This document shows, in pieces, positions 1-40,107 of a stretch of DNA of 40,107 nt. The number at the start of each line of letters is the position of its first letter. Position 1 is the first letter of the stretch. Source of the DNA: Verrucomicrobiaceae bacterium (GTDB taxonomy: Bacteria; Verrucomicrobiota; Verrucomicrobiia; Verrucomicrobiales; Akkermansiaceae); NCBI GenBank assembly GCA_029977225.1, contig JAPOLH010000003.1, positions 1 through 40,107 of the forward strand, given 5' to 3'. The position numbers and the translations under genes are program-made. The notes beneath the pieces were generated by a model that did no database searches, had not been told where the DNA came from, and saw only the letters and a program-made list of their open reading frames with translations.

Positions 1-880
1 CGAGAAGCTCAAGTGCCAGCACTCGGCCATTGCCATCGGCGCGAGGGACGAGTTGTTGGGAAAGGATGCCACGCAGCGATTCGGAGACCATGATGCGGAT
101 CTGGTCGCGTTGATCGGTGGGGAATACATCGAGCACGCGGTCGAGCGTGCGTGGAGCATTGCCGGTGTGGAGGGTGCCGAGCACAAGGTGACCGGTTTCG
201 GCGGCGGTAAGTGCGAGCTGGATGGTTTCGAGGTCGCGCATTTCACCAACCATGATCACATCGGGGTCCTCCCGCAGGGCGCCGCGAAGGGCTTTGGCGA
301 ATGACTCTGTGTGAGTGTGGACCTCGCGCTGATTCACCTGACATCCCTTTGACTCGAAGACATATTCGACCGGGTCTTCGAGGGTGAGGATGTGATCTTC
401 GCGGTCGCGGTTGATGAAATCGACGAGTGCGGCGAGGGTCGTGGATTTTCCGGAGCCGACAGATCCGGTGACGAGCACCAGGCCGTTCTGGTAACGGGTG
501 AGTGGCAGAATGTGTTCGAGTGGCAGGCCGATGTCTTCGATCGAGCGTATCTTGCTGTTGATGATGCGAAAGACCATGTCGTAGCCAAGGCGCTGTTTAA
601 TCACCGAGGCGCGGTAACGACCGGATGGGGAAGAGTAGGCAAAATCGACGTCCCCACGCTTTTCAAGCCGCTCCCATTCGGACTGAGAAAGGAATGAGCG
701 TGCGAGTTTCTCCGCCTGATCGGCGGTCAGCGATGGGTGATCATCCCAGATGGGCGAGAGGGTGCCGAAGCGTCTCCATGCAGGCGGATATCCTGTAGCG
801 AGATGGACATCGGAGCAGTCGTATTCGCGCCCGATTTGCAGATACTGGTCAACATGATCAAGGACCTGATGGGTGGGCAT
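1..880 (-). CDS. pilT: PilT-type twitching/secretion ATPase, 3' part beyond window
   Basis: This is a hexameric type IV pilus retraction ATPase (PilT/GspE superfamily), a cytoplasmic motor at the base of the pilus. Reading back from the ATG at 880 gives 293 codons open to the window edge, which is why the ORF track misses it; the family is usually about 345-370 residues, so the end is missing. Visible landmarks in order are the N-terminal PAS-like region (DVHLATGYPP), a Walker A loop GSVGSGKST near residue 133, the Asp box (TLEDPVEY), Walker B (DVIMVGEMRD) and the His box (HLVLGTLHTG). The Walker A carries Val where GPTGSGKST is usual. The start overlaps the preceding 145-aa gene by 23 bp, suggesting co-transcription. 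No other pilus genes are in view, so a PilU-type paralogue is possible. Confidence 0.9.
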   Translation of the reverse strand, partial: MPTHQVLDHVDQYLQIGREYDCSDVHLATGYPPAWRRFGTLSPIWDDHPSLTADQAEKLARSFLSQSEWERLEKRGDVDFAYSSPSGRYRASVIKQRLGYDMVFRIINSKIRSIEDIGLPLEHILPLTRYQNGLVLVTGSVGSGKSTTLAALVDFINRDREDHILTLEDPVEYVFESKGCQVNQREVHTHTESFAKALRGALREDPDVIMVGEMRDLETIQLALTAAETGHLVLGTLHTGNAPRTLDRVLDVFPTDQRDQIRIMVSESLRGILSQQLVPRADGNGRVLALELL

Positions 881-1295
881 GGGGCTTGCGGGAGGGTGGT
901 TGGCTCGTGTGAGAGGTGTAGGATGCCGATGGCTCAGAAACAAGCGACGCCGTCATGCGGTGCGTGAGCCATTTTTTCAAGGCATCACCAAGCCAGATCT
1001 TCAACATCGGGCGAGCAGCGGTCAAGGTGAGACCAAGCAGGGTGCTGGTGATGCCGCGTGATTTTTCGGGCTGTGCCGATTTCTTGCGGCGAAACAGCAT
1101 GCTGGCGGCGAGGCCGGAAATGATTGAGCCGGTGACCCAGATGCCGGGTTTTTCCTGCAGCGAGTGGCGGATGCGTGTTGGCACATCGAGCTTTTCGCGA
1201 AGCGCGATGGCATCGAGTGTGAGTCGCGAACGGGCGGCGGCGCTGAGTTGGATCAGGCGTTCGACTTCGGATTTTTCTGCAATTTTTCGATCCAT
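858..1295 (-). CDS. Small membrane protein at the YqjK position
   Basis: I do not recognise the family. The 145-aa product starts MDRKIAEKSEVERLIQ and has a basic, amphipathic N-terminus. It has one clear hydrophobic segment around residues 51-68 (GIWVTGSIISGLAASMLF), a second moderately hydrophobic segment around 82-105, and a Ser/Pro/His-rich tail. The ORF track extends it upstream to 1496, but that part only shadows the holin-like gene in another frame; the ATG at 1295 fits a compact membrane protein. It overlaps the holin-like gene upstream by 43 bp and pilT downstream by 23 bp. Its place after a DUF883 gene and a DUF1469 gene matches E. coli yqjK, but I see no convincing sequence similarity to YqjK, so only the position is comparable. 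Confidence 0.6.
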   Translation of the reverse strand: MDRKIAEKSEVERLIQLSAAARSRLTLDAIALREKLDVPTRIRHSLQEKPGIWVTGSIISGLAASMLFRRKKSAQPEKSRGITSTLLGLTLTAARPMLKIWLGDALKKWLTHRMTASLVSEPSASYTSHTSQPPSRKPHAHPSGP

Positions 1296-1600
1296 TCGCG
1301 GTCTCTTTGGAATTCGGCGCGGGTCACAGGGAAGAGCGGCGTCGGGGTGCCGGAGGATTTGCGCAGGAGGATGATGGCTAGAATCATGTGGATTGTGCCG
1401 GTTCCCAGAGCGGTCCAAAACCAAGGCCAGCCTGCGAGCTGTGAAAGCGCGCCGATGGTGCCGGCGAGGAGCAATGACCAACCGAAGGTGATGCAAAGAA
1501 TCGCGGTGATGACCCGTGCTGCTTTGTTTGAGCCCTTGCGCGCGGCATCCTTTGCCTCGATGCGAATCAGTTCGGCGCGCGAACTGACGATGGCTAGCAT
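1253..1600 (-). CDS. Phage-holin superfamily III protein (YqjE/DUF1469-like)
   Basis: A 115-aa inner-membrane protein with an amphipathic N-terminal helix (SSRAELIRIEAKDAARK) and two membrane spans (about residues 31-54 and 61-82), followed by a charged C-terminal tail. This is the layout of the Phage_holin_3_6 / DUF1469 family, which includes E. coli YqjE. Despite the name, these chromosomal proteins are not known lysis proteins; they usually sit beside DUF883 proteins and are thought to act at the envelope. It lies 160 bp downstream of the DUF883 gene and overlaps the next gene, so the three probably form one unit. The start at 1600 is the first available in this frame. Confidence 0.7.
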   Translation of the reverse strand: MLAIVSSRAELIRIEAKDAARKGSNKAARVITAILCITFGWSLLLAGTIGALSQLAGWPWFWTALGTGTIHMILAIILLRKSSGTPTPLFPVTRAEFQRDREWIEKLQKNPKSNA

Positions 1601-1760
1601 GGCCTCGACCCAGCTCGATGGGCCATGCGAGTGATCGTGGCCTTGGGGTGCGGCCTTTGTGTTTGGATCGGGCGTGAAAAGGAAACCGTATGTGCGCTCG
1701 CTTGGTGAGTGTTTTGAATCACCGGTCGGCGCCGATCTTCGCTGCGACAGATGAGAGGAA

Positions 1761-2120
1761 TCAGCGACGGGTGATGAGGCCGATGAGGAATCCGACGCCG
1801 AGGGCGCCCAGCACGCATTTCGTGGGGTTTTGGCGGATGTAATCTTCGGCGGACGAGTGAAGCTCTTGGGCTTTCACGCGGGTTTCCTGCCAGTGTTCGG
1901 TGGCCGATTCGCGAAGGTGTTGGGATTTTTCGGCGGCCGTTTGGCGAAGTTGTTGGGCCGATTCGAACGCGCGTTCCTTGAAGGCACTGGCCTTGGACTC
2001 GGCGGTGTGAACGAACTCGCGAGCTCTCTCGCCGGCGGCGGCGCGGAGATCGTTGGCGGCTTGGGAGATCGAGGGAGTGCCGGTAGCGGCATTGTCGAGA
2101 GTGGAAGCGGAATCAGTCAT
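1761..2120 (-). CDS. DUF883 (ElaB/YqjD/YgaM-like) tail-anchored protein
   Basis: A 119-aa protein with a long Ala/Glu/Gln-rich helical region (residues about 15-90, likely coiled coil) ending in one glycine-rich membrane helix (CVLGALGVGFLIGLITRR) at the extreme C-terminus. This is the signature of the DUF883 family. In E. coli, members ElaB, YqjD and YgaM are inner-membrane proteins that bind ribosomes in stationary phase; that role is known for the family only. Here the gene leads a cluster with a YqjE-like protein and pilT. About 150 bp of non-coding DNA separates it from the TPR gene upstream, a likely promoter site, though no convincing -35/-10 pair was found. Confidence 0.75.
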   Translation of the reverse strand: MTDSASTLDNAATGTPSISQAANDLRAAAGERAREFVHTAESKASAFKERAFESAQQLRQTAAEKSQHLRESATEHWQETRVKAQELHSSAEDYIRQNPTKCVLGALGVGFLIGLITRR

Positions 2121-2272
2121 GGCTTTGTTCGTTTGGATTGCTGGTTTCCGGACATGGGCCGGAGGAGGGAATCATCGCACTTTTATCGCGTGGCGCAAGA
2201 CAGCATCTTGGGTTTTGCATCGGCTTTTCGGATGATTTTCGCGGGGGAGCTGGAAGAGGGTTTTTTTCGCGG

Positions 2273-2740
2273 TCAATCGAGCGGCCCGATGCCGATCAGG
2301 TCGCGATCTTCCTTGGCGGCCTCGATGAAGGTGCGATCCATGGAAATCGCCTGCTGCAGGTGGCTACGGGCGCGTTTCGCTTCGCCGAGGGTCCAGAGAT
2401 AACAGGCGAGATTGTAGTGGAAAATCGCCATTTCGAATAGGCTTTTGGGGCCTTTGAGCAGCCAGTTGCAGGCTGCGAGTGTGTCGCCGGTTTCATGGAG
2501 GCAAAAGGCGGCGCGAAGGAAAAATACAGGTTCGTCCTTGGCAACGAGGCAAAGCAGGCGGGCGGTGTCGGAGGCGCGATTCCAAGATTCGCTTTGCATT
2601 TGCGCCGCGAGCTTGAGCTCTAGCACATGGCGTTTTTTTTGTGCCTCGGCAGGCAGTTCGTTGAGCTCTATCAGCGCCTCATCGGCCAACCCTAATTCCA
2701 GCCATCCGGTGGCCGCTTGCAGCGTCGCATGCAAATTCAT
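2273..2740 (-). CDS. TPR-like helical repeat protein
   Basis: A 155-aa, probably cytoplasmic all-helical protein. Repeated helix pairs resembling tetratricopeptide repeats cover most of it (ATGWLELGLADEALIELNEL at the N-terminus; FHYNLACYLWTLGEAKRARS near residue 110 followed by HLQQAISMD). TPRs bind other proteins; the partner cannot be inferred. No signal peptide or membrane span is visible. It stands alone: the upstream region (2741-3021) has no gene and the downstream DUF883 gene is 150 bp away. The start at 2740 gives a clean first helix and no better start is seen. Confidence 0.65.
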   Translation of the reverse strand: MNLHATLQAATGWLELGLADEALIELNELPAEAQKKRHVLELKLAAQMQSESWNRASDTARLLCLVAKDEPVFFLRAAFCLHETGDTLAACNWLLKGPKSLFEMAIFHYNLACYLWTLGEAKRARSHLQQAISMDRTFIEAAKEDRDLIGIGPLD

Positions 2741-2789
2741 CGTGAGGAGTCTAGATCACGCGATCGCGGATGCAATCGTGGAGATAAGA

Positions 2790-2802
2790 TTCAAGACTTG
2801 AA
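2790..2802. repeat. Perfect 13-bp palindrome upstream of the TPR gene
   Basis: TTCAAGACTTGAA is a 6-1-6 palindrome. It is flanked by a direct repeat, GATTCAAGA at 2788-2796 and again at 2803-2811. It lies about 50 bp before the TPR gene start on the minus strand, so an operator is possible, but no regulator is identifiable. Nothing else is evident in the gene-free stretch 2741-2914. Confidence 0.35.
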
Positions 2803-2914
2803 GATTCAAGAGGCAAGAGAAGAGGATGAAGAAGTGACATGCTCCGCCGCGATTTGTGATTCCACATTCTTAAAGAGTCGGCACCGCGGGCCGCGTCGCC
2901 TACCTTTCGTATAA

Positions 2915-3053
2915 GCCCTCCAGGCGATTGAATAAAAAGGTGCGAAGCGCGACTGACTGGATTGACTCCGGCGTCCATCCCAGAGTGCGCCCTCCGGGCG
3001 ATTATGGTAAGAGGCGCAAAGCGCGCCTGACTGGATTCGAACCAGTGACCGTC
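2915..3053. repeat. Imperfect tandem repeat, 74-bp period, over the tRNA 3' end
   Basis: Positions 2915-2963 match 2989-3037 at 39 of 49 bases with a constant 74-bp offset. The second copy contains the last about 16 bases of the tRNA-Arg gene plus about 33 bases of its downstream flank; the first copy carries the same segment with a decayed acceptor end (GACTGACTGGATT against CCTGACTGGATT). Similarity stops at the tRNA T-loop. The offset equals the length of the tRNA gene. Confidence 0.7.
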
Positions 3054-3095
3054 CGCTTAGAAGGCGGATGCTCTATCCAACTGAGCTACAGGCGC
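3022..3095 (-). tRNA. tRNA-Arg (anticodon TCT)
   Basis: The minus strand folds into a full 74-nt cloverleaf: acceptor stem GCGCCTG pairing with CAGGCGC, D-arm GCTC/GAGC, anticodon stem TCCGC/GCGGA around loop CTTCTAA (anticodon TCT, reading AGA and AGG), and T-arm ACTGG/CCAGT with loop TTCGAAT. The discriminator base is G and no CCA is encoded. It is flanked on its 3' side by a degenerate copy of its own 3' end, noted separately. Confidence 0.97.
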
Positions 3096-3208
3096 TGCTG
3101 CGGGGTGATAGTTAGCAGTGGCGGCGGGTGATGTCAAAATCAGGTTCCGATGCCGTAGGTATTTGGTTTTTGGCTTTCAGGGCTGGGTTTGGCCGATTAG
3201 TTTGCGTC

Positions 3209-3712
3209 ATGCGCACGGCGGTTTACGCGGGATCATTTGACCCACCTACGAATGGTCATCTTTGGATGATCGAGCAGGGCTTGGCGATGTTTGATCGCTT
3301 GATCGTGGCGATTGGGACCAACACGGCGAAGCATTATTCGTTCAGCGTTGAGGAACGATTAGAGTTGCTCAAGGCGTCGACGCGTGAGAGCGAGCGTTTG
3401 AGCATCACGCATTTCGACAACCGTTATCTCGTCGACTATGCACGTGAGGTGGGTGCGAAGTATGTGTTGCGGGGGATTCGTTCGCCGCACGATTACGAGT
3501 ACGAGCGGGTGATGCGTCAGATCAATTCTGACATGGCGCCGGAGATCACGACGGTGTTTCTGATGCCGCCACGCGACATTGCGGAAGTTTCCTCGAACAT
3601 GATCAAGGGCCTGATCGGCCCAGTAGGATGGGAGGAAACGATCGGACGATATGTGCCGCAGCCGGTGTTAGAGAGCTTGGCCAAACATGGCGCGAGTAAG
3701 TTCGGAGGGTGA
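3209..3712 (+). CDS. coaD: Phosphopantetheine adenylyltransferase
   Basis: CoaD transfers AMP from ATP to 4'-phosphopantetheine, the fourth step of coenzyme A synthesis, in the cytoplasm. The 167-aa product has the N-terminal nucleotidyltransferase motif [12 protein letters not shown] (TxGH) at residues 5-16, the substrate-binding [12 protein letters not shown] segment near residue 90, and a C-terminal SSNMIK element in place of the usual ISST.VR. Length matches the family (about 160). The ORF track begins at 3128, but the ATG at 3209 places the start exactly before the conserved first strand ([10 protein letters not shown]). The gene is 40 bp upstream of the M42 peptidase and may be co-transcribed with it. 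Confidence 0.95.
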
Positions 3713-3752
3713 TGGGATTGGGCAATCGTCTTGTCAGGCCGGAGGAATTTGA

Positions 3753-4850
3753 TTGAATTCGGATATGACGAAAAGTGATCGCGAGTTTTTGTTTCATTTG
3801 TTGGAAACGCCTAGTCCTACGGGATTTGAAATGCCGGGACAGCGGGTGTGGGCGGAGTGGATCAAGGGTCATGCTCACAGTGTCGAGTGCGACGCGTACG
3901 GATCGACCTGGGCGAAGCTTGCGGGCAAGTCATCGAGGGTGGTGATGCTCGAGGCGCATGCCGACGAGATCGGGTACATGGTCAAGCACATCGACGATCG
4001 CGGGTATTTGCGCTTGGATCGGGTCGGTGGATCGGATGCGGCGACGGCGCGTGGCCGGCGGATCAATATTTTGGGCGACAAGGGCGAGGTGCCGGGGATC
4101 ATTGGCAACACGGCGATCCATTTGCGTCGCGATGATCATGGGTCGGAGAAAGCTCCGGCCGTGCATGACTTGTGGGTGGATGTGGGAGCCTCGAACGCGC
4201 AGGGCGTGGCCAAGCTTGGCATTCGCGTAGGGCATCCGGTCGTGTATCAGGACAGCCCGATGGAGTTGGCGAACAAGCGCATTGTCGGTCGAGCCTTGGA
4301 CAACAGGGTCGGTGGCTACATCATCGCGCAAGTGATGAAGCGCATCGCTGCGCACAAATCAAAGCCGGCATTCACGCTGGTATGTCTCAATGCGATTCAG
4401 GAAGAGATCGGCGGTCACGGAGCGATGATGGCGACTTATCGGTTGAAACCCGATCTCTGCGTTTGCCTTGATGTGACGCATGCGACCGACACGCCGGGCA
4501 TTGATCCCGCAAAGCATGGCAGTGTGAAACTCGGTGGTGGTCCCTCGCTAACGCACGGCACCGCGAATCATCCGTTGGTGGTCAAGCAGTTGCTTGAAGT
4601 CGCGAAGGGCAAGGACATCCCGATCCAGCACGAGGCCAGCAGCCGCTTTACCGGCACTGATACGGATAAAATTTTCCATTCGCGCGAGGGTATTCCGAGC
4701 GCCTTGGTTTCACTGCCATTGCGCTGCATGCATTCGGTCGTGGAGACCGCGCATTTGGACGACATCGAACACACGATCGAATTGCTCGCGGCCTTTGTCA
4801 TGTCGCTCAAGGCGGATGATGAGTTTCATCAGAGGTTGGGGGGAGGGTGA
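3753..4850 (+). CDS. M42 family metallo-aminopeptidase (TTG start)
   Basis: A 365-aa cytoplasmic dinuclear-metal aminopeptidase or deblocking peptidase of family M42 (FrvX/PepA-like). All metal and catalytic positions are visible: His and Asp in EAHADEIG, Asp in GRALDNRVGG, the Glu pair in QEEIGGHG, Asp in CLDVTHATD and the late His in RCMHSVVETAH. Length is typical. The start appears to be TTG at 3753: a strong GGAGG at 3741-3745 lies 7 nt upstream of it, whereas the next in-frame ATG (3765) would be 19 nt away. The substrate is not predictable; some family members are endoglucanase-annotated by mistake. Confidence 0.92.
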   Translation: MNSDMTKSDREFLFHLLETPSPTGFEMPGQRVWAEWIKGHAHSVECDAYGSTWAKLAGKSSRVVMLEAHADEIGYMVKHIDDRGYLRLDRVGGSDAATARGRRINILGDKGEVPGIIGNTAIHLRRDDHGSEKAPAVHDLWVDVGASNAQGVAKLGIRVGHPVVYQDSPMELANKRIVGRALDNRVGGYIIAQVMKRIAAHKSKPAFTLVCLNAIQEEIGGHGAMMATYRLKPDLCVCLDVTHATDTPGIDPAKHGSVKLGGGPSLTHGTANHPLVVKQLLEVAKGKDIPIQHEASSRFTGTDTDKIFHSREGIPSALVSLPLRCMHSVVETAHLDDIEHTIELLAAFVMSLKADDEFHQRLGGG

Positions 4851-4898
4851 ACATGGACATCCAACATCGAACATCCAACATTGAACATCGAATGTTGA
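4851..4898. repeat. Dispersed-type repeat (ACATC-AACAT units) with hairpin
   Basis: Directly after the M42 stop lies a run of near-identical 9-10 bp units (ACATCCAACATCGAACATCC and variants). It ends in a perfect 7-bp inverted repeat, CAACATT (4876-4882) and AATGTTG (4891-4897), with an 8-nt loop. Read as protein it gives the 'SNIQHRTSNIEHRM'-like string that I recall from many PVC and environmental genomes, where it is a non-coding dispersed repeat. That recognition is from memory. Confidence 0.6.
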
Positions 4899-4957
4899 AG
4901 AGGTGTAAAACTCTGTATCTCTTTCCCAATAACTCTTAACAGATAAGTATTAACTCT

Positions 4958-5036
4958 TCCTCTCTGCGTCCCTTTGCGACCTTGGCGGCTTTGCGGTAAA
5001 CTTCTTTGAAGAGGGGCTTGGCGGTTAAAAACCGCC
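4958..5036. repeat. Second dispersed-type repeat and hairpin between convergent genes
   Basis: The segment TCTCTGCGTCCCTTTGCGAC and the following GGCGG/TTTGCGGTAAA resemble another intergenic repeat I recall from environmental bacterial genomes. It ends in a perfect inverted repeat, GGCGGTT (5020-5026) and AACCGCC (5030-5036), with loop AAA. The hairpin sits 8 bp from the stop of the minus-strand oxygenase gene. It could act as a bidirectional terminator for the converging genes, but it lacks a T-run. Confidence 0.45.
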
Positions 5037-5043
5037 GCCACGG

Positions 5044-5946
5044 TTAGAGAGTGAAGCCAGCGCGTTGGAGGCGGGCTTTGGCGGCATCGACGAGTGGGTT
5101 TTCGGGGCCGATGGCGAGGCGAATGCTTTTGAGGAGCGTTCGGGTGATGGGTTGCAGAATGGAGAGTGGCAGGGACTTAAGCCCGATCAATTTGCGGTGT
5201 TCGGCTGGCAGTGAGGCGAGGGCAGATTGGAAGAGCAGCGCGTAGACCGGGCGGGCGGCGATGGGCAGCGGCGGGTTGCGCAGCCATTGAATGACATCGC
5301 GTGTGTCGTCGTTGACGGCCAGTTCGCCGCGGTAGTGGTCGAGCCAGGCGAGCAGTTCCGCTTCATTCATTGGCACATCGGTGAGGCCCAGGGGTTCCAC
5401 GGATTTCGACCAGAGGCGCACATAGGCATCGGCACCGCCGGGGATGGGCTGGGTGGAGAAGATTTGATGGCTGCGCAGGAATGAATCCATGAATGCGATG
5501 TGGACCCAACGAAGCAGGTCGGGATCGGCGGCGCGGTAGTTGCGGGATTCGCCGGATGAGCTTTCGTATTGGCCTTTCACGCGGTCGTGCATGCGGTTGA
5601 CGCGCGAGGCCTCGGCCGCGAGTGCTTCGTGGGAAGCGAAGGTCGTGATCGTGAGCCAGCGGATCGTGCCGGCGAGTCGGCCGAGAGGGTCATCCTTGTA
5701 GCGCGAGTGGGTGCGAACGCCGGCGAGGCTGCCGGGGTGGAGGGCCTGCATCAGCAATGCGCGCACGCCGCCGACAAGCGTGCCGAGGTCGGCATGCACG
5801 ACCCATGGCGCATCATTCGGCAGGTAAAGACCGCGGCCTTCGCCCGAAGCAATGGTCTCGAGCCACGGAGGATTACCGCTTGGATCGCCGCAAAGGAGTG
5901 CGCGAAACCTGCGGGAGAAAATTTGCTGGAATAGGTTGTTGGGCAA
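5044..5946 (-). CDS. MpaB / DUF2236 family oxygenase-like protein
   Basis: A 300-aa protein of the MpaB/rubber-oxygenase catalytic-domain family (DUF2236, related to latex-clearing protein). Characterised Lcp enzymes are heme-b dioxygenases; the substrate of most bacterial DUF2236 proteins is unknown. Family landmarks are ALHPGSLAGVRTHSRYKDDP followed by LAGTIRWLTITTF, the His-containing segment NRMHDRVKG near residue 120, and DLLRWVHIAFMDSFL near residue 145. No signal peptide is seen, so it is probably cytoplasmic. It lies 29 bp downstream of acnA on the same strand and probably shares its transcript. Its 3' end faces the M42 gene across a repeat-filled spacer. Confidence 0.82.
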   Translation of the reverse strand: MPNNLFQQIFSRRFRALLCGDPSGNPPWLETIASGEGRGLYLPNDAPWVVHADLGTLVGGVRALLMQALHPGSLAGVRTHSRYKDDPLGRLAGTIRWLTITTFASHEALAAEASRVNRMHDRVKGQYESSSGESRNYRAADPDLLRWVHIAFMDSFLRSHQIFSTQPIPGGADAYVRLWSKSVEPLGLTDVPMNEAELLAWLDHYRGELAVNDDTRDVIQWLRNPPLPIAARPVYALLFQSALASLPAEHRKLIGLKSLPLSILQPITRTLLKSIRLAIGPENPLVDAAKARLQRAGFTL

Positions 5947-5975
5947 AATGGTAGGTGCGCGCTAGATCCTCACGA

Positions 5976-8777
5976 TCAGGCGAGGATCTGGGCGAGCACA
6001 TAGGGAAGGATGCCGCCGGAGCGGTAGTAATCCTTTTCCACGGGGGTCTCGATGCGCACGACGACCGGAACATCGAAGGAGGTGCCATCGGCCTTACGCA
6101 CGCGAAGGGTTGCTTGCTGCTGCGGCTTGAGGTTGTTGTCGATGCCCACGAGGTCGAAGGTCGCATCGGCGAGGTCCTTCACCTTATCGTAATCCGCCTT
6201 GTCGACAAAATTGCAAGGAAGCACGCCCATGCCGACGAGGTTCGAGCGATGGATACGCTCGAAAGATTTCGTGATGACCGCTTTCACGCCGAGCAAGTTG
6301 GTGCCCTTGGCGGCCCAGTCGCGGCTCGAGCCCATGCCGTAATCCTCGCCGCCGATGATGATCGTCGGGGTGCTTTGATTTTGATAAACTGCGGCCGCGT
6401 CGTAGATCGCTTGTGTTTCACCGTTGATCTTGGTGACGCCGCCTTCGGTGCCGGGCACCATGAGGTTTTTGATGCGGACATTGGCGAAGGTGCCGCGGGT
6501 CATCACACGGTCATTGCCGCGGCGCGAGCCGTAGGAATTGAAGTCGGCAAACTCCACTTTATTTTCCACGAGGTAGCGTCCGGCTGGGCTGTCCTTCTTG
6601 ATCGCGCCAGCGGGCGAGATGTGGTCGGTCGTGACCGAGTCGCCGAAGATGCCGAGCGGTCTTGCACCGATGATTTCGGTGATGTCGCGAGGTGTTGGTG
6701 TGAAGCCGTCGAAGAACGGTGGCTCTTGGATGTAGGTCGAGTTGCGATCCCACTCGTAGACATTGCCGGTGGAGGATTTGATTTCGTTCCACTTCGGATT
6801 TTGGTCGGCAAAGCCGGTGTAGAGGCGTTGGAACACATCCGGTTTGAGCGACGAGTTCATGGCCGCTTCGATTTCGGCGGAGCTTGGCCAGATGTCGTGG
6901 AGGAAAACCGGCTGACCGTCGGAGCCGAAACCGAGAGGTTCTTTTTCCATGTCGATATCGACCGTGCCAGCGATCGCGAAGGCGACGACGAGCGGTGGTG
7001 ACATCAGGAAATTGGCTTTGATCGATTGGTGAACGCGGGCCTCGAAGTTGCGGTTACCCGAGAGCACCGATGCGGCGATGATGTCTTCCGATTTTACCAC
7101 CTCCTCGATGCCGGCATCGAGTGGGCCCGAGTTGCCGATGCAGGTCGTGCAACCGTAGCCGACCGTTTGGAAGCCGAGCTTGTCGAGTTCTGCCTGGAGA
7201 CCGGTTTTGTTGAGGTAATCGGTGACGACGCGTGAGCCTGGGCCAAGTGAAGTCTTCACGGATGGTTTTACCGTGAGGCCTTTCGCGTTCGCCTTCTTGG
7301 CGAGCAGACCCGCGGCGAGCATCACGCTTGGGTTCGAGGTGTTGGTGCAGGATGTGATTGCGGCGATGAGCACCGAACCGTGGGTGATCGTGTCCTTGAT
7401 GCCGCCTTTGCTGTCGACACTGACTTCCCAAAGCGGGTAGGCAGGGGTATCGCTGTTTTCGGTGACGACACCGACTTCGGCGCCGAGCGCACGTGCGGCG
7501 CCAGTGGCATCATCGGGCATGCTGTCGAGCGTGGCAGGAAGTTTAAGTGGTTCGGCGGATCCGGCGGCGGGTTGTTTATTGTAACCATCGGGCGCAGGAC
7601 CGGTGAGCAGCGAGGCCCACTTTGATTTGAGTGAATCGAGCTCGATGCGGTCTTGCGGGCGCTTTGGTCCGGCGACGCCGGGCTTGACCTTGGAGAGATC
7701 GATTTCGACCACTTGGGAAAATTCGAGTGCGTCCTTTTCGGTTGGGATGCCCCAGAGCCCTTGAGCCTTGTAGTAATTTTCGACGGTTTTGCAGAGTTCG
7801 GGCGAGCGTCCGGTACCGGCGAGGTAGCCGGTGGTGATTTCGTCGATCCCGAAGAAGCCCATCGTCGCGCCGTATTCCGGGGCCATGTTGGCGATGGTTG
7901 CGCGGTCGGGCAGCGAGAGGGCTTTGGCGCCGGGTCCGTAGAACTCGACAAATTTTCCGACGACTTTCGTTTTGCGAAGGATCTCGGTGACGAGCAGAAC
8001 AAGGTCGGTGGCAGTAACGCCGGTCGCGAGTTCGCCGGTGAGGTGGACGCCGACGACTTCGGGGACAAGGAAAGTGACTGGTTGGCCGAGCATGCCAGCT
8101 TCCGCTTCGATGCCGCCGACGCCCCAGCCGACGACGCCGAGACCATTGATCATCGTCGTGTGCGAATCGGTGCCGACGAGTGTGTCGGGGTAGAAGACGC
8201 CATCTTTTTCGAGCACGCATTTGGCGAGGTGCTCGAGGTTCACTTGGTGGACGATGCCGATGCCGGGTGGCACGACTTTGAAGGTATCGAATGCTTGCTC
8301 GCCCCATTTCAGGAACTCGTAGCGTTCGCGGTTGCGGTGGAACTCGAGGTCGAGGTTGCGGTTGAGCGAGTCGCCGGTGCCTGCATAGTCCACCTGCACC
8401 GAGTGGTCGACGACGAGGTCGACCGGTACGAGCGGTTCGATCATTTTCGCATCACGGCCCATGCCGTGGACAGCTGAGCGCATGGCGGCGAGATCGACCA
8501 GAAGCGGCACGCCGGTGAAGTCTTGAAGAACGATGCGTGCGACCACGAAGGGGATCTCATAGTCGCCCGGATTTTTCGCGTTGTAAGCAGCGAGGTTGGC
8601 GATGTCCTTGTCGCTGACCTTGAGTCCGTCGTTGTTACGAAGCAGTGATTCCAATACGATGCGGATTGAAACCGGCAGGCGGGAAAGGTTAGAAAATCCG
8701 TGTTCGGCGAGAGCGGGCAGCGAATGGAATTTGCCCTCGGCTCCGGTGCCGGTGGTGAATGTGCGGAGTGTGTTCAT
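5976..8777 (-). CDS. acnA: Aconitate hydratase A
   Basis: A [4Fe-4S] enzyme interconverting citrate and isocitrate in the TCA cycle. The 933-aa product carries the AcnA signatures: [10 protein letters not shown] and [13 protein letters not shown] early, [21 protein letters not shown], the cluster ligands in [13 protein letters not shown] and [14 protein letters not shown], and the C-terminal swivel domain ([31 protein letters not shown]). The ATG at 8777 ([10 protein letters not shown]) is preferred over the track start at 8825, whose extra 16 residues lack family character. The protein is some 40 residues longer than typical AcnA because of an acidic, Ala/Pro-rich stretch just before the first cluster motif (about residues 395-460). 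It is divergent from guaB across 203 bp, which must hold both promoters. Confidence 0.96.
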
Positions 8778-8980
8778 GATGCTGTGAGGATTGCGCTGTA
8801 GTGGCGATCGTGCCATGTGGGGCACGGAGCTGACGGGCGGAGGCTAGCGGCAGGTCGGGATTTGTCAAAATCGTTTGATTGGCGTTTGCATCTGGCTGCG
8901 TCACGGTTTTTTTGGTCGGGAATTTGGTATTTTCCAAGATTCGGGCTTGCATCGGCGGTGGCGGTTCTATTGACTCCCCC

Positions 8981-10435
8981 ATGGCGGATATTTCACTCGG
9001 ATTGTCATTTGATGATGTCTTGCTGGTGCCGGCCCTTAGCTCGGTTTTGCCAGGAGAAGCGGATCTTTCGACTTTGCTTGCGGAGGGGATTCCTTTGTCC
9101 CTTCCGGTGGTTTCGGCGGCAATGGACACGGTTTCAGAGCATGATCTTGCGATTGCCTTGGCTCGCGAGGGCGGCATGGGAGTGATTCACCGGGCCTGCC
9201 CGATCGACGAGCAAATCGTGATGGTTTCACGGGTCAAGCGTTCGGAAAACGCGGTGATCCTCAAGCCGCACACCGTGCGCAAGGAGGACACCGTCGACCA
9301 TGTGCGCGAAATCATGGCGAAGAACGGATTTTCAGGGTTCCCGGTCATTGATGCAGAGGGCCACCTTGAAGGCATGGTCACTGGTCGCGACGTGCGCTAC
9401 TTGGATCGCACTGATGCGACGGTCGCCGATGTGATGACGCCCAAAGAGCGGTTGATTACCGCGCCGCCGACCACCAGCTTGGAAGAGGCGCGGAGGATTT
9501 TGTATCAGAATCGTATTGAGAAACTTCCGCTTGTTGATGCGAATGGAAAACTCGCGGGACTGATCACTGGTTCGGACATCGAGAAGCGCGTCACCTTTAC
9601 CCAAGCGGCAAAAGACGCCAATGGTCGCCTGCGTTGTGGTGCGGCGGTGGGTGTGGGCCCGGATTGCATTGATCGTGGCAAGGCGCTGATCGAGGCCGGT
9701 GCGGATGCATTGTTCATTGATGCGGCGACGGGTCACACGCGTCATGTCATGGGAGTGATTGAAAAACTTCGGAGTCTTTCGGCCGTGCCGGTCGTGGCGG
9801 GCAATGTTGTGACCGAGCAGGGTGCTCGCGATTTGGTGAAAGCGGGTGCAAATGCGATCAAGGTTGGCGTTGGCCCCGGTTCAATTTGCACGACGCGTGT
9901 GATTTCCGGTGTGGGCATGCCGCAATTCACGGCAATCCGCAATGTGGCCGATCACTGTCGCGAGAATGGTGTGAAGGTCATCGCCGATGGTGGCATTCGT
10001 TATTCTGGCGACATCGTTAAGGCACTGGCAGCGGGTGCGGACTTGGTGATGCTTGGATCGCTGCTTGCGGGCACGCGTGAGAGCCCGGGCCAGACGGTTC
10101 ATTTCCAAGGTCGTCGATTCAAAACCTATCGTGGTATGGGATCGATTGGTGCGATGCAAAAAGGCGCGGGCGATCGCTATGGTCAGAACAGCTCGGGCAA
10201 GCTCGTTGCCGAGGGAGTCGAGGGACGCGTGCCATACAAGGGTCCGCTCTCGGATGTCATTTTCCAACTCATGGGCGGGCTCAAATCCGGCATGGGATAT
10301 GTCGGGGCTTCAAACTTGAGTGAGCTTCGCGAACGCGCGCAGTTCACGCGTATCACTGCAGGTGGTCTCCGCGAGAGCCATGTGCATGACATCGTCATCA
10401 CCGAAGAACCAACGAACTATCAGCCGATCGGTTGA
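8981..10435 (+). CDS. guaB: Inosine-5'-monophosphate dehydrogenase
   Basis: GuaB oxidises IMP to XMP with NAD+, the committed step of guanine nucleotide synthesis. The 484-aa product has the N-terminal barrel start ([18 protein letters not shown]), two CBS domains in the middle (about residues 90-205; [20 protein letters not shown] and [20 protein letters not shown]), the catalytic loop [18 protein letters not shown] with the nucleophilic Cys near residue 300, and the flap [17 protein letters not shown]. The start at 8981 is chosen because family members begin just before SFDDVLL; the track's 34 upstream residues are not family-like. guaA follows after 43 AT-rich bases. Confidence 0.97.
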
Positions 10436-10478
10436 TAGTTGATCTTAAAATTTTAACACACATTTCATTTATATTTCG

Positions 10479-12002
10479 ATGCACGACAGCGACCATGTGG
10501 CAGTGATAGATTTTGGTTCCCAGTACACGCAGCTCATTGTGCGGCGGGTACGGGAACTGGGTTTTTTCGCGAAACTTTATGCGATTGAGGATTTTCCCGA
10601 GATCGGAAAACCCGGGGCGATCATCCTTTCGGGCGGGCCAAAGAGCACCAGCGAGGCTGATGCGCCGGATCTGGATTTCGAAGCACTCAAAGCCTTCGGG
10701 GTGCCGGTGCTAGGTGTTTGCTATGGCATGCAATTGCTCAACATCAAGTTTGGCGGAACGGTTGAAGCCAGCAACCGACGTGAGTATGGTCCGGCCAATC
10801 TTTTTCCCAGCGAATGTAAAGGGCTGTACGAAGGGATTTCCAGTTCTTCGCAGGTTTGGATGAGCCATTCCGACACCGTCAAGGTGCTGCCCGATGGTGC
10901 GAAGGTGCTTGCGACCAATCAACATGGAACGCCGGTTTCGCTACAATGGCATGACAGGTTTTTTGGCATCCAGTTTCACCCGGAGGTGACTCATAGCCAC
11001 GAGGGCTTGCGAATCCTCCACAATTTCCTGCTCAACGCAAAAAATCTGCTGCCGTTTCGGATCGATGACTTCAAGCGTGAGATCATCGACGGCATTCGAG
11101 AAAAGGTTGGCAACAAACAGATCGTATGCGGCGTTTCCGGTGGTGTCGACAGCACGGTGCTGGCGGTGCTATTGCACGAAGCCGGGGCCAACATCCGCGC
11201 AATTTTTGTCGATCACGGCTTGATGCGCAAAGACGAGGGCGAGGAGGTTCGCAACAACTTCCACCGCATGGGCGTGCCGATCGAGACGGTCGATTGTTCC
11301 GAGCGTTTCATGACGGCGCTGGATGGCGTCGATGATCCGGAGAAAAAGCGTGTGATCATTGGGAACCTGTTCATCGATGTGTTTTGGGACGCGGTCGGTG
11401 ATGCCGAAATGCTCGCTCAAGGAACGCTTTATCCGGATGTCATTGAGAGCGCATCGAACGCTCGATCGAAGGCCTCGAAGATCAAGACCCACCACAACCG
11501 TGTTGACCGAATTCTTGAACTGCAGGCACAAGGCAAGGTGCTTGAGCCGCTTGCGGAGCTCTTCAAGGATGAGGTTCGTGCGCTCGGTGCTTCCTTGGGA
11601 ATCCCGCACGACATTTTGCATCGTCATCCATTTCCCGGTCCGGGTCTTGCGGTGCGCTGCCCGGGCGTGATCACCGAGGATCGTCTGCGGATCATCCGCG
11701 AGTGCGACGCTATTTTCATCGGCAAGCTCAAGGAGCACGGCTGGTACGAACGCGTGTGGCAGGCTTATGCCGGCTTGATCCCCGTGAAAACCGTCGGGGT
11801 CAAGGGCGACGAACGCAGCTACGAGTGGGCGATATCACTGCGTGCGGTGGTGTCAGAGGATGCCATGACTGCCGACTGGGTCGAGCTCCCGCCGCAATTG
11901 CTGCGCGAGACCAGTCATCGCATTCTCAACGAAGTGAAGGGAATCAACCGCGTGCTATACGATATCTCGACCAAGCCGCCAGCAAGTATCGAGTGGGAGT
12001 GA
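10479..12002 (+). CDS. guaA: GMP synthase (glutamine-hydrolysing)
   Basis: GuaA converts XMP to GMP using ATP and glutamine, completing the pathway begun by guaB upstream. The 507-aa product has a class I glutamine amidotransferase domain (nucleophile Cys81 in GVCYGMQLL; His/Glu in FHPEVTHS near 167), an ATP-pyrophosphatase domain with PP-loop GVSGGVDSTV near residue 220, and the C-terminal dimerisation domain ending in the invariant KPPASIEWE. Length is typical (about 510-525). A strong terminator follows 24 bp after the stop, marking the end of the guaBA operon. Confidence 0.98.
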   Translation: MHDSDHVAVIDFGSQYTQLIVRRVRELGFFAKLYAIEDFPEIGKPGAIILSGGPKSTSEADAPDLDFEALKAFGVPVLGVCYGMQLLNIKFGGTVEASNRREYGPANLFPSECKGLYEGISSSSQVWMSHSDTVKVLPDGAKVLATNQHGTPVSLQWHDRFFGIQFHPEVTHSHEGLRILHNFLLNAKNLLPFRIDDFKREIIDGIREKVGNKQIVCGVSGGVDSTVLAVLLHEAGANIRAIFVDHGLMRKDEGEEVRNNFHRMGVPIETVDCSERFMTALDGVDDPEKKRVIIGNLFIDVFWDAVGDAEMLAQGTLYPDVIESASNARSKASKIKTHHNRVDRILELQAQGKVLEPLAELFKDEVRALGASLGIPHDILHRHPFPGPGLAVRCPGVITEDRLRIIRECDAIFIGKLKEHGWYERVWQAYAGLIPVKTVGVKGDERSYEWAISLRAVVSEDAMTADWVELPPQLLRETSHRILNEVKGINRVLYDISTKPPASIEWE

Positions 12003-12025
12003 TTTTTTGGATTTCGCGCCGCTAT

Positions 12026-12057
12026 AAAAAAGCACGACTGTTATGTCGTGCTTTTTT
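12026..12057 (+). terminator. Rho-independent terminator after guaA
   Basis: A perfect 13-bp stem, AAAAAAGCACGAC (12026-12038) and GTCGTGCTTTTTT (12045-12057), with loop TGTTAT, ends in a T-run. Its A-rich 5' side makes it symmetric, so it could also stop transcription of the converging dedA gene, whose stop lies 42 bp away. Confidence 0.92.
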
Positions 12058-12098
12058 GTTTGTTTAAAAATTGAAGATATTTGCCAGAACGACTTTCC

Positions 12099-12740
12099 TT
12101 ATTTCTCTGGACGTTTGTATTTCGCACGGAGGATTTCGATCACCATGGGAAGGAGTGAGAAAGCGATGATGCCGAGGACGACGAGTTCGAAGTTTTTCTT
12201 CACGATCGGGATGTTGCCAAAGAACCAACCGGCGGGGAGGATCGTGACGACCCAGAGGATGGCGCCGATCACATTGAAGAACATGAAGCGTTTGTAATCC
12301 ATGTTGCCGGTGCCCGCGACGAAGGGGGCGAATGTGCGGATGATCGGAACAAAGCGGGCGATGATGATGGTTTTGCCGCCGTAGCGTTGGTAGAATTCGT
12401 TGGTTTTTTCGATGTGCGATGGCTTCACAATTTTCGGGAAGGTCCGCATCATCCAAGAGCCAAATTTTTTTCCGATCCAGTAGTTCACTGTGTCGCCGAT
12501 GATCGCAGCAACGAGGATGATGAGGCCGGCGAGCCAGATGTTGAGCCCGGACAAGGGGTCGGCTGCCATGGCGCCGACGGCGAAAAGCAGTGAATCGCCG
12601 GGCAGGAAGGGGGTGATGACGAGGCCAGTCTCGCAAAAGATGATGAGAAAGAGGAGCCCGTAGACCAGCGAACCGTAGGTGCTGGTGAAGGTCGTGAGGT
12701 GCTCCTGGATGTGGAGGATGAAGTCGATCGTTTCTTTCAT
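12099..12740 (-). CDS. DedA family membrane protein
   Basis: A 213-aa polytopic inner-membrane protein of the DedA/VTT (SNARE-associated) family; members with known function flip undecaprenyl phosphate or phosphatidylethanolamine. It shows the conserved FCETGLVITPFLPGDSLLF motif near residue 35 (Glu and the Pro-Gly-Asp re-entrant loop) and RFVPIIRTFAPFVAGTGNM near residue 128 with the conserved Arg pair. About five hydrophobic segments are visible. It starts 3 bp after the gpsA stop, so it is probably the last gene of a plsY-gpsA-dedA unit, a sensible phospholipid context. Confidence 0.92.
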   Translation of the reverse strand: MKETIDFILHIQEHLTTFTSTYGSLVYGLLFLIIFCETGLVITPFLPGDSLLFAVGAMAADPLSGLNIWLAGLIILVAAIIGDTVNYWIGKKFGSWMMRTFPKIVKPSHIEKTNEFYQRYGGKTIIIARFVPIIRTFAPFVAGTGNMDYKRFMFFNVIGAILWVVTILPAGWFFGNIPIVKKNFELVVLGIIAFSLLPMVIEILRAKYKRPEK

Positions 12741-12743
12741 GGC

Positions 12744-13754
12744 TTAGCTGGATTCGGGGCGAGGGTCGCGATTGAGAAGATCGTGCATCGCGGTCGCGGC
12801 CTGTTTGTTTTCGTAGAGGACCGAATAAACCGCGTCGAGGATGGGAGTGCGGACGCCAGCCTTGCGGGCGGCGCCATGGATGGAGAGCGTGTTGGGCACG
12901 CCTTCGGCGACCATGCCGAGGGATTGAACGGCTTGATCGAGCGATTGGCCTTTGCCAAGGGCGAGGCCAACGCGGTGGTTGCGCGAGTGCTCAGAGAAGC
13001 AGGTGACGATTAGGTCGCCGACGCCGGAGAGGCCTGCAAATGTTTCGGGGTTGCCGCCAAGGGCGGTGCCGAGTCGAGTCATCTCAGCGAGGGCGCGGGT
13101 GACGAGAGCGGCGACCGCGTTATCGCCAAGGCCGAGGCCATGGGCCATGCCAGCGGCAATCGCGTAAACATTTTTTACCGCGCCGCCGATTTCAGCACCG
13201 GCAATGTCGGTGCTGGTGTAGGAGCGAAAGTGCGGGAGGGTGAAGAGTTGTTGGAGTTCGGAGGCAAGCTGAGCGTCTTCCGAAGCGATGACTGCGCAGG
13301 TTACGAGATCATTGGCGATCTCCTCTGCGTGGTTGGGTCCAGTGAGTACGGCGATTGGGTTGTGGGGAAAAATTTCGCGCAGGATTTCGCTCATGCGCTC
13401 GCCGGTGTTGCGCTCGATGCCTTTCGCACAGGTGAGCAATGGCACATCGTTGGAAATTCCAGCGGCCTTGAGTTTTTCCGCCTCACTGCGAATCGCGAGG
13501 GTCGGCACGGCAAAGATGACGAGCGGATGGCTGATCGCTTCGCGGTGGTCGGTGGTGGCGCGGACGTGCGAGGCCAGCTGAACCTCGGTGAGGTACTTTG
13601 GATTGCGGTGATCACGGTTGATGCCTTCGGCGCATGATGGCTCGTTGGAGACGAGAACGATCGATTCAAGCTTTGGCGTGAGAAGTTTTGCCAAAGAGGT
13701 GCCCAGAGAGCCCGCGCCGAGAATGGCGGCCGATGTGATGGAGTGAATGGCCAT
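12744..13754 (-). CDS. gpsA: NAD(P)-dependent glycerol-3-phosphate dehydrogenase
   Basis: GpsA reduces dihydroxyacetone phosphate to sn-glycerol-3-phosphate, the backbone donor for phospholipids. The 336-aa product has the N-terminal Rossmann loop AAILGAGSLGTSLAKLL (residues 9-25), the segment VLTGPNHAEEIA, the catalytic Lys in GGAVKNVYAIAAGMAHGLGLG and the substrate-binding Arg/Asn in HSRNHRVGLALGKG. Length fits the family. It sits 35 bp after plsY, which consumes its product, and 3 bp before dedA. Confidence 0.96.
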   Translation of the reverse strand: MAIHSITSAAILGAGSLGTSLAKLLTPKLESIVLVSNEPSCAEGINRDHRNPKYLTEVQLASHVRATTDHREAISHPLVIFAVPTLAIRSEAEKLKAAGISNDVPLLTCAKGIERNTGERMSEILREIFPHNPIAVLTGPNHAEEIANDLVTCAVIASEDAQLASELQQLFTLPHFRSYTSTDIAGAEIGGAVKNVYAIAAGMAHGLGLGDNAVAALVTRALAEMTRLGTALGGNPETFAGLSGVGDLIVTCFSEHSRNHRVGLALGKGQSLDQAVQSLGMVAEGVPNTLSIHGAARKAGVRTPILDAVYSVLYENKQAATAMHDLLNRDPRPESS

Positions 13755-13789
13755 GGATGCGTTGAATGGACGGTGCGCAGTATTTTGTC

Positions 13790-14491
13790 TTAAGCGGATT
13801 TTTTACCAAAGCGGTGTTCGGTGCCATCCATGAGTCGCCGGAAATTCACGCGATGTTTCCACACGGCGAGAATTGCGATGACGATGGTGAACGCGAGCAA
13901 TGGTTTGTTCCATGTGCCGTCCTGGATGCGGCCATGATGCCATGATCCCCAGAGCGTGAGAAAGGGCAGCGATACTGCTGCGCCGACGCTGGCGACAGAG
14001 ACATAGCGCGTGGTGATGAATAGTAGGCCCCAGATTGCGAGTAAGATAATTACTGCAAAGGGCATCAGCGCGAGCAGAACGCCTCCGGATGTGGCGATGC
14101 CCTTGCCGCCCTTGAAGTTTACCCATGGCGAATAATTGTGACCGAGCACCGCGCAGAGGGCGGCGATGACATGGGTGATTTGGGCCTTCATGGCCGAAGC
14201 GGCGGGTAATTCCATGACCCATGATTCTGGCAATCCAAGCGGGATGCCCGGTGCTCGGCCTGCGATCTGGATGAAGTTGATGGCGAGTACCACTGGGATG
14301 AAACCTTTCAACACATCGAGCAAGAGGCAGGCGTAGCCGTATTTTTTGCCAACGACTCGCAGCACATTGGTAGCGCCGATGTTGCCGGATCCGTGCTCGC
14401 GGATGTTGATGCCTTTGGCTTTGGAAATGATCAGCCCGAAGGGTATCGAGCCGAGCAGGAAGGCGAGAATAGGGCAGAACCAGAGTTGCAT
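13790..14491 (-). CDS. plsY: Glycerol-3-phosphate acyltransferase PlsY
   Basis: PlsY acylates glycerol-3-phosphate from acyl-phosphate at the inner membrane, the first step of phosphatidic acid synthesis. The 233-aa product shows the three family motifs: GSIPFGLIISK near residue 14, HGSGNIGATNVLRVVGKK near residue 33, and GHNYSPWVNFKGGKGIATSGG near residue 115, with several membrane spans. The ORF track starts at 14614, but the 41 extra residues are Ser/Pro-rich shadow sequence; ATG 14491 (MQLWFCPILAFLLGSIPFG) is the natural start. The protein is slightly longer than the usual 200 because of a loop around residues 80-105. Confidence 0.94.
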   Translation of the reverse strand: MQLWFCPILAFLLGSIPFGLIISKAKGINIREHGSGNIGATNVLRVVGKKYGYACLLLDVLKGFIPVVLAINFIQIAGRAPGIPLGLPESWVMELPAASAMKAQITHVIAALCAVLGHNYSPWVNFKGGKGIATSGGVLLALMPFAVIILLAIWGLLFITTRYVSVASVGAAVSLPFLTLWGSWHHGRIQDGTWNKPLLAFTIVIAILAVWKHRVNFRRLMDGTEHRFGKKSA

Positions 14492-14543
14492 CAAGGTGGG
14501 TGAGGCGGATGAATCGAAGGGTAGCCTAGCGGAGCATGAGTGC

Positions 14544-15161
14544 TTATTCGAGCGTGGCGCTGAGGATCGTGACGGCGGTGTTGGGCACATCTTCGGCGGG
14601 CATTTCGATGGCATCGCCGGTGGCCGGGTGGAGCATTTTCATTTTGCCGATGCCAGTTGCTGAGGACTTGATCTTGTCGACCACCTCCATGCCTTCGACG
14701 ACCGATCCGAAGACCGCGTAGCCACCGTTGCTTGGGTAGTCTAGCATCGCGTTGTTTTGAACGTTGATAAAAAATTGGGCTTTCGCGCTGTTGGGGTCGT
14801 TGGTGCGGGCCATGGCGATCGTCCCTCGGGTGTTTTTAAGTCCGTTTTTGCCTTCGTTGATAATGGGCTTGCCGGCTGGTTTCTCGACGAGGGCGCCGTC
14901 CTTCGATTCAAAGCCACCACCCTGGATCATGAAACCATCGATGACGCGGTGGAAGACTGTGCCGTCGTAGTGTTTCTTTTTCACATAATCGACAAAGTTG
15001 GCGACGGTGACCGGGGCTTTGTCTTTGTTGAGTTCGAGAACGATGTCGCCGTGATTGGTCTTGAGGCGGACCTTGGTGGTGGGTTTGACGGTTTTTTCTG
15101 CATCGGCGAAAACCGTGAGCGGAGCGAGCAAGGCGAGGAGAAAGGTGATGGTGCGTTTCAT
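14544..15161 (-). CDS. Secreted cyclophilin-type peptidyl-prolyl isomerase
   Basis: A 205-aa cyclophilin that catalyses proline cis/trans isomerisation, probably in the periplasm (PpiA-like). The N-terminus is a signal peptide ([19 protein letters not shown], cleavage likely before DAEK). The cyclophilin fold starts at [14 protein letters not shown]; active-site stretches [19 protein letters not shown] (catalytic Arg), [19 protein letters not shown] and [14 protein letters not shown] are all present. The start at 15161 is chosen for the signal peptide; the track's upstream extension is not plausible. It lies 52 bp before plsY on the same strand. Confidence 0.93.
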
Positions 15162-15341
15162 CGGGTCGATTTCTAGCTGAGGCCTGAGTGCAGGACAAGG
15201 AATGAGTTCCGATGGGGGGCGATGTGGAAATCTTAGGATTATTCGTCTTCGCATGCATGCGCTCCGTGCATTTGGTTAACCATGGGAGGCCCTGAGCTAT
15301 GGCCAGAATAATTCCCAGAGAAAAGTCGCGTGTCCGCCGGT

Positions 15342-16895
15342 TCAGGCCGTGAAGGTATCCAGCGCAGGTCTTTCACCTAAATTTGCCTTTGCTTTGCCGT
15401 TGGCGTTGAGGTGAGTGAGGCAGTGGTGAACATCCTCTGGGTCGGCATGGATTGCGCTGGCGATTTGTTCGGCTGTTTGTGGCGATGCCGTGAGCTTGGC
15501 TGCAACATGCTTGAGTGTGTCGAGAAAGACTCCTGCGGCTTTTTTGCCTGCTTCCACACCGGGTTGATGATAGGCGTTGATGTTGACCAACGAGGCGTAG
15601 AACGAGACCGCGCGTTCGAAGAGTGCGATGAGCAACCCGAGGTGAAAGGGGGTGACTTCCGGGATTGAGATCGTGTGCGACTTACGGCCGGATTCATGCA
15701 GTGCCTTTCGCGTTCCGCGCAGAAAACCTTGGAGGTAATCGGCAGATGTAGTGCTGGGCTCGACTTCGATGCTCTGGCCATCGCGGCCTTTACGAACTTC
15801 GATGAATGTGGCGAAAAAATTATTCACGCCGTCGCGCAATTGTTGGACATAGGCGTGTTGATCGGTGGATCCCTTGTTGCCATAGACCGCGATGCCTTGG
15901 TTTACCACCTTGCCATCGAGGTCGAGTTCTTTGCCAAGCGACTCCATGACGAGTTGCTGAAGGTATTTGGAAAACAGCACGAGCGAGTCCTTGTAAGGAA
16001 GGACGACCATGTCTTTTTCGCCTTTGCCATTGGTTGCGTGATGCCACGCGAGGGCCAACTGCATCGAGGCATTTGACATCACATCGGTCTTGCGTGTTTC
16101 CGCATCCATGGCGGCGGCGCCCGCGAGCAGATCATCGATATTGATGCCTTGAAGTGCTGCGGGCACGAGACCGACCGTGGATAGTAGTGAGGTGCGCCCA
16201 CCGACCCAGTCTTCCATGGGAAAAGTGGTGATGAACTTCTCTTCGGTCGCGTATTGGTGGAGCTTTGAATCGGTGCCGGTGACAGCAATCGAGTGTTTTC
16301 CAAAATTGAGTCCGGCAGCCTTCCATGCCGCTGCCGCTTCGAGCATGCCGTTGCGAGTTTCGGGGGTGCCGCCGGATTTTGAAATCACCAGCACGAGTGT
16401 ATGGGCTAGGCCAGATGGTTTGAGTTTTTCTAGGACCGCGTCGAAGCCCGCTGGATCGGTGTTATCGAAGAAAAAGATGGGCAGTTTGGCGTGGTTGCCG
16501 AGGGCTTCGGCGACGAGTTGCGGGCCGAGGGCGGAGCCGCCGATGCCGATGAGGAGAAGTTGTTTGAAGCGTGGGCCGGTGGGTGTGGCAATTTCGCTCG
16601 AGTGGATTTTTGAGGCGAATTTTTTCAGCTCGGCAAGTGGTTTGGTGATCGCATCGCGCAGTTCGGGTGTGGGTGCGAGATCGGCATTGCGCAGCCAATA
16701 GTGGCCGACGCGGCGGTTTTCATCGGGGTTGGCAATGGCGCCGGCTTCGAGTGACTTCATGTCATCGAAGGCCTTGTTGATTTTCGGCATCATCTTGGAG
16801 ATGAAGTCGGGAGAGATATCCATCAACGAGAGATCAAGGGAGAACCCGAGATGAGGGAGGCGCAGCAGCGATTGATTGTAGGATAGCCAAGACAT
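15342..16895 (-). CDS. pgi: Glucose-6-phosphate isomerase with C-terminal HTH-like tail
   Basis: Pgi interconverts glucose-6-phosphate and fructose-6-phosphate in the cytoplasm. The 517-aa product has SIS-domain signatures LLIGIGGSALGPQLVAEAL and VISKSGGTPETRNG, the GGRTSLLSTVG loop (PMEDWVGGRTS) and the conserved YGNKGSTDQHAYVQQLRDG segment with catalytic residues; His in INAYHQPGVEAGK follows. The last about 60 residues (from 458) add a segment, TAEQIASAIHADPEDVHHCL, that reads like a small winged helix-turn-helix; similar tails occur, as I recall, on some cyanobacterial-type Pgi proteins. The gene lies 13 bp after nadA and is probably co-transcribed with it. Confidence 0.96.
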   Translation of the reverse strand: MSWLSYNQSLLRLPHLGFSLDLSLMDISPDFISKMMPKINKAFDDMKSLEAGAIANPDENRRVGHYWLRNADLAPTPELRDAITKPLAELKKFASKIHSSEIATPTGPRFKQLLLIGIGGSALGPQLVAEALGNHAKLPIFFFDNTDPAGFDAVLEKLKPSGLAHTLVLVISKSGGTPETRNGMLEAAAAWKAAGLNFGKHSIAVTGTDSKLHQYATEEKFITTFPMEDWVGGRTSLLSTVGLVPAALQGINIDDLLAGAAAMDAETRKTDVMSNASMQLALAWHHATNGKGEKDMVVLPYKDSLVLFSKYLQQLVMESLGKELDLDGKVVNQGIAVYGNKGSTDQHAYVQQLRDGVNNFFATFIEVRKGRDGQSIEVEPSTTSADYLQGFLRGTRKALHESGRKSHTISIPEVTPFHLGLLIALFERAVSFYASLVNINAYHQPGVEAGKKAAGVFLDTLKHVAAKLTASPQTAEQIASAIHADPEDVHHCLTHLNANGKAKANLGERPALDTFTA

Positions 16896-16908
16896 CGTGT
16901 GAGAGGGA

Positions 16909-17844
16909 TTAGGCTTTTGATTGTTCGAGCATGCGGAGCAGCGGTGCTTCAGCGCGTTTGCGGATGGATTCCTCCATTTCGACTCGAGGCGAAAGGTTGG
17001 CGAGGCAGTCGCGAAGTTTTTGGAGGGTGTTCATTTTCATGTAGTGGCATTCGGCGCAGGCGCAGCGGTCGGTTGGACCTGGGATGAGGTTTTTGTCGGG
17101 GCACTCTTTGCGCAGGCGGTGAAGCATGCCGCTTTCGGTGACCACGATGATGTTTTTGACCGGCGCGTTTTTGCAGTAGTCGACCATTTTTTCCGTCGAG
17201 CAGACTTCATCGGCGAGGAGCCTGACCGCTTGGGGGCACTCTGGGTGAGCGACAACGAGGGCATCGGGATACTCCGATTTGATGCGTTGGATCGATTCGC
17301 GGGTGAACTCGACATGGACATAACAGTTGCCTTTCCAGAGGTCCATTTTGCGGCCGGTTTGTTCTATGACCCAAGCGCCGAGGTTTTCATCGGGTACGAA
17401 AAGGATGGGTCGGTCCTTCGGTGCTTGATTGACGATTTTCACCGCGTTGCCTGAGGTGCAGATCACATCGCAGAGTGCTTTCACCGCGCCGGAGCAATTG
17501 ATGTAGGCGATGACATAATAGTTCTTTTCCTTGTTGGCGCTGATGAATGCTTCGAGTTGCTCGGCTGGGCATGATTGCTCGAGCGAGCAGCCTGCATCCT
17601 TGTCGGGGAGCACGACAATTTTCTCCGGGTTCACGATCTTGGCAGTTTCGGCCATGAAGTGAACGCCGCAGAATGCGATCACATCGGCGTTGGTTTCCTT
17701 GGCATGGTATGCGAGGCCGAGTGAGTCGCCGACGTAATCCGCTACATCCTGGATCTCCGCCGATTGGTAGTTGTGGGCGAGGATGACCGCGTTGCGCGAT
17801 TTTTTGAGGTCGAGAATTTCCTGTTTGAGATCGAGTGAGGTCAT
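16909..17844 (-). CDS. nadA: Quinolinate synthase A
   Basis: NadA condenses iminoaspartate with dihydroxyacetone phosphate to quinolinate, the second step of de novo NAD synthesis, using a [4Fe-4S] cluster. The 311-aa product starts near VILAHNYQSAEIQDVADYVGDSL, a family hallmark, and carries the Cys-bearing segments INCSGAVKALCDVICTSGNA, VVAHPECPQAV and CACAECHYMKMNT that supply the cluster ligands. Length fits the short bacterial form. The start overlaps the stop of the zinc-ribbon bactofilin gene by 4 bp (ATGA), suggesting translational coupling. No nadB or nadC is in the window. Confidence 0.97.
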   Translation of the reverse strand: MTSLDLKQEILDLKKSRNAVILAHNYQSAEIQDVADYVGDSLGLAYHAKETNADVIAFCGVHFMAETAKIVNPEKIVVLPDKDAGCSLEQSCPAEQLEAFISANKEKNYYVIAYINCSGAVKALCDVICTSGNAVKIVNQAPKDRPILFVPDENLGAWVIEQTGRKMDLWKGNCYVHVEFTRESIQRIKSEYPDALVVAHPECPQAVRLLADEVCSTEKMVDYCKNAPVKNIIVVTESGMLHRLRKECPDKNLIPGPTDRCACAECHYMKMNTLQKLRDCLANLSPRVEMEESIRKRAEAPLLRMLEQSKA

Positions 17845-18695
17845 CGGTATACTGGCATGCTTTGTGTTTCGTTGGCTTGGGTGGAATCGCCATTAATGAT
17901 TTCCACGGTGCCGAAATGGTGGGCGCCGGATTTTACCACGAGAGAGCTTGTGCGGACAAGTCCGTGAAATTGCGCGCGCTTTTCGAGTGATACCGTACCG
18001 GAGCAGGTGAGTTGCCCACGCACATTGCCATTGATGCAGGCGGACTCCGCGATGACGGAGCTGAGAAATTCGACACGTGAGCCCTTTTCGACAAGGAGTC
18101 GGCGGCAGTGGATGGGGTGGTTGAATTTCGCGTGTGATCGGATCACCAAGTCGCCGGTGCAGTGAATGGGGCAATGAACACTGCCCATTACGATGAGGTC
18201 ATGGCAATCGAGGCTGGCGGCATTGAAGTTGCCGTTTTTGCGAATTGTCACATTGCCGCAGGTTTTGATGCTGCGATCGCAAAGCGTGTTGATTTCGTGA
18301 TCGAGCAGGCTGAGGTAGCTGCAGCATTTCGGGCACTGGCTCGATTGGGAGTCGCCGGCTACCTTGAAGTGGTGCTGGCAGGCGAAGCAGGTGAGTTCGC
18401 GCGGTGGGGATGGAGGGTTGAGAAATTGCAGCAGGATTTCCCTAAAGCTAGGTTTGGGAGGTGCTGGTGCAGTCGCTTCGAGTGTCTTGCGCGGTGTTTC
18501 CGGCGGCTCTTCCTGCGGTGATTTTGCGATGCGCGCGGTGGTGGTTTGCCGGGCGACGCCCTTGCCGTTGGTCACGCTGATGCCAGACCTGCAATTACGG
18601 CATTGGGTCGAGACCACCATCGCTGGCTCCTGCTGGGAGTGCCCGCATTCCGGGCATTCGATGCGGATGCGATGGCGCTGAGGCTCATCGGCCAT
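17841..18695 (-). CDS. Zinc-ribbon bactofilin-like protein
   Basis: A 284-aa protein with an unusual architecture. The N-terminus holds a CPEC...CRNC zinc ribbon (Cys14, 17, 32, 35), a Pro/Ala/Glu-rich linker (about 44-98) and a second ribbon CFAC...CPKC (Cys103, 106, 121, 124). From about residue 135 to 270 there are short repeated strands (NVTIRKNGNFNAASLDCHDL, GDLVIRSHAKFNHPIHC, GTVSLEKRAQFHG) typical of the right-handed beta-helix of bactofilins, the polymer-forming cytoskeletal proteins. The beta-helix part is richer in Cys and His than a normal bactofilin. It follows a canonical bactofilin gene by 33 bp and overlaps nadA by 4 bp. The zinc ligands and fold are inferred from pattern; function is unknown. 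Confidence 0.75.
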   Translation of the reverse strand: MADEPQRHRIRIECPECGHSQQEPAMVVSTQCRNCRSGISVTNGKGVARQTTTARIAKSPQEEPPETPRKTLEATAPAPPKPSFREILLQFLNPPSPPRELTCFACQHHFKVAGDSQSSQCPKCCSYLSLLDHEINTLCDRSIKTCGNVTIRKNGNFNAASLDCHDLIVMGSVHCPIHCTGDLVIRSHAKFNHPIHCRRLLVEKGSRVEFLSSVIAESACINGNVRGQLTCSGTVSLEKRAQFHGLVRTSSLVVKSGAHHFGTVEIINGDSTQANETQSMPVYR

Positions 18696-18728
18696 TGCGT
18701 CTGGTGCAGGTGTTGAGAGGGCTCAAGA

Positions 18729-19316
18729 TCAGGAGATGGTACCGGCGAGAGTGCCTTGTTTGGGCAACTCGCTGGCGGCAGCCACGGATTTCGATGCGGC
18801 AGGTGACGCAGTTTGGGCGGCGCCTTGGGCAGGGGTGCCCACGGTGGATTTGCCAACGAAGATTGCGCCGGCTTCGATCGAAAGGGTTTTGGCCTTGATG
18901 TCGCCAACCACTTCCGCGCTTGCCTTCAATTCGACGCGATCGCTTGCAGTAAGATTTCCATGAACCTTGCCGTAGACGATGATGGTGGCCGTGCTGATCT
19001 CCGCCTTGATGCGGGCGTTTTCACCGATGGTGAGATTTCCATCGGAGGATATGTTGCCTTCTATTTTCCCGTCGATCACGAGGTCATTGGTGAATTTCAC
19101 CGAGCCTTTGATTTCGACATCGGAGGACAGCACATTTCGCGATGCTTGGGGTGAGTTGCTGCGAGGGCTTGCAGATTGCGAGCTGTAGCTGGAGGACTGC
19201 GATGTAAAGGATGCGGATGCGATGGGGTTGGTGGAGTCGTTTGGGCGACTGTCCGCATTCGTAATGGTGGAGCGGGTGGTTTCTCCCTGATCTTGGCCGA
19301 TGACTTTTTTGAACAT
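18729..19316 (-). CDS. Bactofilin (polymer-forming cytoskeletal protein)
   Basis: A 195-aa bactofilin. These proteins polymerise without nucleotide and scaffold envelope or shape-determining enzymes at the inner face of the membrane. The central beta-helix spans about residues 60-155, with the characteristic repeats NVLSSDVEIKGSVKFTNDLV, IDGKIEGNISSDGNLTIGEN and VYGKVHGNLTASDRVELKAS. The tails are disordered: a Ser/Gln/Asn-rich N-terminus (about 1-58) and an Ala/Ser-rich C-terminus. The N-terminal MFKKVI may be a short membrane-targeting segment, as in other bactofilins. Neighbours are a TPR membrane protein upstream and a zinc-ribbon bactofilin downstream. Confidence 0.9.
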   Translation of the reverse strand: MFKKVIGQDQGETTRSTITNADSRPNDSTNPIASASFTSQSSSYSSQSASPRSNSPQASRNVLSSDVEIKGSVKFTNDLVIDGKIEGNISSDGNLTIGENARIKAEISTATIIVYGKVHGNLTASDRVELKASAEVVGDIKAKTLSIEAGAIFVGKSTVGTPAQGAAQTASPAASKSVAAASELPKQGTLAGTIS

Positions 19317-19387
19317 ATGTTTGGGATGCTTAAATTGAAGGTTGTTGTACGACTCGACTATGTTGGAAGAGGCGATTTTCTCCAGTC

Positions 19388-20158
19388 TTAATTTTTCTTT
19401 TTAGTGGGTTTGCTGGGGCTTTTTGCGGGAGCGGGCGCGGGAGTCGGTGTGGGGCTGGGGGGCGCTGGTTGAGCCACGGCTTCTTTCTTGGGTTCGGGTG
19501 CCGGGGGCTGGACTTCCACGGGTGGTTTGGCTTTCACCGATTTGAGGCGTTCGTTTGCGAGATCGATGAATCTGCTTTCTGGAAAATCGGATTTGACCTG
19601 GTTGAAGTAGGATTCGGCTTTTGCGGTGTCGCCGCCGATCTTGGCGATGTCGCCGAGGCAGATCAACGCGTAGGGGGCGATGTATCGGGCCGATGGGTCA
19701 TTGACGATTTGTTGGAAGATTGTGGATGCTTCGGCGTTTTTTCCTTGGGACATCAAGCATGCACCGAGTTTGGCACTGGCTGTGGCCCGCGCCGGATGGT
19801 CATTTTGGGTGGCGATGAAATCTTGAAGGGTTTTGATTGCTACATCCGTTTTGTTTTCTCCGACTTGCATGTCAGCGAGAAGCAATTTCGCTGATGCAGC
19901 GGCCTTGGTGTTGGCGTGGTTGCTGATCACATCCTGCAATGTGGAGGTAGTTGTTGCCTTGCTTAGAGCCACACCTGCGCTGTGCTCCCGGCTTTTTTCC
20001 ACGCCGCGGATGACGATGTAAACGGCACTGGCAGCAACCGCGACGGCGAACAGGATGGCGAGCGTCTTCTGATTGTTGTCGAGAAACTGCTCGAACTTGC
20101 TAGGGCCAAGATTGATTTCCGCGAGCGGCGCGACAGAGGGAGTGGTGTCTTCGGGCAT
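19388..20158 (-). CDS. TPR membrane protein (YfgM-like) with Pro/Lys-rich tail
   Basis: A 256-aa single-span protein. A short cytoplasmic N-terminus with FEQFLDNNQKTLAILFAVAV leads into one membrane helix (about residues 29-47). TPR-type helices follow (about 60-200; AKLGACLMSQGKNAEASTIF, ALICLGDIAKIGGDTAKAES), then a Pro/Ala-rich tail ending in a Lys cluster. The layout matches the YfgM family (DUF2133/TPR_21), whose E. coli member works with the periplasmic chaperone PpiD near SecYEG; the role here is inferred only. The start at 20158 (MPEDTTPSVAP) is preferred because the track's earlier 20 residues overlap the promoter region shared with the divergent lpxB. It may head the bactofilin-nadA-pgi run. 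Confidence 0.8.
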   Translation of the reverse strand: MPEDTTPSVAPLAEINLGPSKFEQFLDNNQKTLAILFAVAVAASAVYIVIRGVEKSREHSAGVALSKATTTSTLQDVISNHANTKAAASAKLLLADMQVGENKTDVAIKTLQDFIATQNDHPARATASAKLGACLMSQGKNAEASTIFQQIVNDPSARYIAPYALICLGDIAKIGGDTAKAESYFNQVKSDFPESRFIDLANERLKSVKAKPPVEVQPPAPEPKKEAVAQPAPPSPTPTPAPAPAKSPSKPTKKKN

Positions 20159-20312
20159 GGAGTGACCTTGTGGATGGTTCGTTGAGGTGATCAAAGCGGC
20201 CAGGCGGGGGGATATCAATGCGGAAGTCTGCAGAGACTGGGATTTTCCGCGAATGAGATGTCAGCCGTATTTTTCATGGTCAGCCCAAACCATGGTCGTT
20301 AGGCTCGCGGCC

Positions 20313-21443
20313 ATGGGTGAGCGCTTGTATGTTGTAGCGGGCGAGCTGAGCGGCGATGCGCATGGCGCGGGGCTTTTGCGAGAGTTGTTGGCGTTGCGGC
20401 CAGGGCTTGAGCTGTGTGGCGCGGGTGGCCCGGAGATGGTGAAAGTCGCGGGCGAAGGGATTAACGATTGGGTGGAGGATGCTGCGGTGATGGGCGTGTG
20501 GGAGGTGTTGAAAAAGTACGGATGGTTTCGTGAGTGTTTCGCAAAAATGATGCATGAGCTGCGGGAATTTGGCCCGGCCGTCCTTTTGCTCATCGATTAC
20601 CCGGGTTTCAATTTGCGTTTTGCCGAGGCAGTGAGGCGGGAATTTCCCGGGATACGGATCATCCAATACATCAGCCCGAAGGTGTGGGCTTGGAACAAGC
20701 GGCGGATTCCAAAAATGGCGAGGATCCTCGACGAGGTGCTTTGTTTGTTTCCGTTCGAGGTGGCGATCTTTGAAGCTGCCGGGCTTAAGGCTAGCTTTGT
20801 GGGCAATCCTTTGGTGGATCAGCTTCAGGGAGTGCTTGCGGCGAACATTGCTAGGGATTCCACACTGGTCGGATTGTTTCCTGGGAGTCGCGAGCGTGAG
20901 GTGGCGCGCTTGTTTCCGATGATGATTGAGGCCGCCGATCGTTTGAGAAACTGTCGCACAGACCTGAATTTCGAGGTGCCTGCGGCGACAGAAAAATTAG
21001 CGATAAAGATTCGCGGCATGATCGACCAAGTCGGGGCGGCGGAGTGGATCAAGGTCAGGACTGGCGGTAGTCATGAGTTGATGCGGCAGGCTGGCTGTGG
21101 GGTGATTGCCAGTGGCACGGCGACGCTTGAGGCAGCCTGTTTGGGCATTCCGTACTGTCTTGTGTACCGGGTCGCGCCCTTGACCTATTTTTTGGCCAAA
21201 TTACTGGTGAAAATTGAGTTCATTGGCTTGGTCAACATCATCGCCGGCGAACGAGTGGTCGAGGAGTTGGTGCAAGCGGATGCCAGCCCTGAGAAGGTCG
21301 CAGAGCAGCTCAAGCGCTTGATTGAATCGCCCGAGCTTACCTCAAAAATGCAGACAAGGCTTGCCGGTGTGGCGGCGATGCTGGGAGAGCCGGGCGTGGA
21401 GAAGAGGGCTGCCGCACGGGTGGCGCATTGGTTGGAGGCTTGA
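20313..21443 (+). CDS. lpxB: Lipid-A-disaccharide synthase
   Basis: LpxB joins UDP-2,3-diacylglucosamine and lipid X into the lipid A disaccharide at the inner membrane, evidence of a lipopolysaccharide-bearing outer membrane. The 376-aa product begins MGERLYVVAGELSGDAHGAG, the family's N-terminal motif, and shows MGVWEVLKKYGWF, LLIDYPGFNLRFAE, YISPKVWAWNKRRIPKMA, FVGNPLVDQL, LFPGSREREV and SGTATLEAACLGIPYCLVYR. I chose ATG 20313 because family members start about two residues before the first strand; ATG 20292 would add seven residues. It is divergent from the TPR gene across 154 bp. Confidence 0.96.
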   Translation: MGERLYVVAGELSGDAHGAGLLRELLALRPGLELCGAGGPEMVKVAGEGINDWVEDAAVMGVWEVLKKYGWFRECFAKMMHELREFGPAVLLLIDYPGFNLRFAEAVRREFPGIRIIQYISPKVWAWNKRRIPKMARILDEVLCLFPFEVAIFEAAGLKASFVGNPLVDQLQGVLAANIARDSTLVGLFPGSREREVARLFPMMIEAADRLRNCRTDLNFEVPAATEKLAIKIRGMIDQVGAAEWIKVRTGGSHELMRQAGCGVIASGTATLEAACLGIPYCLVYRVAPLTYFLAKLLVKIEFIGLVNIIAGERVVEELVQADASPEKVAEQLKRLIESPELTSKMQTRLAGVAAMLGEPGVEKRAAARVAHWLEA

Positions 21444-21521
21444 TGTTTGTGTGGTGGTTTCGGTGGTTTTTCCATCGCTTCGGGGTTGCCTTTCGGTGGG
21501 GGCAAGGTAAGAAGCGGCGCG

Positions 21522-21692
21522 ATGAAATGCTTTTCCTCCCTGATTCTGGTGATGGCCTGCCTCGTTGGAATTTCCTGCGAGCGTCATGAGTTCGAAGGCC
21601 CCAACGGCACCAAGCAGCTTCACAAGCATGGCTCGGGTCATTCCGGCAATCATGCCGAGGAGCACGCCGAAGAGCACAAGGCCGCTCATTGA
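21522..21692 (+). CDS. His-rich small putative lipoprotein
   Basis: A 56-aa product inside a longer track ORF; the start at ATG 21522 is picked because it begins a signal sequence (MKCFSSLILVMACLVGISC) that ends in Cys19, a possible lipobox although Gly replaces the usual Leu at -3. The mature part is only about 37 residues and very rich in His, Glu and Gly, with seven His in the last 24 residues (LHKHGSGHSGNHAEEHAEEH). It could bind divalent metals; this is inference from composition. Its stop codon overlaps the stop of the convergent reductase gene. It lies 78 bp downstream of lpxB and could be read through from it. Confidence 0.6.
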   Translation: MKCFSSLILVMACLVGISCERHEFEGPNGTKQLHKHGSGHSGNHAEEHAEEHKAAH

Positions 21693-22342
21693 GTGGTGTC
21701 GACTGCTTTGCGGCTGTAGCTGAGGAAACATTCGCCGAGTGCGGATTCCGGCTCGAAGTGCTTGAGCTCGAACATGATGCTGCGAGGCAAATAACCATTG
21801 ATCTCACCCGTGGCCGTGGCGGCAGTCGATCCGGTGAAGATGGTGTGCGCGGCGAGGGTCGCATGAAATTCGTCGATTGCATCCATTTCCGCGAGTGACC
21901 GAATCAGTTCGCCGCCGCCTTCGCAGTGGAGGCTTTGGACGCCGAGTTTAGTTTTTAGATGTTCGAGAAATTTTTCGAGCGATATGTGATGAACCGTGAT
22001 CTTGTCGGCGAGTACTGGATCTATCGGTGGAGGCTTATTGCCGGTGATCACGAGATGGATCGGGCCGCCGTCGCGATGAAAAATCAGGTGTTTGGGATCG
22101 ATTGCACGGCCTCGTGAAATCACGCAGCGCAGCGGTGGAGTGGCCTTGTCCGAGCAAGTAAGTGTCATGCGGTCGGCGATGAACGTGCCCATGCCGACGA
22201 GCAGGGCGTCGGCGGACTGGCGCAATTCCATGAGGCGGGCATGGTCTTTTTTTGAGGTCCAGCCCGAGGGTCTGCGGTCGGCCGAGGTGATTTTGCCATC
22301 GGCGGAGATGGCGAGGTTCGTAGAGATCCGCGGGCGTTGCAT
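21686..22342 (-). CDS. RibD C-terminal-domain (DHFR-fold) reductase
   Basis: A 218-aa NADPH-dependent reductase of the RibD_C family, which includes the reductase that makes 5-amino-6-ribitylamino-uracil phosphate in riboflavin synthesis. Visible motifs are ISTNLAISADGKITS at the N-terminus, LMELRQSADALLVGMGTFIADR near residue 45 and LHCEGGGELIRSLAEMDAID near residue 143. The deaminase half of bifunctional RibD is absent, so it is either a stand-alone reductase or a related enzyme of unknown substrate. ATG 22342 places the conserved strand at the very start; ATG 22360 is an alternative. It is convergent with the His-rich lipoprotein and divergent from the SLC13 permease. Confidence 0.82.
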   Translation of the reverse strand: MQRPRISTNLAISADGKITSADRRPSGWTSKKDHARLMELRQSADALLVGMGTFIADRMTLTCSDKATPPLRCVISRGRAIDPKHLIFHRDGGPIHLVITGNKPPPIDPVLADKITVHHISLEKFLEHLKTKLGVQSLHCEGGGELIRSLAEMDAIDEFHATLAAHTIFTGSTAATATGEINGYLPRSIMFELKHFEPESALGECFLSYSRKAVDTTQ

Positions 22343-22461
22343 CGTTGGGATTAGGGCCATTTTCCATGATTTACGCAAGACGTGATGGGCTTTGGTGGAC
22401 AAACTTGCGCTTGCCAAAGCGGCGGGCGCTGTTCATGGCGTGAGCGTTTCCCCAACCCACC

Positions 22462-24294
22462 ATGACTCTTGAAATTGCACTGACTCTGGCTGTCATCGCG
22501 CTAACGCTAGTTGCGTTTATTCGCGAATGGGCGGCGCCGGATGTTCTGGCTTTGTCGATTTTGTGTTTGGTCGTGGCGCTTGGATTAGTGGATGCCACCA
22601 AGATGGTGGAGGTTTTCAAGAATGAGGCGCCGTTGACGATCGCATGTTTGTTTGTAATCGGTGGCGCGCTCGAAAAGTCGGGTGCGGTTGACCGCATCGG
22701 GATGTTGTTGCGTGATCGGTTGTCGGGAAACACCCGCACGGCGATTTTGGCATTTTCGGCAGTGTCCGCATTTTTCAGCGCGTGGATGAACAACACCGCG
22801 ATCGTGGCGATTCTCCTTCCGGTGACGCTGGGCTTCGCGAGGTCGAAGGACATTGCGGCCTCGAGGCTGCTGATGCCGCTTTCTTACGCGTCGATTCTTG
22901 GTGGTTGCTGTACGCTGATTGGTACCTCGACCAACCTGTTGGTGAATGGCGCGCTGCGAGACCTTAAGGTTGAGCCGATGTCGATGTTCGAGCTTGCGCC
23001 GCTTGGAATTCCTCTGGCTATTGCGGGTATTGCTTATCTGACCGTTTTTGGGCCCAAGCTCATCCCTGCGCGCTCATCGATCACTGGCAGTCTGGACATC
23101 GAATCCCGGACAACGCCGCTTTACCATTTGCTCGTTGGCCGTAATTCCGACATGATTGGCAAACCGCTTTTCCAGACGCTTTTGGCCAATCGCGCCGAGG
23201 GTATCCACATCATGGAGGTGCGGCGCAGCGGTGCGCGTGTCATGCAACCGTTGTCAGAAATTGTGGTGGAGAAAAACGACCGCTTCTTGGTCGCGCTTCA
23301 CCGCCGTCGCGGTGGTCTGGCCAAGGCCGAGGCCTTGTTTGCGTCGATTGGTGCCGAGCTTCTTTCGACGGTCGATGGAATTGTTTCCGAGCTCGTCATC
23401 CGCGATGACTCCTCGCTCATTGGAGTTTCGCTCGCCGAGTCGGACTTCCGCCAGCAATACAACAGCGTGGTGCTTGCGGTGCACCGCAATGGTCAGAACA
23501 TCACTGATCGCATTGCGACCCTCGACCTGGAGGTGGGCGATACTCTTTTGGTGATCACCGCCAAGAACAACCTCGACGCGCTTGAGGCGACGAGGGATTT
23601 CGTGATGACCGACAAGGCCGAGACGCATGCGCCTGTGGTCGAGCGCCATCACAAGCGTTCGCACATGTTTCTTTCAGCCGGTGTCCTAATCGGAGTGGTG
23701 CTGGTGGCGACGCTAAGCGACGTGCTCGGTCGGCTTTACCCGTGGGTTCCGCGCATCCCGATTCACTATGCGGCGATGGTTGGGGCTTTGTTCCTGTTGT
23801 GGATGAAGGTCATGACGCCGCGCGAGGCGCATGCGAGCATCGACTGGCAGGTCTTGCTGATGTTGTACGGATTGCTTGGGCTCGGGATGGCGATGCAGAA
23901 CACTGGCACGGCGGTGTGGCTGGCCAAGGGTTTGGTCAATATGGCCGAGCATCTTGTTGCGCCGGAAAACCTGCCGATCGTGATGCTTTGGCTGGTTTTT
24001 TTGCTCACCCTTTTACTCACCGAAGTTTTATCCAACAATGCCACTGCAGTGATGATGATTCCGATCGTTGTGACCTTGGCGGGAGAGTTGGATGTCAGCG
24101 CTCGGCCATTCATCATGGCGGTGACCGTTGCCGCATCGACCGCATTCGCGTTGCCGATGGGTTATCAGACACACATGATGGTCTACGGTCCGGGCGGCTA
24201 CCGTTTTGTCGACTTCCTGAAGGTCGGTATTCCGCTCAATCTGATTTGTTGGATCGTATCCTGTTTGTTGATCCCTGTGGTCTGGCCGTTTTGA
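22462..24294 (+). CDS. SLC13/DASS-type permease with two RCK_C domains
   Basis: A 610-aa inner-membrane transporter of the divalent anion:sodium symporter superfamily (SLC13/ArsB-NhaD fold). N-terminal spans carry AFFSAWMNNTAIVAILLPVT and CCTLIGTSTNLLVNGALRDL, the two conserved SNT-type hairpin motifs in variant form. A cytoplasmic central part (about residues 205-385) has two RCK_C/TrkA_C-like domains (MIGKPLFQTLLANRAEGIHI; LIGVSLAESDFRQQYNSVVL). The C-terminal half repeats the transport motif (LTEVLSNNATAVMMIPIVVT). Substrates of this subfamily include sulfate and other anions; which one applies here cannot be told. Confidence 0.9.
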   Translation: MTLEIALTLAVIALTLVAFIREWAAPDVLALSILCLVVALGLVDATKMVEVFKNEAPLTIACLFVIGGALEKSGAVDRIGMLLRDRLSGNTRTAILAFSAVSAFFSAWMNNTAIVAILLPVTLGFARSKDIAASRLLMPLSYASILGGCCTLIGTSTNLLVNGALRDLKVEPMSMFELAPLGIPLAIAGIAYLTVFGPKLIPARSSITGSLDIESRTTPLYHLLVGRNSDMIGKPLFQTLLANRAEGIHIMEVRRSGARVMQPLSEIVVEKNDRFLVALHRRRGGLAKAEALFASIGAELLSTVDGIVSELVIRDDSSLIGVSLAESDFRQQYNSVVLAVHRNGQNITDRIATLDLEVGDTLLVITAKNNLDALEATRDFVMTDKAETHAPVVERHHKRSHMFLSAGVLIGVVLVATLSDVLGRLYPWVPRIPIHYAAMVGALFLLWMKVMTPREAHASIDWQVLLMLYGLLGLGMAMQNTGTAVWLAKGLVNMAEHLVAPENLPIVMLWLVFLLTLLLTEVLSNNATAVMMIPIVVTLAGELDVSARPFIMAVTVAASTAFALPMGYQTHMMVYGPGGYRFVDFLKVGIPLNLICWIVSCLLIPVVWPF

Positions 24295-24309
24295 CCAGAG
24301 CGTCGCTGA

Positions 24310-24831
24310 TCAGACCGTAACATCGACGCTGAGGTCGCCGCCGAGATTTTCGATCGCGGTGGTGATATTGGCGATGGCGACGGATTCCGGTATCGAGATG
24401 GTACCTGTGGCACGGAACATCGGGTGGCCGCTCATTGGGGCGCTCTCGAGGTTGGTTGCTAGTTCCTCGATATTGCCGCCGGCGATGGCCACGGCGGCCG
24501 TGAGCTCACGAACAATGCCAGGGCGGTCATTGCCGACGACTTCCACTGCGATTGTTCGGTGGGGGCGGGGTGGTTCGTTGGATTCGCGAGCGGCTTGTAC
24601 GATGAGGCTTGCATGGGCCGGGTCGCCGCTTGGGCATTGAAGCTCGTGCAGCAGAGCGTCGACATGCTCCTGGGGGCACTCGACACGCACGATGCCGGCA
24701 AATTGCCCCGCGAGTCGGGTCATGCGGCATTCGAGCCAATTTCCGCTGTGGCGGGCGACGGTTTCGGCGAGTGAATTCACAAGGCCGGGCCGATCGCTGC
24801 CGAGGATCGTCATGATGATGTAAGTGCGCAT
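24310..24831 (-). CDS. Double ACT-domain protein (GcvR-like)
   Basis: A 173-aa protein made of two ACT domains: MRTYIIMTILGSDRPGLVNSLAETVA (residues 1-75) and TIAVEVVGNDRPGIVRELTAAVA (about 95-170). This is the layout of GcvR, the glycine-cleavage repressor accessory protein, and of related amino-acid-sensing regulators. No DNA-binding domain is present. The ATG at 24831 is used; the 67 upstream residues in the track have no family character. It is convergent with the SLC13 gene (15 bp between stops, no clear terminator) and divergent from nuoD across 163 bp. Which amino acid it senses is not evident. Confidence 0.82.
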   Translation of the reverse strand: MRTYIIMTILGSDRPGLVNSLAETVARHSGNWLECRMTRLAGQFAGIVRVECPQEHVDALLHELQCPSGDPAHASLIVQAARESNEPPRPHRTIAVEVVGNDRPGIVRELTAAVAIAGGNIEELATNLESAPMSGHPMFRATGTISIPESVAIANITTAIENLGGDLSVDVTV

Positions 24832-24994
24832 GGAGGCGATCAAAGCATGGTGACGGGGTTTTGCGAGATGGAAATGGCGTGGCTGCGTGGGTGGTGAGGA
24901 TTTTGCCCTTTGCCGAGTGTGTTGTTGAGGTGAGAAAATTTCACAAACCCCTTGCGAAGTCGGTGGTTTTGGGTGCTTACTCCTGCGGCAATTC

Positions 24995-26254
24995 ATGAGC
25001 ATAAGCACCCACGAAATCGAGGCCCCGGACACTATGGCACGTGCTGCGCAGGCTGTTGAAGGTTATCATGCCGAGACGGACGATCTCGTTGGCGAACGGA
25101 TGGTTCTCAACATGGGGCCATCGCATCCTGCGACGCACGGGGTATTGCGCTTGGTGCTCGAGCTTGATGGCGAGGTCATCGCCAAGGCAGATCCCGATGT
25201 GGGCTTTCTTCATCGCGGCGATGAGAAGATCGCCGAGAACATGCACTACAACCAGTTTGTGCCGTACACCGATCGCTTGGATTACCTTGCGCCGTTGGCG
25301 AACAATGTGGCGTATGCGTTGGCGGTCGAAAAACTGATGGGCTGGACGCTGCCGCCGCGGGGTCAGGCCCTGCGGGTGCTTTGCTGCGAGTTGGCACGCA
25401 TTTCCTCCCACATGCTGGGCATTGGCGTCTGCGCAATGGATGTCGGCGCGATGACGGTTTTCCTCTACACCTTCACTGAACGCGAAAAAGTTTACAACCT
25501 GTGCGAACAGCTCACCGGAGCGCGCTTCACCACTTCGTACACGCGTGTTGGCGGTCAGGTACGTGACATGCCCGCAGGTTTTGATGCATCGGTGCGCAAA
25601 TTCCTTGATGAGTGCGAGATCACCATCGGCGAGGTTTCCAAGCTACTCGACCGCAACAAGATCTTCCTCGATCGCATGGTCGACATCGGCACCATCACCA
25701 AGGAGTCGGCGGTTGCTTGGGGGATGACCGGACCCAACCTGCGCGCCTCGGGCGTCGCCCGCGATCTTCGCAAGGACAACCCGTATCTTGGATACGAAAA
25801 CTACGATTTTGACATTCCGGTGATGGATGAGGGCGACTGTCATGCTCGCTATCTGGTGCGCATGGAGGAAATGCGTCAGTCGATCCGCATTTGTCGTCAG
25901 GTGCTCGACCGCATGCCAGACGGGCCGGTAAATCTTGCCGATAGCAAGAGCATGCTTCCCGCCAAGGAGCGTGTGATGATGTCGATGGAGGAACTGATCC
26001 ATCACTTCATTGTTTCCACTCAGGGCATCGATGCGCCGGCTGGAGAGGTTTATTTTGGAGCGGAAAATCCCAAGGGTGAACTCGGTTTTTACATTCACTC
26101 CAAGGGTGGGGGAGTTCCCTACCGCCTCAAGATCCGCAGCCCCTCGTTCTGCAACCTTTCCATCGTCTCGAAACTTTTGCCGGGTCACATGGTCTCCGAC
26201 ATTCCGGCGATTCTCGGTTCGCTCGATTTCGTTATGGGCGAGTGCGACCGTTGA
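24995..26254 (+). CDS. nuoD: NADH-quinone oxidoreductase subunit D
   Basis: NuoD (49-kDa homologue) is a peripheral-arm subunit of complex I that helps form the quinone-binding site. The 419-aa product carries LNMGPSHPATHGVLRLVLEL near residue 40 (the HxTHG region), VGFLHRGDEKIAENMHYNQF, the segment TGARFTTSYTRVGGQVRDMP and the C-terminal DFVMGECDR, the family end motif. Length is close to the usual 400-410, with about 30 extra N-terminal residues. It is read with nuoE 43 bp downstream. No nuoA, B or C lies upstream in the window, so the complex I genes are split in this genome. Confidence 0.97.
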   Translation: MSISTHEIEAPDTMARAAQAVEGYHAETDDLVGERMVLNMGPSHPATHGVLRLVLELDGEVIAKADPDVGFLHRGDEKIAENMHYNQFVPYTDRLDYLAPLANNVAYALAVEKLMGWTLPPRGQALRVLCCELARISSHMLGIGVCAMDVGAMTVFLYTFTEREKVYNLCEQLTGARFTTSYTRVGGQVRDMPAGFDASVRKFLDECEITIGEVSKLLDRNKIFLDRMVDIGTITKESAVAWGMTGPNLRASGVARDLRKDNPYLGYENYDFDIPVMDEGDCHARYLVRMEEMRQSIRICRQVLDRMPDGPVNLADSKSMLPAKERVMMSMEELIHHFIVSTQGIDAPAGEVYFGAENPKGELGFYIHSKGGGVPYRLKIRSPSFCNLSIVSKLLPGHMVSDIPAILGSLDFVMGECDR

Positions 26255-26297
26255 TCTACCATTTGAATTTTCTGCCGACGCCAACTGCATCATTTCC

Positions 26298-26876
26298 ATG
26301 TCCGCCTCATCACTCGAAGAATCCGTTGCCTCGCCTGAGACGCCAGGCAGCCGTTATTTTCCTCCGTTTGCGGTCACGCCTGAGCTTGAGGCCGAGGCTG
26401 ACGAGCGGATTTCACATTACGCTGCGAGCAAGCGCTCCGCGACATTACCGCTGCTTCACATGGTGCAGCATCATTTCGGATTCATCTCCGCACCGGCGAT
26501 TGATTGGATTGCCGCCAAGCTCGACCTTGAGCCGATCAAGGTGCTCGAAGTGGTGACCTTTTATCCCGGTTTTCGCCAATCGGCTCCGGGGAAATTTCAC
26601 ATCCGCGTTTGCCGCACATTGTCGTGTGCGATGGGAGGGTCCTACGAACTCATGGAGCGTTTGTGCGAGCTGACCGGCATCGACCGATCGCAGTCCGATT
26701 CGCATCATCACCCGATCTCCGTCTCGCCATGCGGGAAGTTTTCAGTCGAGTTCGCCGAGTGCCTTGCCTCGTGCGGCACGGCGCCGGTTTGCATGGTTAA
26801 CGACGACTTCCATGAGGGCGTTGCGCCTGATAAAGCGGGCGAACTTTTAGGCAAATATGCGGATGGTGGGAAATAA
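26298..26876 (+). CDS. nuoE: NADH-quinone oxidoreductase subunit E
   Basis: NuoE (24-kDa homologue) holds the [2Fe-2S] cluster N1a next to the flavin subunit NuoF. The 192-aa product has a helical N-terminal domain (LPLLHMVQHHFGFISAPAID) and a thioredoxin-fold domain with the ligands Cys in CRTLSCAMGG and in ECLASCGTAPVC. The thioredoxin part carries a His-rich loop (SQSDSHHHPISVSPCGKFSV) where many family members have a short turn. The track merges it with upstream shadow sequence; ATG 26298 (MSASSLEES) gives normal length. A vapBC pair follows before nuoF. Confidence 0.94.
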   Translation: MSASSLEESVASPETPGSRYFPPFAVTPELEAEADERISHYAASKRSATLPLLHMVQHHFGFISAPAIDWIAAKLDLEPIKVLEVVTFYPGFRQSAPGKFHIRVCRTLSCAMGGSYELMERLCELTGIDRSQSDSHHHPISVSPCGKFSVEFAECLASCGTAPVCMVNDDFHEGVAPDKAGELLGKYADGGK

Positions 26877-26887
26877 TGCTTGTAATA

Positions 26888-26913
26888 GGTAATGGGTTAG
26901 TGCATAAGTTACC
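26888..26913. promoter_or_regulatory. Possible vapB operator (inverted half-sites)
   Basis: GGTAA at 26888-26892 and TTACC at 26909-26913 form an inverted repeat with a 16-nt spacer. It lies just upstream of the antitoxin start at 26916, where ribbon-helix-helix antitoxins usually autorepress. The match is short, so this is tentative. Confidence 0.28.
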
Positions 26914-26915
26914 AC

Positions 26916-27209
26916 ATGAGCGGCAGTGATACCTACAAATTGACCCGTACCAGCATGGCTTTGGATGCATGGACCATTCGTGCTTTGGATGAGTTGAGCA
27001 AGCGCATGCACACCTCGAAGGCCGATGTGATTCGTCGTGCAGTTCGTGAAATGAAAGATCGTTCGGACCGCGAAGTTGCGGCTCCGAAGCCCTTGGAGGC
27101 CTTGGATTGGCTGCAATCGGGGGGAGGACTCTTGGCTGAGGAGGCCGCCGAGTACCGCACCGCGATGGTAGCTGAGCGCAACGCCAAAAAATATTGGTGG
27201 GAACCATGA
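26916..27209 (+). CDS. vapB: Ribbon-helix-helix antitoxin (VapB-like)
   Basis: A 97-aa predicted antitoxin. The N-terminal half fits a ribbon-helix-helix DNA-binding fold (strand YKLTRTSMALDA, then helices RALDELSKRMHTSKADVIRR and AVREMKDR), and the C-terminal half is a probable toxin-binding tail (EALDWLQSGGGLLAEEAAEY). RHH antitoxins neutralise the paired toxin and repress their own operon. Its stop overlaps the start of the PIN toxin gene as ATGA, the usual translational coupling of these modules. It starts 39 bp after nuoE. Confidence 0.82.
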   Translation: MSGSDTYKLTRTSMALDAWTIRALDELSKRMHTSKADVIRRAVREMKDRSDREVAAPKPLEALDWLQSGGGLLAEEAAEYRTAMVAERNAKKYWWEP

Positions 27210-27598
27210 TTCATCTCGATACCAACATCCTGATCGACATCGTCACTGCGCATTCGCCGCAGGTGCCGATGATACGGGATTGGTTATCTGAGGGTAGGGT
27301 GCTCACCACCTCTGCTGTGGCATGGTCTGAATTTCTTAATGGCCCGCATTCGCATGCTCAGAAAGACGCGGTGCGCGCCGTTCTTGCGGGTGGCATTCGA
27401 CCCTTTGATGAGGATCAGGCGGAGATTGCCTCGCGTTTGTTTCACATCACCGGCCGCCGCCGTGGCTCGCATGCCGATTGCATGATTGCCGCAGCGGCAC
27501 TTGCCAAACGCGAGGTGGTGGCCACCCGCAATGTCAGTGATTTCCAGCGCTTTGTTCCTCACGGTCTCATGCTTGAGGCCATCTCTTCTGTCGATTGA
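27206..27598 (+). CDS. vapC: PIN-domain ribonuclease toxin (VapC-like)
   Basis: A 130-aa PIN-domain toxin; VapC enzymes are Mg-dependent RNases that often cut initiator tRNA or rRNA. The acidic active-site residues are all present: Asp4 in MIHLDTNILIDI, Glu in VAWSEFLNG near residue 43, Asp in GSHADCMIAAAAL near residue 90 and Asp in VATRNVSDFQRF near residue 111. The ATG at 27206 overlaps the antitoxin stop; the track's four extra residues are unnecessary. The stop (27596-27598) lies 8 bp before the nuoF ATG, so the module is embedded between nuoE and nuoF with no visible terminator. Confidence 0.87.
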   Translation: MIHLDTNILIDIVTAHSPQVPMIRDWLSEGRVLTTSAVAWSEFLNGPHSHAQKDAVRAVLAGGIRPFDEDQAEIASRLFHITGRRRGSHADCMIAAAALAKREVVATRNVSDFQRFVPHGLMLEAISSVD

Positions 27599-27606
27599 TT
27601 CATCCA

Positions 27607-29001
27607 ATGATCACATACACCAAACAACCTCACGCCCGCGAGTACCGGCTCATCTTCAAAAATGTCGACCGTGAAGGATGGGATCCATCGATCGAGTGCT
27701 ACATGCGCGACGGGGGTTATGAAGACTTGCGCAAGGCTATGGCGATGCCGCCAAAGGAGATCATCGAGGAGGTGAAAAAATCCGGCCTTCGCGGCAGAGG
27801 TGGTGCAGGTTTCCCGACTGGAATGAAGTGGACTTTCATTCCGCCCAATAACACCAAACCTGTATATCTCATTTGCAACGGCGATGAATCCGAGCCGGGT
27901 ACTTTCAAGGATCGCTACATCCTTCATCAGGATCCGCATCAGCTCATCGAAGGCATGGTCATCTCGGCTTTCGCGGTTGGCGCGCACACGGCATACATTT
28001 ACCTGCGAGAGGAATTCCCTGAAGCGGCGCTTATCGTCGAGCGCGCGATCGAAGAGGCGCGCGCGAAAAATTTCGTCGGAAAAAACATACTCGGGTCGGG
28101 CTTTGATCTTGAGCTCTATGTTCACCGTGGTGCCGGTGCCTACATCTGCGGTGAGGAAACCGGTCTGATCGAATCGCTCGAAGGCAAGCGCCCGTATCCG
28201 CGCATCAAGCCACCTTATTTTCCCGCGGCGCTCGGCCTCTACATGTGCCCGACGATTGTCAACAATGTCGAATCGCTCTGCCATGTGAAGCACATCATCC
28301 GCATGGGTGGTGACGAATACGCCAAGCTTGGCGTTGCTCGCAACACGGGCACACGGATTCTCTGCGTGTCGGGCGATGTGAAAAACCCCGGCTATTTCGA
28401 AGTCGAGGTTGGCAAGCTTACCATGCGCGAGCTGCTTTACGATGTTTGTGGCGGTCCCAAGGACGGCCGCTCGTTCAAGGCGGTGATTCCCGGTGGTTCT
28501 TCTTCGAAGATTTTGCGTTGTGACGAATCCTTCAAATTGAAGAACCCCGATGGCAGTGAGCGTCAGTTGGATTTCTGGGACATTCAACTCGACTTCGATA
28601 CACTGGCCGCGTGCGGTTCCATGGCCGGCTCAGGCGGAGTGATTGTGCTCGATGACTCACGCAAGATGTCTTGGGTACTTAACAACATCAACGCCTTCTA
28701 TGCCCACGAATCCTGCGGTCAGTGCACGCCGTGCCGTGAGGGATCGACATGGATGAAAAAAATCTCCGATCGTATCGTGTCGGGTGACGCGGCGCCGAGT
28801 GACATTCAAACGCTCGAAAGCGTCGCATATCAAATCGACGGACGCACGATTTGTGCCTTCGGCGAGGCATCTTCATGGCCGGTCGAAGCGATTATCGCCA
28901 AGTTCCGGGACGAGTTGGTGGCCGATACCAAGGTTGAAAACGAATCTGTTCCGCACAATCCAGAAGCCGAGGCGCAAAGGCGCTACCTAGCGCACGCTTG
29001 A
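27607..29001 (+). CDS. nuoF: NADH-quinone oxidoreductase subunit F
   Basis: NuoF (51-kDa homologue) binds NADH and FMN and carries the N3 [4Fe-4S] cluster, the electron entry point of complex I. The 464-aa product has the nucleotide-binding loop GLRGRGGAGFPTGMKW near residue 60, the FMN segment YLICNGDESEPGTFKDR and GAGAYICGEETGLIESLEGK, and the cluster ligands in ESCGQCTPCREGS plus the later Cys in TICAFGEA. ATG 27607 is chosen; a TTG at 27595 overlapping the VapC stop is also in frame and would add four residues. nuoG does not follow. Confidence 0.96.
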   Translation: MITYTKQPHAREYRLIFKNVDREGWDPSIECYMRDGGYEDLRKAMAMPPKEIIEEVKKSGLRGRGGAGFPTGMKWTFIPPNNTKPVYLICNGDESEPGTFKDRYILHQDPHQLIEGMVISAFAVGAHTAYIYLREEFPEAALIVERAIEEARAKNFVGKNILGSGFDLELYVHRGAGAYICGEETGLIESLEGKRPYPRIKPPYFPAALGLYMCPTIVNNVESLCHVKHIIRMGGDEYAKLGVARNTGTRILCVSGDVKNPGYFEVEVGKLTMRELLYDVCGGPKDGRSFKAVIPGGSSSKILRCDESFKLKNPDGSERQLDFWDIQLDFDTLAACGSMAGSGGVIVLDDSRKMSWVLNNINAFYAHESCGQCTPCREGSTWMKKISDRIVSGDAAPSDIQTLESVAYQIDGRTICAFGEASSWPVEAIIAKFRDELVADTKVENESVPHNPEAEAQRRYLAHA

Positions 29002-29066
29002 TCGCGTGTGAGTCAAGGTCTCTTGAGTGCCTGAGCGATCTGGATTCCATGTTGAGCTAACCATTC

Positions 29067-29534
29067 ATGATGCCTGCGAAACCCAAAGAAGTCGTCGCGT
29101 TGGTATTGCGAGTGATGCTTGGGTGCTGGTTTGCGTACAGTGGCGGGTTGAAAATCTTTGGGACTGGATTGGATCGCTTTTTGGCTGATGTGGCGAACTA
29201 CCGCATGGTCGGTCCTCCGTTGGATGTGTGGGTTGCATACGGTGTGCCATGGCTCGAGTTGACCGCCGGTGTTTGCCTGATGCTTGGCATTTTGCGGCGT
29301 GGGGCATTGCTGGCGGTGTTTGGCTTGGTGTTGATTTTTTCCGTGGCGGTCGGTTCGGCATGGATTCGCGGACTCGACATTTCCTGCGGGTGTCATGGCG
29401 GCGAGGCACCCATTCGCTATTGGGCCAAAGCCATGGAATTTACTGGATATTTCCTGCTGTTGGCATGGTTATGGCATGTTGAGTCTCATCATGATGGGAG
29501 CGACAACGTGGAAAATTCGCGAAACTTGGCTTGA
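29067..29534 (+). CDS. MauE/DoxX-family membrane protein
   Basis: A 155-aa inner-membrane protein with four hydrophobic helices (about residues 9-26, 55-74, 79-96 and 118-136). The LRVMLGCWFAYSGGLKIFG start and the RGLDISCGCHGG motif after the third helix resemble the MauE/DoxX group; MauE was named for methylamine dehydrogenase maturation, where it is linked to disulfide formation. The Cys pair in SCGC would suit a redox role, but that is inference. It overlaps the region before hisG and starts 65 bp after nuoF. Two adjacent ATGs (29067, 29070) are equally likely. Confidence 0.75.
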   Translation: MMPAKPKEVVALVLRVMLGCWFAYSGGLKIFGTGLDRFLADVANYRMVGPPLDVWVAYGVPWLELTAGVCLMLGILRRGALLAVFGLVLIFSVAVGSAWIRGLDISCGCHGGEAPIRYWAKAMEFTGYFLLLAWLWHVESHHDGSDNVENSRNLA

Positions 29535-29569
29535 TTCCCGCCATTTCGCGGGTAAAACGCCCGCCCCCG

Positions 29570-30454
29570 ATGTCCGATACGAACCGTACGCTCAAAGTTG
29601 CGATCCCCAAAGGCAGTCTGCAGGAGCCGACCATCGAGCTTCTCGCCAAGGCTGGCTATGAGGTTTATGTTTCTTCGCGTGGTCTGCGTCCCGGCTCGAA
29701 TGATCCGGAGCTCGATCTTTACATGATCCGTGCTCAGGAGATTGGGCGTTATCTAGGGCAGGGTTTCATCGATTGCGGCATCACCGGTCACGACTGGGCC
29801 TATGAAAATGAAGTGGAGCTATTGGATTTGGCCGAGCTTCCTTATTCGCGTGCCAGTTCGATGCCGACCCGTTGGGTGCTGGTGGTTCCGGAGGATTCGC
29901 CAATCCGCAAGCCCGAGGATCTCGAAGGCAAGCGCATCGCCACCGAAGGGGTGGGGATTACCAAGCGTTATCTGCGCGAGCGCGGCATCAATGCCGAGGT
30001 TGAATTTTCCTGGGGTGCTACCGAAGTGAAGGTTCCGGATCTCGTCGATGCCATTGTGGATGTGACCGAGACCGGCTCATCGATCAAGGCCAACCGCTTG
30101 CGCATCGTTGACACCCTGTTGACGTCTTTTCCGCACTTTTATGCCAATCCCGCTGCGGCGGCCGATCCTTGGAAACGCGAGAAAATGGATCGAATCGCGC
30201 TTCTCCTCAAGGCGGCGCTGGGTGCCCGCGGCAAGGTGGGTCTCAAGATGAATTTGCCTTCCGATCGACTCAAGGAGTTGCTCGAAAACCTTCCCTCCCT
30301 TCGCCGGCCGACTGTTTCCCAACTCTCCGAGCCAGATTGGGTGGCGGTTGAGACTGTGATTGACGAAATCGTCGTTCGGGACATTATCCCCGAGCTCAAG
30401 CGCCTTGGCGCGGAGGGCATCATCGAATACCCGCTCAACAAAATCGTTCCCTGA
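29570..30454 (+). CDS. hisG: ATP phosphoribosyltransferase, long form
   Basis: HisG joins ATP and PRPP in the first step of histidine synthesis. The 294-aa product has LKVAIPKGSLQEPTIELLAKAG at the N-terminus, CGITGHDWAYEN in the first lobe, and the PRPP loop IVDVTETGSSIKANRLRIVD near residue 170. The extra C-terminal about 80 residues (KVGLKMNLPSDRLKELLENL onwards) form the histidine-binding regulatory domain of the long form, so no HisZ partner is needed. ATG 29570 (MSDTNRTLKVAIPKGSL) is chosen over the track's TTG at 29531. No other his genes are nearby. Confidence 0.95.
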   Translation: MSDTNRTLKVAIPKGSLQEPTIELLAKAGYEVYVSSRGLRPGSNDPELDLYMIRAQEIGRYLGQGFIDCGITGHDWAYENEVELLDLAELPYSRASSMPTRWVLVVPEDSPIRKPEDLEGKRIATEGVGITKRYLRERGINAEVEFSWGATEVKVPDLVDAIVDVTETGSSIKANRLRIVDTLLTSFPHFYANPAAAADPWKREKMDRIALLLKAALGARGKVGLKMNLPSDRLKELLENLPSLRRPTVSQLSEPDWVAVETVIDEIVVRDIIPELKRLGAEGIIEYPLNKIVP

Positions 30455-30490
30455 TTTTCTCACCGTAACATAACACCGACAGCAAACGCC

Positions 30491-30595
30491 ATGGGCTCCA
30501 TCAAGAAACGCCGTAAAACGAAAATCAACAAGCACAAGCGCAAGAAGCGCATGAAGCAGAACCGCCACAAGAAGCGTCTCCGCTACAAGTCCTGA
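30491..30595 (+). CDS. AURKAIP1/COX24-domain mini-ribosomal protein (bS22-like)
   Basis: A 34-aa, extremely basic product (MGSIKKRRKTKINKHKRKKR and on to a C-terminal RLRYKS) too short for the ORF track. It matches the AURKAIP1/COX24 family pattern (MGSxxKKRRKKxxxKHxRKKxxKxxRxxR), the bacterial counterpart of mitochondrial mS38; the mycobacterial homologue was identified as small-subunit protein bS22. Over half of the residues are Lys or Arg. It follows hisG by 36 bp and is closed by a strong terminator, which supports a real gene. Confidence 0.88.
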   Translation: MGSIKKRRKTKINKHKRKKRMKQNRHKKRLRYKS

Positions 30596-30620
30596 TCGCA
30601 GGGCTGTTTGTTAAAACTTC

Positions 30621-30663
30621 AAATGCCAGAAATCCGCCAACGCGGGTTTCTGGCATTTTTTTT
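30621..30663 (+). terminator. Rho-independent terminator after the bS22-like gene
   Basis: A 17-bp stem with one G-T wobble, AAATGCCAGAAATCCGC (30621-30637) and GCGGGTTTCTGGCATTT (30642-30658), with loop CAAC, followed by a run of T to 30663. It closes the hisG/bS22-like transcript. Confidence 0.93.
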
Positions 30664-30730
30664 GGAGCTGTGTGGTGCCATGAGGCAACAAGAGATTGCG
30701 CGGTGGGGTTGGCTGGTGTGACTTGGTTGA

Positions 30731-31483
30731 GTGAGCTTGCAGGTGGTGGTGGATTTTTCGGTGGTCGATGAGTCGGCCGACTGGCTTGTGGTCGACAAGC
30801 CAGCGCCCTTGATTGTGCATCCGGCCAACCGTAAGCCCGAGCCGACATTGCTTGGCGGTATTGAGCGCTTGTTGGCTTTCGAAATGGAAAATGGTGGGAA
30901 GCCGGCGATTGTGAACCGCTTGGACCGTGATACAAGCGGCTTGGTCTTGGTGGCCAAGCATACGCTTGCGGCGCGGGGGCTTGGCATGATTTTCGAACGG
31001 CGAGAGGTCGAAAAAGAATACCTTGCGATCGTGACAGGTTGGCCGGAAGAGGATGAGTGGGCCAATGTGCAGCCGATCTTGCGCGAGGGTGAGCTTGGGC
31101 CCGCCGCGATTTGGGTCAGGCAAGTGGTTCATCCTGGAGGCCGCGAATGCCTCACGCGATTCAAGGTCGAGCATCGATTTGAAATCGACGGGCGGCGTCA
31201 TGCCACAATCCGATGTTTTCCTGAAACCGGCCGGATGCATCAAATTCGCGTCCATTTGGCGTATGACGGACATCCGATTGTGGGCGACAAACTTTATTCG
31301 GGCGATGGTTCAGAATACCTTGAGTGGATGCGCGATGGATGGACTCCGGAACTGCAAAAGAAGCTGCTTTTGCCGCGACATGCCCTGCATGCGTCACGAC
31401 TTAGCTTGATGTGGAACGGTCGCATGATGGATTGGCGGATAGGTTTGCAGCGGACCTTGAGGCTTTTGTCAGGGGTGATGTGA
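30731..31483 (+). CDS. RluA-family pseudouridine synthase (GTG start)
   Basis: A 250-aa RNA pseudouridine synthase of the RluA/RluC/RluD family. It has DWLVVDKPAPLIVHPANR near residue 18, the catalytic motif NRLDRDTSGLVLVAK with the active Asp near residue 66 (Asn where His often precedes), EKEYLAIVTGWP, and the late motif TGRMHQIRVHLAYDGHPIVG. There is no S4 domain, so it is closer to RluA/TruC than to RluC or RluD; the target uridine cannot be assigned. The start is GTG at 30731. It lies 67 bp after the strong terminator, so it has its own promoter. Confidence 0.88.
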   Translation: MSLQVVVDFSVVDESADWLVVDKPAPLIVHPANRKPEPTLLGGIERLLAFEMENGGKPAIVNRLDRDTSGLVLVAKHTLAARGLGMIFERREVEKEYLAIVTGWPEEDEWANVQPILREGELGPAAIWVRQVVHPGGRECLTRFKVEHRFEIDGRRHATIRCFPETGRMHQIRVHLAYDGHPIVGDKLYSGDGSEYLEWMRDGWTPELQKKLLLPRHALHASRLSLMWNGRMMDWRIGLQRTLRLLSGVM

Positions 31484-31563
31484 GTGGTCATGACCCGCGT
31501 GTCATTGAGTGGAGTCGGCATGATGATGCGCAATGACTGAGCTGTGTGCCTAGCCGTTTTGCC

Positions 31564-32565
31564 TTACGGTTTTGGTTGATTACCGATCATGCGTTCTGCG
31601 AGTGCCTTCAATTCCGCGCATGGGATAGCGAAAGTTTCCGCGCGATTGGCACGTGCGATATTCATGCCAATGCAATGGCCGTGGAGATCGATCACCGGGC
31701 CGCCCATGGTCTGGCTATTGCCCATGACCGAGTGCTGAATCACTCGGGGGAATCCGCTGCGTCGTTTTGAAAAATCACCGCTCATTTCATCATTGGTATT
31801 TGCGGAGATGCCGAAAAGCTCGGCTTTTGCCGTGAGGCGGACATCGGCATTGGATGTTTTTCCTTGGCGGCTGAAGCTGATGCGTACTTTGTCGCCGACT
31901 TTGTGTTCATCGAGTGCTGCGGACAGGTCGTCGATTTTTTGAAGTGGCTTATTGTCGACTGCCACAATCACATCGCCTGCCTTGAGTCCGGCTTCATCGG
32001 CTCCGCCGCCGGGTGTGATTTTTTCAATTTCGAGGCGATTTGAAGGGTTTTTGATCACGATGCCGAGAGCAAGTCCGCCACTGGCTTGGATTTCGCGCGG
32101 ATTGGCGCTGATCATGCCGATATTTGCGCGACGCTGGGTGCGTGAGGTTGCGCCATTCACCACGACCCATGTGCCTTGAAGGGGATCTGCCGTGCTGGTG
32201 TAATTGATAGGAACCAGATTGGTCGCATCGACCTTGAGCAAAGCAACATCCCACTGCTCGTCGGTGCTGATGACATCGACTTTATCGAAGCGCTGTTGAT
32301 CGATCGTGACGGTGAGATTTGTTTTTTCGCGCAGTTCGCTGGCCTTGGTAAGCACATGCCCATTGGTGGAAACCACTACGCCGTAGGCGATTTTCGCCAT
32401 GCCTGCGCTGATAACCGCGCTGGATTTCTGAAGCACTTGGCGTTGTGCCTCGAACGCGGCGAGAGTTGTTTTCCCTGTGATGCGCAAATCCGTCTCGAGA
32501 TTTTGTTGGCCATAAGTCGGGCCAAGCAACATTGCGCCGATGATCATGAGGCGGTGTGAGATCAT
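31564..32565 (-). CDS. PDZ-containing pseudoprotease (HtrA-like fold)
   Basis: A 333-aa exported protein related to trypsin/HtrA proteases but apparently inactive. A signal peptide (MISHRLMIIGAMLLGPTYG) is followed by the first barrel, where the catalytic His of the usual TNAH is Ser76 (VLTKASEL); Asp106 is kept (WDVALLKVD). A PDZ domain (about residues 168-245; ITPGGGADEAGLKAGDVIVA) is inserted before the end of the second barrel, which then resumes with FPRVIQHSVMGNSQTMGGP and VIDLHGHCIGMNIARANRAE. Met287 stands where the nucleophilic Ser precedes GGP. The start overlaps the stop of the intact protease gene by 4 bp. It may act as a scaffold or regulator for that protease; this is inference. 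Confidence 0.83.
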   Translation of the reverse strand: MISHRLMIIGAMLLGPTYGQQNLETDLRITGKTTLAAFEAQRQVLQKSSAVISAGMAKIAYGVVVSTNGHVLTKASELREKTNLTVTIDQQRFDKVDVISTDEQWDVALLKVDATNLVPINYTSTADPLQGTWVVVNGATSRTQRRANIGMISANPREIQASGGLALGIVIKNPSNRLEIEKITPGGGADEAGLKAGDVIVAVDNKPLQKIDDLSAALDEHKVGDKVRISFSRQGKTSNADVRLTAKAELFGISANTNDEMSGDFSKRRSGFPRVIQHSVMGNSQTMGGPVIDLHGHCIGMNIARANRAETFAIPCAELKALAERMIGNQPKP

Positions 32566-33299
32566 CGGTTTTTTTCTGAAGTTACGGGTTTCTTCGCGAA
32601 GGGCCCATCTCCGAGAAATTCGGAATTCAAGAGTGCGCCCCATTGTTTCTCAAAGACCCCGATCGGCACATGCATGTTCACGACCAGTTGCGGGCCAACG
32701 CGTGAGTGAATGGCAATCAGTTTGCCGGACAGGTCGAAGAGAGGCCCCCCCGAGTCGCCACCGATCAGAATGCAGTCGGATTGAAGCGATTGATCGGCGA
32801 TGCGCACGATGCGGCCTGGGCGCAGGACGAGTCCGCGTTTCTTGTCGAAGCCGCCCGAGTGACCAAGCGCAAAGACCCAGTCGCCGAGTGTGTATGATTC
32901 CGATTTGTCGATTGAGACAAAAGGCCATGTGCCGGGATCGGTGATTCGGGCCATCGCTGCGTCGGAATCCGAGTCGAGGCCGAGCGTGACGGCGTTCACG
33001 CGTTTGCCGTCTTGCATGATGACCTGCACTTTTTTTCCAGGTGCTCCGCTGACATGAGCGGCGGTGAGAATGAGGCCGTCGGGTGAGACGATTACGCCTG
33101 TGCCAGAGCCCTCAGCGATTTCGATGGCGACCGTAGCCGCGCTGGCTCGTGGCAGGGCGCTGGTGACGGCGTTTTGAATCGCGAGAAGATCCTCATGGTT
33201 TTCTGGCGCGGGTTTATCGTTGATCGGTGCACGATCGGCCATCGTGGCAGTGAGGCAAAGTGCCTGAGCGATGACGATTCGTGTGAGGTGGCGGATCAT
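32562..33299 (-). CDS. Secreted trypsin-like serine protease without PDZ domain
   Basis: A 245-aa exported S1-type protease. The N-terminus is a signal peptide (MIRHLTRIVIAQALCLTATMA). The catalytic triad is intact: His82 in GLILTAAHVSG, Asp113 in DSDSDAAMARI and Ser183 in IGGDSGGPLFDLSG. It resembles an HtrA protease domain but ends about 60 residues after the Ser with no PDZ domain, and instead a basic tail (FAKKPVTSEKNR). Start ATG 33299 is chosen for the signal peptide. Its stop overlaps the start of the PDZ pseudoprotease (ATGA), implying coupled production. It is probably periplasmic; the target is unknown. Confidence 0.9.
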   Translation of the reverse strand: MIRHLTRIVIAQALCLTATMADRAPINDKPAPENHEDLLAIQNAVTSALPRASAATVAIEIAEGSGTGVIVSPDGLILTAAHVSGAPGKKVQVIMQDGKRVNAVTLGLDSDSDAAMARITDPGTWPFVSIDKSESYTLGDWVFALGHSGGFDKKRGLVLRPGRIVRIADQSLQSDCILIGGDSGGPLFDLSGKLIAIHSRVGPQLVVNMHVPIGVFEKQWGALLNSEFLGDGPFAKKPVTSEKNR

Positions 33300-33348
33300 C
33301 GTTTGCCGCACACTAGATGCTTCGTTGGATATCTGCAACCCGCTTGGT

Positions 33349-34269
33349 TCAGGCAAAGCGGCCTGGTTTTCTACCTCTTAGGTATTCCATGGCGGACATG
33401 CGTTTGCCGCCTTCGGGTTGCACGGTAGTAAGTTCGAGCGAGCTATCGCCGCAGCCGACCATGAGCCTGCCCTCTTCGCACGAAACTTCCGCGGGTTTGA
33501 GCGGAGTGTTTGAAATGTGGGTGGGTGGAAAAATTTTGAGGCGTTTGGCTAATCCATTTTCGACGACTGTCGTGTAGGTGCCTGGCCATGGATCGTAGGC
33601 GCGGATGCGTCGCTCGAGGTGGGCAGCAGACATAAGCCAATCGAGTTTGCCGTCATCGCGTTCGAGTTTCGGCACATGGCTGACTTGTTCCGGATTTTGC
33701 GGGGTGCGCGTTGCGGTGTCATCGGCCAAGCTTGCGAGTGTTTCGTCAAGCACCGGTATGGCGAGCTGGGCGAGGCGATCGTGCAGGCTGCCGCCGGTTT
33801 CGTCGGGCCCGATGGAGATTGATTTTGCGACGATCATGTCGCCGGCGTCGAGTTCGCGCACGACATGCATCGATGTGATGCCCGTTTCGGTGTCACCTGC
33901 GTCGATGGCGGCTTGGATGCATGCGGCGCCCCGGTACTTTGGTAGGAGCGATGCGTGGAGGTTAATGATTGCCAGTTTCGGCAGGGTGAGAACGTCGTTT
34001 TTGAGGATTTGCCCGTATGCCATCACGACGAGGATGTCGGGATTCATAGCGGCGATCTCTGCCGCGGCGTCGCCGATTTTCTTGGGTTGGAGCACGGGGA
34101 TGCCCGCTTCGATGGCGACGGTCTTGATGGCTGGCGGGTGCATTTGCTGATGCCTGCCCACCGGCTTGTCCGGCTGTGTTACCAAGGCCAACGGTTTTGG
34201 GCCCACATCGAGAAGGTGACGAAAGGCCGGCAGCGCGATGTCTCCTGTGGCGATGAAAACCAACCTCAT
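33349..34269 (-). CDS. fmt: Methionyl-tRNA formyltransferase
   Basis: Fmt formylates Met-tRNAi using 10-formyl-tetrahydrofolate, needed for bacterial initiation. The 306-aa product has MRLVFIATGDIALPAFRHLL at the start, VVMAYGQIL, and the catalytic stretch INLHASLLPKYRGAACIQAA around residue 105, with the conserved Asn, His and later Asp (VRELDAGDMI). The family usually has GAAPI.W; here it is GAACIQ. A C-terminal tRNA-binding domain begins near residue 205 (RIRAYDPWPGTYTTV). No def gene is adjacent. It lies 49 bp before the protease pair. Confidence 0.95.
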   Translation of the reverse strand: MRLVFIATGDIALPAFRHLLDVGPKPLALVTQPDKPVGRHQQMHPPAIKTVAIEAGIPVLQPKKIGDAAAEIAAMNPDILVVMAYGQILKNDVLTLPKLAIINLHASLLPKYRGAACIQAAIDAGDTETGITSMHVVRELDAGDMIVAKSISIGPDETGGSLHDRLAQLAIPVLDETLASLADDTATRTPQNPEQVSHVPKLERDDGKLDWLMSAAHLERRIRAYDPWPGTYTTVVENGLAKRLKIFPPTHISNTPLKPAEVSCEEGRLMVGCGDSSLELTTVQPEGGKRMSAMEYLRGRKPGRFA

Positions 34270-34312
34270 GTACGTGTGATAAAATACAGGCGATGGAGCC
34301 CGCGATCCGGAA

Positions 34313-34948
34313 TCAGATCAACTGTTTGGAGGTTTCCTGATAGAATGGCAGCTTCGTGACTTGCTGGATGATTTCGGAAAGCACCTTGACCGGTTGTTGG
34401 GTGGCATCGATGTCGGTAATTATCGATGAGGAATAAAATTCCAGGATCGGTTTGGTTTCCGCCTCGTAGGTGGCGATGCGTTGGTTGATTACCACATCGC
34501 TTGCGTCGTCGATGCGGTTGTCCTTGAGGGCGCGTTTGCGCATGCGTCGGGCGAGTTCGTCGCGGTTTGGGCAGGAGAGGTGGATGACACGTTGGACGTC
34601 GACATGTTGGCTGAGGAGTTCCGCTTGGCGAACATTGCGCGGGATGCCATCGAGCACGAGGAGATCAATGTCGGGCTTGTAGATGTAGGTATCGGCGAGG
34701 TTGTCGATTTGGGCTTTCCAGAGGCTGATGGTTAGCTCGTCGGGCACCAATTCGCCACGGCTTGAGTATTCGACGAATTTCATACCAAGGGGGGTGCGGG
34801 TATCCAGTGAGCGGAAAACATCTCCGCAGGCGCAATGAAAGAAGCGGGGAATGGTGCCCAGAATTTTTCCTTGGGTACCCTTGCCGGAGCCTGGGGCGCC
34901 GAGGATGAGTATGGCTGGATTGCGGGTGAATTCGTCGGAGCGGCTCAT
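34313..34948 (-). CDS. Adenylate-kinase-like nucleoside monophosphate kinase
   Basis: A 211-aa cytoplasmic kinase of the adenylate kinase family, transferring phosphate between ATP and an NMP. It has the P-loop ILGAPGSGKGTQGKIL (residues 15-30), the NMP-binding GDVFRSL, the DGIPRNVRQAELL motif near residue 100 (DGFPRT in standard Adk) and the short-LID region RRMRKRALKDNRIDDASDVV with conserved Arg and Asp residues. The LID lacks Zn-binding Cys. The changes at DGFPR and the short LID fit eukaryotic-type (AK1-like) or divergent Adk; whether this is the main adenylate kinase of the cell is unclear. Confidence 0.85.
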   Translation of the reverse strand: MSRSDEFTRNPAILILGAPGSGKGTQGKILGTIPRFFHCACGDVFRSLDTRTPLGMKFVEYSSRGELVPDELTISLWKAQIDNLADTYIYKPDIDLLVLDGIPRNVRQAELLSQHVDVQRVIHLSCPNRDELARRMRKRALKDNRIDDASDVVINQRIATYEAETKPILEFYSSSIITDIDATQQPVKVLSEIIQQVTKLPFYQETSKQLI

Positions 34949-34998
34949 TTTTGGAAAGTGATGATTTAGCGATAATAAAGTCAGCCGGCAAGGATGAA

Positions 34999-35904
34999 TC
35001 AGCGTCGATCGAAGGCGATGAAGAGTAAAACGGGAGCCAGCATGGCCACATCTGCCAGCACACGCATGGCGTCCATCGACAGGCTTGAGCGCATGCGATT
35101 GAGCATGTAGAGCAGAGCAGCACCGGTGAGGATCGAGTAAAAGAAGGGCCGGCTTGAGCCGTTTTGATCGAGGATCGCGCTGGCAAGAGCGGTGGCCGCC
35201 AAAAGTGTGAGGGGGAGCGTAAGCGAAAGTTCGTCGCTGGCTTTGGTTTCCGTGTCGGGTGAGCGGTTGGCGTGTTCCCAGATGTCGATTGCGGATATGT
35301 TAAGCACGCAGAGGGTGGCGAAGCTGATGAATTCGCGGGATCCGATCATTTCCCAGAGGTCGAATCCGGATCGATACAGCTGGGCGAACATTGCGGTGCC
35401 AAAGGCGAATGCGAATCCTGCGATGATGTTTTTTGCGTGGGCAACTTCTTGTTCGTCCTGGATGGCGAGCATCGAGACGCCGAAAAATCCGGCGACCAGC
35501 AATCCGCCAGGCATCAGCTTCGCATAGATCGACATCGGCATTCTTGAGATCACGAGTGCAAGCGTGAGGCCAGCCGAGATGATCAGTGCGGTGGTAAAAA
35601 ATTTCCGGTGTTGCTGGTGGAAGCGGTGGCGGATTGAAAGCTTAGGAGATTTTTCTCCAAGGATGGAAAGATCGAGCAGGCGGTCGGCGATGTAGATCGC
35701 CCATGTGGCAAGGCCGAGAACGAGATAGGATTCCCATGGGAGGTAGCCAAGGCGCCAGGTTTGTGCGAACACATAAAGCCATGCAATGGCGACAAGCGGG
35801 GCATCGAGGCTCAGCAGGTTGGGTAGAAGCCACAGCGGCTTTCGGGGCTCGGCAGGCACGTTGGGCCAAGATTCGCAAGCGATCGGTTGAACGCAAGCGC
35901 GCAT
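34999..35904 (-). CDS. UbiA-like polytopic membrane protein
   Basis: A 301-aa inner-membrane protein with about eight hydrophobic helices and no assigned function. ATWAIYIADRLLDLSIL near residue 68 and RHRFHQQHRKFF after it resemble the first Asp-rich helix and following loop of UbiA-type prenyltransferases, and NISAIDIWEHANRSPD near residue 205 may stand for the second Asp motif; both are divergent from NDxxDxxxD. I have a recollection of similar uncharacterised proteins in PVC genomes. Prenyl transfer is therefore a guess. It starts 17 bp after the DJ-1 gene and ends 50 bp before the adenylate-kinase-like gene. Confidence 0.6.
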   Translation of the reverse strand: MRACVQPIACESWPNVPAEPRKPLWLLPNLLSLDAPLVAIAWLYVFAQTWRLGYLPWESYLVLGLATWAIYIADRLLDLSILGEKSPKLSIRHRFHQQHRKFFTTALIISAGLTLALVISRMPMSIYAKLMPGGLLVAGFFGVSMLAIQDEQEVAHAKNIIAGFAFAFGTAMFAQLYRSGFDLWEMIGSREFISFATLCVLNISAIDIWEHANRSPDTETKASDELSLTLPLTLLAATALASAILDQNGSSRPFFYSILTGAALLYMLNRMRSSLSMDAMRVLADVAMLAPVLLFIAFDRR

Positions 35905-35921
35905 TCGCCGCGAGTGTGGAA

Positions 35922-36458
35922 TCAGGCCATGATTTCCTCGGTCACATCGCTGGCAGCTTTGGCGCCGAGCAGGTGCTTGACGATTGCCATGGAGAAATCA
36001 AGGGCCGTGCCTGCGCCACGTGAGGTGATGATCTGCCCATCGACGACGACGCGATCGTCGAGACCGCCGCCGAGTTCATCGCGGACGGAGTGATAGGCCG
36101 TGAATTTTTTTCCTGCGAGAAGACCGGCATCCATGAGCACGAGTGGTGCGGCGCAGATTGCAGCGACCGGTTTGTGTTTTGCGGCGAATTGGGCGGCCAG
36201 CTTTGCGGCGCGTCCGTCGCTGCGCAATGCAGCCACGCCCGGGCCACCGGGGATGAGTAGAAGATCAAATTCCGATGCATCGACATCATCGAGCATCGCA
36301 TCCGCTTCGAGGCGCATGCCTTGTTTGCCGGTGGCGGTTTTGCTGGCAAGCGCAGCGATGGTCACTTTGATGTCGGCGCGGCGCAGGACATCGACAGGGG
36401 TGACGGTTTCAATTTCTTCGAAGCCGTCGATGAGCAGGCAGAGTACCGATTTTTTCAT
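35922..36458 (-). CDS. DJ-1/PfpI family protein (YajL-like)
   Basis: A 178-aa cytoplasmic protein of the DJ-1/ThiJ/PfpI superfamily; characterised relatives act as glyoxalase/deglycase-like or stress-protective proteins. The conserved acidic residue is in LLIDGFEEIETVTPVDVLRR at the N-terminus, LLLIPGGPGVAALR lies near residue 68, and the reactive Cys elbow is AAICAAPLVL near residue 102. The length and the GFEEIE start place it close to YajL/DJ-1 rather than PfpI proteases. It lies 24 bp after trpS and 17 bp before the UbiA-like gene. Confidence 0.92.
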   Translation of the reverse strand: MKKSVLCLLIDGFEEIETVTPVDVLRRADIKVTIAALASKTATGKQGMRLEADAMLDDVDASEFDLLLIPGGPGVAALRSDGRAAKLAAQFAAKHKPVAAICAAPLVLMDAGLLAGKKFTAYHSVRDELGGGLDDRVVVDGQIITSRGAGTALDFSMAIVKHLLGAKAASDVTEEIMA

Positions 36459-36482
36459 GATGAATTTCTTGGATTGGTGGAT

Positions 36483-37448
36483 TCAAAGAAGGCCGACCGC
36501 GCGGCGGACACGTTGCAGAACCTTGGCAGCCTCGGCGCGTGCGCGCTCCGCTCCATCGGCGAGGATTTTTTCAACATAGCTCGGATCTTGAGAAATCGCG
36601 AGCCGCCTTTCGCGCATCGGTGCAAAGTAATCCCAGTAGGCATCGGCGAGGCGTTTCTTGAGATCGCCATAGCCGATGCCTCCGCGTTCGTGGTCGGCTA
36701 CCATCGTCGCGTAATCCGCCTCGCTGGCAAACAGCCGGTACAGTGCGAGGATGATCGAGTTTTCCACCGGTTTGGGATCTTCCACGGGGGTGGAGTCGGT
36801 GGTGATTTTCATGATGAGCTTGCGAAGAGTTTTTTCCTCGCCGAAGAGCGGCAGTGTGTTTTGGTAGCTCTTGCTCATTTTGCGTCCGTCGAGGCCGATG
36901 ACGATGGCAGTTTCCTCGCGGATGATTGGCTCGGGAAGCACTGCGGTGCCTTCGCCGTAAGTGTCGTTGAGCTTCACTGCGAGATCGCGTGTGACTTCCA
37001 GGTGTTGTTTCTGGTCTTTGCCGACAGGGACCTTGTTCGAATCGTAGAGCAAAATGTCTGCAGCCATGAGGACCGGATAGGCGAAAAGCGCGTGGTTCGG
37101 TGCGATGCCTTGGGCGGTTTTGTCTTTGTACGAGTGGCATTTTGCCAGCAGGCTCATCGGGCAGATCGTCGAGAGGATCCACGCGAGTTCGTTGACCTCT
37201 GGCACGGCGCTTTGACGGAAGAATACCGCCTTTGCGGGGTCGAGTCCGCAGGCGAGAAAGTCGATGGCGAGTTCGCGGACATTTTCGCGCAATGCGGCGG
37301 CGTCGTGGGAGGAGGTCATCGCATGGTAATCGGCGATGAAGTAGAATGCTTCGCCCTGGTCTTGAAGGCGAACGGCTGGCTCCATGGCGCCGAAATAATT
37401 TCCGACATGGAGTTTGCCGCTGGGTTGAAGGCCGGTGAGGATTCGCAT
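36483..37448 (-). CDS. trpS: Tryptophanyl-tRNA synthetase
   Basis: TrpS charges tRNA-Trp; it is a class I synthetase. The 321-aa product begins MRILTGLQPSGKLHVGNYFG, in which PSGKLHVGN is the HIGH-type motif, and has the KMSKS motif in GLDGRKMSKSYQNTLPLFG near residue 195. YPVLMAADILLYDSNKVPVG near residue 127 is the tryptophan-pocket region. The start at 37448 is used because family members begin right before this strand; the 15 earlier residues in the track are unlikely. Downstream genes follow closely on the same strand. Confidence 0.97.
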   Translation of the reverse strand: MRILTGLQPSGKLHVGNYFGAMEPAVRLQDQGEAFYFIADYHAMTSSHDAAALRENVRELAIDFLACGLDPAKAVFFRQSAVPEVNELAWILSTICPMSLLAKCHSYKDKTAQGIAPNHALFAYPVLMAADILLYDSNKVPVGKDQKQHLEVTRDLAVKLNDTYGEGTAVLPEPIIREETAIVIGLDGRKMSKSYQNTLPLFGEEKTLRKLIMKITTDSTPVEDPKPVENSIILALYRLFASEADYATMVADHERGGIGYGDLKKRLADAYWDYFAPMRERRLAISQDPSYVEKILADGAERARAEAAKVLQRVRRAVGLL

Positions 37449-37504
37449 CGGCGGTGAGCATGGATTCCGTCGCTTGATTCGGTCAAGCGGCATGCTTCAC
37501 GGGA

Positions 37505-38659
37505 TCAGTCATCGCTGAAAAGGGTCTCGACCAATGCCAAGCATTTCGGCCCGGGCATGACGCCGAGGTTCATTTGGTTCATGACATAGGCGAAGGAAAT
37601 GCCGGAATCCGGGTCGGCCAGTGCGTGACTGCCGCCAGCGCCGGGGTGGCCGAATGCGTGAGGTGAGGGGCCAAAAATTTGGCGGATTTTTTGGCCATTG
37701 GCATCGAGTGGGTCGAGTTGCGCGCCGCAGGAAAAGGTGGTGGGGCGGAGTAGGACGCGATCGTCGCCGGATGTCAGCGGCGTCGTAAGTGCCATGCGGA
37801 TGGCTGGGGTGAGCGGGCTTTCAATGTGGCCGAGGATCGCTTGATAGAATTTTGCGAGCGCTGTGGCCGTGCCGATGCCGCCGAGTGCGGGAAAGCCAGC
37901 CGACCAGGCCTTGGGGGAATTCATTTCTTGGATCGAGTGAAGCCCTCGTGGCGAGGTGAAGGCACGGCGGGTTGGTGAGTTTGGTGAGTTGAGTTGTTGG
38001 TAGAATGGGTCGGTGGTTTCCGCATGGCCGGCTTTGCCGGGGTAGAGTCTCGCGACGCGATGGTGCTCGCTTTCGGGCAGGCCGATCCAGAAATCGAGGC
38101 CGAGTGGTTCTGCGATTTTTTCGCGCCAGTATTGGCCGAGGGTTTGACCGGTGAGTCGGCGCAGAGGTTCGTCGGTGAGTGCGCCGAATGTGCGTGGGTG
38201 GTAGGCGTGACCACTGCCGAGCGGCCATGTGGGAATTTGACTTTCGATCGCAGCGACCACGGCGGTGTGGTCATGCACATCGGCGTCATGATCGAGGATG
38301 GCGAGGCCGCATTGGTGGGAGAGGAGGTGGGAAAAATTTGCGTTGGTAACGGGAAAATTTTTCCACACCTCGCGCACGGGGGTGTGCTCATTCAGGCCGT
38401 GATTGGCAAGGGCGAGCAGCAAGGTCGCGGCGGAAGGAACTTTGGTGGCGGAGTAGACCGGGATGAGGGTTTGATCGTTCCATGGCCGGAGCTGTTCCTT
38501 TTCGCACCAGCCGGCGGCTTGAGATAACAACTCATGGCCGCGCCACCAGATGCTGATCGATGCGCCGATCTCGCCGTGCGTGCGAAAATTGTTTTCGAAG
38601 ACCTCGAGAACGGCTCCCAGCTTGGATGGACTCAATGCCACGTGCGGGTTATGGCTCAC
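37505..38659 (-). CDS. Beta-lactamase-fold serine hydrolase (class C / EstB-like)
   Basis: A 384-aa serine hydrolase of the beta-lactamase/transpeptidase-like family. The nucleophile motif SxxK is in PVYSATKVPSAATLLLALAN near residue 70, the Tyr motif probably in HAYHPRTFGALTDEPLRRL near residue 154, and the C-terminal motif HPGAGGSHALADPDSGISFA near residue 340 replaces KTG. There is no signal peptide, so it is likely cytoplasmic, fitting family VIII esterases or LACTB-like proteins rather than a true beta-lactamase. The substrate is unknown. It begins 19 bp after the AI-2E-type transporter gene. Confidence 0.88.
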   Translation of the reverse strand: MSHNPHVALSPSKLGAVLEVFENNFRTHGEIGASISIWWRGHELLSQAAGWCEKEQLRPWNDQTLIPVYSATKVPSAATLLLALANHGLNEHTPVREVWKNFPVTNANFSHLLSHQCGLAILDHDADVHDHTAVVAAIESQIPTWPLGSGHAYHPRTFGALTDEPLRRLTGQTLGQYWREKIAEPLGLDFWIGLPESEHHRVARLYPGKAGHAETTDPFYQQLNSPNSPTRRAFTSPRGLHSIQEMNSPKAWSAGFPALGGIGTATALAKFYQAILGHIESPLTPAIRMALTTPLTSGDDRVLLRPTTFSCGAQLDPLDANGQKIRQIFGPSPHAFGHPGAGGSHALADPDSGISFAYVMNQMNLGVMPGPKCLALVETLFSDD

Positions 38660-38678
38660 ACGGCGTGCGGCGCAATGC

Positions 38679-39923
38679 CTAAATGACCGATGCCGGGTGG
38701 TCCGGTGTCGGTGCGGGCTCTTCCGAGGACCATTCTTCGATCAGGCGGAAAGCCACGGCGAGCAGGGTGGGGCCTAGGAAGACGCCGACGAGGCCGAAGG
38801 CGAGGGCTCCACCGATCACGCCGCAGAAGATGAGGGCGAAGGGCATTTTGCTGCCTTGGCTGATCAGATAAGGGCGCAGGAGGTTGTCGACGCTGCTGAT
38901 TGCAAAAAATCCCCAAAGCAGCATGAAGAGGGCCATGCCGTGTTTATCGTGGGCAAAGAGCCACAGCGATGCGGGCAGCCAGATGAGCGGTGGACCGAAG
39001 GGTACTACGGCGAAAAAGAAGGTAAGCACCGAGAGCAAGACCGTGCCTGGGATGCCGGCGATGGTAAAGCCGATGCCGGCGACGAATGCCTGCGCGATCG
39101 CGGTGCCGAGGATGCCGTAGATCACGCTGCGGACGGTATCGCCTGCGACCTTGATGAGGCGACGCCCACGATCACCAGCGAGACGCTCGACCGCGACCGA
39201 GAGGTGTGCGGCGAGTTGGGTGGAATCGCGCAGCAGGAAAAATGCCAGCAAGGCGCTGAGGAGGATTTGGGTGACGCCCTGGCCGACGGTGAGGCCGATG
39301 GTGATGAGTCCGGTGCGCGCCCATGAGAGAAAGCGCCCGATCATTGAGATGATTTGTGACGACTCCGGGCTTTGCGAATCCGGCGTTGCTTCGATGGAGT
39401 CGCTGTAGCCAGGGGGGAATTTAAACTCAGTTTCTTGATCTGCACCCTCGTCGATGACCTTGCCTTTTGACGGTGCGACCACCGCTTTGTCGAGTTGCTC
39501 GATCCAGCGGTTGCGCTTGTCCGCAAAATTTGTCCAGTAGGCACCCAACTCATCCCCTACAAGCGGAGTTTTGTTCATCCACTCGGGTGGATTTTTGGGG
39601 ATCGACATGAACCAATCCTTGGTAGCGACGGCGAGTTCTTTGCTGTCCTTGGCGAGGCTGATGCCAACCAGTACCACTGGGCCAGCGATCACCACGAGAA
39701 GCGTGCAGGTGACGAGGCAGGCGGCCAATGTTCTGGAGCCGCGAAACCATTGGGTGAATTTTTTTTGCAGCGGGTGGAGCGCGTAGGTGAGGATGATGGC
39801 CCAGAGGATCGCCGAGAAGAAGGGCCTCAGGACAAAAAAGCAGCCCGTGAGGAGCAGAAGAAATGCCAGCCCTGCCAAGAGGGGCTCGGTCTTTAGCGGT
39901 TTGCGTGCTACATCCATTGCCAT
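38679..39923 (-). CDS. AI-2E family transporter (PerM/YdiK-like)
   Basis: A 414-aa polytopic inner-membrane protein of the AI-2E transporter family (formerly UPF0118). Two N-terminal helices (LLAGLAFLLLLTGCFFVLRP and AILWAIILTYALHPL) lead into a third; a hydrophilic insertion follows (about residues 110-190, with EFKFPPGYSDSIEATPDSQS), then the conserved C-terminal half (FFLLRDSTQLAAHLSVAVER; GIPGTVLLSVLTFFFAVVPFGP; NLLRPYLISQGSKMPFALIF). Only some members export AI-2; others are Na+/H+ antiporters or unknown. ATG 39923 or 39917 are both likely starts; the track's extension to 40097 is not family-like. Nothing else is recognised from 39924 to the window end. Confidence 0.88.
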   Translation of the reverse strand: MAMDVARKPLKTEPLLAGLAFLLLLTGCFFVLRPFFSAILWAIILTYALHPLQKKFTQWFRGSRTLAACLVTCTLLVVIAGPVVLVGISLAKDSKELAVATKDWFMSIPKNPPEWMNKTPLVGDELGAYWTNFADKRNRWIEQLDKAVVAPSKGKVIDEGADQETEFKFPPGYSDSIEATPDSQSPESSQIISMIGRFLSWARTGLITIGLTVGQGVTQILLSALLAFFLLRDSTQLAAHLSVAVERLAGDRGRRLIKVAGDTVRSVIYGILGTAIAQAFVAGIGFTIAGIPGTVLLSVLTFFFAVVPFGPPLIWLPASLWLFAHDKHGMALFMLLWGFFAISSVDNLLRPYLISQGSKMPFALIFCGVIGGALAFGLVGVFLGPTLLAVAFRLIEEWSSEEPAPTPDHPASVI

Positions 39924-40107
39924 TTCGATGGCGCAATCTATCAGAAGTCGGCGTGGTCGCCAGCAGCATTCTTGGCAAAATTGCTGCGGCCAATTCGATG
40001 CTTGTGATCGCGTGATGAAGGCGGCCGGAAGACGATGATGGTAGTGTGAGATTTCTCCTGTAAATGCTAGAAATCCATATCGCCAGGGATGCACCAAATC
40101 CTGACTA

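Follow-up and report, generated by a model that had tools for sequence, protein, structure and literature searches.

A recurrent pair of active and catalytically dead HtrA-like proteins in the Verrucomicrobiales, a candidate two-component envelope protease

We found that two overlapping genes in the window (the whole 40,107-nucleotide stretch of DNA that was analyzed), one encoding an HtrA-like serine protease (gene 1) and the other a trypsin-fold protein that lacks the catalytic His and Ser (gene 2), represent a pair that is not a product of chance and that recurs across the whole order Verrucomicrobiales. The dead family to which gene 2 belongs is real and old. We propose, from sequence comparisons and with about an even chance of being right, that the pair forms a two-component, HtrA-derived envelope protease in which the dead subunit joins and regulates the catalytic one. 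The dead protein is probably an integral regulator of its active partner, as a sensor or assembly subunit.

The gene pair and the position of its PDZ domains

A preliminary description of this DNA presented the pair as two exported trypsin-fold proteins whose reading frames share an ATGA, and both frames were found as described (Table 1), each product having by inspection an N-terminal hydrophobic, signal-like segment. The first protein had been credited with a complete catalytic triad and no PDZ domain, and its translation and its match to Trypsin_2 agree: the triad residues lie in the motifs TAAH82, Asp113 and GGDS183GGP, the Trypsin_2 profile is covered completely (positions 1-144 of 144, 91 bits, 1.4e-25), and a domain profile search of the window gene 1 gave no PDZ. 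H82, D113 and S183 are invariant among the active partners in alignment A4. Single-chain structure predictions, suggested in the same description, were run for both proteins. The AlphaFold2 model of gene 1 (pLDDT 83.8, pTM 0.83) was matched by Foldseek to the protease domains of HhoA, DegS and HtrA1, and against the curated Do-family model TIGR02037 gene 1 scored 85 bits, below the cut-off of 416. Gene 1 can be assigned to an HtrA-like family that stands apart from canonical HtrA in the protease-domain tree.

Table 1. Features of the gene pair in the window
Feature	Position	Strand	Details
Gene 1, HtrA-like serine protease	32562..33299	-	245 aa; triad His82/Asp113/Ser183 intact; PDZ absent; predicted export
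Gene 2, pseudoprotease	31564..32565	-	333 aa; catalytic His replaced by Ser76 and nucleophilic Ser by Met287; Asp106 retained; predicted export
ATGA overlap, gene 1 stop / gene 2 start	32562..32565	-	Translations of both ORFs
PDZ of gene 2, residues 166-244	31834..32070	-	PDZ_2 match 6.3e-15; inserted at L3, between residues ~157 and ~266
TKASELR, gene 2 residues 73-79	32329..32349	-	Stands in place of TAAHV, the motif of the catalytic His; K74 and S76 almost invariant among family members
Short gene 1 tail VTSEKNR, scar of PDZ loss	32562..32600	-	L133 has ~232 bp more here

The translation of gene 2 likewise confirmed all three active-site states claimed for it, with TKAS76E in place of TAAH, D106 retained and M287 within QTMGGP. 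The PDZ domain of gene 2 had been placed inside the second barrel rather than after it, and two lines of evidence agree with that placement. Firstly, Trypsin_2 matches gene 2 in two stretches (2e-13), the better of which covers profile positions 3-108, with PDZ_2 between them; excision of the PDZ restores a single continuous Trypsin_2 match (profile 3-144) of 62.1 bits, whereas the separate halves score 39.7 and 14.9 bits. Secondly, we located the insertion site with a profile of 30 dead-family members aligned to PDB chains. Profile positions 56-163 align to residues 93-201 of a DegP-like chain and positions 276-331 to residues 205-265, with the PDZ part aligning to residues 288-366, and the insertion point falls between residues ~201 and 205 of that chain and between ~164 and 171 of a DegQ chain. 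The sensor loop L3 comprises residues 176-189 in DegS (PMC11642142). In gene 2 the PDZ takes the place of the loop that runs from "...SAKGR" to "FIQTD" and therefore sits at L3.

The AlphaFold2 model of gene 2 (pLDDT 76.9, pTM 0.63) gives a predicted strand order of barrel 2 strands, PDZ and then three further strands. A PDZ following a complete barrel had been named beforehand as counter-evidence and was checked for; the PDZ precedes completion of the barrel. The segment after the PDZ is modeled with moderate confidence, with blocks of pLDDT 50-61, and Foldseek TM-scores of gene 2 against HtrAs are low (~0.4), as is expected with the PDZ in a different chain order.

Among the active partners, the absence of a PDZ in the window is the exception. 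When their tails were searched with a PDZ profile, 88 of the 100 unfused active partners and 11 of the 15 fused ones proved to have the domain downstream of the barrel; the 12 unfused partners that lack it come from this species, from one small-genome genus of the same family and from one genus of family f2. Gene 1 of the closest relative, L133, shares 88% identity with that of the window at the protein level and 86% at the DNA level, the latter within the matching stretch. Like the other active partners in A4, it carries a PDZ at its C-terminus, and the window gene 1 lacks ~232 bp exactly where L133 encodes that domain. The window gene 1 thus appears to have lost its PDZ through a recent deletion, as read in one assembly. 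Because most active partners carry a PDZ and the loss in the window is recent, the division that gives catalysis to one chain and PDZ sensing to the other, which the preliminary description took for the arrangement of the system, is a derived state and not the system's design. As a general rule, that division is ruled out by the 88 of 100 partners, by L133 and by a second pair in the same genome. Since most active partners keep their own PDZ, those that do so may sense substrate independently of the dead partner.

The second pair is diverged from the first and occupies positions 341-2541 of locus L002 (contig C106 of G000). Its active gene keeps the PDZ, and its dead gene has the motif TKWSE and an inserted PDZ. 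The opposite-strand genes adjoining this pair resemble ExbB/ExbD.

Distribution, history and conservation of the pair

How widely does the pair occur? Among 190 genomes of the order Verrucomicrobiales, the dead protein was found in 138 and the active protein in 138; both are present in 136, neither in 50, the dead protein only in two and the active protein only in two, and all four discordant genomes are fragmented assemblies. The co-occurrence has a Fisher p of 7e-41 over the 190 genomes, a value uncorrected for species relatedness. Lack of adjacency had been named as grounds for giving up the coupled pair, and adjacency is in fact kept: 85 of the 86 unfused dead loci have an active gene immediately upstream in the same orientation. 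The lone exception is G025, whose dead gene has no adjoining active gene. The ATG 4-bp overlap is common to 17 of these 85 gene pairs. Within the phylum (289 genomes searched), no dead protein was found outside this order except in two genomes of family f38. Named relatives belong to Akkermansiaceae, Luteolibacter, Roseibacillus and a Prosthecobacter bin. A scan of contigs with a narrower alignment (A2) kept 80 loci, 14 of them members of this family and the others canonical HtrA.

The conservation of gene order does not extend beyond the pair. The window neighbors (fmt, adk and others) are common only to the 86% identical relative, and other clades have different neighbors, e.g., a photolyase or a methyltransferase-like gene. 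We considered a conserved operon as a functional clue and rejected it, as the neighbors differ between clades.

In the protease-domain tree, a single branch (SH-aLRT 100) sets off each of the two families, active and dead, and the canonical HtrAs are placed between the two. An origin of the dead gene as a recent duplicate of its active partner was rejected on the basis of these separate clades and the canonical HtrAs that lie between them. Both families divide into matching A and B types, and the matching split indicates that the pair was duplicated as a unit. In genus g2, whose genomes of 2.2-3.5 Mb resemble those of Akkermansia in size, both pairs occur in some species, whereas the active and dead genes have been lost together from at least 12 others; the g2 species that lack the two genes constitute a natural knockout set. 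The type A pairs of two loci titled "Akkermansia muciniphila" (L134 and L137) group with other Akkermansiaceae and not with g2, and these titles may be mis-assigned.

Conservation within the dead family was counted over 109 aligned homologs. None of the 109 has the catalytic His, and so the homologs with an intact triad that would have spoken against a dead family were not found. A Ser at the nucleophile site occurs only in the fused chain L222. Whether the changes at Ser76 and Met287 are conserved had been posed as a question, and the answer differs for the two positions: S76 is nearly fixed, along with K74, D106, R305 and R308, whereas the site of Met287 varies freely. A new signature, TKxSE...GGP...NIARxxR, is nearly fixed in the family, and the elements TKxSE, QHD and NIARxxR provide a nearly fixed polar signature at the old active site. 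That the dead gene is a pseudogene or a decaying copy is excluded by these nearly fixed new motifs and by conservation across the order. A Cys occupies the former nucleophile position in most fused chains (type B L071, L074, L087 and L213-L217) and in 18 of 95 unfused dead proteins, and the catalytic His is never present with it.

The residues that serve regulation in other HtrAs have been kept to differing degrees. By alignment and residue spacing, we matched R157, Q277 and S153 of gene 2 to DegP R187, Q200 and S183, and these are retained in 108, 104 and 94 of the 109 dead homologs, respectively. At the position of DegP Thr176, Thr is not kept among the 109 homologs, and the residue is mostly Arg or Pro. 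The carboxylate loop of the PDZ, xLG[IV], is also conserved, with G168 in 107 of 109.

Natural fusions and the possible role of the dead protein

Adjacency and co-occurrence of the unfused pairs could reflect co-regulation alone. A different kind of evidence is provided by 15 chains in which the active and dead proteins are fused (L049, L071, L074, L075, L087, L213-L217 and L220-L224). The order is active-then-dead in 14 of the 15 and dead-then-active in one (L222 of G397), and the dead half of the fused relatives has its PDZ inside the barrel. On the tree of dead domains, the fused chains form an eight-row clade, a placement of L223 and L224 within unfused type B, a placement of L049 in an otherwise unfused genus, and a group in f38 with both orders, from which we read about five separate fusion events. 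The automatic tree minimum was three changes, lower than this estimate because the tool compared labeled groups alone. In seven fused chains scanned for hydropathy, no internal hydrophobic segment was found between the halves, and therefore both halves should face the same compartment. The fusions argue for a two-subunit complex of the gene 1 and gene 2 products. For the unfused pairs we infer the contact itself, the direction of control, the ligand and a periplasmic site of action.

Two of the fused chains have features of their own. L222, at 3019-4933 of the reverse strand, has its dead half first, without the GGP motif (TESTSPI in its place), followed by an active half with a PDZ. The fusion linker of L131 / L221 (G264) contains two near-identical repeats (DRVLAGSKFNP...LAVDPETAKQLGL).

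How might a dead subunit regulate a live one? In HtrA proteases, a relay connects the PDZ, through L3, with the LD' loop of the neighboring subunit, and it uses Arg178 in DegS and Thr176, Ser183, Arg187 and Gln200 in DegP (PMC11642142). In mixed trimers of HTRA1, a catalytically dead subunit rescues an impaired one, and contacts between L3 and LD span protomers (PMC11252331). In the reading we favor, the gene 1 product would be the catalytic subunit and the gene 2 product a dedicated dead subunit, physically joined to it and regulating it. Most probably, a peptide or misfolded C-terminus would bind the PDZ of the dead subunit, the ligand-bound PDZ would shift L3 of the same subunit, and the L3 arginine R157 (equivalent to DegP R187) would then order, or release, the active site of the live neighbor. 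In its most specific form, which we put forward tentatively as one possibility, the complex would be a lineage-wide heteromeric HtrA, its allostery apportioned between the subunits, in which a permanently dead protomer with an L3-grafted PDZ acts as a one-way switch, turning on the catalytic protomer across an interface into which the old cleft has been rebuilt.

The main rival, which we judge unlikely, gives the dead protein the dedicated task of inhibiting, assembling or anchoring the protease, which it would cap or hold with no ligand-sensing activation. The coupling and the fusions fit this explanation too, there is a precedent in Deg7, whose inactive protease domain mediates trimerization (PMC3473262), and the conserved charged residues of the old cleft (K74, E77, R305 and R308) could form an interface. 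Scaffolding alone, however, accounts poorly for the retention of a PDZ with its carboxylate loop together with the relay arginine of L3. The nearly fixed polar signature of the former active site is also what would be expected if the dead protein had been repurposed for ligand binding in a remodeled cleft, with co-inheritance reflecting a common pathway rather than a common enzyme and the protease acting on or beside it; MamO, which binds metal (PMC4794232), would be a precedent, but some five independent fusions in both orders point to a joint machine, and we regard this explanation as improbable. Lastly, that these are two ordinary HtrA paralogs in one operon, without physical cooperation and with an incidental PDZ arrangement in the window, agrees with the recent PDZ loss in the active gene and with the other HtrA-type trypsin genes in the same genome, yet it is very improbable given that both families are ancient clades separate from canonical HtrA and that co-loss, co-duplication and repeated fusion are unexpected of unconnected paralogs.

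Comparison with known systems

The preliminary description suggested that a coupled active/inactive pair was undescribed, which is too strong, as the MamE/MamO pair and the single-chain Deg7 were already known. Like genes 1 and 2, MamE and MamO are a trypsin-fold active/inactive pair encoded together; MamE proteolysis requires MamO but not the active site of MamO, and such pairing arose repeatedly among magnetotactic MamE/MamO-type proteins (PMC4794232). MamO differs from gene 2 in that it retains the His and Asp, has Thr for Ser, binds metal and acts in magnetite formation; an inserted PDZ, such as that of gene 2, is not described for MamO in the text consulted (PMC4794232). Against the curated MamE and MamO families, genes 1 and 2 score 34-49 bits, the cut-offs being 800. 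The pair is a family distinct from MamE/MamO, found in our searches only in one order of Verrucomicrobiota and one further family.

Two other systems resemble parts of the pair. The serine protease core of SpoIVB (S55) reportedly accommodates an inserted portion of a PDZ (PMC12502668). SpoIVB, however, is an active sporulation protease in which a PDZ beta strand enters the core, rather than a whole PDZ at L3, and a dead partner is not mentioned in the text consulted (PMC12502668). In plant Deg7, an active and a dead HtrA domain share one chain (PMC3473262), as in the fused forms here. Deg7 differs in being eukaryotic and always one chain, with the order PD-PDZ-PDZ-PDia-PDZ-PDZ, in which the PDZs follow the protease domains and are not in a barrel; the window pair lacks the Deg7-type arrangement of one chain with each domain followed by a PDZ, its genes being separate. 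In yeast Nma111/Ynm3, active and degenerate HtrA domains also occur in a single chain. The literature searched, most of it outside subscription journals, contained no account of this Verrucomicrobiota pair or of a dead HtrA whose PDZ lies in L3.

A further likeness is to DegP, DegQ, DegS and HtrA, which have the Trypsin_2 fold and PDZ and are the best PDB matches of both proteins. Gene 2 keeps the L3 arginine and the Gln200-type residue of DegP-type HtrAs, but unlike DegP, DegQ and DegS it has no catalytic His or Ser and carries its PDZ in L3 rather than after the barrel. Gene 1 differs from the same proteins in its GGDSGGP motif and, in the window, in having no PDZ. HtrA activation is generally described as a signal that leaves the PDZ, passes through L3 and reaches the LD loop of the next subunit, and homo-oligomers do not allow the sensor to be separated from the catalyst. 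Here sensor and catalyst have apparently been split into two genes, each of which can be mutated alone, in the order to which the Akkermansia family belongs. Should this reading be correct, the pair would provide a natural system for tests of trans-activation and a clear role for a bacterial pseudoprotease, and would explain many genes now recognized merely as "trypsin-like peptidase" and "PDZ domain".
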